From Trichodelitschia bisporula (Eukaryota > Ascomycota > Dothideomycetes > Phaeotrichales > Phaeotrichaceae): a stretch of DNA of 64,000 bases. Shown piece by piece: positions 1 to 64,000 of this stretch. The translations under genes and the position numbers were made by a program. The stretch spans positions 312,364-376,363 of the forward strand of contig ML996696.1 of assembly GCA_010356995.1 (NCBI GenBank). Direction: 5' to 3'. The notes beneath the pieces were generated by a model. It had not been told where the DNA came from. It saw only the letters and a program-made list of their open reading frames with translations, and ran no database searches. How positions within the stretch are numbered: position 1 is the stretch's first letter; each line of letters starts with the position of its first letter.

Positions 1-793
1 ACCCCTCTCCCATCAGTCGTCCCACGCCACGATTACGAGCACCGTCCGTCACCAGGAAGCCTCCATTGCAGACATGGCTGGAGCGCCCTGGATAGTTCGG
101 TTTGATATAGAAGCTTCCCAGGCATCCTTTGTCCCAGTCGTGACCGCGAGCCTCCAGTTCCTGCACCTCTTCCGCACTCTCGATGCTACCCAGGAGCATG
201 ACCGCGGCGAAGTTGGCAAACCAGTATGAACCAAATGCCTCGAGAGCGAAAGGCTCAATCATGGGATATGTGTCGCCTTTTTCGATTTCGCGGTTGAGTT
301 GGTCGCAGAGGTACGCTAGCAGCGAGAAGGGCACTTGCCTCGGGGAGGAGAATGGAATCAAGGTTGCCACTGTAACGCGGTCGCGCAGCGTAACCTGGCG
401 CGGGGTGACATCTGGAGGCAGTGGGGAGAAAGGCGTTGGGTACGGCGCTTCGCCCGACGTCCGGTATATGGGAGGCGCTGTAGGGTCATCGAGCACTGCC
501 TGGTGATAGTGAGCCTACAAGCCCTCGCGATAGCAACGGCGGTCACATACCGGCATCATGTACGAGGCGGAAGACCCGACAATCGGACTGCGATCCAGCG
601 ATATGGTCAGCGCAAATGTAGATGAAGAGGGGCGTCATCATTGGCTGGTGGGTGGCGCGTTTTCATGTCTACCCCTCAATGAGGAGCCAAGCAGCTCGGT
701 GAGACGGGTGGGCGTGCCATCCCGAGCTCACAGAGATACTGAATATGTTTGCGCATCATGAGGGGGATAAAGTGTAGGAGGAATTGTGGCAAG
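1..793 (-). CDS. GNAT-family N-acetyltransferase, 3' part cut by window edge, 5' end unresolved
   Basis: Read right to left, the exon from 499 to the window edge gives a continuous protein with TPRQVTLRDR, then ATLIPFSSP, then FYIKPNYPGRSSHVCNGGF and TDGARNRGVGRLMGEG. The last stretch is the acetyl-CoA-binding (R/Q)GxGxG/A loop of the GNAT fold, in the arrangement I know from fungal GNAT proteins of about 250 residues. An intron at 500-550 (GTATGT...CAG, 51 nt) joins it in frame to a short exon ending ASYMMP. A second intron probably ends at 588, where there is a good branch signal; the best-looking upstream stretch (732-793, YPPHDAQTYSVSL) has no in-frame ATG, so the true start is not settled. 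The C-terminus lies outside the window. The substrate cannot be told from the sequence. The family call is firm, the exon structure above 550 is weak. Confidence 0.62.
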
Positions 794-1062
794 AGGTCAA
801 GACTTACCCTTACAAAGTGGTGCTCCAAAATACTCTCACTGTGCTCACTGTTTCGTCAAACTGCCTGAGGAGCACGATGGAATATCACGTGTTCGGCATT
901 CCTATCGGATGTCGGGATGGAGTTCTCGGGAACAAGAACCAGCACGTAATTTACGGGAAAAGGGACCAAGGGCTACCCGAAAAAGTGGTAGGGCAATTGA
1001 TGGCGGTTGGCAGTAGAGCACCAGCTTCGATTGCTATAAAACTAATTGCTGTCCTGCTAAAC

Positions 1063-2286
1063 CTACCGCCGACCTGAGAGGTCGAACACCTTATTGTTCC
1101 TCATGTTGGAGGCGAGGCCTTCTGCGTCCCGCATCCTCGCCTGCTCTTTTGCCACTATCCCAATGCGATCGGTGAACGGTGTAGCCTTCATGATGTTGTC
1201 GAACTCGTCATCCAAGCCATCCTCAGACGGTGCTCTCTCTTCCTCGACTGGCTCTTTTGCACCCCCTGGACGCGCTATCCTTTCTGGCCCCTTTTTCTCC
1301 TCTGAGCTCGAACTGGCAAAAGGTTTTGACTGCAAGACCCTTCTTCGCAGTTCTGCCATTTCCTCTTCATCGTCGGACTCAGGTGGGAGGGCGTACGGGT
1401 CTCGGTCGTCATCGTCATCCTCGTCTGCATCGGAATCGTTCTCGTCGCCCTCCTCTCCAGGCTCTCTGTCACCTGGGATGGCTCCATCTTCCAGGACCGC
1501 CTCATCTGCGGTGGGTGTCGTTCCCACTCCTCTGCTTTTTCCATATTCCCTCTCAAGCTTGTCCAGCCACACCTCTTCTGCCTTTTTGATCTCTTCCTCG
1601 GTTGTGCACGCCGCATACCGTCGGAGCGGAGCCTCATTGATTTTGAGAAATTCTTCGCCGTACGAAAAGGGAGCCAGAACCAGTTCAGCCCAGTCGAGGT
1701 GCCCACAGATGGCAAAGCAGGCAGCAAGCGCTTCGACGCAGTTCAACCGCCAGGGCCGGCCGTAGTTGGTGGGATTCGCGGCAACGAGGTAAGGTACTGA
1801 GAAGCGTCAACTTTGCATCTCGAGGAACGGGGAGGAGGGTGGAATACATAATCGCTCGCATTTGCCACCGATGCGCGAGAAAGGGACCTCATCGACGCGA
1901 TTCCAAGAACACTCGACAACCGCTGCTCCAAACTGCTCCAGCAACTCTCTATCCGCACCTGACACGATCTTTTTAGCTTTTGGTCTGATGGAGGTTAGCG
2001 AGAGCCCGGTCGGCTAGTAAACATCGACGTACGATATGACGATGCCGGCAAACTTCTGGCCAACATGAAGCTCGCGCATCAGTCCCAGTCTCATCAGGCG
2101 CTTGCCTGAGCACCGCTTCGCATCACAGTGTCCGAGATCCCAGCAAGCAGCTTTGAATGGCGGCCGTGCCGGCTGCTCTTCCTCCTGCGACTCTCCATCT
2201 GCTCGTAGCGGGGGTGGACGGGGGCGACTTCCACCGAATGTCTTCTTGCCACCTCGCTGGAAGCCGTCCTTCTTGTGACGAACCAT
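1063..2286 (-). CDS. TSR3: 18S rRNA aminocarboxypropyltransferase Tsr3
   Basis: Tsr3 transfers the 3-amino-3-carboxypropyl group of S-adenosylmethionine to a modified uridine of 18S rRNA, a late step of small-subunit maturation. Three exons join in frame: 2286-1984 with an intron at 1985-2032, then 1984-1848, then 1796-1063 after an intron at 1797-1847. The start is MVRHKKDGFQRGG, the usual basic N-terminus. Family blocks follow in order: ACWDLGHCDAKRCSGKRL, FAGIVIS/PKAKKIVS, VVECSWNR, RLLPYLVAANPTNYGRP, LNCVEALAACFAICG, and WAELVLAPFSYGEEFL. The last 120 residues are acidic and Ser-rich (runs of Asp near 1395-1420), as in other fungal Tsr3 proteins, with no known fold. It is divergent from the GGA gene across a shared 500-bp promoter. 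The predicted protein is about 390 residues. The call is secure. Confidence 0.95.
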
Positions 2287-2785
2287 GATGGGCGCTGGAA
2301 TTACACGAGAAACAGGGGAAGATACAGAGGCAAGGACGGTGAATGTGAACGTAAGTGATTGTTTGGAGGTTGCAAAGAGGTTGTGAAGTATAGGCGATAC
2401 GGTACGTAGAAAATTATGTAGAGCGTGCAAGACAAGTGTGAAATGCGGGGCATAAAAACGGCCAACCCTCGTCGGAGCTCCACACCCTCACTGGCGGGCA
2501 AGCCGTGCGCACTCAGCAAAGCCACAGTCGCCGTCTCCCCACTACTCTCTCTCTCTCTCTCTCCCACGTTCCCCTAACTTCTCAGGCTCACAACATCCCT
2601 CCGTAATCTCGTCACCACAGGCAGCCGGCGGTGACAAACATCTTCTGTCCTTCTCATTGCTCCTCGCCTTCACCTTTGGGCCAGTTGACATCGTGCAACG
2701 CTCAGAGCCCACCGCTAGCTATCTGCTCGTCTCGAACCAAAACGATCGCCTGTAAGCCGCCAAAGTGGAAGCAGCAAGTGCTCGA
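2287..2785. promoter_or_regulatory. divergent promoter region TSR3/GGA
   Basis: This is the 500-bp gap between two divergent starts. It contains a CT microsatellite near 2546-2566 and a pyrimidine-rich stretch, typical of fungal core promoters. No defined factor site can be supported by eye. Confidence 0.4.
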
Positions 2786-5079
2786 ATGGCCGCCCGCGAC
2801 CGCTTCGGCGGTTATGGCGAGCCTGCTCAAACCCCGTTGCAGAGATACATAAGTGGGCATATATCCTTTGGTCACTTCAAGGCCCCAGAACTGATACATT
2901 CCCCGCAGTTCAGGCCTGCGACCCCCAGAACTTCGAACCGAACCTCGCGCTGAACCTCGAGATTGCGGACCTCATAAATGCTAAGAAGGGAAACGCGTAA
3001 GGGCAGCGCTATGTTGTACAATGTACGGCAACTGACTGTGTGGCAGACCTCGAGAAGCTGCCGTGGCCATCGTTAACTTCGTCAACCACCGAAACCCCAA
3101 CGTCGCTCTGCTTGCGCTTAACGTAAGAGCTTCTTTCCGGTCACTGCTTGGGCTGACAGACGAGTAGCTGCTTGACATATGCGTAAAAAACTGTGGCTAT
3201 CCTTTCCACCTCCAAATCAGCACCAAAGAGTTTCTGAATGAGCTAGTACGGAGGTTTCCGGAGCGTCCTCCGATGCACTCGTCGCGACCGCAGAATAAGA
3301 TCTTGGAGCTTATCGAAGAGTGGAGGTGTACAATATGCGAGACCTCACGATACAAGGAGGATCTCGGGTTCATTCGGGACATGCACCGCCTGCTACGCTA
3401 CAAAGGATACCAGTTTCCAGCTGTTCGCCGGGAAGATGCTGCCGTCCTCAATCCAAGCGATGTAAGCTCTGTTCCCCTATCAGTGGACTAGGCTGATGCG
3501 CTGTAGAATTTGCGGTCAGCCGAGGAAATGGAGCAAGAAGAACGCGCCGCCCAAGCTGCAAAGCTGCAGGAGCTGATCCGGAGGGGTGGACCCCACGACC
3601 TGCAAGAGGCGAACAAGTTGATGAAAGTCATGGCCGGCTATGACCTGCGCAACAAGACCGACTACCGAGCGAAGGCAGCGGAGGAGGTCGGAAAGGTGCA
3701 GCAGAAGGCCAAGCTACTCGAAGATATGCTCCAAAAACACAAGGTCGGAGACAAAGTCGCCGAGGGTGACGTTTTTGAGGTGAGTCGTGTGACGATATTT
3801 GGACCCAACTCATTCAGTACAGGAGCTGGCGAACGCCCTGATGAGCGCACAACCGAAGATCCAAAAGATGTGCGAGGAGGAATCAGAGGATCACGAAGCG
3901 GTTGCAAAGCTGCTGGAGATTAACGACAGCATACACCGGACCGTCGAGAGATACCGGCTCATCAAGAAGGGTGATCTTGAAGGCGCGAACCGGATTCCTA
4001 AGGGTACGCTGGGGACAAGTGGCGCAGGCGTGTCCACGGGACCAAACAATGAGCTTTCACTTATCGACCTCGGAGGCCCTGACGACGATTTATCGAGCGC
4101 TCCGGTGCCTTCTACGCAGCGAACAGCCGCGCCTCAGAGCTCCCTCGAGAATGACCTCCTCGGACTTTCGATGGGGGAATCATCCGGTCAGGATGGAGCG
4201 ATATCATTGGGTTCCTCCAACGGGACTGGTAAGCAACCCAAGCATCTAACAGGTAATTCTGACATACACAGGTTACTCCGGGTTCGGCCAAACTTCTACA
4301 CATCAACATCTCTCCAACGCCCAAATCACAAGCATGTTCCAGCAGCCCGCAACCCAGCCCGCCTACAATGCCTTTTCCGCGCTCGCGAGCCCTCCACCCC
4401 AGGCATCTACATCCCGTCCCCAGTCCGCACAGCCGGCAGCTCTAAAGCCCGATCCCTTCGCGGCGCTAACTTCACACGCGCCGCGCCAGGCTTCGCCCTT
4501 CCAGTTTCAGCAGTCGATAAGCCCCCCAGTTCAAACGTCCAGTCCCCTTGGCCGCGGAAATTTCTCCGCCCCTCCCCCCGCACCCACCGCCGCTCCCGCT
4601 GCTGCTCCTGTGACCGCTCCCACGGCAGCCGCCGACGACGAATGGACGTTTGCCTCCGCCCTACCTGACGCCCTTCCCGAGCTGACTGTTACCAACTCGG
4701 CACTCAACGTCGTGTGGGCGGTGTCACGCCCGCCCGATGCGCCCGATGTGATTGAGATCAAGTCGCGTGTGTCGAACAACACGGCGCTCCCGGTGTCGGA
4801 TGTGGTGATTCAGGTGGCAGTGACCAAGGTACGGATATCAACTGGGATATGAGAATGGCAGGAGCTGACAGTGCACAGAGCTACCAGCTTCGCCTCGAGC
4901 CGCAGTCGGCGCGCGGCCTGGCCCCCAAGCAGGTCAACGGGATCACGCAGACAATCCAGCTGCATGGTGTTCAGCGGGGCAGTGGCGGTGCGGTGCGCAT
5001 GCGCTGGAAGGCGTCGTATGTTGTTGGCTCGGAGCGGAGGGAGGAGATGGGTGAGGTGTCGAATCTTGGAATTGCCTAA
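2786..5079 (+). CDS. GGA: GGA clathrin adaptor (VHS-GAT-GAE)
   Basis: GGA proteins are monomeric, Arf-dependent adaptors that sort cargo from the trans-Golgi to endosomes. Eight exons join in frame: 2786-2852, 2909-2996, 3047-3122, 3168-3461, 3507-3779, 3823-4228, 4272-4828, 4879-5079; introns are 43-56 nt. The 653-residue product starts MAARDRFGGYG and runs into TPLQRYIIQACDP. The VHS domain fills roughly residues 20-150 (NLALNLEIADLINAKKGN, LLDICVKNCGYPFHLQI, EFLNELVRRFPERPP). The GAT three-helix region follows (LQELIRRGGPHDLQEANKLM to ANALMSAQPKIQKMCEEES). A Pro/Ala/Gln-rich hinge holds probable clathrin-box-like acidic and Leu motifs (SLIDLGGPDDDL). The GAE ear comes last (LTVTNSALNVVWAV to MRWKASYVVGSERREEMGEV). 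The first usable ATG is 2786; the upstream in-frame GTG is not a start. Domain order and length match the family. Confidence 0.94.
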
Positions 5080-5505
5080 GGAGTGTTTGTAGCGAGTCGG
5101 CTGCTGGGTGAGGGTGTTGGTCCTCTGTATCGAGTGCCCAGTGCGAGTATACCTTTCTAGCGAGTTACGTACTGACGGGCGAAGGTGCCGTCGGATGGTG
5201 CCGTGCGGTGCCGGTCTATTCGAAGCACGTGGCGGCGGGTTGGAGAAGATATTTTTGCAATCGAACTAAGCCGTTGCGCCTAGGTTTGTACCCTGATACT
5301 TCGAAGTGGAATATCCTTCCTCGTTCAAGCGGCGATTGGCTTCTTGAACCTCGCTGTATTTGCTGTTCACCCCGTCCCCTATTCCCATGTTCCAAACAAT
5401 GGCATATACACCTACATGCTGTAACCCAGTTCCCACATCCAATGTCCGATTTCCCATCCATACATGCATCCCAAAAGCACCCAGCAACCTCTCTTTCCCA
5501 GACTC
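5080..5505. other. convergent 3' gap between GGA and the Arg/Ser-rich gene
   Basis: This 426-bp gap lies between two stop codons that face each other, so it should hold both 3' UTRs. No gene is visible in it. Confidence 0.5.
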
Positions 5506-6525
5506 CTATCTAACCCACCCACTCTCCCTCTCCCTCCCCGCATACGCCCCCTTGTACCCCTCATACAATCCCGGTCCAAATCCCGAATCCACCCTCCGAC
5601 TCTCCCACTCCCTACTTCCGCGTCTCAACGAACCCCCACCCCGGCGATACTCCTTCTCCCCCCCACCAGCCCCAAAAGTCGAGACAAGCACCACACTCGC
5701 ATCGGACTTGCGCCCCAATCCCCGCCGCGACCGCGCCGGCGAAACATCTCGTCGAGACCCTTCAAACCGCGAGCGCGAGCGAGACATCGAGCGTCGGGGC
5801 GGCGGCGTTTGCGACCGATGTGACCGATGCGAGGGGATAACGATGACGGGCGGCGAGGGCGGGAGGTGGTGCGCGGGTGCATGCGGGGGCTGAGCGTAAT
5901 ACACCTTGGGCGGGGGCGGTGCAGGTGCGTACCGCTCATCGCCCTCGTCCGGTTCGATGGTGCGGGTCGAGTAAGCGTATGAGCGTAGTGGCGAGCGCGA
6001 GTGGAAGCGTTCGCGGCGTTCGACGACGCGGCCGCGTGTGGGCGAGGTGACGATGATGGTGCTCGCGCGCTTGTGACCACGGCCTCGGCCTCGGCCGCGG
6101 TCGGGGGAGGCGTGCCGGGTGAGGGCGGGGGAGGGGTAGGCGCGATCGAATAGGACGGGAGGGTCTCGGGATATGGAGCGGGTGAGGGGGGCCCGGGACA
6201 TGGAGCGGGCGCGGGCGCGGGGTGGAGGGGCCCGGGACACGGAGCGGGCGCGGGCGCGGGGCGGAGAGCGGTTGCGGGAGCGAGGGGGGGAGCGGTGGTG
6301 GGGTGGAGAGCGGTGACGAGGGCGAGATGGCGAGCGGGTTACGGTTACGTAGGCTGTGTCGTGCTTCGGGGGATTGGATGAGATGGTGGTGTAGCGGGGC
6401 GGAGAGGCGAGACGAGGGTAGGATCGGGGAGGATCACGATCTTCGTGGTGAGTTGGGGTGAGGAGGGCGTTTGCGACATTGTGGCGCCAGTGATCGATTT
6501 CGAAGAGTTTGTCGCGGGTTGACAT
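5506..6525 (-). CDS. Arg/Ser/Pro-rich low-complexity protein, function unknown
   Basis: A single uninterrupted frame from ATG 6525 (MSTRDKLFEIDHWRHNVANAL) to 5506 gives 339 residues. After the first 25 residues, which look like a short folded or helical segment, the protein is almost wholly disordered: SPSRPRHRSPP, many SRxxSR and RS/RD dipeptides, Pro-rich runs (APAPPPPKVYYAQPPHAPAHHLPPSPP), and a Gly-rich end (GAGGGEKEYRRGGG). There is a 13-residue tandem repeat (RARARSVSRAPPP type) at about 6190-6268. RS-rich composition recalls splicing factors, but no RNA-binding domain is present, so I do not assign that role. The long frame in GC-rich DNA could partly be chance. The conserved-looking N-terminus and the ATG just downstream of a plausible promoter favour a real gene. 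Confidence 0.6.
   Translation of the reverse strand: MSTRDKLFEIDHWRHNVANALLTPTHHEDRDPPRSYPRLASPPRYTTISSNPPKHDTAYVTVTRSPSRPRHRSPPHHRSPPRSRNRSPPRARARSVSRAPPPRARARSMSRAPLTRSISRDPPVLFDRAYPSPALTRHASPDRGRGRGRGHKRASTIIVTSPTRGRVVERRERFHSRSPLRSYAYSTRTIEPDEGDERYAPAPPPPKVYYAQPPHAPAHHLPPSPPVIVIPSHRSHRSQTPPPRRSMSRSRSRFEGSRRDVSPARSRRGLGRKSDASVVLVSTFGAGGGEKEYRRGGGSLRRGSREWESRRVDSGFGPGLYEGYKGAYAGRERESGWVR
6190..6268. repeat. 39-bp tandem repeat inside a coding region (2 copies)
   Basis: Two near-identical 39-bp units (beginning GCCCGGGACA) lie next to each other and encode a 13-residue Arg/Ser/Pro repeat in the minus-strand protein. The unit length is a multiple of three, so copy-number change would keep the frame. 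Confidence 0.75.
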
Positions 6526-8777
6526 GGCGATGGTTGTGGCGCTGAGGCCGGGAGAAGGGGACGGTGGAATGATGGACGGCTAGGAAAGAGTCAGCGCGTG
6601 TACCGTGAGTGGATTATATAAAGGCAGACGACATTGCATCCCCCACGCCTGATCGACGCCAAATGCAATATGCTTCTGGGGCCACTTACTCCGTTCTCCT
6701 CGGCTGCCAGCAGGCGCCAACGAACGATGGCTGTGCTACGTCCAACACGTGTCCCGGGTGACCAGTCACACGGGGGATAACGGGGACAGGCGTCAGCGGT
6801 TGTTCAGTATGAGGCGTTTGATGGGTGGGGGGGTGGTGAGGCAAGAGGGCGAGAGAGATGTTCGATGGAGATGTTCGGTGTTCGATGACGGGATACTCAA
6901 GCACGTCTCCCCAGTAGGCAGCGCGTTGGATGTCGTGGCATCGCGTGTCTCGCCGCTAAAGGCTGAGAAGGGGCAAGGATGCCGCTAGCCCGCTTCCGTC
7001 CGATGATGGGCGTCTGGGGTACAGACTTGTGGGCGCCGTGATTGGTGGGCGTACCTGAAGCTGGAGGGGTCAAGCTGTGTCAAGCATCAGGTCTTGAGCG
7101 GATTATGCGGCACGGCGGATATTATCGCTACTATAGCATTGCGCAAGAGGCACGTTGCACTGTGTAGAAGGAGATGGGAATTTGGGAGTTGGGAGTGGGG
7201 ATTACGTAGAGCAAGTTGCTTTTCATTGCAGGTCCTTTTGCGAGACTCTCTTACCGTCCGTCGGTACTGCGGAGTGACGTAGATGCCTCCAGAGGCATTT
7301 GATGCTGCGGGTCTGACGGGCAGCGACTGCCCGACTTTGATGCAGAAAGAGCTCTAGTATTCCCGAGACATGGCACACTAGTTGAGCAGCAGAACAGCAG
7401 AGCAACAGAACAGTACCACAGTTGAGGATGGCAGAGCGGCAGAGCAGAAGCCGGATGGAAAATTGCCCAAGGCCGGAATATAGAGGGCCGGTGGGAGAGG
7501 ACGTAGTGGCACTCTACGAATGCGCATCATGCGTACATGGGCAACGGAAGAATTTAAAGCAGCTGCTCAATAAATGGAGTACAATACTACAGTACGTTAG
7601 TAGCCTTCCCGTCTCTGGCCAAGGATCGAAAAGGTACAGCAAGGAGCGCAGGGTGTGGCGAAAGAGGAAAGCTTTTCAGTTCAATGTAGTGAGGATCATC
7701 GGCTTCACCCCCCCACGGCCACCACATGCGGGGCATGTGGCGTATGCATCTTCCGCTTTCACTTTTGACGCCGACTTCCGACACGCCGATCGCCGGCTGG
7801 GCAACCGATAGTGATCGATAGGCACTTTTTCTTTCTTCTCTGGTGCGAAACACAGCGTCTCAGACATACAGAGTGCATGTAAGGCGGCATGCGAATGCAA
7901 CAGAAGGGTTCGGACAGAGATAAATCGGCATACGAACGGATACTGGTCGCTTGGAGGCCGCGTCAGCCAGGCGTGCAGAGGCGAAGGAGTTGCATTGCAT
8001 TACGGGCTGTGAAGAGTGGAGAATCTGGGCGCTTGATATTTCAAACCTGACGCTTCGGAGCTTTCACCTTGACGAACGCAGTACTTGCAAGCCGAGTCGT
8101 ACATTTGCTACTTGTAGCGACGTCTGTACGTTGCATAGCTACGCACTACTCCTGGACAAGTGGACAAAGTACCTACGTAGGGTGGGCTGATGTACTCCCG
8201 TTCCTGTATACTCGATACCGCCAGTCCGTCGAGTCCAACGTACCCAAAAAACCGGTTAGTGAGGCGCAGGAGGTGCAGAAGGCGGTGCAGAATAAGAGGT
8301 GTGAGGATGAACCCGCAACTACGAGGTAAAAGCTGAAAGCGGTGCAGAGGATGCGGGAGGATGAGCCTGTACATCCGTAACTGTTCACGCCATTACTGTC
8401 CCTTCGCCCTAGCCGAAGGAAAAGTCGCCGAACAGCCCCCCCACATGCCGCACAGTTCAATTTCCGCAACGTGCAAACTGCGAGGATGAGAAAGTGGAGA
8501 GCCTTGCTGGCAGGTTGCGTCATTTTGACCTTCCGTGGGCTGAATGGGTGACCTGAGCGTTGACACCAAACATGGCACCATCTCCGCGACTTCCTATTCT
8601 TGTCTCTCTCTTACTTTCTCTAACTTTCGAATTTGTTGTTCCTTGCGAATTGCTGGGGTGTGAAGAGGATATTCCGGCAGTCTGGAGGTTAGGGGGAAGG
8701 GAAGGAGCCGGAGAACTGGGATGAGCAGGGCTAGGAAGAGGAGGAGGAGGAGGAGGAGGCTTGGTGGTGAGCCGTGA

Positions 8778-8831
<54 letters not shown>

Positions 8832-10132
8832 GTCAGAAAGAAAGATCAAAGAAGTGAGAGAGAAGCGAGAGAGTGACAGTGAGAGAGCGAGTGAGAGTCA
8901 GCAGAGCATGAGATACATGCCGGATTAGGTATGATGATCACTCCTAGGTCTCTCTGCTTTCTGTCTCTTCTCCATTGATCCCCCATCTCTTGTCACCTTG
9001 TTTCCAGTTTGATGCTTCAAGCTCTCTGCTTAGCTGCTTAGCTGCTTTAGCTTTGCCTTATCATCCCTATCCCTATCCTCATACCCCATACGCATATGCC
9101 TAACGCCCTCATCTACCCGTATCTGTCGTGCTTGACATTCATCCTAGTTGGGCGTTTCTACCTCTGATTTGGTCAAGCCCTCTCTTCTCAGCCTTCAAGC
9201 AAACCACCGCTCTCTCTCTCTCTCTCTCTTCTCCCCCGGCAACATCAAATTCGCTCCTGCATCCGTTCGTACATGCGCCTCTCTCTTCCCCCCTCCTACC
9301 GAGACCGAGCTGAAGAGACCCGAAGAGCAGTAGCTTCCTTTCATCAGCAAAAGGCGTCGCAAATCCATCCAGTTACAAGACTCGACTCCACCAGGTGCCT
9401 GTCACTGATAACGCGGATCCCCAGCCGCTCCGCGCCATCCCAGTTCAACACCTTGGCCGCTCACCTTTTAGCCAGGGCCACACCTTCCCACCCCTTCCCT
9501 TGCTCCATCCCGCCATCTCGCGCGCGTATCTTACAGGGAAACAAAAAGTGGGTTGGCGTTGGCGTTTTTGCCGACACGGAAACCTGCACGATTTAGAACT
9601 AACAGGTTGGACAACCGCACCAACGTCGCGCGCTCTCTTCTAAACCAAAACCAAGCTCTCGCTCTCTCTCACTACTCTCTCTAATAAATCTCTCTACCTG
9701 CGTAGAGCGACACGCACGCGCCACCTCTACAGCAATTGGAGATACTAGTCTACTGCCCGGTCCAGCAGGTTTCCCCGCACCTCTTACCAACAGTCGTTTC
9801 TGCGCTCTCCCATCCCCCACTCATCACCCACACCCCCCCCCCCCCAAATCCGGCCTTTCCCTCCAAACCGCAGGATAAGCAACTTTCCAGGCTTGCTTAA
9901 TTGCGAGCGCAAAACGTTTCACCATCCAAGACTTTCTGCGTGCTTCTCGTTGCACTCTGACCTTCGTCGTACACTTCGAAAAGCTTGACCAGCCCGCTGG
10001 CGCAACTGCCCTTCGTTTACCGACACCTACTCGGTACCGGTCGCATTCACTATCCACGTCGTATTTACCGCCTCGTTGATGTCGCTGTAAAAGTCTTCTT
10101 GCAGCGCCCTCTCTCTTCCAGCGCCGAGCTCC
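6526..10132. other. 3.6-kb gene-free gap with pyrimidine-rich leader
   Basis: No reading frame here has a homology-like pattern. The left part should carry the promoter of the Arg/Ser-rich gene. The right part (about 9100-10130) is rich in CT runs and poly-C and probably forms the promoter and long 5' leader of the metallopeptidase gene. A small unrecognised gene or a non-coding RNA cannot be excluded. Confidence 0.45.
8780..8829. repeat. (GA)n microsatellite, about 50 bp
   Basis: An almost perfect run of about 24 GA units. It is flanked by further GA-rich sequence up to about 8900. No coding role is evident. Confidence 0.95.
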
Positions 10133-10159
10133 ATGGGCTTGCCAGCACCTACTATCAAG

Positions 10160-12737
10160 ATGCCCTCATTTCTCAAGAGCTTTCGCAAGTCTTCCGCCGC
10201 AAGTATCCGATCCAAGTTCGGTTCCGTTAATGGCAACAATGCTGGCGAATTTCGAAAGGCAGATGCGACGGACAAGACGGACAAGGTGGACAAGTCGGAC
10301 GAGACTCCCGACAGCGGCTCGGGCACTACCACCCCACCCAGTGAGCCTTTGACCGACCAAGATACGAACGCCAGCTCTGTCAATGGAAGCTCCGAGGTGT
10401 CCCTGGCGCGCCGCCCGAGTGTGATGCCAGGGACGGCGCACAGCAATCGTCATAGTGTCATCTCCATGGTGCGTACTCCTCCGTTAAGCTGCTGGTATCA
10501 CTACTAACGTCTATTAGAGTGGTATGACACGTCGGTCCAACGGACACAGCCCGCCTCCACTCTCGTACTATGCTCCGCATGTGACGTCCATCCGTGACGG
10601 CTATACTGTAAGACATGTGGTCCCTTGGTCCTGCAATTGCTAACTCCCGCAGGTGCATCAAAAGGTTCTGTTGATCAAGGGTCAGATCGGAGACCCTGAA
10701 AAGATTGGTGAGCTCAACAAGAGCAGCAATCAGCTGCCGACTCCGAAGCTGGTGGACGGTGAAGTCTTAATCCACCACCACCAAGACAGTTTCCCGCCCA
10801 TTCGTGTGCCGGTGGTGGACTCTCGTTTTAAGGCGCTGGTTCACCTGCAAGCCGGGCGCAACAACTTGTGTCTGGAGTTCTTCAAGGCGAGAGCATCGAC
10901 GAGCAATCTGTCTGTGCCCGAAGGCCACAAGAACTGGGTCACATACTCGTACCTTCCCATGAACGCGTCCCCACCGCTGCACCTGGCTCTGCTACTCGCC
11001 AAGGACTCTCCTGGAACATTTGATGCGGTTCCCGCTCGCATCGCCGCCGAAGGCAACGATCTTGAGACCGCCAAACGTAAGTTCCGTATGGCTGCCTATC
11101 TGTGGCAGGCATACACTGCGGAGCAGATGGGCCGCCATGGCTTCCACGGTCGCTGCTTCAGGTTCGAGGAGGAGTGGCAGACGTCTACGCTGGCCCACGA
11201 CGATCCGCCGCAGATGCGATCTGAGGCGCGCATTCACGTCATCCGGTTGGACGAAACTCTCGCGGAATTGCGGTCCGAACAATATGCTCAGAAGGATTGC
11301 GATACTACTGGCGGACTGTTCCAGATCGCCAAGGAAGCGTGCAAGGCACACTTCCCGCAGATTCCCGGACAGAAGCAGTATGTGGCTTGCATGTATCTCG
11401 ACACGCATTGGGACCAAAATAAGATCCTCGCGCATGCAGCAGCTGGCGGCTCAGACGAATCCATGGGGCTCGCCGTCTTTGGATCGCATGCGCTTCAGGC
11501 GTACCCGGCCAGTGTTCATGACGTCATTCCGACTTTCTCGGACTGCACTCGGACCGACACCCAGTTCGTAGCCAACGAGCTGCAGCAGTCTGGCAGCGTC
11601 TGGGAAGCGGCCACAGCCGCCATCAGCGCGCACCTCCATCAGGTCGGACACGCGTTTGGCCTCCCGCACCGCACCCACGGCATCATGGCTCGGGAATTCG
11701 CTCCACTGAACCGTTCCTTCACCGTCGGAGAGCCGTATTCGACGCGTACGCGGGCGGCCGGCCGTCGTGTGTGCCCGTCCAGTCAAGAAGCGAAGTGGCA
11801 CCGCACTGACTGTCTTCGTTTTCGGTATCATCCGTGCTTCCGTCACAACTTGGACTCCGTAGGACGCCCGATCCCGCCGGAGAGCAGCGCTGGAATCACG
11901 ATTTGGACCACCGAACACGGTCCGATGGCCAAAGCCGAAACCGGCATCGCTTGGATCGAACTGTACCGGGACGACGAGGAGCTCTCTGAAGCCTTCAAGG
12001 AACTCATCCCGCATCCCGGAATGCCGGGCAGTGCCTCGCCGCCAAGCCTCAACTGTCCAACCCGCTACAAGCTGGACGAGGTCGAGTTGCGCGATCTGCT
12101 GAAGCAGTCTGCTGGGCTCGAGAAGAATGGATTCAAGAGGCTGCGGCTGAAGATCTACTCCACGGCGGGTGGCTGCTACGAGGTGGATGATCTGTCCCGG
12201 CTGACGAGCAAGGAGATGCGTGTCAAGCTTCCCAGCGGTCAAACGGGCTTCCGTGGAGGTGTCGTCGGCCCCGGCCGCATCAATAAGCAGGAGACCATTT
12301 TGGATACAGTATGTCGGCGGGGACAACCCAAGATGCTCCTTGGTATCCGCGTCTATTTCGACACGGCTATCGATGGCCTCGAGTTCTTGTATGAAGATTC
12401 CTCGAGTCAGCTGATCGGCAACCGCGGGAACCAAAGCGAAGACTTTACGTTCGACATTCGCCGCGGCGAGACGTTTGCGGGCTTCTACGTGCGTTGCGGG
12501 ACGGCCATCGATGCGCTACAGGTTATCGCGACCACGACGGGGCGGAAGAGTCCACTGTTTGGCAACATATCGGCGGCAGGCGGGTAAGATTTTCCTCGAC
12601 TTCATTTCGTATGCAGAGCTCAGACTAATTTACCGCTCAGGTACTTCTTGATGCCCCCGTACGGATACCAAGTCGTCGGCATCACTACCACTTCCAATCC
12701 CTCGCTCGACTCGATGCAGCTCATTATCACTCGTTAG
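10160..12737 (+). CDS. zincin-like metallopeptidase with jacalin-like C-terminal domain (YIL108W-type family)
   Basis: Four exons join in frame: 10160-10468, 10518-10607, 10653-12583, 12641-12737, giving about 808 residues. I prefer MPSFLKSFRKSS (10160) as the start; an in-frame ATG at 10133 would add nine residues. The central part matches the fungal putative metallopeptidase family that includes yeast YIL108W: VACMYLDTHWDQNK, GSHALQAYPASVHDVIPTF, then the metal-site motif and GIMAREFAPLNRSFTVGEPYS. The metal-site motif reads HQVGHAFGLPH (His 462, 466 and 472), so the usual catalytic Glu of HExxHxxGxxH is Gln. From about residue 660 to the end the pattern (GFRGGVVGPG, LLGIRVYFDTAIDGLEFLYE, PYGYQVVGITTTSN) fits a jacalin-like beta-prism lectin fold. 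No signal peptide is seen, so it is probably intracellular. Substrate unknown. Confidence 0.85.
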
Positions 12738-12748
12738 TTTGCTGGGCT

Positions 12749-13138
12749 TCACCACATCTGCATTTCGTTGGCCCTACTTTCAGCATGTCGCGTACACCCT
12801 TGGTCTTTTGTAAGACTTTGCAGGACCCACACGATATCAGGACCATCGTCTGGGTCTTTCCATTGTTCATGTCGAAAATACAGGAAGGCATCATATCCCT
12901 GGAAGCCGAGGGCCGTGGCCACGGCTTTGGCGGCGTTTAGGTCTGGAGCTTTTGCTGGATGTAAATGGCATATGAGCATATCAACATCCAAGGGGGGTGA
13001 GCTAGGAGGCGGTCTCATTGTCTCGTCTGATAGAAGCCGGTGGGTTATTTCCTGTACATAACGCTCACACCCTCCCTGGATTTCCGCATCATGTTCGCTT
13101 TTCTTCTCCTGCATCCTCTTTGAGCTTTTTGAAGGCAT
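12749..13138 (-). CDS. small hypothetical protein, 129 residues
   Basis: The frame runs from ATG 13138 (MPSKSSKRMQEKKSEHDAE) to a stop at 12749, only 11 bp from the stop of the metallopeptidase gene on the other strand. The N-terminus is basic and helical. The middle (DAAKAVATALGFQGYDAFLYFRHEQWKDPDDGPDIVWVLQ type) has an alternating hydrophobic pattern unlike random frames. I do not recognise the family. The unbroken frame and the folded-looking pattern support a gene, but the close tail-to-tail spacing means transcripts would overlap. Confidence 0.45.
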   Translation of the reverse strand: MPSKSSKRMQEKKSEHDAEIQGGCERYVQEITHRLLSDETMRPPPSSPPLDVDMLICHLHPAKAPDLNAAKAVATALGFQGYDAFLYFRHEQWKDPDDGPDIVWVLQSLTKDQGCTRHAESRANEMQMW

Positions 13139-14404
13139 TTTCGAGCGGTTAGGGACTTGTCTTCAGCGATTGATACCTGCTGTCAGCCATTTCGTTTCAG
13201 GTTCCGGTAGGCTTTTAGAGTGCCGTCGAGGCAGCGAAGAGCGGCGCTTTGCGGTTCAAGGACGTGATGGCGGCACCGTAATGTAATGTGTTAGGCTTGA
13301 AGGCTTGTAGTATCCACGAGGAAGGTGAATGGATTCCGATAAGTACATAGAAACGGTTATACCCTCGTGGGGCGCAATGACGCGTTCTAGTTCTTGATTT
13401 TACGAAAGGTGCGTAGGACTTGCAAGTGATGTCGATAGTGATTTGAGCATTCAGCCTTTCGACGGACAGGGTCGAGGCCTATCTCGTGGCTGCCAATTAC
13501 CAGATTTTTCTGCAAGGCAGTCGCTTCCGTTTCAGGAATGCTTAACTCTAACGCCTGCATGTTCTCCAGGACGTTCCTATGCCGCCTATCTACTCAACCG
13601 TCTCAATAAAAGCACAATATCTTCATGCCATGTAGTTCACTACAGTTGAGAATGAAGTCAAATTTTTACATACTCGATATGTGTGTCTTTGAACTAAGAT
13701 TTTACTTTTATGTGTCCTTGACGCATAAGTACCTCGCGACTTCAGGATGAGAGCTTTTAGTGTGGTAAGTTCGCCAAGACTACGCGTCTGGCTATTCGAT
13801 TCAGGGGAAAGGGTGGGTATGCGTGGACGGATTGGATCCAAGAAAAATTATACGTGGTTGTAGTTCTTCCCGCGGTGCGGTCCAGAGTATGTAAGCAGGT
13901 TATAAATGTCGCTCTTTCTTCCGCCGTGTTGGGGAACATATGACAGGGCAGTGCTGTAAGCCTATTGGGTGCTGATGCAAGCTGCGCGTGCTGCAAAGCA
14001 CACCCCACCGTTGCAGCTGCTACAGAAGTTTGTTCTGTAGGATAATTATAGCGGCATCGGTACTGCAAAAAAATTAAATACATCTACTTGCAGTCATAGA
14101 ACCGCAAATCACCGCCGGGACCCAAAACCAGCCAATCAAGAAACGTGAAGCTGAGAAATGCGCGCCAATCAGGGCACTAGTTTCACACCTGAGCCATAAG
14201 AACGTGACCTCTAGCATAACAAATTTCATCACGGGTTTATCAGGTGTGAGAAAAATCTCAATCGCGCATCTCGTCGGAATAGATTCACCGAACCGCCGAT
14301 GATCTCAATACACCTATGTCAGAGGTGTGTGATTTGAATGTCACTCTAAAATTTGATTTCGCTACGCTTTAGCGGCTAACCGCAGGAGGATAGGGGGAGG
14401 GAGT

Positions 14405-14437
14405 GCGTAGGGGCGTAGGGGCGTAGGGGCGTAGGGG
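14405..14437. repeat. 8-bp tandem repeat GCGTAGGG, 4 copies
   Basis: Four exact 8-bp units in a row, preceded by a G-rich stretch (GATAGGGGGAGGGAG). The G-runs separated by GTA recall telomere-type DNA, but the unit is not a known telomere repeat to my knowledge. Confidence 0.85.
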
Positions 14438-16854
14438 AGCTCCCTTGTGCTGTGGGTTGTCCTCGCTGGTGCCCTTGCAACTGGCGCACCAATCTCCGAG
14501 CAAATTTCTTTAACGGAACTGTTCTGCAAGGAAAACGTTTCTCTCTGATTGGTCAGCTAATAAAGAGTACGCTAGCGGTGGTGCCCGCAGGACAAGAGAT
14601 ACGTGCTTTTCTCATTTTATTTACAGTACCCACCCTACTCGGTTCATTAAGGCGATCTCAGGATATGTACCGTCCAGGCATAGGCATATGAAATGAAAGA
14701 ATATATGCATCTGAAAAGTGGGAGTTAGCTAGCATGATTGGCCAGCGTGCTTTGGAATACGTGTCTTTTAAATTGGTTGAGGCGGAGGGAGGGGACGACA
14801 ACACATATCCCATATGGCGAGTGCTCCGAGCTCTGGAGTGCACAAGTAATAATTCCGAAAAGAAGCCATTCACCTCGCCGGGTCTCTATGCAAGCAAAGT
14901 ATCTTTTTAGTGGTTCTGCTTCTCAAACACGGCTTTTAAACTCTACTTTCAAACCTTAGTAGGCCTCCGTCTAAAGCTTTTAGTATCCGCAGTTTTCCTG
15001 ACCACCATGCAATATTTTGACACTGCTGCAAAGACTTGGGTTGCCTACAGTCTAGGGAAAGCAACCCCGCAGTCGCAACTACTGCTTTTTTTTTGTCGAG
15101 CAATATGTTGACTGCGGCTTGGTACTTGCCATTTATCTAGGACGCATACTTTGACGCCACGGTATGCTTAAGAATAGAGGGACGAGTTACAAGCCATATC
15201 TACACTGCCCGCTGGCTTGCCTTTTGGGCAATGAGCTTTACCAGTACCTAAGGATTCCGGCTATCCGGAGTTCCACAGCATCCTGGTATGACTAATGTCA
15301 AACTGACATGAGCAAGTAACACTTTGGAAGGCGGAGGTTATCATTATAAAGGAGTAGGCCAACTACCAGGGACACTTCCCGACCTGGACGGGACGTTTGC
15401 TATCATCATGTTTCAGGGTCTAGAAGCGCGGTAAATTTATGGCGAGCAGTTCTCTTATTTATTATCACAATATACATGCTGTCTACTTCCTCTCTGCCTG
15501 CACTTCTCACTGCAACCAAATTCTTGTAAAGAGAACTCATACTCCATGCAACGTGTTAGACCAGCATGGTAGCCAGAGTCCGGCTGAGTTGTGCAATAAA
15601 CGTGCAGATTTGGTTGGTCAAATGGGTAAATGAGGTAACCATTACTCATGAATCCATCACCCATGGATCGATGCCAGCTACTCCCCTAGCGGAAGTCATT
15701 ATGCGTAAATCCCACAAATTTGAGGTGCGCACCTTACATGCGCGCCCTCCTTTATCCCAAATGAAAAACACCTTCGTTTAAGAAATACAAGCCAGGTTGC
15801 CATGTTCACCCCTTCAAAGCTACTGAAATTATGTAGCTGCATAAATAGATGGAATCTATCTACGCAGAATTTAAATTCAGTTTTGCTAGACCCCCCCTTA
15901 CATCCACACCGTCATATGCAGCCAAGAGACCCCCATAACACTAAGGGGTTAAGCTATGCCTTGTACTAAGGGTGTCCGCAATGGCATCATTATGACTGGC
16001 CTGGCGTTGGAGCCTCCTCCCCACTGGGAAGGAAGCTCCGGTCAGGGTTTGGGTCGACACCCAGGCTCTTTCCTTGAGCAGACATAGAGGGTTTGCTTGT
16101 TTGGCAACCTTAGGCATATCAGCCGTCCTATGCTATATATAGCTTGCTTCCTCCCACATCTCTCACCAGGCACCATCTCTCTCTCTCATTCACGCACTCC
16201 CACGTTTGTGACGTTCATCCAAGCTCTGATAAAAACTCATGGGGTCCGGCATTAAAAAATAGGCTTACAATTTAGGCCCCGGGAGCCTGGACGCTGGCGA
16301 TGGAATAGCGGGATGGATTGGTAATGCCTCTCGGCGGTAGACGATAAGAACTTTGTCCCGAATCACCGAAGCTACCCAAGGCAGCTCTCGAAGTACACTC
16401 ACATTCCGAGTCTGGGTATTATGAACACTAGGGCAGACCGGACGACGCTACTTGAGCGCCACAACGAGACTGTGATTGAAAAAGATAATTTGAGGGCTAC
16501 GGTGAAATTGAGAGGAATGCATGAGACTGCGAAAGAGGCGTGGCTTTGAATGTAAAGGGGTGCGCTGCACGGTTTACATTGGAGATTAGGAGACAATCAT
16601 GGAGCGCTGTAGCAGAAGCCAAGCGTGCGTTAATGGATAAGTATCCTCTTGCCTTTATTGCAAAGTAGATCAGTCAGCAAGGTACCGGATAGAAGCTGGA
16701 ATAGCGGTTAGGTGGCGGTTGCAGGATGGCCAGAACACGTTTATCGCAGAGCGGGTCTCCTCGCTAGCGTCCGCGTATATGCCGGAATAATTCAAAGAGC
16801 AAGAATTTAGTTCTATAAATGCTTCTCTATTTAGGTAACAAATTATAGCTTTCT

Positions 16855-16911
16855 GACCGGTCCATAATAGCGAAATAGTGGGGGCCGAGTACCTGGGGCG
16901 TACATGGGATA
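16855..16911. mobile_element. degenerate right half of the GTACGGCCCAGG foldback family
   Basis: The stretch ending GTACCTGGGGCGTACATGGGATA matches, with several changes, the right ends of the elements at 19868-20076 and 21907-22062, including the inner GGTCCATAATAGC part. No left half is seen nearby, so this is a truncated, old copy. Confidence 0.6.
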
Positions 16912-18349
16912 GTAAAATAATAAACTCTACAAAAATATCACTGGGGCCATCGCAGTGTCAATAATTTGGCTTACTAAACCAACATTAATGATCGGATTGA
17001 TCTTTTTGCAAATCAGTCGGGTAAACATGCTCGCACCTTAAACCTTACATATCTTTTTTACGCCTAGCTTCAATGGGATCCTGGCGCTGCTCGTAGGGAA
17101 AGCGGTGCTGTGCAGCCGAGTAATGTTTTTCCGGTAGGTGGGGGTGGCTAAAGGAGACTTAAATTATGTGTTGCGTCGAGACAGCTCTAATGAAATAAGA
17201 ATTAGTGAGACATCTATTTCGCATAGATAAATCGCCATTCGAAGTTGCATTAAAAAGCCAAGTGCTGAGGGAACCATTGACAAGGGATGGGGTAGTGCGC
17301 AATAAAAAGGGACTTCGATGGATAGCCTTACAAGTATGCTCTAACAGAATAGCGTTAACTTTAAGAATGACCTGCTACGGTGTTTGCACAATTATATATC
17401 CTGCATAGAACGCAACCCCGATAAGCGGGATTGACATAGACTGGAGGAGGTTTTAGAAGGTTGTTTATTACCTACCTACTAACGACTAACAACTTTTACG
17501 TTATGGAAAGAAAGGGGATAGATAATGAATATGCCTGTGGAAGTATATCACATTGCAACCAAGCAAAGGAGCTCTGTTATCTGCTCAGTATCGTCCCAGA
17601 GTTTCAATGGTTCCGCAAGTCCAGTTTATACATTTATATGTCGTCGATGATAACCGTATTATCGCCGCGAGCCTATCCATCTCCAGTAATGCAACAGCTT
17701 GTATACAAAAGAAATTCCTTGTCTTTTTATTTTATCAAGTAGGATCTGGCCGAGCGTGGGCAAAGTAGGAGAGGGACGGAGTAGAATGTCGTAGATGGTA
17801 AAGTTCCTAGTAATAATGTATGGCCTGTAGCATTTATGCAAGCGGGAGCATTTTCTTAGTAGCAGGCGCTTACTGAGTAGAGCGTATGCGACGTCTATAT
17901 CTCCGTTTTCTCTCGGGGAATCTCTTGTACGGCCCAGGTACTGGCTCAGGTACTTGTTGGCTACGTACCCGCAATTATGTACCAATTAGAGAGCTCAAAT
18001 TTATGTCTGTAACAATTTCTTTGGGTGCTTGTAAATTTACTGCCCAAAAACTTTCATCAACAGCCCTCCCGAAAGTTAGTCCCTAAAGGGGTAAGGGTTC
18101 CTCGCAATCCTTACGCTTACGTAACTAGCGCCAAAATTACTGCCGTACCTAAACCAGTGACTTATTAGCCACATACACCCTACAAATCTTGGCCAAGATC
18201 CTATCAAAAAACTTACCGCAACTTCAAGTCGCGATGCACTCATGCCACAGTATAATATAAAATTGCAGTTAAGTTCATTTAAATTGCCTTAGCGCGGCGA
18301 GTATTTTGGCGTGCCTTTTGTCGTATTGGCATTATTATAAAAAGAGTTA

Positions 18350-18497
18350 GCTTTTCCTCAACCCTTCCAGGGGGGGGTTTTGCCGTGTGGAACCAAAAGA
18401 ATTGGTCAAACCCACTCATAAAGTGGTGAGACCCGACCATGTGGCTAGCTAAAACAAGCCTGGGCGTAATCAAGCTATTATTATTATTATTATTATA
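18350..18497 (+). repeat. repeat unit U1 (5'-truncated copy, TTA tail)
   Basis: This copy starts at CTTTTCCTCAACCCTTCCAGG and runs through GGTCAAACCCACTC, GGTGAGACCCGACCAT and AAGCCTGGGCGTAATCAAGC into a (TTA)n tail of about 20 bp. Compared with U2 it lacks about the first 50 bp. Truncation at the 5' side plus a simple-repeat tail is what retroposed short elements (SINEs) show. Confidence 0.8.
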
Positions 18498-18530
18498 AAA
18501 AGAGTTATTATGGTTTGAGGTTAAACATAT

Positions 18531-18726
18531 GTTGAAGGCGTGGGGCTCACATGCCCCTCTCCAAAGGAAGACTTCCAGGGCTTTTCCTCAACCCTTCCAG
18601 GGAGGGTTTTTGCCGTGTAGAACCAAAGAAATTGGTCAAACCCACTCCTAAAGTGGTGAGACCCGACCATACGGCTAGCTAAAACAAGCCTGGGCGTAAT
18701 CAAGCTATTATTATTATTATTATTAT
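18531..18726 (+). repeat. repeat unit U2 (longest copy, TTA tail)
   Basis: This is the longest copy, from GTTGAAGGCGTGGGGCTCAC to the (TTA)n tail, about 195 bp. It is about 90 percent identical to U1 over the shared part and to the complement of U3. A weak tRNA-like internal-promoter pattern (TAGCTAAAACAAGCCTGG; GGTCAAACCC) is present but incomplete, so a Pol III origin is only a suggestion. Confidence 0.8.
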
Positions 18727-18770
18727 GGTTTGAGGTTTTGTAGTACTTGGTTTGGGAGCCGCAGCTAGCC

Positions 18771-18955
18771 ATAATAATAATAGCTTAATTACGCCCAGGC
18801 TTGTTTTAGCTAGCCGTATGGTCGGGTCTCACCACTTTAGGAGTGGGTTTGACAAATTTCTTTCGTTCTACGCGGCAAAAACCCTCCCTGGAAGGGTTGA
18901 GGAAAAGCCCTGAGAGTCGTCCTTTGGAGAGGGGCATGTGAGCCCCACGCCTTTT
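18771..18955 (-). repeat. repeat unit U3 (inverted copy of U2)
   Basis: The reverse complement of this stretch matches U2 almost end to end, including the (TTA)n tail (seen here as ATAATAATAA) and the AGGCGTGGGGCTCAC end. U2 and U3 thus face each other tail to tail across about 45 bp and could form a long hairpin. Confidence 0.85.
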
Positions 18956-19867
18956 ACATGTGTGTATCGTCTTTTCTTTGCACCATTCTTGTGTGTCTCA
19001 AGCGAGAACTTGGCTGCACGCCGAGAAACCGAGAAACACTCCATATCCCAATTAAACCCCAAAAACGCCGAACGCCTACAGCAACGCAGATCCCGTGATT
19101 CTAGGTCATGTGATCGAAGAGAGAAGGAGAGGAAGGAAATTGCGGAATGCCAGGTGGTGTCCGGAGGCCGCCAGTGGGGGCGGCTCTTTGGGGGAGATCC
19201 GGCTCCTGGTAGCAAGGGTTGTGTTGAATCCGCTCTTCTTCACGCGCAGCTAGCCATACTTAGCCATGAAACCTTCAATGCGCGATAACTCTCTACTATG
19301 CAGCGAAATCTTAATGAGAGTGGTATCCAAATACTCGCCGCATTAAGGCGATTAGGATGAGCTTTACTGCAGCTTTATGTCATATTGTGGCATGAGTGCA
19401 TCGCGAGTTGAAGTTGCGGTAAAATTGTTGATAGGGGTTTGGCGTAATACACGTGAGCAAATATAAGTTCCGGCGGTGTTTGTGGTGAATTGCGTAAGCG
19501 CACGTTGGCAGCTGACTTTAGCCTTTTGGGACTAATGTCTCGGAGGGCTGTAGATGAAAGTTTTTAGGCTATAGATATATAAGCACCCATTGCTTTGTTT
19601 CTGCAACAGGTCCTAGTTCTTTGATTGGCCCGTAATAGCGGGTACGTGGCCGACAAGTACCTGCGCCAGTACTTGGGCCAGTACAAGTGCCGTACAAGGG
19701 ATACTACACAGCAACGGTTCCCAGCGGTCGGTGTTCTTTGGCTGGATTATCTTGGCAAGGTATCTCTTATTAATAGGTAAGTCCCGATTCTTTGAATTCC
19801 CTTCGCTCACGAAAGTGCTCATCCAGTTGTTTCCTACACGGCAGTATTATGTAATACCTTTCTAGCT

Positions 19868-20076
19868 GTCCCTTGTACGGCCCAGGGACTGGCGCAGGTC
19901 CTCATTGCATACGTACCCGCTATCATAGACCAGTTGAAGAACTAGAATTCATTCCAGAAACAGAGAAATCTTCACGCAACTTTTTTAAGCTCTTTAATTG
20001 GTCCATGATAGCAGGTGCGTAGGCCACGAGTACCTAGACCACTACCTGGACAAGTACCAGGGCCGTACAAGGGATA
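19868..20076. mobile_element. short foldback element (MITE-like), about 210 bp
   Basis: The left half begins GTCCCTTGTACGGCCCAGGG and the right half ends GGGCCGTACAAGGGATA. Each half is about 80-85 bp and the two are inverted copies (for example CGTACCCGCTATCATAGACCA near 19910 against its complement near 20010). The centre is only about 40 bp, so it cannot code for anything. It shares its ends and inner sequence with the 1.8-kb element. Confidence 0.85.
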
Positions 20077-20312
20077 TATCTCCTGGCTACTATTTCATTT
20101 CAGTGTAAAGCACGAATAGCATAAGGGTAGAGGATGTATACTTGCGCTCAACTTATTATTATTTACTCCATTCCTTGTATCTTAAGCTCAGATGCGTAGA
20201 GCGCATTTCAGAGGTTAATAAGGGAGATTGCACGAAATTTATATTAGATAAGCTATTCAGTTCAGTTAATTTTCCGATTACACTCCGAACTCAAAACGGC
20301 TTTGGACGTTGT

Positions 20313-20378
20313 TATCCCTTGTACGGCCCAAGTACCTGGGCCTGTACCTGGGCCAGTACCTGGGCCGTATAAGGGATA
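20313..20378. mobile_element. minimal 66-bp foldback element
   Basis: The stretch starts TATCCCTTGTACGGCCCAAG and ends GGGCCGTATAAGGGATA, so both family ends are present. Between them the block GTACCTGGGCC occurs three times in a row. This looks like two element ends joined, with local expansion of the end repeat. Confidence 0.8.
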
Positions 20379-21906
20379 TGGTAGAGCTGAATTAGTTATT
20401 GAGTGGACAACCGCCATTGTATCCGCCTTTAAGGCTCTTTAGCTAATTCATAGTCTCGATGGATTCTAGGAGATACGCCGTTTACTCCCTTCAACTTTGA
20501 ACTAAGTCCTCCGCCTTAGAGGATATATCCCTTTATCTATCTCCATTGCCTACCTTTCAGCAGCTGAGCGGAATATCCAATGTCGAAACCTCGCTCTTCC
20601 GGCCCCTGATTGAGTGTTCGTGCTCTTGCAGTGGGAGTTATTAGGCGAACTCCCATAAAGCTCAAGACAAACATATAATTTGCATACGCAGAAGTCCAGG
20701 CTACAGCAAAACGACATTTTTGAGGAGTACATTCCAGTTTTTCACCCAGCCTTCCCCAAACTTTGTAGTTGAATAACGAACTTCCTTTGAGCTGCAGTCG
20801 TGATTCATTCATGACACAGGTTTCACATCATATATCCCTTATTGCGGGCATCCTCACGGGCGTTCTCGTAACTGTGGCATCAATCAGAGAGCAGGGTCCC
20901 TTTACATAATCATTATATCACACATTTCAGCCCTCTGCTTGGTCCGCAGCTTACGAGACCGCCAGCGAGGACGCCTGCAGTATTAGGGATAGGTTTTCGA
21001 ACGCCTCAATAAGACAACAGGGTTGACGTCTTATTTAACTCAATAAAATTATGAAAACTGCATAATTTAGCTACAAAATATGTGCAGCTTTGGCCGGCAT
21101 ATCAGAATGCATTTTCTGTAACATCGGCCTTCGAAACGGGCCGCTGGAGAAGAGCTTAGGAAAGGTGTTAATCTTATGGTGCTCGGAGTGTACACTTTAT
21201 GATTCCTTTGGTACCAATAGTAGTTAGTATGGTTCTACTGCACGTGTGTATTCGCTAGGGAATTGGTCGTTAGTCTATCCGGTTGTCTCTAGCTCAATAA
21301 ATGGAAAGCGCTTACTTCCCTCCGGTTCTGGCTTCAATGCAAGCCCCATCAAAGGCTTGTCCGCTCACGGATTGGGAGATTAGTTAGTCAAGATTTTTGC
21401 ATCAAGGCAACTATATGTTCGTAAGTGGCCGAAGCAGGACAAGAATTTCGGTTAGACCTACAAACACGCCCCCTACGCCCTCCACACCCCATGACAATTA
21501 TTGACTTTGACGAAGCTCCACGGAGACCGAATTTGGTTTATCAAACTGCCTGGACGGCACTAGTAAGCGGGCAGCATTTTTATTTTTATCAAACGGCATC
21601 TCATGAATGCAGTGCGATTTGAAAGTTTTGTAGCTTATCGCGGCTTAACTCCCTATTACCCTATCAAATCATGAGAAGTAACGAAAGTCCAGTAAAATGC
21701 CCAATTTTCTAAGAACCCCAGTTTCTGTTCGAGACGATGTATGACTCATTACAGCTGCCCTAACGAGATACACGACCTGGCACGTATTAAGCTGATATCC
21801 CTTTATAAAAGCTTGTTATTTAGGTATACAGCAGTGCGACATCAAAGATTTTAAGTACTGCAACTTTCTAAGGCCCACGCCTCTGATTGACTGATATCAG
21901 AGGAGG

Positions 21907-22062
21907 TATCCCCTGTACGGCCCAAGTACACGCCCAGGTACTTGCTAGCATGGACCAAGAAAAGCGCTCGGATTTGTTGCGAGACTGAGAATTCTTTACA
22001 GAACTAAATCGAGCTCTTCCATTGGTTTATGCTAGACCAGTACCTGGGCCGTACAAGGGATA
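21907..22062. mobile_element. foldback element, about 156 bp
   Basis: It starts TATCCCCTGTACGGCCCAAG and ends GGGCCGTACAAGGGATA. The inner TGGACCAAGAAAAGC and TTCCATTGGTTTATGCTAGACC correspond to the inner parts of the 19.9-kb copy, but the arms are partly deleted. Confidence 0.75.
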
Positions 22063-22149
22063 GATGGGTCGTTTGTTTTTCAAAAGACATATTGGATGCA
22101 TACCTTGATCATCATAAGCTGCAGCATTGCTCCCTGGTTACCACTAAGA

Positions 22150-22285
22150 CTCATGATTTTTTAATGTTGAACTTCAATTTGCGATGCAGTCATAATGTGC
22201 TAAAATAGAGATCAGTTGTATATCATGAGATTAAACTCATTAGGGCGAGGAATCTGATACCACATTTCAACGTAGGGGGTTTGGC
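22150..22285. repeat. diverged fragment of the 1.8-kb element's arm
   Basis: The sequence around ACTTCAATTTGCGATGCAGTCATAATG, then TAAACTCATTAGGGCGAGGA and GATACCACATTTC follows, in order, the inner arm of the 17.9-19.7 kb element (ACTTCAACTCGCGATGCACTCATG, GCTCATCCTAATCGCC, GATACCACTCTC). Many changes are present, so it is an older copy without ends. Confidence 0.5.
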
Positions 22286-24427
22286 CCGGCTTAACCCCGC
22301 TCCTAGACGCTTTTGCAATTAACTTGCTGTTTCCTACACATGTGGCCGTCTGCATGGACCTTAGGGAACCGTATTTGGCGTATAGTAGAATATATCTATC
22401 TTCTGCGCTTGGATCAATGAATATATAGGAAGACGCTTCAAACTTTGTTTTGTATGGATCAGGGTAACAGTATAGTAGTTGCTTAGCTCTATATTTGCTC
22501 GGGGAAATTCTCGTCAGGTTACTGGCCGGCTGGATGGTTTCTATTTAAGGCATTGTCCCAAGAAACTTTCGGTACTCTCACATAATTCATGAAGTACGGC
22601 TTAAGATCTTCTTTGAGATCGAGTCTATGGATGTCAAGATTGAGGCGTCGGTGGGGTCTGCTGCACGACCTCCTCGTTGTGAATCAACCGCTAGCCTGGT
22701 GCTGTCTGTTGAAACTACATGTACAAATTATGGGTAACAGGTGTACCTATGAGAACTGTGGGAGGACCTCTCTCGCGATACAGTATTTACGACGTATGCA
22801 GGCTTGTTGTGAGAGTCCGTAAGGCATGTCCTGGTATGTATCCCTTCGATTGCTGGTGTCATCGCTACGTCCCTCGCTGTGTGACGTGCCATGGTGAGAC
22901 GCTGTCAAAGCTTCATGTTTCTCCACCTACGTCTGCCACAGCTGCTAGCACATCATCTATCAAGGAACGCGCCCTTACGGCCATCAATAATGACAAAATC
23001 ATTGCCAGAGCTGAGAGCGTTGCATCACTCTGCCATGTCCTCCCATTTCGCATTGTGCCATTTTCAAAATTTCCGACGCTATTCTTTGTCTACCATGATG
23101 TGGGCGTGGAAGGAGCATCCTTATGTCAGGAAGGGGCGTATGTAACGCGAGCATGATAGAAGGAAGGCGCAAAGGAAGATACTTGGCATTGTGCATTTAG
23201 TTTCGAGAGCTTCTGACTCTCTCCTTCTCTTTGTCTTCAACTTCAATATTCAGTGACATATGGAGGATTTGGCGCACTTTGAGAGTTGAACTTTGTACTT
23301 AACGCTTTTTGCGTACGCTCTTTATGCCTCTGTGAGCCCTGGTGACCCGGCATTACCCGGCACTCGGGTTTTTTGGTGTTGAAAAATCCTGTCCACACAT
23401 TGGTCAATGAAGCATGATGACATAAGCGAGGGCCTGGCAGTCGAAGAGATGGATGGCGGCATGAAGCTATTCGGGGTCCTCCCGATGTGACGCTTGCTAA
23501 TCGGAGTACCCTAGCCAATGTTAGTTACTCAGTAGACCTAGAGAAAAAAGTTAAGGCTTTGGACTATATAGCTCTTGCATTGGTATGGATGAGGAATCAA
23601 TCGCTGTCTTGCGGGGTTTACTCCAACGTCCGCCTGTGCAAATAGTTAGTGACCGGCGAAACATCGGACCCAAACGCTCACCAGCTTGAATAGCGGCCAG
23701 ACTGCAGGTTGAACGGTTTTCTGAGAGTAGAAGCTGATAGCTGTTGTTGGTATTCTCAGAAGACCGCCTCGTAGTGCGCTGCGGCAGTTTCCCAGCCATC
23801 ACAGGCTAAGAAGACTTGAATCTGATGAGGAGGCGGACTTATGACCACAACGAAGGGCTATTGCACCCGTAAGCCAATGGTGAAGGAGCTCCTCATCGCA
23901 TCTATTACGGTCAGGCATACGCGTCGACCAACAAGACATTAAGTGGCATTCACATCCAAATATGTTACAACACAATAGCCAATGTACTCCTCAAGGCGCT
24001 TGCCGACGCTACCCACTACACAAGATACAGGACGACAGAAAGTCAACAATCATTACGACAGCGCAAAGGTCTTCCGACTGGAAGTAAACGGCAGAGCAAA
24101 AACCCAGTCACCAATCTAGCGCAAACCGAACGGACTATTCATAACCACCTCGTCTCTCCCAGTGGAGACGGCAAAGAAGCAAAAGTCCAAAGGATACCCA
24201 AAGCTCCTGCACGCCATTTTCCCGACGACTCAAAAAGATGCCACCGCAAGGACTCCAATATTTCCCCTAGAAATATGTTTTACGAATTGAACCGCCAGGT
24301 GGACTTGCTCCCTAGAGCGAGCCGACCAAAAATTACAAAGCATTATCTGACGTCATCTTCCTCTGTCCAAACCCAAAGTTCAGGAAACCAAAGAGGCGGC
24401 AGCGATGGTGGACCGCGCGAGAACCGC

Positions 24428-27400
24428 TCAGTCGCCGGCCGATGTTGCTGATACAGTCGCCGTGACCGGAGCGGCGGTTGTGTTCGCGAGACTGACGCCG
24501 CCCGCGTCATCCACATCTTCCGACCCGGTGACGTTCCCTGCAACAGACTCGTCAGCAGATGAAGCTGAGATGAGCTTGCTGAGGACGAGCTGCTCGGCCG
24601 GGTCGGCAACGAGACGCAGCGTGGAGGTGTAGCTCGCCTGTGCAGAGTTCGACTTGATGGCCGACGCTTCACCGGCCGCCTCGTTCGTCGCATTGCTACC
24701 GTCCGCTGCGACCGATACGGAATTGCGTGCTTCGCGCTCGCGGCACATCTTATCTTTGGCTTGTTGTGCCGCCATTAGAGAGTCGATGTACGTGCGGAAC
24801 TTGACAATCTCCCGCAGGAGATAGGCCGACTTCTTCTCCCAGTTTGCCATGGCCTTGGCCGCATTCGGATGGCGAGGCGAGAACTGTCACCATTAGCACT
24901 GAATCAAAGGAAAATACCAGGGGCAAACTCACCGCCATGCCCATCAGCGGCCGCAGTTCGTTGTGCCGCCGCAGGTCCTCTTCAACGTTCGTCACGTACG
25001 CCGTGAGTGCGCGCAGCTGGTCTACCTCCATAAGGTTACTTGCCATCATGCTCTGTTGCGGCGGCATCCAGTCGCTAATCGTGACGCGGTCTCCTGGAAG
25101 GCGCGCCCGGAACGTCCCAGGGCCGTGATCATCGCTACGCCGCGAGTCGGACCCACGTGATAGCGGACTCATGGGCGTGGTGCCGGTCAAGCGAGACGTC
25201 GCCACGCGGTCGCTGTGATGGCTGTGCAGGCTGTGACCACCAGTCGACCCTGCAGTCATCGGAGGATGTGCCGATTCCGGCCGCGAGCCTGGACGACTCT
25301 GCCCCGCTGCAGCCGAAACCACGGCATCGCCCCAACCATACTCGATGTTCGACACACCCCCGCCGAGCGGCTCCTTGCTCAAGCGCGCCGACCAATAGTT
25401 GGCGGTGCTCACGAACTCCTTGGCAATCTCCGGAGTGCCGACGTGGAACAAGTGAACAGCACCCGTCGGCAGAGATAGCGCCCAGACATGCGGCCGCGAC
25501 TTGGAGTACCCCGGCGGTGGAAGAGTGCTGGCAATCGTCTGGCGCAGCAAGAAGCTGACCACCTCCTCAGCGTTCTCGGTCCAGTTGCCGCCGCCGACCA
25601 CGTTGCCGGCGCTAGAGCTCGTCACCGGGCGCTTCGGCTTGTGGCGGGCGTGCTTCGCATTTGCGTTGAATGAAAAGAGACGCATGAAGCCCTTTTCAAT
25701 AACGGCGAAGCACTCACTCCACCCGCGCTCTTTGGCCTTTTTTTCCAGCGTCTCGAGGTGGTGCTTGTGCTTGACTATGCCCTCCTTCGCCCATGGCGGA
25801 CCAGCGAGTTCGAGCGTCTCATCTTCAAGCAGTGGCACGACCCGGCCACAGTCTTCGGTACCGGCATTGGCCTCTTCGCGGATGTTGGCCTGGCTCAGCG
25901 CGTTAGCAAAGCCGATGGCCCGCTGGTAGTCACCGTGTGCAAAGTGCGAGCCGAGCGAATCGACCGACATCGACGTAGGCGTCTTGCCGAGCGAGTACTT
26001 GCTCCACGTGCTGCCGGCAGGACTCCACACGGACTGATCGTCGAGGCTGGTACGGCTGGAGCCGATGGTTGACGAGGGGTAAACGCGTGGACGTGACCGC
26101 GGCTTGGAACCAAAGCGTGCCGTGGCAGTCCGGAAGTCGGTCGAGCGGCCGCGGTAGCTGACAGTATCAGATGGAGCCTTGCTGAGCACACTCGGGGTGC
26201 GGCGTAGGGCGTTGGTCACGACGGAAAGACCACCGCTGGACGCTTCGGGAGGAGGGTTTGAACCGTGAAGTGGGAGGCACTGGGTGCGGATGGAATTGTA
26301 AAACTCCTTGAGCACAATCTCCACCTGAAACTCCCACCCCTTCATGCCACCTTCGTACGGGGCCTTGACGAGCACGTTGCAGTTGTCGATGGTCTGGTTG
26401 TCGGACGACGAGCCCGGCCCCTCAGAGTCAGCGCGTGCCGGTGGCCGGATGGACAGGCGGTTGCGTGAGCGGCGCGTCTCGAGAGAATGGCGCTCGGCGG
26501 GCTCATCGGCCGCAAAGACTGGGGACGAGGGCGAGTTTGCCTCCCAGTTGCCACGGGAGTGTCGGCTCTGCGCTCGGACCATCTCGGCCTGCGTTGGGAG
26601 CGCGGCGTCGGCGATACTCCGAATGGTCGGCAGCGTATTCTTGACGAATTGGTTGCGCGTCATGCGCTGCTCAATGTCGGCAATGTGCAGATCGGTATTA
26701 AGCATAAGCACCGAGTACGTAATAGTGTGTACAACGTCGCGGTCCTTGAAGCCGTGGCTCGGGTTGCAGTGGCACCAGCGCTCCGAAAACGCGTCAATGA
26801 CGCGGTCCAGCTGCTGCGACTCCGCCTTAACAACAAGACGGCAGCAAAGCTCGCGGAAAGCGGCGAGGATGTTAACGCCAGCCCAGTCGAACAGATCCAT
26901 GTAGGCGCGCCGCACGCGCAAGCTCGTGGCGTTAGTTTGCCCAAGCCAGGCCGCAGCACCTGACTTGGGGACGAAGCTCTCGTCACCGTCGAAGATCTTC
27001 TGCGCGCGGTCACGGTCGTCGGCAGTAATTTCCGTATCCTGCGCAAGTATCGCCTTGGAGCCGTCCGTGTCAGCCCACTCGGGGACTAGCTCGCGGTTCT
27101 CAACATGCACAACAGGCAAGCTTGTCGCCGAGGAGAAGACGTCGTTCTCGCTCGACGGAGACAGCTGGTCGCTTAAGCGGTCCGAGGTCCGCGGCCCTTC
27201 GAGTGGCAGTGACAAGCGGGCCGACGCGGGTAGCTTCTCATCGGATGAATTGCCGTCGAGCCACAGGCGACTACTATCACCCTGAGTAGTCACTGCAGAC
27301 GTCATATACTGGTCGTCGTCGTCATCATCAAGCAGGCGGGAGGGTTGATCATCGCCGGGCAGACGCACCGAGCTGAGGTAGTCGATGCGCTTCTCGCCAA

Positions 27401-29261
27401 TGTTTGCCCGGCGCGGCGCTGGCTCATCCAGCCGGACCGTGGTGGCAGAGTATGGAGATGATGTCGGCGGAGGCGACCGGTGCGTCGAGAATGGCTGGTC
27501 GTCGCCGCTGTTGTCGGCCAGGAACGAGCCACCGTCCATGTCGCCCACGAAGCCAGATGACGGTCGGTTGCGCTGATTGATATTTGCGGCGAGGGAAAAC
27601 GGCGACCGGTCAACTTGTACGCTTTGCACGCGGAGCTTGGTGGTGCCATGGCGCGGTGTGCGGTTCTCAAACTCGTCGAGGAATGGTGGACCGGTGGGCG
27701 CGGGTCGGGTGGGCGCCTCCGAGCCCGTCGTATTGTGCGGGGAAACATCGCGACCGCGGTCAAAGTCATGCATCGGTGGCTGGTGTTCCTGTGAGTCGAA
27801 GTAAGTTTCGAGCGGGCTGCGGGGACTAGTAACCTTGTCGGCGAGATAGGGGGCCATGACATTGCGGAGGCTACTTGTAGTGGGGCTTGGTTGTGCAGGG
27901 GTGATTCCGTTCATCCTCGAGTATTTTTGCTGCTGGAACGGCTGCAGCACAGGGACCGGAGGAGGCATGGTCTCAGTGAGTGACTTCTTTCGGCGCCGGA
28001 AAAAGGAAGAGTGCGACTTTTTCAGAGTGCCGGTGTAGCCGATATCTCTGGACGACGATGGGTCCTGAGTGGGTGGTCGAGATGACGAAGGCTTGGTTTG
28101 TGCCATGTGCTGCTGCGCAGGTTGAGTTCGCGGTCGACTGGGCGTCACGTTCGACGAAGTTTGCCGCAGCGGCGGGGACGGATCGTGCTTGTCGTCCTGA
28201 GGCTGCGGAGCCGGCGAGCTGTTCTTGGAAGAGCCGCCACCAAAGACGCGTCGGAAGAAGCCCGGTCGTTCCTTTGGTGCTGGCTGAAGCACGGGAACGG
28301 CGGGATAGACCTTTCGTGACGATACCGTTGGGCTGGGCGCCGACGGAGTAGACGACGCGTGCACGCTCAGCATGTTGTTCGTTTGCTGGACAAATTGCTT
28401 TGCTTGGTCACGAATTGCCGGATCCATAGCTCCCGCCTGTGTCTGGCTCTTTGGCTTTCTCAGGGTCCGTCCACCGGTCGTCGACCTCATGCTGTTTTTG
28501 CGCGAAGGGGCCTTCCTCGGCGTTACGGGAGACGGCAGGATGGCAGGCGAGAGAGATTCTGTCGGGCGCCGAGGACCCGCAGGTATTGTGGGCGTCGGCG
28601 CAGCATCATCATCGTCGTAGTCCATGGAAGGCTCCGACAGATTCCGGTCCAGCATAGGCACTGACGCCTTCTTGTGCGGTGACGGGCGCTGCACACGCTC
28701 CGAAAAGCAGCTCTGGTCGAAGCTGGCGGCACGGCTGGGCCCGTGGGCGTGACGGCCAGCAGCAGCAGCAGCACTTGCACTGCTGCTCACAAAGCCGTTG
28801 CCCGCTGTGTATCCCAGATCCATGCTCGACGAGCCACTCCCCTTGCTGCCCTTGATGCCAGTGCCGCGGGAATGTCGCGGCCCGTCGTGGTCCGGACGCG
28901 TGCTGTTGCTGGCGGTGCTCTCGGTGCGGGTGGGACGCTTAGACTGGGATACGTTGCCACGACCGCGAGAGTGGTAGACGGCGTAGCGACTGGCCGTGTC
29001 GTCGACGTGCAGATCGTAGTCGGACAGCGAGCTCGTGGCCGTGTGGCCGCGTCGTCGGCCGGAGTTGCTTGGAGCCTTGTGCGGACTGGTCGTGTAGATT
29101 TCGGTAGTGGCGTCGAAGTCATTGAAGGGCGAGGTTGAATTGGATGTAGAGGGGAAGTCGGAGAGGGACAGGAGCATGGAATCGACGACGCTGAAGCGCG
29201 TAAAGCGCAATGAGAGGTCATGGGAGTCACGCTCGCCGGCGGGACGGTCTACGAGCTCCAT
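24428..29261 (-). CDS. Arf guanine-nucleotide exchange factor, Sec7-PH (EFA6/Yel1 type)
   Basis: Two exons, 29261-24933 and 24883-24428, flank a 49-nt intron and give about 1594 residues. The first 735 residues are Ser/Pro-rich and disordered. The Sec7 domain lies at about 740-880: RAYMDLFDWAGVNILAAFRELC, then AESQQLDRVIDAFSERWCHCNP, then VHTITYSVLMLNTDLH and MTRNQFVKNTLP. The Glu of the catalytic finger is kept (KAESQQLDRV in place of the usual LPGEAQ). A PH domain follows at about 1157-1294 (KEGIVKHKHHLETLEKKAKERGW to ALSLPTGAVHLFHVGTPEIAKEFV). A coiled-coil region follows (MASNLMEVDQLRALTAYV, NAAKAMANWEKKSAYLLREIVKF). Sec7-PH-coil is the EFA6/Yel1 layout, so the likely substrate is an Arf6/Arf3-type GTPase at the plasma membrane (inference). 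The last 90 residues are low complexity. Confidence 0.88.
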
Positions 29262-29902
29262 TGTGGCATGGCAAGCAGCACCCTCACACCTGCCGTGGAA
29301 CGGAACAGGGTTGTAGGGGGGATGGGTTCTACGTGCGTGTGGTTATGTGTGGTATCTGGTGTGTGGTGTGTGGTGTACTCCGCAGGCAAGGGAATGTGGA
29401 GAAAATGCGACAAGAGCACCGCAGCAGCCGCAAGCGCGAGAAGACGGTGAAGAAGGCGAAGAAGCAGGGGCAATGGGTGTAGGAACGAGCGTTGTGAGGC
29501 GGATTGTCGTGGTCGTTAGAGTGTGGTGATAGTGCAAAAGATGGTGTTGCAGCAAGAGAGCTGAAGAATCATGGGCCGAGTCCTTTTCTCGAGAGAAGGA
29601 GCGAGAGAGAGGAGGAGAGTTGAGACGCCGAAGAGAGGGGAGGCTTGACGCGCTTGGGGCTTGAGACCATGGGGATGACAAGGTCAGTTGATTGGCTGAT
29701 TGTCCTGGTAAAGAGAGAGGGGAACTGCAGGGGACTCAAGACTGGATATGGAAGGCGCGTGCTGTCCAGGGGAAGGAGCGAATTGTGGAGAGTCTTCTCT
29801 TCTTTTTTTGCTTTGGGCAGGGACGATCGATGGTTTCCCGATGGTGATGATCCTTGTTGGTGTTGAGCCGAACTTCATACACTACCGTACGAAGGTATGA
29901 AC

Positions 29903-29947
29903 GTCATCATCATGTTCATCATGTTCATCGTGTTCATCATGTTCATG
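29903..29947. repeat. 9-bp tandem repeat TTCATCATG, imperfect
   Basis: About four to five imperfect copies of TTCATCATG (one reads TTCATCGTG). They lie 30 bp before a second simple repeat. Confidence 0.85.
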
Positions 29948-29975
29948 ATCTGATATGTATTGACAATCGAAAGTG

Positions 29976-30044
29976 ACAGTAACAGTAACAGTAACAGTAA
30001 CAGTAACAGTAACGGTAACAGTAACGGTAACAGTAACAGTAACA
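29976..30044. repeat. 6-bp tandem repeat CAGTAA, about 11 copies
   Basis: A run of CAGTAA units with a few CGGTAA variants, flanked by GTGACAG on the left and ATATGTCAGTGTC on the right. It reads open in several frames only because of its period of six. Confidence 0.95.
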
Positions 30045-30627
30045 TATGTCAGTGTCAGCGACAGTAGAACTAGACTAATTTGCACATGGCAGCAGCCACT
30101 CTTTCGTCTCCCCTCCATTCCCTTATCCCTCTCCACAATCCACTCTTCCTTCACTGTACTTTCTCTCCCCGCAAATCCTCCCCCTCCACCACACTCCACC
30201 TCTCCTCCCATCCGAAACTGCCCTTTCTCCGCAGAGTCGACGCAGGGGCATGCATGAGGTCGTTTGGTGTAGCTGCTTGACTCTGCAACCCGCAGCAGGA
30301 CTCATGATGGTGGGGTACAACGGGAGAAAATCCATGCACCTAAACTGCACGCTCCCGACTTGTGCATCCCCTTCCCTTGACCGCCGTAGCCTCAAGAAAC
30401 GATAATCTCTTTTCACCGTGCTGCAGGAGGCCTAGAGGCTCTCGACTCAGTCATCAAAAAGGTGCATTTCATAGCTCTAAAGGTACAGTAGCGTGCATCA
30501 ACTGTCAACTTCCCCTCGACAAGGTTCCCCCCCGAACCCCTCAGTGCCCTGCCACTACCACACACCTCACACTCTGCTTAACCAAATCCATTATATGCCA
30601 ATCTCGTCTATGTACATCCTACGTACG

Positions 30628-31479
30628 CTAATCCCTCCTCCTGTCCCTCTGCACCCGTCGGCTCTCCACCAGCGAGCGGATCAACCCCACAGTGGCCCCC
30701 ACTCCCGCTTCAACGTCCTCTCCAGCCTGGCGGGGCACGTGGAAAAACACCACCGGCCGCTCACCCCCCGCTTTCCAGAAATGGTGAAGCGATAAGTAGT
30801 ACACGAATGCGCAGAGGTAGGTGCCGACATCGTCGCTGATCTGCGCATCTATACGATCCGCCAGTCCCGCCCCGCGCACCTCCGCCTGCCACCGCTTGCA
30901 CACATCCTGGCAGTCAAACGTCGGCGTCAGCTTCTCTGGCGCATCCGTCCCAATCAGCGCCGTCATGTCCGCGTCGCTCCACTGCTCGCCGTACACATCG
31001 CGCCCGTCGAAGCCGTCGCGCAGCGCGTTTGTCTCAATGGCCCAGCAGGTGCGCCCTGCCGCGAGACCCATGTGGAGCACAATGTCAGGTGGCGAGGCGG
31101 GTGGTGCGGGTGCGAGGAGGCCGGGAACTGCATTGGCGATGGCGCGCCATGCGACGGGGAGGGCGGATTCTGGGGTGTGGATGTGGATGGGGGTCGGGTG
31201 GGTGGGTGTTGGCTTGAGGTGGGATGGGAGCGAGGATGCGATGCTCCACGATGGGTTCTCAGGGTGCGACTTGAGGAAGGGCTGTGAAAGGGCTGTGAGC
31301 ATGACACTACCCTATGGGGTCCCCATCTTCTGCGATAGATGGTTACCGCGCGGCCTACTCACCCCGTAGCCGGTCACTAGCACATGGACATCCGGCAGCA
31401 TGGTTTCGACCCCGCCGTCGCGCTCCGTCCCCTCTACCCCGCCGAAGAGCGTCGTGTCACCGTCTATCAAGTCGCCCAT
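30628..31479 (-). CDS. pyroglutamyl-peptidase I (cysteine peptidase C15)
   Basis: The enzyme removes N-terminal pyroglutamate from peptides. Two exons, 31479-31363 and 31281-30628, join at VTGYG/PFLKSHPENPSW, which matches the family N-terminus (VTGFGPF...NPSW). The intron is 81 nt, longer than its neighbours. The active-site triad positions are all present: Glu in HMGLAAGRTCWAIETNA, Cys in DDVGTYLCAFVYYLSL, His in VVFFHVPR. The product is 256 residues from the first ATG or 230 from the second (31401, MLPDVHVLVTGYG), the latter closer to the usual length. No signal peptide is seen; it should be cytosolic. It lies just downstream of, and in the same direction as, the prolyl aminopeptidase gene. 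Confidence 0.93.
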
Positions 31480-32216
31480 GATAAGTATACTGATAGAATA
31501 CCGATTGAAGCTGCACTTCGAAGCGATAAGCCAAAAAAAAAATGCAATGATACCACCGCGAAGACCGAAACCAGTTCACACAAAGCAGCGGAGTGACGGG
31601 AGAGGGGTGAGATTTATGCGCGGTTCGGTGGCCGGAGGACCGCAACACACCTCCCTGTTTCGGCGGTGGGGGGAGGGGTCGCTGATACGGCAACTTCGCG
31701 CTTGACCCTTCGAGAAGGTTGGCTGCCGGCGTAGGCTGCTGGCGCCCAGTATTGGGCTATCATTGCCGAAGATTGAAAGCGCTTGTCATCACCTTCTGCT
31801 TGCACATAATGGATTATCTTGCCTTTTGGGGCCTTTACGGTAATGTTCTCCTGCTGCCTCGTGCCTCACCCCCCGCATTTGGCTTGTGCGCCCTGTCGAG
31901 CGGATGCTTTCCGCCCTGCGGCCCCACACCGGTGGTCAAGGCTCTGAGCGCACAGCCTTTCCTGCGCATCGGGACTGCCCCCGTACCCGGTACATACCTA
32001 CATGGCAACATGTGTCGGATATCATTGTTTGGCGTTGGTGGAAGATGGCAGACACAACACAACATATCGAGCGCGGTTCAAGTTCTGTCAGACCGAAGCT
32101 CAAAAAATAGCATCCCGTAGACTTCATGTGCTGTGTCAAAAGTCTTTACGAATGTACACCCCACAAAAACACCATACACCACTACGCCGTCTACCCCCAA
32201 ACTCATTCTCCAAAGT
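31480..32216. other. gap between two peptidase genes
   Basis: This 737-bp gap should hold the promoter of the pyroglutamyl-peptidase gene and the 3' UTR of the prolyl aminopeptidase gene. I see no gene in it. Confidence 0.5.
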
Positions 32217-33885
32217 CTAATCAATGTCATCATCCCGCAGCGCAAATACTGCCTTCGTGACATCCTCCATGCGGCTACGCACGGCATCATGATACATAGC
32301 GTTCGTAACGAAAGTCTTCGTCCCCTTAATCTTACTCGCAGTCTCCATCGACAGCGCAAAGTCAACGTACATATCCTCCATATAGACAGCCGCGTACACC
32401 GGCACCGTATTCTTCGCTAACTGTGCCGTGTCGTACAGCGCGGGCCAGTCTTCCGTGTCGGCCAACGCCTCTGCCTGCTTCTTGACGCGCGCCAACTCGG
32501 AGTAGTCGTCGAACATCCACGGGTAGATCATCTCGCCAGTGAAGAAGACGGGTTTTGTACTCGCAGACCTGTCTTCGTAGCGCGGAATTTGGAACTGTTC
32601 GCCGTACTCGGCTTGGATGCGGTGGGCGGACCAGTTGGAGGCGGAGCTGCGGCGGTTAGCTTCGCTGTCGTTTCAATGGTGACCGTACCCATGGCAGTAG
32701 ATCGGCTCGTGAAGGATCGAGTAGATCAGATGGTAGTCGAAGGGCTGGGAGGATTCGATTTTGGCGACGGTGGGGCGTGTGAGGTGCCCGACAAAGTCGA
32801 GGTCCGATTGACATTTCAGGACAATATCTGGACGTCAGTTGAGCTGAAGGATACGGAATATGCACGAACCATGGATGTTATCCAGGCCGCCTACTATCAA
32901 TCAGCTTCCATACGGCCATGGGCTGCACGTTAAGCTCAACTCACCGTGAAACCCGAATTCGAGTCCCAGCTGCAGGAAGCGCCGCGCTGTCATATGCCCC
33001 ACACCCGTCGTGTCCCGCACCGTCGTGTCCCCATTCTTTTGCAGCCAGCGCACGATATTGCGTACCCGCGCCACGTCCTCCGGAAACTTACGATAATACG
33101 CCTCGTTGCGACTGATGACCTTGAGATACTGCCGACGATACACTTCATCCGGCCCATCCACCAGTGGCGGCAATCCACCAAAGATGAACACTTCCCGCAA
33201 CCCCTCGGGCGCGAAGCTCAAGTACGTAACCGCACAAAAACCGCCAAACGACTGCCCCATAACGCTCCATTTTGCCTGTTCGGCGGGCAAATGACCTAAC
33301 AGCGCGCGACGTATGGCTTCGCAATCGCGAACAATGTTGTCTGCGCGAAACTGCTTCAAGTACTGCGCCTGCAAATCATCGTCGCCGCGTAGACCGAGCG
33401 TCGACGGCGTGAGCGGGCTGCTTAGCCCCGTGCCGCGCTGGTCAAGACAGAGTACCTGATAGCCACGCTCGAGCACCGTTTGCATCCAGTAGAAGGACTG
33501 CGGCGCACTGCATTCGAAACCCGGCCCACCTTGGAGGTACACGAGCCAGGGGAGTTCCGGCTTGGGTGCCGTAGGCTTGCTGGACTTGGTGCTACTGCTG
33601 CCAGGGTTTTCTGGGGGCGAGATTAGCGTGAATTGCGGAACAGGAGTCGGGGCGGGCGTGCTGCTGTTAGGTTGGTCGCGGCGGCGGGCGGCGCGGGCGA
33701 AGAGCTTCAAGGGCCTCGAAGCGGGATTATTGTAATTGTGAGGTACCTCGAAGGAGTACTCCGTGACGGTGATGCGGCCTGCAGGTGTTAGACAGGCACA
33801 TATCGGAATGGATGTGGGGAATGTAATGCTTGCCTGGGACATTGTGTGTCCTTTGGCTGAGGATCTTCGCAGTCGTGGTACTCAT
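32217..33885 (-). CDS. prolyl aminopeptidase (proline iminopeptidase, family S33)
   Basis: The enzyme cleaves N-terminal proline from peptides. Five exons join in frame: 33885-33834, 33778-32945, 32890-32870, 32827-32689, 32646-32217, giving 491 residues. It starts MSTTTAKILSQRTHNVPG and runs into RITVTEYSFEVPHNY. The alpha/beta-hydrolase features are clear: oxyanion-side LVYLQGGPGFE, LDQRGTGLSSP, nucleophile in VMGQSFGGFCAVTYL, FIFGGLPPL, and the cap GGLDNIHDIVLKCQSDLD, IYSILHEPIYCHG/SASNWSAHR. The C-terminal part (VPVYAAVYMEDMYVDF and the His region YHDAVRS) supplies the Asp and His of the triad. The first intron has a GC donor (CCAG/GCAAGC) and the third exon is only 21 nt; both joins restore conserved residues. 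No signal peptide is seen. Confidence 0.92.
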
Positions 33886-34950
33886 GTTTCTTCTTGCTTC
33901 ACGAAGCACGCGTATCATGGGTTTGTGAGGATTGGATGGGAGAGCCAAATCCAGGGCTGAGAGGACTGAATCGGGAGAGTTGCTATTGATGTAGGGGACA
34001 AAGGGATGGAAGCCCCAGAAGCCGCTGGTTGCCAGAAGTTATTTAACGGTGAAGTAAAAATGGTTGATACGAGGACTTACGTAGTTAGTACAATTGACTT
34101 TGAAAGCTGTGATCGCAAGAGTTTCTAAGCTGAGCTTGCAGGTGCAATGGCTTGTATGCCCCGTTACAGTACTAGTTCTAGGTGGGGGGTGGGGGTAAGC
34201 TCCAATATATTCACGTGGGGCAGTGGCGTCTCGTACAGTAAGGGTAGCGCTCAGCTCCTTCACCATCGCCGGCGAGCTTACCGCGGTAACTCACTCCTAT
34301 CACAACCTACTATAACCTAGGGCCTCTTCATACCAGTTTCTTCAGCAATTTCTGCGTCTACCTTTCCAGTACCTTTTCCGCCTCGTTGTGAAGAGCATAC
34401 ATTTTAGCTGCTCAACTATCAGGAATGCCTCTCCAAGCATCACGATGATCCAGCAGTTGCGAAATCGTCTTATGGCTCGGACTGAAAGGCAAGATGAGGG
34501 GAAGTTGCTGCTTTCATGCCCAGAGCTGCGGAAGGGGGCATATACCGTACTTCGGACTGTTGCTACCGTCGTCAAGTTCAGTCCTACGAAGTGCCCGACG
34601 CAATTGAGTTGCACTTTCAGGTCTTTTGTGCTTCTGACTGGCTCTTTAATGCTTTAATACTCACTACTTCATTCTTTCTACAGTCTAGATATATAGAGTA
34701 AGAGCAACAGACGTTGGGCAATAATGGAAGGTTTCCTTCCAGTAGTGCTGAAAGGAGAGCCATGGAACTTCCCAAGCGCTTCTTGCGAGGGGTCGTCATA
34801 ACCTATCTATGGTGGGGATGCAGGGATGTTTGCCACCCCGCCCTGGTTAGAACTAGTGGCCAAGCGAGAGCTTTGAGCATTTTGATATCTCACTCCCCTC
34901 ACTCCCCTCACTTCACAACAACGTAGCTACCCAAAAAAAGAAGTGTTTCG
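33886..34950. promoter_or_regulatory. divergent promoter region, prolyl aminopeptidase/KEL3
   Basis: This 1.07-kb gap lies between two divergent starts. It contains a short CACTCCCCT direct repeat just before the KEL3 start (34893-34910). No coding pattern is visible. Confidence 0.45.
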
Positions 34951-36969
34951 ATGGCAGGCAAAAAGGACAAGAAGAAGTCGGCAGATAAAAAGGCCCGAGT
35001 GGCCCAAAAGCAAGAGAAGAAGGCGGCGCAAAAAGAGAAAAAGGGCAAATCCAAACCTCGTGATGCCGACGACAGCGACGCCGACGACGTGGACATCGAC
35101 GCCGTACTGGCCGAGTACGCCCGGCAGCAGGAACAGTTTCTAAAGGTTACGGAAGTGTCCACTGATCCGCCCTCGCCCCGCTCCTCCGCCACCCTCATTG
35201 CTTCACCCGCCAACGACCACGAGCTCTTCCTCTTCGGCGGCGAATATTTCAATGGCGCGCTAGCTAGCTTCAACAACGATTTGTACGTCTATAACACACA
35301 CCGTGATGACTGGCGCCGCGTCACTTCGCCCAACTCGCCGCTGCCGCGGAGCGGACATGCCTGGACCCGTGCCGCCAATACTAAGGATATCTACCTCTTC
35401 GGCGGCGAGTTCTCGTCACCCAAGCAAGGTACATTCTACCACTACAACGATTTCTGGCGTCTCGATCCTGCGTCTCGCGAATGGACGCGTGTAGACACCA
35501 AGGGCAAGTCGCCCCCCGCGCGGTCAGGGCACCGCATGACAAGCTTCAAGAACTACATCATTCTGTTTGGTGGCTTTCAGGACACGGCGCAGCAAACGCG
35601 GTACCTGTCCGATTTGTGGATCTACGACTGCCTTACCTTTATCTGGCATGAGCCGAAACTCCCCTCCGGTGGCGCCAAACCTGATCCCCGGAGCTCGTTT
35701 TCTTTTCTTCCGTATGAGGCAGGGGCAGCGCTGTACGGCGGATACTCGCGCGTCAAGGCTACTAAGGGTGGTGGTAGCGGGAAGAAGGGTGGCGGTCCGG
35801 CTAGTCGTACTGTCCTGAAACCTCTCGTCCATTCCGACGCCTGGTTCCTGCGCATCACTCCCCCGGCCCCCGAAGCGCCCTCCGGTACCCTTCCCGCTGT
35901 ACGCTGGGAGCGGCGCAAGAAGCCGGCTAACGCCCCCGTTCCAACCCGGGCTGGTGCAACAATGTGCGCGCATCGCGGTCGCGGGATTCAGTTCGGTGGT
36001 GTGCATGATGTGGAGGAGAGCGAGGAGGGTATCGATAGTGAATTCTTCAATCAGTTGTGGGCGTGGAATATTGAGCGCAACCGGTATTTCAGTCTTATCC
36101 TGCGGCGGCCGCGGCAGGCTGGGAAGAAGGCGGTGCAGAGCGGTGGTGGAGGTGGAGGAAGGAGGGATAGGGGCCGACAGGCTGAGGAGGAGCTCCTTGC
36201 CAATTTGAGAGCATTGGAGATGAAGGCGGGAGGGACAGGGGACACTGAAGAGGCGAACAAGTTGGAGGCAGAGAAGGAGAAGGAGGAAGAGCCGGCCGCT
36301 GCACAAAAGCCGGTTGTGTTCGAGATGCCCCATCCCCGTTTCAACGCCCAGCTGGCCGTGCAAGGCGATATGCTCTACATTTTCGGCGGAACATTCGAAA
36401 AAGGGGATCAGGAGTTCACCTTTGATGAGATGTGGGCCATCGACCTGGGGAAGCTGGATGGTGTGCGGGAGGTCTTTAAACGGGAGCTCCAAGACTGGCA
36501 GGGCAGCGATGACGAGGAGGAAAGCGAAGAAGAGGATGAGGACGAGGACGAGGAAGACGAAGAAGAGGCACTTGAAGTGGACAGTACGGATGCAGCAAGC
36601 ACGGCGGATACGGCGGCTACCTCGGTCACGGACAAGGGCGACCTTGATGCGGCAGAAGAAGAGCAGTCGGCGCTGACCGATACACTGCCACACCCGCGGC
36701 CTTTCGAGTCGCTTCGCGACTTCTACACACGTACGTCGGTGCAGTGGCAGGAGCTTGTCATTGAGGGGATGAGCAAAGGCGGCTCGGCGGAGGGCCAGTC
36801 GGTCAAGGATATCCGGAAGAAGGCGTTTGACCGCGCTGAAGATAAGTGGTGGGACTGCCGCGAGGAGATCCGGGCGCTGGAAGACGAGCAAATGGAGGCG
36901 GGGATTGGGGATGTGGTCAGCCTGGCGGAGAAAGAGGGTACTGCGGGCGGGGTTGGGAGGCGGCGATGA
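34951..36969 (+). CDS. KEL3: KEL3/KLHDC4-type kelch-repeat protein
   Basis: One exon encodes 672 residues. It starts with a Lys-rich coil (MAGKKDKKKSADKKARVAQ) and the conserved block DIDAVLAEYARQQEQFLKVTEV. Kelch blades follow: ELFLFGGEYFNG..NNDLYVYN, PLPRSGHAW..DIYLFGGEF, KSPPARSGHRMTSFKNYIILFGGF, APVPTRAGATMCAHRGRGIQFGGV, and HPRFNAQLAVQGDMLYIFGG. An acidic stretch of about 35 residues (near 36510-36570) separates the propeller from a C-terminal domain (HPRPFESLRDFYTRTSVQWQ, DIRKKAFDRAEDKWWDCREEI) that is a mark of this family. The length fits yeast Kel3. Its molecular role is poorly known, so I give only the family. It converges on DHR2, with 69 bp between the stops. Confidence 0.9.
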   Translation: MAGKKDKKKSADKKARVAQKQEKKAAQKEKKGKSKPRDADDSDADDVDIDAVLAEYARQQEQFLKVTEVSTDPPSPRSSATLIASPANDHELFLFGGEYFNGALASFNNDLYVYNTHRDDWRRVTSPNSPLPRSGHAWTRAANTKDIYLFGGEFSSPKQGTFYHYNDFWRLDPASREWTRVDTKGKSPPARSGHRMTSFKNYIILFGGFQDTAQQTRYLSDLWIYDCLTFIWHEPKLPSGGAKPDPRSSFSFLPYEAGAALYGGYSRVKATKGGGSGKKGGGPASRTVLKPLVHSDAWFLRITPPAPEAPSGTLPAVRWERRKKPANAPVPTRAGATMCAHRGRGIQFGGVHDVEESEEGIDSEFFNQLWAWNIERNRYFSLILRRPRQAGKKAVQSGGGGGGRRDRGRQAEEELLANLRALEMKAGGTGDTEEANKLEAEKEKEEEPAAAQKPVVFEMPHPRFNAQLAVQGDMLYIFGGTFEKGDQEFTFDEMWAIDLGKLDGVREVFKRELQDWQGSDDEEESEEEDEDEDEEDEEEALEVDSTDAASTADTAATSVTDKGDLDAAEEEQSALTDTLPHPRPFESLRDFYTRTSVQWQELVIEGMSKGGSAEGQSVKDIRKKAFDRAEDKWWDCREEIRALEDEQMEAGIGDVVSLAEKEGTAGGVGRRR

Positions 36970-37038
36970 TCACGCCTACACGATATCGCGGAACATATGT
37001 CACAAAATTGCATGGCTGGCGTTGCAGAGAAAAGTTGA

Positions 37039-39516
37039 TTACATTTGCGTTTCACGGGGCCCCGCGAGAACGTCTTCGATCCACTTGAGCCGCACGGCGC
37101 TGACGTTTCGCCCGTAGCTCTTGTTCGTGAACACGAACTCGCTGAACATGATAGCTTCGACCTTTTTGCCGAAGAGGACGCTGGATGGGTGGATCGATAC
37201 GGTCTGGTTTCCAAGCAGCGTGCGGTAGCTGCCGTCCGGCATCAAACGAGCCGTATTGCTGGCGAAGCCTTTTAGGAAGCTGCGCAGAATCGATTCGTTC
37301 CGCGCCTCGTTCTGCAAAAAGTCCAAAGTTTCGAGGCTGACGTCGGAGGGGAGGAGGTTGGACTGCTTGCATAGGGCAAAGAGTTGCTTGCGGACGTCCT
37401 GGCACTTGTAAGTATTGAACAGGAGAAGATGGGATGACATACCATGACACTTTGCATAGCACGGTGAGAAATGAAGTACCGCTCAGCCCACGCCTTCCGG
37501 TTCGTCTCCTCTGCGGCGTACGCTCGTACCGCCGCCAGCATAGTCAGATGGTCACCATCTCGCTTGTAGAGCTCCTTGCGCGTCATCTCCGCAGCCTCTT
37601 TCTTTTCTTCCGTCACAAGGTTGAGGAAGATATTCTCGACGCTGAGACATGAAATGATATCAATAACGTCGGCAAGACAGTCATTCTCTGGCTGAGCCGC
37701 TTCCACCAGCGCCCGACCCAAAGAAGGGGAAATAGGAAACTTGGCGAGCTGCTTTCCGATTTTGCTGATATTGCCGGACGTGTCAAGCGCTTCAAGCTGC
37801 AAAAGCTGCAGCAACGCCTTTTCCAACGCCTCTCGCGGCGGCGGATCCAACAGCGGAAACCCGACCACATCCTCCACACCCCGAGCTTTCATCGTAAGGA
37901 TCGATCCCGCCAGATCGCACCGCAGGATTTCCGGCATCGTCCTCGCCTGCAGCTGCTTGAAATCCTTCTCCGTGTACAGGTGGTAGCACTTTCCCGGACC
38001 CTCGCGACCTGCACGACCTTTGCGCTGGATCGCTGACGATTGTGATACCGGTTTAACCAAAAGCGAATCGAGGCCGAGGCGATTGCGGAACTGCTTGATT
38101 TTGACTTTGCCGCTGTCGACGACGAAGCGAACGCCTGGCACGGTGACGGAAGTTTCGGCAATGTTGGTTGATAATATAACCTTGCGGGTTCTATGAGGGG
38201 CCGGCTGGAAAACTTTCTGCTGCGCAAACTGGGGCAGGGCAGCAAAGAGGGGGAGTGTGATGATCTGTCGGGGTCAGCATATCGGTACCACTGCAAAGTT
38301 TGGAGCTTACTTTGGGGACTTCAGGGCCCATGGATGCCGCATAGTCGTTCACGAGGCGCTCGAGAGTCTCAACGGTATCTTGGCCTGTCAGAAACACGAG
38401 TATGTCACCCGGCATAGGTTCCTTGTAGTGGATCTGAAAGATGCATTTGAGAGCGGCTTCGACGAAATCCTGAGTCGGCGCTGGTAGGTATATGGTGTCA
38501 ACGGGGAATTGCCGGCCCTGCACATGGCAAACACTGATGCGATTGGAGAAGTCATCATCCTTCACGGCTTCCTCCGCAGTGACCAAGAGCTTCGAAGCTT
38601 TGGACTGTTTCGGAGACAGAGCATTATCAGGCAGGGCTTGAGACTGTCGAAAGCCTTTCTTGAAGAAGTTGACGAGACTGTCTACATCCGCCGTAGCGCT
38701 CATGACGACAACCTTGAGAGGCTTCCCCTTGCGACCCTTTTTGTCCCCATTGACAAGGTTGCGCAGGAACCCTAGTATCAAATCAACGTTGACACTGCGC
38801 TCGTGGACTTCATCTACGACGACGACACTGTACTGGCGCAAGTACGGGTCTCGGAGCAGTTCCTGCAGGAGCATGCCTTCGGTGAGGTACTTGACTCTCG
38901 TGCCCGGTGACACAGAGGAGTCGAACCGGACGGAATATCCGACCTTGCTTGCCGGTGAGGCGGAGCCCAAAGGAGTCCCCATCTCGTCCGCGACACGTCT
39001 TGCCAGCGAGATGGCTGCTACTCGACGAGGCTGTGTGACTGCTATACCTCCGGTGCACCAGTCCTCCTCTAGCAAGAACTGCGGGACCTGTGTACTCTTG
39101 CCGCTACCCGTCTCACCAACCAGCACCATGACGTCCTTCGAGCCTCGAAGGCTCTCTCGTATTGTTTGTTTCTCATTCCAAATGGGGAGTTTCTGGCGAA
39201 ATGGCAGGAGGGCCAGGCGCTTGTCGTTGAGGGACTTGTGAGGCTTGTGAGGCTTCGGAGGCCGCCCTTTCACGGCTTTCTCGTTGGGATGTGGTCGTTG
39301 ATCCGAAGCGCCTACATTTTCGCTCGTATCCTTCTCCTTCTGCCCATTCTTTCGCTTTTCTTGAGGCTGAGGCTCATATGTTGCGGACCCGGTTCGCTTT
39401 CGCTTCTTGCCGCTGAAAGTAGTATTGGGCGACGGAGCCTCCTGGGGGGTGTTGATGCGATCGTGTTTTAGCTTCTCATCGTCGTCAAGGCGAGCTTTTT
39501 TAGGCTGTGGGCGCAT
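37039..39516 (-). CDS. DHR2: DEAH-box RNA helicase, Dhr2 type
   Basis: Dhr2-type helicases act in the nucleolus on pre-rRNA of the small subunit. Three exons (39516-38311, 38264-37443, 37398-37039; introns 46 and 44 nt) give 795 residues. After a basic tail the core motifs are in order: VLVGETGSGKST (I), TQPRRVAAIS (Ia), TEGMLL, VVVDEVHERS (II, DEVH), VVMSATAD (III), ILVFLTGQ, STNIAETSVTVPGV (V) and QRKGRAGREGPGKCYHLY (VI). The helicase-associated (ratchet/OB) part follows, ending SYGRNVSAVRLKWIEDVL. I take the ATG at 39516 (MRPQPKKARLDDDE). An upstream in-frame ATG at 39621 would add 35 residues. The short basic N-terminus separates it from Prp-type splicing helicases; the exact paralogue is likely but not proven. 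Confidence 0.88.
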
Positions 39517-40262
39517 GATTGTGATTTGTCTTCGTCCTTCGTGAACTGTCGCTGATCTCCAAAAAAGTTGGAGGTTGCGCCGGAGTCCGGGTGAACGTGG
39601 GTCCGTCATGACGCGCCCCACGCGCGGGATACAACCTCAACATCCCCAACCTTCGTCGTCGTTGATCCCATCTCACAACCCCCACCTTATGCGATCTGGA
39701 GTACGTGCGTACAATCTGGGCCTTTAACAAACCTCGCGTGGAACGGGACCTGGGGTTTCCGGTGCATTGCTACCGGGTTCTGAACACAGACCTCCCACCA
39801 GTTTGTTGCAGATTGATGGTCATCCACATGTCCCAATATATCGGTCGTGTATGATCAAAAGCTGGCGTTCACTCGCTAACCATTCTCCATTTTGCGGTGC
39901 ACCGAAATGTCTCTATTCTAAATCACTCCTCATCGTCTCGCAGCATGACTGGCCGCCCGATTCCGAGCCTCCTCACTCTTCGCATATCATACTTGATATA
40001 TCGCTTCGACCTCCCGTGCTTCAAAGACTAGAACTACTCTCCGTCAGCTATAGTGAGAGTTTGAGCAAATTGAACCATAGCCGAAGATTGCCTCCCAATG
40101 GCTTCTGACAAACCTAATTACATCGAGCAGGTCGCCGGTTGTACAAAATGCCGTACACCTCCGTTTCACTTTCAACCGGATTCGAACTGCCCCCTACGCA
40201 GTATTTCTCGTTTTGCTATCACTCCCTTAAACCACTTTCGTTAAAAATTAGGGAGGCTCGAA
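39517..40262. promoter_or_regulatory. divergent promoter region, DHR2/carboxylesterase
   Basis: This 746-bp gap lies between two divergent starts. Nothing in it reads as coding. A tRNA-like B-box word on the minus strand near 40174-40193 stands alone. Confidence 0.4.
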
Positions 40263-42314
40263 ATGTTGAGACTTTTGACTTTCCTCGGGCTGTTGGATGC
40301 CCTCGCTGCTGCTTCCCCGATTGTCCACAATGGACTTCCCTACCATAGCCATGAGGCGAGGCAGGCGAACCTTCCCACAATTAAGCTTCCATACGGCACA
40401 TGGCAGGCCAGTAAATATGATGCCGCGAACGATGTCCGTCTCCCACAGGTGTAACTGTATCTTGCTCACATGATCTTAAGATATACACATTCGCCAACAT
40501 CCGTTTCGCCGCGCCTCCGGTGGGCCAGTTGAGATTTGCGAAACCCGCGCCTCCAGCAGTCAGCACGACGGTGCAAACCGGGAGTGTTGGTGGAACTTGC
40601 CCTCAAAGTGTGCCAGCGAGCCTCATCGGCGGTCTTATGGGCAGCGCCCTTGGAGGAGGCTCGAGCGGTGGCGGGCTCGGATCCCTCCTTGGGAGCCTAA
40701 GCGGCTCCTTGCTGCAAAGTATGGACCTAGGGAAGCTCATGGGCGGGGCGGCATCAAGTGAGGATTGCCTTTTTCTCGATGTCTACGTGCCTGGGAAGGC
40801 TCTCAAAGGCCAAGTCAAGCTTCCTGTGGTCAACTGGATTTACGGAGGAGCATACATCCTGGGTGCAAAGGATGGTATGTACGCTGGAGGGCCCGTTGTG
40901 AAGGCTTCTGGTGGTAATGTCATTTATGTTGCTGGCAACTATCGCGTAAGTGCCCATTCGAAGCCTCTTGTCTTTTTGCTAAGCTGCAAAGCTTGGAGCC
41001 TTTGGATTCCTTGCCGGCTCGACGATGGAGAAAGAGGGCCTGCCGAACGCAGGTTTCTGGGACCAGCGCGCTGTACTTCAATGGATCCAGGACCACATCC
41101 ATCTCGTTGGCGGCGATCCGACTGATGTCAGTGTCTGGGGCGAGTCAGCCGGCGCTGGGTCTATCTTGCACCACATCACGGCTTTTGGCGGCAAGCAGGA
41201 TCCTCTGTTCAAGAAGGCAGTCATCCAAAGTCCTGCATTCAACCCCCAGTACGACCGAAAGGGGGACTTGGAGAGGCAGTTCCAAAAATTTGCGGAGATG
41301 GCCGGCTGTGCAGGCAAGGGCGTTGCGTGTCTGAGGGCGGCTGACTTCAAGACTATCAAAACCGCGCAGGATGCGTACATCAAGGCTGCACCCCCTGGGA
41401 CGTTCGGCTTTGGGTACGATCTTGTCTTTCAGTTTAGAACGAAACTGACAAATATAGCCCGTCTACCGATGGCAACTTTGTGAGGCAACTGCCAGCCCTC
41501 GAATTAGCATCTGGTAAGTCGTAAGGGACAGTCGCTCTTCGGCCCTAACATTACTCAGGCAACTTCGCTAAGAGTGTTCAAACGGTGGTTCTGTCGCACG
41601 TCATCGATGAGGCGTCCATGTTCGTTCAAGATCATATCAAGAACGACACCGCATTCAACTCCTTCATCGAATACGGCTACGGTAACAACAGCGACCTCAA
41701 GGCTGCCATCACAAAGGCATTTCCCTCCCCTTCGTCTCCTCAATCCAAATACAAGACCCAAAGGGCACGAGTGAGTGACTACATCGAATTTTCAACCTTC
41801 ACGTGTAATGTCCGCTACATGACCGAGGCCTTCAAGGGCCGGACCTACAACATCCAATATGCCCGGGGCCAAGGAACCCACGGCTCTGACATCCGCGCCG
41901 ACTTTTACGGCGGATCCGGCGGCGTCTTGTCTGGGGGCTCGGGATCGGACAAGTCGTTCCCGCAGTTCGCGGCCCAGTTCCAGAGCTACCTCACTTCGCA
42001 TGCACGGACCGGTGATGTTAACAAGCTCCGGATCAACGGGACCATTGAGTGGCCTATCGTTACGATTGGACCGGCACTGTCGAATGTGTTGAATGCGACC
42101 GATAACGGTTTTGAGTTGATTTCGGATACGAAGACGAAGGCGGAGGACTGCGACTTTTGGAGGGATATCTTTGCTTCGGTCACTAACGCTCTCGGTATGT
42201 TCATGCGCTGCTTTTAAGACTTTGGCTAATTCCTCATCAGGATATGCGCCCCCAGGTGCCGTGCTTCAGTCGAACACCTTGAAGGCGGCGGCGAATCCAT
42301 CCGCGAACTTCTGA
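40263..42314 (+). CDS. secreted type-B carboxylesterase/lipase
   Basis: Six exons join in frame: 40263-40433, 40481-40945, 40992-41413, 41458-41513, 41559-42194, 42241-42314, giving 607 residues. The N-terminus MLRLLTFLGLLDALAAASP is a good signal peptide. Family blocks follow: NDIYTFANIRFAAPPVGQLRF, SSEDCLFLDVYVP, LGAFGFLAGSTMEKEGLPNAGFWDQRAVLQWIQ, the nucleophile elbow VSVWGESAGAGS, and QGTHGSDIRADF with the likely active-site His. Between residues about 95 and 140 lies a Gly/Ser/Leu-rich insert (GSALGGGSSGGGLGSLL) just before the EDCL block. The first intron uses a weak donor (GAT/GTCCGT). I chose it because it gives a normal 47-nt intron and the conserved NDIYTF; the stronger-looking GTGTAA donor would leave a 32-nt intron. 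Substrate unknown. Confidence 0.88.
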
Positions 42315-42522
42315 ATGTCAAGGCGCTTACAGGACGAGATAAACAGATCAGCCTTTTATGCAAATAAATGGAGGTGAGGCATAGGGTTATGGGACAGCTC
42401 TGAAGAAGCACGGGTGCAGTGCAGTTCAAAGACCTCAATTATTTCTTCTGGCTCCTTTTCAACTCCTTTTGCGCTGCAAGCACCTCTACCGTCAAAGTTC
42501 CATGTCAACTCCATAACAGCAT

Positions 42523-45500
42523 TCAGCGCTGTCCCGCATTGTCTACCAGTCCCCCCTCCCTCGCTAGCTCAAAGAACGCACCACCGGCCTTGATAAGCTC
42601 CTGCGGTGTGCCAAACTCGACCACCTCACCACGCTGTAGAACGGCAATCCGGTCGTAGTCTATGATGGTGTTGATCCTGTGTGCAATCGTAATGAGGGTC
42701 CGGTCTGAGAAGAGATCGCTGCGAAGCGTCTCCTGCACGAGTGCATCCGTCTCCACGTCCACCGCAGCCGTAGCCTCGTCTAGCACGAGAATGGTGGACT
42801 TGGTCAACAGGGCGCGGGCCAAGGAGACGAGCTGTTTCTGACCCTGCGACAGGTTCGACCCTGCCTCTTGTACGGCTGCGTCGAGCTTGCCTGGCATCGA
42901 GGACACGTGGGCCTTAAGACGCGCTTGTTCTGAAGGAGTTAGCCACAGCCGCAGTCAGAGAAGGAACGAAGGTACTCACCAAGTGCGGCCCACAATTCGT
43001 CATCGCGCTTGCTGTGCATGGGATCCAAGTTATCGCGGATGGTCCCAGCGAACAGCGCGGCATCCTGTGGGATGATGGCCAATTTGCTCCGCAGATCGTC
43101 GAGACCAATTGCAGACGTATCAATATCGTCGATGACTATAGTCCCGGACGCTGCTTCGACGATACGGAACAGCGCGAGGGTGAGGGAGCTCTTGCCCGCG
43201 CCGGTCCGACCGACGATGCCGATCTTCTCGCGCGACCTGAGGCTCAGCTCGATGTTCTTGAGGACGAGATCGAGACCTGGGCGGTAGCGCATGCTGTAGT
43301 CATTGAACTGAATGTTGCCCTTGGAGGGCCATGTGGGCAACGGCCGGTTGTTGTGGATGATCTCCTCGGCTTCGCTCGGCAGGCGAGCGTACTCGAGAAC
43401 GCGCTCCACGGATACGATGTTCGTTTCGACTTCGACGGAGAGCCGGACCATCCAGCTCAATGCCTGTGTGATCTGTAGCGCGTAAGACATGGCGAGACCA
43501 ACCATACCGGCGGAAGGACCGCCGCCGTTGATGACCGCTAGAATTGACAAGACCGCCGCCATCAAGACAACCATAGCACCCACGAACTCAAGCCTAATTC
43601 CGAGCCAGCGGTTGGCATAGATGGGGGGGAAGAAGGCCTTCAAGTTAGCGTCGACACGATTCTCGCTCTCCCATGACCACCGCTCTTGCTGTTGAAATGC
43701 GCGAATGGTCGTAAGGCCGCCAAGGGATTCCTGGAAATGAGCGTAGATAGGACTCCTGGAAATGCTCTCGAGGCGTTTAAGCTCTCTGTTGCTGCGGAGG
43801 TAGTACCGCTGGATGTACCAGTAGATGCCGCCGAGTGGAACGAGAATAGCCATAAACACGGGCGTAGTGACGCAAATGACGCCAATCGTGAAGAGGGCCT
43901 TCGCCCCATTGCCGAACAGTTCGCTGAACGACCTCCCCAGTGCCTCGTCAACTCTGAACATGTCGGATGAAAATCTGTTCAGAATTCGGCCCATGGGCGT
44001 CGTCTCAAAGAAGCTCATTGGGCTGCGGAAGATCGCATTGGCCATGCGTGCGTGGAGCTTTCGCGAAGCCTGGATCGAGCAGAAGAGCCACATGATCATC
44101 GTCTGAATGACGATCATGATGGAAGCTGCGATGCCAATGGCAAAATAGACACCGACGTTCTTAGCAATGTCGGGGTTGCCGCCGGACGACTCGTTGCCCT
44201 CCGCCCAGTTCTTGAGCCAGACTGAGTTGCCAACTTGAAGTGATTGCACCGCGACGACTGTGAAAACCCAAAGAGCAACCGCGTTGACGTTGCAAGCCTT
44301 CGCATATTCGAAGTAGACATTCCACTTCACTTTTCCCTTCTCAGATATCTCTTTTGTTTGCCGCGATTTGACCACCGGGAGAAGTGCCATCTCCTCGTCG
44401 CCTTTTTTGGACTTGTGCATGCTGGAGTTGCTCGACCGGCGGAAGCGGGATACAGAACGATCTTCCTCTTTTTTGAACAGGTCTTCCTTCTCCGCAAACG
44501 AAGCCAACAAGTCTTCCTCGCTCTCCTCTCCAGAATCCATTCCGCTGCTCGACTTTGTCGGCGATGGCGCGGAACTAGCTGCACCACCAGAGTGATCCGA
44601 CGAGTTCTTAACGGTCTTGATGAGGGCGGCAATCTCTCCATTTTTCGAAATGGCATCCCAGAAGGTGCCCTCTTCCGTTATCCGGCCCTCGCTGAGCAGG
44701 GCAATGTGATCGGCCTCCTTGAGCACCGGAATGGAGTTCGTGGCCAAAATCCTGGTCTTACCACGCAGCAAGCCCTTGGGGCCCACGACATGATTGATGA
44801 TATGGCGTCCCACGTGCTGGTCGACTGCCGAAAGGATGTCATCCATGAGGTAAATATCGGCTCTTGCGTACACAGCACGCGCAAGTTGCAAGCGTGCCTT
44901 CTGACCACCGCTGAGGGAGATGCCTTTCTCGCCAACTTCGGTCCGATCCCCGTCGGGCAAAACCGCCAGATCTTCAGTCAAGGCGCACGCCTTGATCGTC
45001 CGCTCGTAGTATTCCGGGTCATAGTGATGACCAAATAGGATGTTGTCCTTGACCGAGGCATTCGTGATCCAGGCATGTTGCGCCACATAAGCGATCGTAC
45101 CGCAGACGGTGACGTCCCCATTCAGTTTACGCAAGTCCCCCAAGATGGCCTGGAGAAGGGACGTCTTCCCGCTTCCAACCCGTCCAACGATGCAATTGAG
45201 CTGGCCTTTCCGAGCCGATAGGCTGATATCTGAGAGAACCGGCTTCTTGCCTCCGTCCTGGCCCCATGTGAACGACGCTCTTTCGACCCGAACAGTGTCG
45301 GCTCCATCCTCTGTAGCGGCGGGGAGTCTGTTGACAGCGTCGGTTTGGATCTCCTTGGCCAAGAAAAAGGACTTAATTCTCCGGACTGCCACAGAGGATT
45401 CAACAACGGAGGATATAACCATAGGTAGCTGCGTCAAAGGCTGTGTGAGGAGGTTGAACAAAGTCAAGGCTGGGAAGACGAGCTCAACGGAAAGCGGTTT

Positions 45501-47165
45501 TTCGCTCACCATTACGTAGAGAGTGAAGGTGCCACACGAGACCAGGAATGGAGTGGTGTTCCAGCAGAAGCGGGACGCTGCCTGAGTTCCTCCAATCTTA
45601 CGCAGCATCCTAAGCTCCTTGTTCCGCACCTCAGAGAGTCGTTCGGCGAAGGCTGCGGCCCACGAGTACAGCTTGATGCTCTTGATGTTGTTCAAGATCT
45701 CGGTGGTCACTCGGGTACGCTCGTCTTTGTTTCCCATCTGCTGACGCTGGTACGTCTTCATCAACCTGGCGATATACGCGTTTAGCGGGATCATGACGGC
45801 CATGACAACTACACCGGCAAAACCTGGCCATCCGAGGAGTTGGGACAAGGAGATCATGCAAAGGGTGATTTGGAACGGAGAGGACCAAAGTTGGTGACCT
45901 TGACGAGAGAGATCCGATATCCTCTGCGTGTCGACAGCCATCAGATTGACAATGTCGCCGGTGCTCTTGGCCGCAGAGCCCTCTGCCGACAACCGAAGAG
46001 ACTTCTTGTAGATCTCTGAAATCAGGCCCGCCCTGACTAACTGGCCGAGCTCAAAAACGCAGGTCATAAAATGATTGTTACACAGGGATTGCACGAGCTG
46101 CACCGCAAACATGCTGAAAGCGATGATGAAGCCGCGGAGCGGAGGGTCCGGATTGTCGGTTCTGTAAGTGTTGACGAAAGTGATAAGCATGCGGAGAAGC
46201 ACCGGTTGCATGTAAGAGAAAGTGTCCGCGGTCATCTTGATGGGAACAAATCCGACGTATGGTCCGCCAAACGCTGAGATAAGTGCACCCCATACGCTTG
46301 GATTCGGTGTGCGCGACTGTTTGAGCCACGCAGCCGCAAATTTGTCGCCGCTGTGTTTGGTAGTCTGTCTTTCCGGCAAGTCCCAAAGATCCTCTTCGGT
46401 AAGATACGTCTTGTAGCCGCGCTTTATCAGAGGGGTGAACCACGAATAGCTGAGGATCTCGAAGATGTTGCTGTACTCCGATGGGCGCTCCTTTTCGTCG
46501 CCAATTCCTCTGTACATTGACTGTTTTTTGGGTACAAAGGCTTCCAGAATGAAAACGGTGGTAGCCAAGACGAGGTTGGTAGCGACGAGAGCGAAAAGGG
46601 CTTCATGCTTCGTAAAGTTCTGGATATAAAGAGAGCGGGTCTTGATAACACCAACAAGCAAGTAAAACAGCCAATAAAACAGCACTGTCCCGCTCGGGAC
46701 GCGGGCTCGTTCATGCTCCAGTTCATGGATGGCAAAGATGACGCTCAAGGACGAAATTTGAAGGACGGTCGTCCAAAATCTGAAATCTCCGAGAGAATTG
46801 GTGTGACCTGTGACTTGCACATAACCCTCAAGCGTCGTGGTGATACCCACTCCCGCAACGAGGACCTAATAGGTTTAGTGTCATACAGGCAAATTGAGCA
46901 GCATTCCTACAAGCTTCGCGTAGTAGTGCCAGTCCTTCTCCGTCGGCTGCTTTGAGCATTTGTTCAACAGCACCCAGATCGTGATGCCTCCAACAAGCAA
47001 CCCAAACAGTGCAACTAACGCCTGGGGTACATCCAGAAAGCAGGGAGTGAAGTCATAGCGAGTTAACGACAGCGGACCCCAACCTTCCGGGTTATTGCAA
47101 AACGGCTGGAGAGATACCGACAAAGAGGCATTGCTGGCCAGCGCGGCTGCTCTGACGAAGTACAT
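42523..47165 (-). CDS. ABCC/MRP-type vacuolar transporter, Ycf1-like
   Basis: Three exons (47165-46911, 46865-42980, 42929-42523) give 1515 residues, the size of yeast Ycf1, which moves glutathione conjugates and heavy-metal complexes into the vacuole. An N-terminal membrane domain (TMD0) starts near [14 protein letters not shown] and [21 protein letters not shown]1 (about 640-840) has Walker [12 protein letters not shown], signature [14 protein letters not shown] and Walker [12 protein letters not shown]. An acidic and Ser-rich linker with [16 protein letters not shown] (about 895) looks like a regulatory region with kinase sites. NBD2 has [26 protein letters not shown] and [15 protein letters not shown]1 has Asp-Asp after the Walker B hydrophobic run where NBD2 has Asp-Glu, the degenerate-site pattern usual for ABCC proteins. 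Vacuolar location is inferred from the family; Bpt1-like or other ABCC members cannot be separated by eye. Confidence 0.92.
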
Positions 47166-48127
47166 GGCGCCGATATTGGATCAATCAACATTCAATTGCG
47201 AACTGCGAGAATGCTGCATAATATTCCCATGTGGCGAGCATTCGTAACTTGGCCCCGCAAGCGGGCCGGTAGCGGGTTGGTGGTTTGCCATGGCGAGTAC
47301 CCACGTCACATCGGCTCCACTACTTTTCTAGTGGGGAAGGCCGTGATACAGACGCCGTGAACGCCCAACGGCGGCTGGGGAGATCCTCGTCGCTGCATGG
47401 AGGCGAGACCGATGGAGCCAATCCGGGATACCGACAGCATGCCGACCCCGCGCATGGGAACTGAACCTTGCGGCGGGGCGCAGGAGGAGCGCAGGAGGAG
47501 CCCAGGCGGGGCAAAGAGAGCAAGTCTACTCATGGCATGTGCGATTGAAGGCTAGGCAGACATATTGATTCGATTTATAACTGGTGGAAGATAAGTGGGA
47601 AGGCGCTGAGAAATCGGACAAATGTCTGTCGTCGCTGCGTATCCGGGTCGGTGGATGATGGTGTTTCTCTCCTTGATCTTGTTCTCAGAGCCGTTCTAAG
47701 TCAGAACTTCGATTAGATGCAAGAATGTCGCAAAAAAAACCCTTCAAAACCGGTGATAATCGAGGAAATGAGCGCTTCAACAAGTTAGAGCTGCATTGTG
47801 GATGCAGAAGACGTTGCCCGGGTGCCCGACTTCCCCCACACTCACCGCCGCCTATGAACGCATTGACCACTCGCTTCGAGATCCCGGTCGACGGGTAGAT
47901 CCGCAGCGCCAATCTTATCAATCGCACCGATCTACCTCGGCATTGTTCGCAGACAACCACGGTGGGTATGATAGGATAGAACCGAGCCGGGCCCTATACC
48001 GCAGCGCGGGGTGGCGCCCTGGCCATGTATGTATTTGCCGTAGAGAAAACACCTTGTCTCTTTTTATCGTCTGCTCTGTGCTTCCTCTTCTCTCGTGTTG
48101 TTGTGCCGTCCTTCCCCGAACGCCGCC
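47166..48127. promoter_or_regulatory. divergent promoter region, ABC transporter/acyl-CoA dehydrogenase
   Basis: This 962-bp gap lies between two divergent starts. A palindrome-like GCCCCGCAAGCGGGCC is seen at 47252-47267. The right end (48050-48120) is a T/C-rich leader before the acyl-CoA dehydrogenase ATG. No coding pattern is visible. Confidence 0.45.
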
Positions 48128-49759
48128 ATGTCGTCCCAAGTCTACACCCGCGACGAAGTCGCAAAGCACAACTCCGTCGACGAGACCTGGATTATCATTG
48201 ACCACCGCGTCTACGATGTGACCGACTTCCTGGACGCGCATCCCGGTGGTGCCGTGGTGCTCAACCAAGTTGCGGGCAAGGATGCGACACAGGCGTTCTA
48301 CAACCTGCACCGGCAGGAGGTGCTCACCAAGTACGAGTCGATGTGCATCGGAACAATTGAGGGTGAAAAGCCAGAGGTTGTTGTCGTTGGTCCCGGCGAG
48401 CTGAGCACCGTACCGTATGCCGAACCGTTGTGGCTGCGGCCCGAGTTCCGCAACCCGTACTACAAGGAGAGTCACCGTCGGCTGCAGAAGGCGATGCGCA
48501 AGTTCGTCGATACGTATATTACGCCCGAGGCACAGCAGAAGGAAATGGACGGCACCTATATCAGCCAGGAGTTGATAGATCGCATGGCCGAGGCGAATAT
48601 CCTCGCAATGCGCCTGGGACCGGGAAAGCACCTGAAGGGACGGAAGCTGTTGGGCGGTGTCGTGGAACCGGAGGAGTTTGACTATTTCCACGATCTAGTT
48701 GTTGCGCAGGAGATGAGTCGGTCCAATGCTCGCGGTTTCCAAGACGGTAATCTTGCGGGTATGGTCATTTCGCTCACCGCCGTCCAAGAGTGGCTCAACA
48801 ACGTTCCACTCCGGAATCAGCTCAATGAGGAATGCTTATCGGGCAAGAAGAAGATTTGTTTGGCAATTTCAGAAGCATTCGCTGGTAGTGATGTTGCTGG
48901 TATCAGGACTACGGCTGAGAAGACGCCGGACGGCCAGCACTACATCATTAATGGAACAAAGAAGGTAAGGGAAAGCTCTCATCTCTGAGTTTTGGACCTA
49001 ACGGAGACAGTGGATCACCAATGGAATGTTTGCAGACTATTTCGTCACAGCCTGCCGCACGAAGAAGGGCTTCTCCGTCATCCTGGTACCCCGCGGAGAA
49101 GGCGTTGAGACGAGCCACATCAAGACGTCCTACTCCCCCTGCGCCGGTACAGCCTTCGTCGAGTACAACAACGTCAAGGTCCCCGTCTCGTACCTGATGG
49201 GCGAGGAAGATCAAGGCTTCAAGGTCATCATGTCGAACTTCAATCACGAGCGCTTCGGCATGTGCTGCGGCTCCATCCGCAAGGCCAGGACAATCGTTGA
49301 GGAGTGCCTGAAGTGGTCGAACCAACGCATGATCTTCGGAAAGCGGTTGATCGATCAGCCTGTCATCCGGCAGAAGTGAGTACCCCCCCGCTGACTGAAC
49401 TGCAACCGCTAACAACACGCAGACTCGCTAAAATGATGTCTCACGTCGAGGCCAACCAGGCATGGCTCGAATCCCTAGCCTACCAGATGAACCAGCTGTC
49501 CTATAAGGACCAAAACAAACTCATGGGTGGACCTTTGGCCCTTCTCAAATCATTTGCTACTCGCTCTGCCCACGAGATCGCAGATGATGCTGTCAACATC
49601 TTCGGCGGTCGTGGTATCACCCAAACCGGCATGGGCCGCATTATTGAGATGTACAACCGTACTTACAAGTTTGACGCTATTCTTGGTGGTGCTGAGGAGG
49701 TCCTTGCCGATTTGGGTGTGAGGCAGGCGTTGAAGTTCATGCCGAAGGCTATGCTATAA
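48128..49759 (+). CDS. cytochrome b5-acyl-CoA dehydrogenase fusion
   Basis: Three exons (48128-48964, 49011-49375, 49423-49759) give 512 residues. Residues 1-85 are a cytochrome b5-like haem domain: VYTRDEVAKHNSVDETWIIID, VYDVTDFLDAHPGGAVVLNQVAGKDAT, FYNLHR; the two histidines (HPGG and NLHR) are the expected haem ligands. From about 110 an acyl-CoA dehydrogenase follows: CLAISEAFAGSDVAGIRTTA, HYIINGTKKWITNGMFADYFV, FNHERFGMCCGSIRKAR, FGKRLIDQPVIRQKLAKM, and NIFGGRGITQTGMGRIIE..DAILGGAEEVLADLGVRQALK. The flavin and substrate sites look whole. Such fusions are known in fungi; electrons may pass to the haem domain rather than, or as well as, to ETF (inference). No clear mitochondrial or peroxisomal signal is present. 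Confidence 0.93.
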
Positions 49760-49969
49760 GGATAGTTAGACTTTTGAATAGTGCTTGTAAAATACTTTGA
49801 TTTTCAGTGCTGCCGACTGATGAGTGGGAGGCACTCTATGGGAACGTCCAGCTATGTGTCTAATACATGGTAGAAAACGACACTAGACTCCTCGCCGTAA
49901 ATGCAGAACAACCTCATTTCATCCCCGCTTTTCCAACGGGCCGCACTACACCCGTGTTCAGAAATAAGT

Positions 49970-52900
49970 TCAGCCTAGAAACGCCTCCATTGCTTGAGCG
50001 AGAGATCCCCACCCGCTCGCTTGCCATGGTGCGATCATGATGGCCCTCTGAGCATCCCCTGCCGTCCGAGCCTCCGCATAAGCCGCAGCGACACCAGCAG
50101 CCTGGAGCTCGCCCATCGGCGGTGCACTCTTCTCGGCCGTTTCAATAGCCTGGTCGTCCACATACGAGCTCTCCACCACACTGGAGAGCCTCCGCCACCC
50201 GTCTGACTCCCATGGAGCCAGATTGAGGGAGTGATATATCCCGTCCAAGCGCTTGACATCAGCGTCCTCACCTTCAGAAGTCCCTGATGCCGCAATGAAT
50301 TCGAGAAGGTCACCCATGCGATGGCGGTCGTGATCACTCCAGTCCTCCCTAGTACGAAGTCGTTCTACCTCCTTCTTGACCTTTGGTGCCATGTCAACAT
50401 CCTTGTCGAGTGTCACCATAACAGCGAGCAACATGACTGTCTCGACATGACCTTTGTGTGTCTCGAGATTTGCAACGAGCTGTTGCCTCGCGACGAGCTT
50501 TTCGGTATCTCCACCTTGCGCCCACAAGACCTGAGCTAGGAGACACACAACATCGGGATTTGCATTGCTGTCTTGCAATGCGGCGCGGAAGGCAGTAAGG
50601 GCAGCATCCATGTCCGGCAAGTGGTAGCTGGCCAGACCGGTGGTAAGATGCGCAGAAAGGCGGATCTTGCGTCGCATGTCATCGGATTCAACCCCCTCCT
50701 CTTGCTCGGCCAGCTCAAGGGCCATCTCCGCATCCGCAGCAGCCCCGTCAAAATCCCTAGTCGCAAGTTTGTTGCGCGCCAGGTCAGATTTAGCTTGCGC
50801 AAAGCGTACCATGACGTCGGGATCTTCCCTTTCTTCGTACTCAGTTTCCAGATGATTACAAAGTTTCTCCAAGGTTGCGACTGCATCCATGTGTCTCCCA
50901 GCACGCTCATTGTAGAGACCATACAGATGATCGTATGGTCCATCATTGGCGGACAAGGAGTAAAGCTGCTGAAGCGCGAACACAGGTTGAATGAGATGAT
51001 CAATCGAGAGCGTATTCTTGCGCATCAGCAAATTCTTGAATGAATACTTCCCAAGTTCTTGCTTGACAATCAAGGACGAAGAGTCTGCGATCTCGAACGC
51101 GTGGGTGAAGTGGTTCAAGGCCTCTTCCTCCTGCCCCTCAACCAAGGCGAGAAGCCCCTCTCCCACCCAAGCTTGCGCGTATTCAGGATCTGTGGACTGC
51201 GCCCGGGAGAATGCATTGTACGCAAGCTCATAATCTTTCTGGAGCAGGTACAAGGTAGCGAGGTTAGTCCAAGCTTGTACATTGCGCTCGTTCAGATGTA
51301 AACTCCTGACGAATGCATGTTGTGCAACCTTGGGGTTGAGGTGGGCGGTCACGACACCTAACGCGTTCCAAAACTCGGAATTGCCGGCTTCGAGCTCAAT
51401 GGAGCGCTTGAAGCACCGCATCGCCGCCCTGAGGTATTTGGAAGAGGACGCTTGAATATGCTTTGGTTCATCAAGGCAAGCATATGCTCGGTGTTCCACC
51501 CATCCAAGGTTGTACCATGCCACAGCCTGAGCGTCGACATCTTGGTTAACAGCGACGATGGCGCGCTTAGATGCCAAAATCGAACTCTCAAGAGAAAATC
51601 GAAGAAGAGTTAGAGTGTCAAGCGCTTCATCTTCGGCTTCTTGGACAAGCCGGTCAAATGTCTCTTCTCCGATGCCATCAACCTCCGCAAAAAGCTTGTA
51701 CTGGGAGGTGTCGAAATCCTTCCCCAGGAGGTCCATAACCTGTTTGCGTGGAAGCAGCTCCAGCTTGCTCTGGACAGTAGAAAACATGGAGCAAGCATCG
51801 GCAAGGGTCTTCCACAAGTTGAAAGCACCAGATCGATAGCTGGCGATAGACTGTGCCACACTGAGCGCCTCCACGACGTTGTCAATAGCTCGTCCAAAGA
51901 ACCCAGTTTGAACACACCGTTGAGCATACTCAAGAAGTGTTTGCAATACGGCGAGGTCAACGCCAAATTCCTGGCTACGCTTCAACCTGACATGCTGGTA
52001 AGCTTCGATTGCCTCATCGTATTGACCAAGTTCTCGGTTCACATTGGCGATCATGTATTGCGTGAACCAACGTTCGTCGGGTTTATGAATGACGACTCCA
52101 TCACCTGGATCCTCGGCATAGTGGAAAGTTCGGAGTGCAGAATTATATCGACCCGAGTTGTGATAGCTTTCGCCAAGCCCCACGTATGAATAGTAATCGT
52201 CCGGGCCAATTCTTAGAGCGGCCAAAAAGGATACGATGCTCTGTTGGTAGTCTTGCCGGTTGATTTGCACCACTCCGAGCGCCGAGTGCGGCCAGCTTTG
52301 CCCCTTCTTTTTGGAACCGGGAGGCGGTCGCGTCTTTCCGGAGCCTATGACACGCTGGGCAATAGTCTCTACAACGTCCCAGTCGCCTTGGTCCGCAAAC
52401 GACCGAGCGAGGCGCTCTGCTGCTTCGATCTCGGAAGCAGAGAGTTCGAACGCCTTTTGGAAGCACTGACGTGCTCGCCGCTTGTCGACCGCGTACTCGA
52501 GATAGTAGAAACCAAGCATGGTGTAAGCTGGCGCAAAGCTCACATTGGCTTTTATGGAAGCCATGAACATAGCGTAAGGACCTTTCCTGTCTTTCCGGCT
52601 GGCTTTGGACGTGTTAAGATCCCATTGGCATCGGCCAATCCGATAAAGAGTCAGAGATCGCAGCTCTCGGATACGTTGCTGTTCCCCAGTAAGATTTTCC
52701 AGACGAGACTGAAGCTCTCGCAGCCCGGTTTCCATCTCGCCGTTAAGTGCTTTGCACCAGGCCAGCTCAACCCCAATACGGTCGTTGTTGGGATCGCGTT
52801 TGAGTACTTCGGTGAAGTACTCGATCGCTTTGGAAAACTGGTCGTCCTCTTCGAGAATGTAGCCGATCCCTATCATCGCAGGAGTGAAGAGTGACTTCCG

Positions 52901-54436
52901 CCGGAGGATCTCCTCAAAGATATCCTTTGCCTCAGAATGGTACCTGGGGGCTTGATACGATATCAAAGCAGTAGCTAGAGTCTCGTTCATAGCGTCGAAA
53001 GAACTTCCCTAAGTGTTAATACTGAACGCCAGGTAAGGGAGTGGGATGACGTACTTTTGAAGAGCCAACCCGCTTTTGGCGCTTTCTGCAAAAAGTAAAG
53101 CGCGGCCACGCCGTATGGTATCCGTGACGATTTCGTACTCCTCCAAGTAGGCGTAGAATTGCGCCATGAGCCTATGCGCCAACGGAGAATCTTTCGCCTC
53201 CGCGATTCCGTCCTTGATGGCATTAGCTCCGCTCTCGAGAAAGGTTATAAAATTGAGAGTTCTCACCGACATGGATACGAGCCGGTCTGCCCCAGTAAAG
53301 GCATCCAGAGGAACGCCGCCGTCATCACCATCACTATACAGTGAATCGGTGTCTGGTGTGGGTGAAGGAAAGGGAGAAAGTTCGCTCTCAAGATACCCCT
53401 TCATAACCTTGGCGAGTCCAGTATCTGGGAAAAACTCAATGTACTCGCGTAGAACTCCAACATCCATGTCAGCGATGCTCTCAGCATCGGCCCACTCAAG
53501 CGTGACATGCCATGCCAGGAGGAAAGGGCGCTTGATGATAACCATGCCACGAGCCTGGTTCATCACGTCCTCTCGCTTCTTCGCCTTTTCCTCGGGCAGG
53601 AGTACGAGCAATGTATCGTATGACCGTTGGAGAAGTTTCTCCTCGTAAAAGCGACGCCTTTCGTCATCGCGCAAACAGTTGATGAGGTTGTGGTAAAGCT
53701 TTTCGAGATCACTCTCGGCGTAAACTTCGCGCTTGACCTCGGCTGTGACTTGCTCCTTTCGAGCACCAAGACGAGTACGGCGTTCTCCGATTTCTTTGTT
53801 GATACGCTCTGACTCCGTTTGCTCCGTGAGTTCGACAAGACGAGTGTAGGTTTGGTCTAGAGGTGCCAGACGGGCTTCAAGGACGGGGTAGAGTATGCTC
53901 TCGTCGGTCTGAGTGAAGAGAGCGCGCTTGTAATCCTCCTTACTACCAGCTGTGCGAGCGTGTTTCATGAGCTCGCTAACGGTCTTCTCGGCCATATCAT
54001 AGTTTTCACTGAGCTGAATCAGCACATGAAAGGGCCGGCAATGCGAAGATACATACCTAAGGGCAAACCGATGCGCCAATTGGACCGACACATCTATGTA
54101 TTCCCTCATCAGAACTTTCGGCCAGCGTTCACACATCTTGCGGAGCCCAACTAAAGGCTGGTCGCTGTCAGGCTTCAGGCTCGCGGCAATCCGGTAATGC
54201 TTCACTGCGTTATTAAGGTCGCCACATTTATCGAAAGCGACGGCGAGGAACAAGTGGCTAAAAAGATTAGCGACGCCTGTGCTCCAGCATCAGTGAACGA
54301 ACCCAACGTGGTGCTTATTATCGAGCTTGACAATACGCAGCCCCAATTCACGAGCTCCATCCCCATCTTCCTTGTCGAGCAGGGCCCTGAGTTCCTTCAC
54401 TAAGCGCTTGATTTCCTTTCGGTTCTCTAGGTCCAT
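49970..54436 (-). CDS. SKI3: Ski complex TPR subunit Ski3 (TTC37 homologue)
   Basis: Ski3 is the TPR scaffold of the Ski2-Ski3-Ski8 complex that feeds mRNA into the cytoplasmic exosome. Three exons (54436-54303, 54257-53055, 53003-49970; introns 45 and 51 nt) give 1456 residues, close to yeast Ski3 (1432). It begins MDLENRKEIKRLVKELRALLD. TPR pairs repeat along the chain, for example VAFDKCGDLNNAVKHYRIAASLKPDSD, IGIGYILEEDDQFSKAIEYFTEVLKRDPNND, ALGVVTAHLNPKVAQHAFVRSLHLNERN and ATLYLLQKDYELAYNAFSRAQSTDPEYAQAW. The C-terminus is APWQASGWGSLAQAMEAFLG, and a second copy of the same idea (APWESDGWRRLSSVVESS) lies about 75 residues earlier. In the second intron the first AG shifts the frame; the AG 5 nt further on restores NSFDAMNETLATAL. 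The gene call is firm. Confidence 0.92.
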
Positions 54437-54923
54437 TGTGGAAAGAATGTTGGGAGATCAGAATGGGACTGAGAAGGAGTGTGAGGGAGCGGAAAGAGCT
54501 GAAAGTTACAAGAAGCGTAATTGGGCTCAAGGAAAGAGGAGGCTCGATGCGTTCAACACAAGGATGTATGGTACGAGAAACATGAGCATGTGGAGAGATG
54601 GTCGCGTTGCGGGGTTCGGGGAAGGTGAAGGGTGCCTGTGCGTCACTGCATTCGCTAGCTCGTCGACAGGGGTCACAGTGGGGAGCTTGTGCGCCTCCCC
54701 GTTTGGCAACTCACCTTCTCCGCAAAGAAACATCACTCAAAATAAAAGTTACCCGTTGGCAAATAGTTCTAGTGAGCTTCATTGCGCCAAGCTTTGAACC
54801 GAGAATGGTACCCTATTCCATAGCCTTCAGAGTTACAGATGAAAACAAATACCCAGACGCCACCGTCCATCTTCCCTCCCAGCCTCATCTCCAAAGGATA
54901 TCAGTATGGAATGGTCCAAGTGA
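54437..54923. other. gap with SKI3 promoter and RSA3 3' UTR
   Basis: Both flanking genes are on the minus strand, so this 487-bp stretch should hold the SKI3 promoter and the RSA3 3' end. No coding pattern is visible. Confidence 0.45.
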
Positions 54924-55569
54924 CTACGAAAGCCCCATGATCCTCCGCTTTTCTTCTTCGGAAAACAACGACTCGCCCTGCCCTAAAGCGTGGATGAGAA
55001 GGGGCAAAGAAGAGTCTTTGAAATCGGCAGCCGATCGGATCTTATCGAGATCCTCATCCAATTCGCTCGTGATCTGCCTTAGGTAGAACGAAGAGAAGCC
55101 TTCAACTGCTGGCATTTTCTGTTGCTGCATTTGCATCAGTGAATAGCTTACGGCTGATTTGGATCGGGTCGAGACAGACCTTCACTAGGGGATCTATTTC
55201 CTCTTCATCCTCATATTCGTCCTCCACAGGCTTTGATTCAGGCTTCGCTTTCTTGTTTTTCTTTGCGATCTTGGGTTCACGTTGAACCTAGCGAAGTGAT
55301 GAGCGAGAAATTCAATATCCGATCGGCAATAGAAGAGGGTGGGCATACGTTTGGCAGAGCCGCCTCGTCCTCTTTTGCCTCAACTTGGTTTTGAGGCCCA
55401 CTGTCAGAGTCACTGCTACTCGAGCTATCGTCTGAGAAGTCTGGAATTGGTGATTAGAAGCGGAGCATCGACGAGACGCGTTCGTGAGAGATTTACCAGT
55501 CGTCCGGCTCTTTCTCTTCCGACGTGACCGCTTTTGATCTGCTTCGCGGCTCCTTCCTTGAGCCGCCAT
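54924..55569 (-). CDS. RSA3: ribosome assembly protein Rsa3
   Basis: Rsa3 is a nucleolar factor of large-subunit assembly. Four small exons join in frame: 55569-55497, 55440-55349, 55287-55180, 55124-54924 (introns 56, 61 and 55 nt), giving 157 residues. The N-terminus is basic (MAAQGRSREADQKRSRRKRKS), then Ser/Asp-rich (DFSDDSSSSSDSDSGPQ) and Lys-rich with an acidic run, as in other Rsa3 proteins. The conserved C-terminal domain is complete: FSSFYLRQITSELDEDLDKIR, SAADFKDSSLPLLIHALGQG, ESLFSEEEKRRI. The start ATG lies 253 bp from the ECO1 ATG on the other strand, so the two genes share a promoter region. Confidence 0.9.
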
Positions 55570-55822
55570 GCTGCCCGTATCTTGATTTCTTCGCTGGACA
55601 AATACAAAGTAACAGGCTCAGCGCATGCAGGTCAAGGCCAACCGTCCCAGCACTCAACCCAGGTCGCGGCGTCGGATGGCTATCGATAAAATCTCAGCGA
55701 CAAGGATTATGCGGGCCGGGCCGCGTGCACGAGCCACAGCACGCGTCGACGCGCCTCGCGATAAACACCGCCTCCAGATTTTATCTTCTTTCTCCTCCCC
55801 ATCCCACACATCCTTAACCAGC
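55570..55822. promoter_or_regulatory. shared promoter RSA3/ECO1
   Basis: This 253-bp gap between divergent ATGs also reads open in the ECO1 frame, so a longer ECO1 start at 55625 is formally possible. A cytosine- and thymine-rich stretch (TTTTATCTTCTTTCTCCTCCCC) lies just before the preferred ECO1 start. Confidence 0.5.
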
Positions 55823-57052
55823 ATGATTAAAAAGACCTACCTCCGCCGCGGCCTCCGCCGGAAGCGCTCCAATGATGACGTACCCTCACCCTCATCCTCA
55901 CCCTCCAAGCGCACAAGGCTCGCCGCCACCGCCACCGACGCGACCCTGAGCTCCGATCCCGCACTCCGCCCCCTAGACGACAGTGATGCCCGCTCAAATG
56001 TGCGCTCAAGCCCCATCCCGCGCTCCAGCTCAGCGATGGGCCTCGAACCGCTCTTCTCCGACGCAGTCTTTCGCTCGACGCCGGCGTCATCGCCTCCGCC
56101 TCCATCATCGCCGCCCGCGCCCTCCAAGCTCGACGCGCCGCTACGGCCCTCCTGCACCACACAGCCCGAAGCCGAAGCCGAAGATGAAAATGACGATCTT
56201 GACGACCTCTTCCAGAGCCTAAAGCCCAAACCTACTCCTCCCCGTCGGGCCGTGCGCGATCCCCTCAAAACCTCAAAGCCCAAACCCGCCCGCCCTAAGA
56301 AGCTTACACAACTTACTCTCTCTCTCGGCCCGGCGTCAACCAAGCATTGCCCTGAGTGCGACATGGACTACACGCCGTCGAATGCAGGAGATGCAGCGTT
56401 ACACCGCAAGTTCCATGCGAAGAATGTGGGCGGCGTAGATTTGTCCAAGAGGATCGTTACACGGCTGCAATTTAACAGATGCGTGTCGGTTGAGGGCGGA
56501 CGAGCTATAATTGTGGTGGTTGATCGTCGGGATACAATTGCCAAGCGTAAGGCGGTGGACGACGTATGGACGGTTGCGGAGCGCGAATTGGGCGGTGAGG
56601 GCGTGTTACCTTTCGGGTGGGAACAGGCGGAGGATATGAAGAAGAAGAAGGTGCTTCGGTGCAAGGCGTTTTTGTACATTCAAGGACAGAAGTGTGTAGG
56701 GTTCTGCCTTGCACAGCCAATTACAGAAGGCTTTGCTGTTCTGGCTCAGGAGGGCGCTCAGGGGCAGCTCTTGGAGGAAATAGGAGCGAATTTTGAGGGC
56801 AAGAGCTCGTCCATTTCGGTGAGCAAGACCCCTAAACCGGCACTACTTGGGATTTCTCGAATTTGGACGTCTGCCGGGTCACGGGGGAAGGGTGTGGCGA
56901 CTGGATTGCTTAATTGTGCGACGCAGAACTTCATTGTTGGCATGAAGATACCCAAGGAAAAGGTGGCATTCAGTCAGCCGACGGAGAGCGGAGGGAAGCT
57001 GGCAAGAAAATGGTTCGGCAAGGAAAGCGGTTGGCTTGTGTATATCGAGTGA
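55823..57052 (+). CDS. ECO1: cohesin N-acetyltransferase Eco1/Ctf7
   Basis: Eco1 acetylates the Smc3 subunit of cohesin during S phase to set up sister-chromatid cohesion. I take the ATG at 55823 (MIKKTYLRRGLRRKRS), the usual basic start, giving 409 residues; an in-frame ATG at 55625 would add 66 residues of unlikely leader. A disordered Ser/Pro part precedes a PCNA-binding-like motif (QLTLSLG), a C2H2 zinc finger (HCPECDMDYTPSNAGDAALHRKFH) and the GNAT-like catalytic domain: RCKAFLYIQGQKCVGFCLAQ, then GISRIWTSAGSRGKGVATGLLN with the acetyl-CoA loop, then KVAFSQPTESGGKLARKWFG near the C-terminus. All expected parts are present in one exon. Confidence 0.92.
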   Translation: MIKKTYLRRGLRRKRSNDDVPSPSSSPSKRTRLAATATDATLSSDPALRPLDDSDARSNVRSSPIPRSSSAMGLEPLFSDAVFRSTPASSPPPPSSPPAPSKLDAPLRPSCTTQPEAEAEDENDDLDDLFQSLKPKPTPPRRAVRDPLKTSKPKPARPKKLTQLTLSLGPASTKHCPECDMDYTPSNAGDAALHRKFHAKNVGGVDLSKRIVTRLQFNRCVSVEGGRAIIVVVDRRDTIAKRKAVDDVWTVAERELGGEGVLPFGWEQAEDMKKKKVLRCKAFLYIQGQKCVGFCLAQPITEGFAVLAQEGAQGQLLEEIGANFEGKSSSISVSKTPKPALLGISRIWTSAGSRGKGVATGLLNCATQNFIVGMKIPKEKVAFSQPTESGGKLARKWFGKESGWLVYIE

Positions 57053-57199
57053 GGCGGTATGACCTTAGCTAAACTGGATTATTTGCTTGAATAGCGGATG
57101 ATACCGCGGTTTGCTCTTCATAGCATAGCGTTGGCATAACAACAACATCTAGATGTCTATGGGATAACTGTGTGAGATCTCGAAATACCTTGAATATCT

Positions 57200-58567
57200 C
57201 TATCGCCCAATTACCCCTATGATTGCCCCAACCATAACCGCTGCTTCTCGTTCCCAGTTCTGCGATGAAGCAGCTCTCCCTTTAGCCGAGGATGAGCCCG
57301 GTAACCGACTACCCCGATCCACGCATTGTCGAACCGCGTCTCTGACCTTGTCCTTATTGCTTCGCAGAGTGCGTGCAGAGACACCGCCCCGGTTCATAAT
57401 CTCCTGTACGCGAGACGAGAGGTTCGAGGCTAGGGTCCGCCAGAAAAACGAAGGCAGAGATGACGTATCCAAGGATTGTAGTAGTGGCTGCAGCAGGTGC
57501 GGAGTCGAAACCGGGGCAATACCGCCGTCGGATAGAGAGTCGAGGGACGGATGTAGTGGCGGCTTTATAGACTCCAAGAGTGCCTCGAGAGCAACGATAT
57601 TCTGACACCGCGCTGAGATTTCCAAGAGAGTGCGATCCAAGGTCGGCAATGTTGCCAGGGAACGAGCTAGTGATGCAAGAGACGACTTCAAAGCAGTTTG
57701 AAGGTAGTCTTGCAGACTTGACACGAGCAATTTTGGCTCAAATTCGGCTGCCTTCAAGCTGACGGGCGCAGGTGACAGTATGTACAAAGTCAGAAGAGCT
57801 GACGTGGCGCGCGACTTCGTGTCTTCAACTTGGTTGTAGGTGGCAGTGGCGGCTGCTGGTTGGCTGGCAGCGTTCGAGGCAAGAAGTGAGGACATGGAGA
57901 ATTCCCGAACCGTTTGCTGTGCCTTCGAAAGCAGGTTCCTCTCAGCGGGTGTGATGACCTCGTTGCGCAGAGTCGCGATGACATTGACCCTCTCAACGCC
58001 GTACCCCTCGTCTTCAGGCTTGGACGCAGAGAAGAGCTGGTTGATGGCAGTCATAGTATTCGCTGAGCGGACCATAGCTCTGTGATCTCCCTTCCTCGCC
58101 GCGCCGGACCCAGAAATCTCCCCCATCTGCGCCTCGAGCTGTCGTCCCAGCATCAACAATCGGCCAACCGCGCGCCCCAGTTTCACGGTTTCGCAAAGCC
58201 GTTCGGCAGCAACCTGAACTTGCTCTGCAGCTTCATAGCGATGGATAACCTCTTTCTCGAGTGTTTTGTAGCCCGCCGTGAGCGTCGCGACTTGAGTCTC
58301 CACCTCTTCAAGGATTCGACTACTGGCATTGGCTTGTGTTTTGGTGTGTTCGAGCAGCGGAAGCGCCGACTTGGTAGTGAGAGAATCGATGTGCGTATCT
58401 ACTTCTTGGACATCAAACAGGACGCGCGAAAGGGGAGTAGATAGGTCCAAAGGCGTGTCGGAGGCGTTGTTGGTGGCCAGCACCAGACCGTTTGCGAAGG
58501 CTGTTGCTGAGAAATCTGGATCCAGGAAAGCTTCATAATCAATGTACGAGGGATCCTCTTCTGCCAT
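57200..58567 (-). CDS. COG5: conserved oligomeric Golgi complex subunit 5 (COG5)
   Basis: Cog5 is part of the COG tethering complex that keeps Golgi enzymes recycling by retrograde transport. One exon from ATG 58567 (MAEEDPSYIDYEAFLDPDFS) gives 455 residues. The family signature is at the N-terminus (YIDYEAFLDPDFSATAFANGLVLATN), followed by helical, coiled-coil-prone sequence (VQEVDTHIDSLTTKSALPLLEHT, LEEVETQVATLTAGYKTLEKEVI, AAERLCETVKLGRAVGRLLMLGRQLEAQM). It is shorter than animal Cog5 (over 800) but near yeast size. The end is rich in basic and Ser residues. It is divergent from the ureidoglycolate lyase gene with 224 bp between the starts. Confidence 0.88.
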   Translation of the reverse strand: MAEEDPSYIDYEAFLDPDFSATAFANGLVLATNNASDTPLDLSTPLSRVLFDVQEVDTHIDSLTTKSALPLLEHTKTQANASSRILEEVETQVATLTAGYKTLEKEVIHRYEAAEQVQVAAERLCETVKLGRAVGRLLMLGRQLEAQMGEISGSGAARKGDHRAMVRSANTMTAINQLFSASKPEDEGYGVERVNVIATLRNEVITPAERNLLSKAQQTVREFSMSSLLASNAASQPAAATATYNQVEDTKSRATSALLTLYILSPAPVSLKAAEFEPKLLVSSLQDYLQTALKSSLASLARSLATLPTLDRTLLEISARCQNIVALEALLESIKPPLHPSLDSLSDGGIAPVSTPHLLQPLLQSLDTSSLPSFFWRTLASNLSSRVQEIMNRGGVSARTLRSNKDKVRDAVRQCVDRGSRLPGSSSAKGRAASSQNWEREAAVMVGAIIGVIGR

Positions 58568-58791
58568 TGTGGAGTAAGCGACGGATTCCAACAGCAAGCG
58601 ATTGAGGATGGTGATTGCGTAACGGTTATGAGTAGCGACTGTTGTTGAACTCGGGCGGAAGTCGAAATGGCCCGAAAATTCAATGACGTGCCTTATCGAT
58701 AAGCCTTGTATGTACAACCTCGGGGAGCTTCATATGAGCAAACAGCTACCCCACACTCTCAATTACCTCCCTGTTCCCAATCCAATCTAAA
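58568..58791. promoter_or_regulatory. shared promoter COG5/ureidoglycolate lyase
   Basis: This 224-bp gap lies between divergent ATGs. It includes TTATCGATAA at about 58692-58701, a perfect 10-bp palindrome with GATA on both strands. GATA-type factors control nitrogen genes in fungi, and the right-hand gene is a purine-nitrogen gene, so the site is a plausible control point (inference). Confidence 0.5.
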
Positions 58792-59637
58792 ATGATTCCC
58801 TCCATCAAATCCCCCGTCTTCCGCATCCCCATCGAACCCCTCAACCAAACCTCCTTCGCCCCCTTCGGAACCGTCATCCAAAACCCTGACCACGCCCCAC
58901 CCAGCACCACTCCTCCCCTATCCGTAACCGCAAACCAAGGCTCAGCAACCAAATACCTCGATGTCACCAAACTCAGCAACTTCTACCACCTCGCACCGAG
59001 CAAAAACCCCGCCAGCCCCGTGGTGAACATGTTCGTATGTGCCCCACGACCGCTCCGCCCGCACCAAGTGCCTCACGGCATGGAGCCCGCCTTTGACGTC
59101 CGCCTCCTCGAGCGCCACCCCTATACACCGCAAATCTTTATCCCCGTCGGCCTTGCCCGCAACGATCCCTCTACGTGCTATCTTGTCGTCGTGGCGCCTA
59201 CCCTGCCCGCCGCCCCGCCGCGGCCCGAGGTGCTCACTCGCTCAAAGCCATATCCAACACCTGACCCGGAGCCGAAGAAGCAGTCGCCCTTTGAACGTGC
59301 CCGTCCGGAGCCCTTTACCAATTCCACGGCACCACCTCCCGCCACCCGTCCACTGCCTCCCGAGATGCCCAAGGGCCCCGGGATGCCGGACGTGCGCCGG
59401 CTCCGGGCGTTCGTTGCGAATGGGAGCCAGGGGGTTACGTATGGGGCTGGGACGTGGCATGCACCTATGGTGGTGATCGGGGCAGAGAAGGTGGCGTTTG
59501 TGGTACTGCAGTATGCGAATGCGGTGGGGAATGAAGACTGTCAGGAAGTGGAGATAGTGCCGGGAAAGGAAGGGGAATGGCCGTATGTTGTTCTATCGGG
59601 GATAGGAAGAGACACGTTGGTAAAGGCCAAGATGTAA
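58792..59637 (+). CDS. DAL3: ureidoglycolate lyase (allantoin/purine catabolism)
   Basis: The enzyme splits ureidoglycolate into glyoxylate and urea, the last step of allantoin use. One exon gives 281 residues starting MIPSIKSPVFRIPIEPLN. Family blocks: LNQTSFAPFGTVIQNPD near the start, ATKYLDVTKLSNFYHLAPSK, MFVCAPRPL, FDVRLLERHPYTPQIFIPVGLA, CYLVVVAPTLP, then near the C-terminus LRAFVANGSQGVTYGAGTWHAPMVVIG and FVVLQYANAVGNEDCQEVEI. The GTWHAP block holds the active-site His region. A Pro-rich insert of about 55 residues (about 155-205) lengthens it compared with bacterial relatives of 160-170; similar inserts occur in fungi. Regulation by nitrogen is likely in view of the pathway and the GATA palindrome upstream, but this is inference. 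Confidence 0.88.
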   Translation: MIPSIKSPVFRIPIEPLNQTSFAPFGTVIQNPDHAPPSTTPPLSVTANQGSATKYLDVTKLSNFYHLAPSKNPASPVVNMFVCAPRPLRPHQVPHGMEPAFDVRLLERHPYTPQIFIPVGLARNDPSTCYLVVVAPTLPAAPPRPEVLTRSKPYPTPDPEPKKQSPFERARPEPFTNSTAPPPATRPLPPEMPKGPGMPDVRRLRAFVANGSQGVTYGAGTWHAPMVVIGAEKVAFVVLQYANAVGNEDCQEVEIVPGKEGEWPYVVLSGIGRDTLVKAKM

Positions 59638-59705
59638 ACGTTTTAGCGGTGCATCCGTCGAAACTGTGGGCTCGAAAGAGAAAAGAGTCGAGGCCGGCCC
59701 GCCAA

Positions 59706-59741
59706 ATAGCACCGATAGCACCGATAGCACCGATAGCACCG
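59706..59741. repeat. 9-bp tandem repeat ATAGCACCG, 4 copies
   Basis: Four exact copies in a row, directly downstream of the ureidoglycolate lyase gene. Confidence 0.9.
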
Positions 59742-59924
59742 ATAAACAGAGATCTCGGTTCTTCACCCAGTAGCCAGCATCCAGCCGTGGCCCAAGATTA
59801 AATTAGCATGCTATGAACGCCCAGCATAAAGCAGATGTCCAAACCAAAAACAAGTCGTACTGCGAAAAATGCCTTTGAAGGAAAATGAACCCACGCGCAT
59901 TGTCTGACCGGGAACTTCACCGTC

Positions 59925-60203
59925 TCATACAGCCTTGTGGGGTGGAGAGAACGCCGAAAAGTATTGCAATGTCCCTTCAATCTTCCCAATATCTCGAAGC
60001 TTCCTAATATCATCCCAGGGGAAGCCGGGCAAGTCGGGCGTATTGCCAAGAAGATTTGCCAGAAGGTCGTCAGGACAAAGCACTAGTTTGATTCCTCAGC
60101 TATGCCGTGCCAACCTGTTGATGGCTTTCTGGTCCCGCCAGGACGAATTGCATCGCTCCGGCCTGGCAAAGTCAAAGATGTCGAGCAGAAGCTCATTCGG
60201 CAG
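59925..60203 (-). pseudogene. F-box-like gene remnant or unresolved small gene with in-frame TGA
   Basis: From 60203 the minus strand reads LPNELLLDIFDFARPERCNSS, the start of an F-box (LPxELLxxIF), preceded by a good splice acceptor (TTTTATTCTCAG). The same frame runs on through a TGA at 60096-60098 to DDLLANLLGNTPDLPGFPWDD and IEGTLQYFSAFSPPHKAV before a second stop at 59925. Both halves look protein-like. No intron with proper ends removes the TGA in frame; a GT..AG pair around it would be 32 nt and shift the frame. No clear ATG exon is found; MDTIVSA before a GTACAAG donor near 60440-60460 is a weak candidate. A broken host F-box gene is the simplest reading. Confidence 0.4.
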
Positions 60204-60570
60204 CTGAGAATAAAAGCAGTCTGTGTCTCTATGATAATGGTGAAGGTGTGCAGTTGATACAGTACGGAGTACTGTAGCTGAGATCCCCTTAATTTTGAAC
60301 CTGGACAAGTTTGTGGCGGTGAGACAGGAGCGCGGAGGCACAGACCCGGTGATTAGCCGTGTTACTCGCGACCTTGACGTGGCGGGGTGCTGCAGATCAG
60401 AACGATAGATATTGTGCAGAAGCCTTCACACTTGTACCGCAGAAACTATAGTATCCATGTCGTAACCAGCATTTAGAGGAGAGAGCTAGAAGTGAACAAG
60501 CGATTCTCCCATAGCGAGGCTTTAAGATGGAGCACCCTGCCCTCAAGACGTAACAGATGCGTCATTCACG

Positions 60571-61469
60571 TCATACCCCCGACTCCATCGCATTGTCCTT
60601 GAAGCTAATGGGTAGTTCTTCCAGATACTGCACGGCCATATCCCAGTCTCTAAGCTCCTGATACGGGCTGCTCAACCAAGCTCCCAGCTCATGCAAAAAC
60701 AGTCTCGCATTCTCTCGCCCCAGAAATTCCTGCAACAAATCCTCAGCCCGACCATCGCTTCCCCTGATGTCTAGTGTCCTGAGTACCGCCACAATGTATT
60801 CAAGCAAGAATTCCGCATTGTTCGCTCGCCGTAAGGTCCAAGACCTGTCCTCAGACGAGGCTGAAGACGTAGGATTCAGAAACGTAAAAATTTGAAGTTC
60901 GCGTCGGATCCATTTCCGAGCGCGTGACTGCAGCTCGGGCGATGAAACGAAGAGCCCAGGTGTTAGGACTCGAAAGCGTGAGAAGCGGTTCACGCCGACG
61001 TGTAGCGAGTACAGCTTATGACGATAGATGTGTCGACGCCGGAGGACGGCGTCAGGCTCAACGAAGGCGGGAACGGCGTGGTGCGGTTGACGATGGGGAT
61101 TCCGCGAGCGGAAAGAGGACGGATTGTTTCGATGCTGAGCTCGAGGGACCGGCGCATGAGCTTGAGGCTTCAGGGAGGGTACAGAGAAGGACTTGAAGTC
61201 CGTAGGAGAATGCCAGTCATACTGGACGGTATCTACAGAGGCTTTGCCTGCAGGGCCTGTTAGGTCGGACCACCCACCCTTGAGGACCGGAACTTACAGA
61301 GAGGACATTTGGGCTGCTCCTGGAGCCAGCTCACAAGGCAAAGAAAGTCGAAGCTGACATGATTACATGGAGAGGCAACTGCTCGATCAGAGATGGCCTG
61401 CAAACATATGACACAAGCGTCCACATTAACCAACTGCTGCTTGCTCCGATCGATGCTGTCGTGGTCCAT
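60571..61469 (-). CDS. RING-finger protein, probable E3 ubiquitin ligase (Topors/ICP0-like fungal family)
   Basis: Two exons, 61469-61298 and 61256-60571, join across a 41-nt intron (GTAAGT...ACAG) that splits the last Cys codon of the RING, giving 285 residues. The start is [14 protein letters not shown]. The RING reads [32 protein letters not shown] then CPLC. Between the His and the next Cys the spacing is HxxFDFxC, so one usual Cys position is Asp, a variant I associate with fungal proteins of this type. Downstream, [35 protein letters not shown] and [60 protein letters not shown] are folded and conserved-looking. Ubiquitin ligase activity is inferred from the RING. Substrate unknown. Confidence 0.82.
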
Positions 61470-62609
61470 GCAAGGAGTTGCTGGCAGTCGCCACAAATTC
61501 GGCCTGTCGTTCTTCAAAACACCTGGGATGCGGGGTCGGAATTTCTCAATATTCCGAAGCGGACGTCGTTCCGGAGCTTTAGTAAGCTAGTCTCGACTGA
61601 GCGAATGACAGCCTTCTGCTTCGGGTGTACTATATACATTCTGAGCACTTCCTAACTGCAAACTTGCTACATCAAAACTTTCGAGGAAGATTACTCACTG
61701 CATTAAAATGGCTCAAGTGTGCCCTTTTCAATATATGTGGTTCGGTTCGACGCTGTACGGAGTAGGTGCACGATCAAAGCTGACGGTATCGAGGAGTAGT
61801 TGGTTGACTACTGGAAGGTCGTCCAGGCCCGGTGGTGGTAGCTGCGTGGCCGGGGATTTTTCAGGGAAGACTGCCTGATACCACGTTTTAGGCCAAGGAC
61901 GTAGGGTCCTCGAAGCAAGCTTTCAGCTGTTTGATCAAGCTTCCAGTGGGTAAGGTGCGGAGAGCCGCACCCATCAGGATATGGCTCACTAGTGGTGTAA
62001 AAACCATGGTGTATATCGTGTCAAAGGTCCGGTCCGTTTCAGTTCCCCGCTTGGGTGACTCTCTGCCTCGAACATTTTTACTGAGTATCTTTTCCTGACG
62101 CTCAAACGTGGTTGAACATAGAAGAAAGGACCATCGAAAGGTAGAGGATAGTTCAAACCCCCCTCAACCACCAGTCGCAGAGTCCTGAGCTCCTCCAGTA
62201 ATACGTGGGTATCACCTTGTGAGGCAGCTATGCAGTCGATGACGAGTTTGGTCCTCATTCGAGGCTTAAGCTTCGGTTATGTCCCCTAGGCGCCATGCAT
62301 CGTTACGATAGCAGAACCAAACTCCTCTGGTGGTCTTTCCCAGGACCCAAGTCGGTAAAGGTATTTAAGAGGATGGCCTGCTAATCTTTTACCTACTCCG
62401 TACAACGCACTCCTTACTTTCACGTCAACACACTTTAACTTCTGCTCATTAAGAGGCTGACAGTTTCTTCACGAAACACGATCGGCCATTGTTCACCAAC
62501 CACTTTGGCTCAAAATATACTCTCACAACAGGCTCAAACCAGCCTGACCTTCCGCAATCCACCTCTCGTAACCAAGTCTCTACGAGAACGACCTTTACGA
62601 CACCGAAAA
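61470..62609. other. gap with a possible small gene and a TATA-like promoter
   Basis: The left part should be the promoter of the RING gene. An open frame at 61989-62258 (minus, ATG at 62258, 89 codons, MRTKLVIDCIAASQGDTHVLL) has no recognised family and may be chance. A TATTTAAG box at about 62359-62366 and the pyrimidine-rich stretch after it fit a promoter for the plus-strand gene at 62610. Confidence 0.4.
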
Positions 62610-63221
62610 ATGAAGTTCTTCAAAAGCTTGCGTTCTCGGAACGGAAAAGCGAAAAAGAGACATGTCGACGACGAATCCCAAAGGCTAAAGACAGCACGAA
62701 ATGTGGCCAACACAGAAACTGCATCTTTGTGTCTTATACCACCACGCATGTTCTGCGGACAGTCGGATCGTTGGTCGTTGGGGTCGTTCCGGAGCGAAAT
62801 GAAGGCCGCATGGGCTCCGACGTCCCACAAGAAGGACAGTCTGTTCGAACACACCCCATCAAGGCTCTCAACGCCGGCTACTGCTTCTGCATCCACACTC
62901 TGCCAAGGTAAGCACCATCTATCCGACATTCCAAGCCAAAGCACAGCCTCAAGACAGGAGAATCCATTTTCATTGACAAAGCGAGAAGCTGACAGCAGTC
63001 TAGAAACACCGACCATACTGCCACCCTCATCACTGCCGCCTCCACCGACCGACGGAAACAATCGCCGCCTCTCAAGGTTCACTGAGCATCTGGATCCCGA
63101 CGAACCCACTACATATCCGGAGACGATGCGGCGGCCTTCGGAGGACCGCCGCTCTTTGGCGGTGGCGGCAAGTTCGAGCCGGCTTTGGGCGGCGGCGCGT
63201 GATCCTGCTCCCTGCTCTTAG
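62610..63221 (+). CDS. small basic Ser/Pro-rich hypothetical protein, overlaps the GRASP gene 3' end
   Basis: The frame from ATG 62610 (MKFFKSLRSRNGKAKKRHVDD) gives 203 residues. It is basic at the start, then Ser/Thr/Pro-rich and mostly disordered (ETPTILPPSSLPPPPTDGNN). A TATA-like box about 250 bp upstream and a pyrimidine-rich leader support transcription. Its last 113 bp overlap the 3' end of the GRASP coding region on the other strand, so the true end may lie earlier, through a splice. I do not recognise a family. Confidence 0.45.
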   Translation: MKFFKSLRSRNGKAKKRHVDDESQRLKTARNVANTETASLCLIPPRMFCGQSDRWSLGSFRSEMKAAWAPTSHKKDSLFEHTPSRLSTPATASASTLCQGKHHLSDIPSQSTASRQENPFSLTKREADSSLETPTILPPSSLPPPPTDGNNRRLSRFTEHLDPDEPTTYPETMRRPSEDRRSLAVAASSSRLWAAARDPAPCS

Positions 63222-64000
63222 CCTCACCCTCCTTGAAGTACTCGTCGATTTCCAAGGCCGGTACAGCAAAATTATGCGCTCGGACTTTTCTCTCGCGTTT
63301 GGGCGGTCCAGTACTGGATGGGCGGGAATTTGGTTTGATCATGTCTGCGGGCACCAGGAATTCACCAGGGGGTACCGGGCTTTGGGTATTTGAAGGTGGG
63401 GAGAACAGCACTGGACCTGGCGAGGAGGATAACGCATGCTTCTCGTCCGAAGGCGTTTCGAACATCGTCTCTCCAGGTGCGTGCGGTGGCTCCTCGAGGG
63501 TTGGCGGAATCCGATGCAACGCACCAAAGCCAAGAGTGCAGCCGAGAGCACCCTGTCCACCCCAGCTTCTGGAAGGGGTGATGTCGACATGGCGGGTGAC
63601 ATTGTACTCGTGGTTATAGACGAGTAGGCGAAGGGGACGGTCGAGATGCTGGGACTGCGTGAGCTGCAAGATAGCGAAATGCAAGGATATACACACATGT
63701 TCAACAAGTTCACCGAGCCCTGACTCACCCCGAATGACAGCTTCGGGACTGCCTATCACATAGTCACCATAGGGGAGGAGACCAGCAAGATCGGCAGGCG
63801 AGTTAGGCGCGACATCCAGGATATGCCACACGTCTTCCGTGCCTGACAGAGGGGACCACTGAAGCGTGATGCCTAATGTCGGGTTGTCCTGCGGAAGGGC
63901 AAAGTAAATTTCGCGAATGCGCTGCCCCTGCAGTCCGAGTGGTTAGATATGCCATTGAACGAATGCTCGAGCATACCTTTGCGGTCCACACCCCGAGGCT
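63109..64000 (-). CDS. GRASP-type Golgi reassembly stacking protein, 3' part
   Basis: GRASP proteins tether Golgi membranes and act in unconventional secretion (yeast Grh1). The window holds the end of exon A (to 63977: SLGVWTAK), exon B (63927-63697) and exon C (63654-63109); introns are 49 and 42 nt. The sequence runs GQRIREIYFALPQDNPTLGITLQW, then VWHILDVAPNSPADLAGLLPYGDYVIGSPE, then LVEHSQHLDRPLRLLVYNHEYNVTRHVDI, then WGGQGALGCTLGFGALHRIP, which is the second PDZ-like domain of the GRASP fold with its family marks. After that comes a disordered Pro/Ser tail of about 130 residues (TMFETPSDEKHALSSS, PPPKSGGPPKAAASS). The N-terminal PDZ domain lies beyond the window edge. Confidence 0.9.

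Follow-up and report, generated by a model that had tools for sequence, protein, structure and literature searches.

A nest of three mobile DNA families in a candidate regional centromere of Trichodelitschia bisporula, with a mariner-like MITE that recurs in one cluster on each of 21 scaffolds

Judged by sequence comparison, positions 17919-19703 of the 64,000-nucleotide stretch of Trichodelitschia bisporula DNA analyzed here (the window; contig ML996696.1) hold three independent types of mobile DNA, nested so that a short element (family A) is split by a foldback element (family B) that was itself hit by three copies of a LINE (family C). Around the nest is an AT-rich block of 11 kb, most likely the scaffold's regional centromere, and A, together with a sister family E, appears to be a mariner-like MITE confined to clusters of this kind; we assign this reading a probability of about 0.84. 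The 1785-bp unit was dissected by comparison with other loci in the same genome, and its parts are listed here in order.

17921..18022, no strand: left half of A (MITE); tip TCTCTTGTACGG with 1 mismatch; aligns with other A copies
18023..18334, no strand: left arm of the B foldback, inserted in A; ends GGGTGC; degenerate duplication ATTTCTTT / ATTGCTTT, 7/8 bases
18350..18492, plus strand: LINE 3' end, copy 1; (ATT)n tail; target duplication TTATAAAAAGAGTTA
18523..18723, plus strand: LINE 3' end, copy 2; target duplication TATGGTTTGAGGTT
18774..19245, minus strand: LINE 3' end, copy 3; target duplication GCAGCTAGCCATA; 3' region same as that behind the reverse-transcriptase frame on scaffold C22
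19259..19588, no strand: right arm of the B foldback; alignment with other B copies
19589..19701, no strand: right half of the same A element; TA directly after; tip match and alignment

At either end, the outer ~100 bp belong to a single A element that was split: the two pieces sum to ~215 bp, as in intact copies, and align with other A copies. Further in, two oppositely oriented LINE 3' ends make up a palindrome with 94% complementarity. All three LINE copies in the window are 5'-truncated, and each carries an ATT-type tail and its own target duplication.

An earlier note on this DNA had described 17919-19703 as a single foldback element with inverted arms of about 400 bp around a core without coding sequence. 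The arms are real, as 17924-18306 pairs with 19687-19329 at 71% identity over 385 columns (E 6e-46, far beyond chance), and in the core, frame 18914-19288 and two more frames have no Pfam match. The unit is nevertheless not one element, since its core and inner arms come from other mobile elements that entered one ~215-bp A copy, and its long arms do not come from one insertion; a single 1785-bp foldback is rejected on account of these nested insertions, with clear target duplications for the LINE copies and a degenerate one for B. The same ends on shorter elements nearby had also been noted correctly, and within 5 kb we find three paired copies and one truncated copy, the paired ones measuring 206, 62, and 152 bp (a few bases off the 209, 66, and 156 bp first given); these short relatives are separate A insertions. 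It is hardly credible, then, that one large foldback heads a series shrunk by internal deletion or hairpin self-priming. Lengths of A copies do range from 49 to 242 bp, and the 62-bp copy, little more than a pair of tips, could have arisen from a longer A by internal deletion, so that small deletions inside A are likely. For the 1785-bp unit the idea fails: 24 of the 34 paired A copies measure 193–222 bp and none is near 1785 bp (under a pairing rule with a maximum of 320 bp), and the large form is accounted for by nested insertions with target duplications, the copy having been enlarged by B and three LINE insertions.

Apart from the split copy, the window contains the following members of A and E.

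14441..14599, no strand: E element, sister MITE; tips like bases 1 to 10 of the A tip (TCCCTTGTAC); interior differs
16784..16909, no strand: A element, truncated, right tip retained; tip match and alignment
19869-20074, no strand: A element, 206 bp; TA only on the right
20315-20376, no strand: A element, tips only, 62 bp; TA on both sides
20835..20989, no strand: second E element; TA on both sides; tips diverged; palindrome
21909-22060, no strand: A element, 152 bp; TA on both sides

The 34 paired copies of family A, all from the loci examined, are non-coding and have inverted 21-bp tips. TA duplications at the insertion sites, which the earlier note had proposed to look for, are well supported: TA stands at the left end of 26/34 copies and at the right end of 28/34, at both ends in 20/34, and at one end at least in 34/34, against a background of 5.2%. 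One copy on scaffold C5 lies in a palindromic target, the halves of which meet at TA. Mean pairwise identity among the 32 copies longer than 150 bp is 70%. The tips of family E are similar to those of A and several of its copies are flanked by TA, but the interior differs; further relatives were seen only in clusters. MITEs of the IS630-Tc1-mariner group duplicate TA, have short terminal inverted repeats and lack coding capacity, all of which holds for A. Such MITEs are usually scattered near genes, whereas A is found at one locus per scaffold. Most likely, A and E would have moved in cut-and-paste fashion, using a transposase provided in trans, presumably of mariner type, and would either have inserted into centromeric DNA or have survived solely there.

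A genome-wide search for a transposase partner gave one DDE_1 and one DDE_3 match; the best A tips nearby have 6 and 8 mismatches out of 21, and both genes were set aside as partners for want of convincing A ends. The DDE_1 match (C23:90264-90599; pogo/CENP-B type), the sole one in the genome, lies in a 300-codon open frame 35 kb from the cluster on C23, and this frame has no convincing terminal repeats. Repeat-induced point mutation (RIP) of a heavy kind was also discarded as an influence on A, as C-to-T change at CA (14.3%, vs. 7–9% at CC, CG, and CT) indicates a mild effect only.

Family B is a foldback family of ~650-bp palindromes (590–690 bp in other loci) with very long terminal inverted repeats. 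Five uninterrupted copies, at C13, C17, C6, and twice on C1, measure 591–684 bp, and the copy on C22 is interrupted. Among eight copies compared, a 9-bp target duplication is exact in one (L007), matches at 8/9 bases in two (L006, L008), is degenerate in the window, and is not recognizable in the other four (L003, L004, L005, L040). MULE-type foldback elements have very long terminal inverted repeats and 9-bp duplications; B resembles them in the former and, in some copies, in the latter, and would be classed as MULE-like. On C22 an A copy lies inside a B copy, the reverse of the order in the window, so that insertion has gone both ways between the two families. B is present in clusters and in scaffold arms.

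The LINE shows a reverse transcriptase, a constant 3' end, 5' truncation, a tail, and duplications of 13–15 bp, these last as read in the three window copies only. In the C22 cluster its 3' sequence follows a reverse-transcriptase frame, and C22:244901-247600 there contains a broken LINE. When matches within 150 bp are merged, LINE pieces occupy 31 places, two of them the window's own, and 24/31 lie no more than 5 kb from a cluster span. Other reverse-transcriptase matches were seen on C23, 4 kb outside the span of its cluster, and on C15 at a distance of ~3 kb from a LINE piece.

The surroundings of the nest differ in composition from the rest of the window, and two features of this block are listed.

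13001..24000, no strand: AT-rich block, 11 kb, no recognizable genes, candidate regional centromere; from GC, frames, and Pfam
16077..16229, plus strand: segment D, 150 bp, repeated only in or beside clusters; TATA-like and CT-rich stretch

GC content is 46% in the block (43–48% per kb) and averages 55.7% outside it (49–65% per kb), and the median of the longest stop-free run per kb is 95 codons within the block vs. 211 outside. Stop-to-stop frames in the block reach at most 147 codons; a 192-codon frame (23873-24451) spans its right edge. A Pfam scan of 12 of the 21 block frames of at least 80 codons gave nothing above the cut-off and one sub-threshold match (E 0.006), and the 64-kb window as a whole has no tRNA or Rfam match. 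Genes with Pfam domains flank the block at 10644-12587 and 24750-29342. As to the host judged from proteins alone, a helicase encoded in the window was uninformative; the mitochondrial L4 protein has its best match in chain 6ywe (1e-64, the next 9e-33), from Neurospora, which makes a filamentous ascomycete likely. Four clusters were examined closely, including that of the window, and the other three (C3, C18, and C25) resemble it, each being an AT-rich block (43–51% GC) without recognizable genes. How far such a dip is unique along a scaffold was sampled on C25 only, at one kb per 5.3 kb: of 58 further kb, two were all N and one nearly so, and 54/55 readable kb had at least 51% GC, the exception (46%) adjoining the cluster; dips shorter than ~4 kb could escape this sampling. 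Little of the sequence recurs elsewhere: 2.8 of 11.9 kb in the window cluster resembles the other loci compared (other clusters in part, some B-bearing loci), and the corresponding figures for C3 and C18 are 3.5 and 1.4 of 9 kb. Matches to segment D are 75–86% identical, and all lie in, or at most 4 kb from, other clusters; with its resemblance to a fungal promoter, the segment could be a driver of centromeric transcription or an LTR remnant.

The earlier note had also suggested searching the genome with the element ends. In the 25.65-Mb genome the A tip pattern, at up to 3 mismatches, has 104 matches, and a reversed control has 0. Among the 100 tip matches listed, 99 lie in clusters, and each of 21 of the 30 scaffolds has one such cluster; the sole listed tip outside has 3 mismatches, where 0.44 matches are expected by chance. 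Two whole A copies used as queries gave the same picture, with at least 70 and at least 77 matches, those of the queries to themselves included, all inside these clusters (for the latter query, the best 40 of 51 candidates were scored). The clusters span 0.2–14 kb each and 114 kb in total, or 0.44% of the genome, a figure that is descriptive because the spans are defined by A. The one-per-scaffold pattern offers an independent test: no scaffold with two A clusters was found, and when 21 loci were placed at random by scaffold length, 21 distinct scaffolds were obtained in 0/200,000 draws (mean 13.8). One AT-rich locus of ~10 kb per scaffold without recognizable genes is best read as a short regional centromere, and the 21 A clusters are accordingly best explained as, and probably are, such centromeres.

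Other kinds of AT-rich heterochromatic island seem quite improbable as the identity of the clusters. Nine scaffolds do have no cluster, B and the LINE also occur at sites elsewhere, and we infer centromere identity rather than observe it; islands would be expected to recur on large scaffolds, however, and the A locus is present exactly once on each of 21. To our knowledge, no common structure other than the centromere fits exactly one locus per scaffold. If the clusters are centromeres, A with its sister E would be a MITE confined to candidate centromeres, and the question becomes why. It is quite possible, at somewhat less than even odds, that A is an ordinary old MITE that was once everywhere and has survived where genes are absent and recombination is low. 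The copies are old, as their 70% mean identity indicates, and the LINE and B also accumulate in clusters. Yet a dispersed 160-bp repeat with a comparable divergence persists in the arms: its copy at 23096-23254, inside the AT-rich block and 1 kb beyond the last A element, has a CT-rich stretch and at least 40 further matches on scaffold arms and none in clusters (40 of 117 candidates scored), 74–85% identical to the window copy, with one short match at 71%. A general purge would be expected to clear these copies, and those of the LINE and B, from the arms as well, where A was seen only as the one tip match at chance level; the arm copies thus argue against general purging and mildly for targeting of A.

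Targeting of this sort, with a transposase that recognized centromeric chromatin so that A and E colonized every centromere and nothing else, is a reading we hold only tentatively and consider doubtful in its strict form; were it true, the A and E tips might by now have turned into a sequence label for centromere DNA that is otherwise largely unique. The supply of TA was rejected as a cause of clustering, as TA is only about twice as dense in clusters (6.4–7.2%) as in arms (3.2%). It is unlikely that A and E are instead a functional part of the centromere held by selection, for instance as binding sites for a CENP-B-like protein. A is present at all 21 clusters with 2–9 listed tips each, and its tips and central palindrome seem to be its most conserved parts; but presence at all clusters is circular when they are defined by A, copies differ greatly in number and length (a single copy found on C12, nine tips on C10), and conserved tips are expected in any transposon. 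Selection for a hairpin was likewise tried and dropped. The paired fraction of A arms is 0.762 vs. 0.7616 after shuffling between copies in one palindrome register (95/200 shuffles as high) and 0.770 vs. 0.765 in the other (38/200), and cells altered on both sides are in slight, non-significant excess (25 vs. 20.5, 27/200; 14 vs. 11.1, 31/200). With arm pairing not significantly above that of shuffled copies, there is no good sign of hairpin maintenance.

Centromere-restricted retroelements are already known in fungi. In Verticillium dahliae, the 7.3-kb LTR-retrotransposon-like element VdLTRE9 makes up 48–83% of ~150-kb centromeres and marks a single AT-rich, gene-poor region per chromosome, with 204 of 215 copies centromeric (PMC7482064). 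The likeness to A lies in such a region being tagged by a single repeat family; A, in contrast, is a non-coding DNA element of ~200 bp that forms a small part of a ~10-kb block. The centromeres of Zymoseptoria tritici average 10.3 kb and are repeat-poor and unique in sequence, with 48.3% vs. 52.3% GC and no centromere-specific motif or transposon (PMC4589918). The clusters are similarly short, repeat-poor, and mildly AT-rich, and differ in that A appears to be specific to them; Z. tritici also shows that AT-richness is not required of regional centromeres. Work on Grem-LINE1 reportedly belongs with the mosaic centromeres of Mucor. These have a 200-bp kinetochore-binding core with a specific motif and retrotransposons around it (PMC10977804). 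A centromere-specific motif with surrounding retrotransposons is what they would share with the clusters, whereas A is a TA-flanked transposon present in several copies at most loci. Nothing like A appeared in a search for centromeric MITEs in fungi among open-licence papers, and a text search of papers for the motif gave one, unrelated, match. The present case thus appears to combine short, mostly unique candidate centromeres with a DNA transposon confined to them; in the cases compared, the centromere-specific fungal elements are retroelements, and A would be a tiny DNA transposon. Being confined to one short locus per scaffold, A could serve as a sequence tag for finding centromeres in this lineage from the assembly alone, and it would make testable whether DNA transposons target centromeric chromatin or merely survive there.

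The nine scaffolds without an A cluster total 3.45 Mb and may be chromosome arms or may be without family A; among them, C14, C15, C17, and C21 may be detached arms. On C16 only 11 kb separate the cluster (C16:10897-24540) from the start of the scaffold, which reads N, and this scaffold may begin near its centromere. No telomeric TTAGGG array was found in 50 readable scaffold ends of 240 bases each (59 of 60 ends fetched; nine starts all N), so the scaffolds are not proven chromosomes and "one per chromosome" is a step that we infer. The ends of C4, C16, C18, C21, and C27 contain what, from its motif, resembles WD40-repeat coding sequence, which suggests that the assembly breaks at repetitive NLR-like genes.
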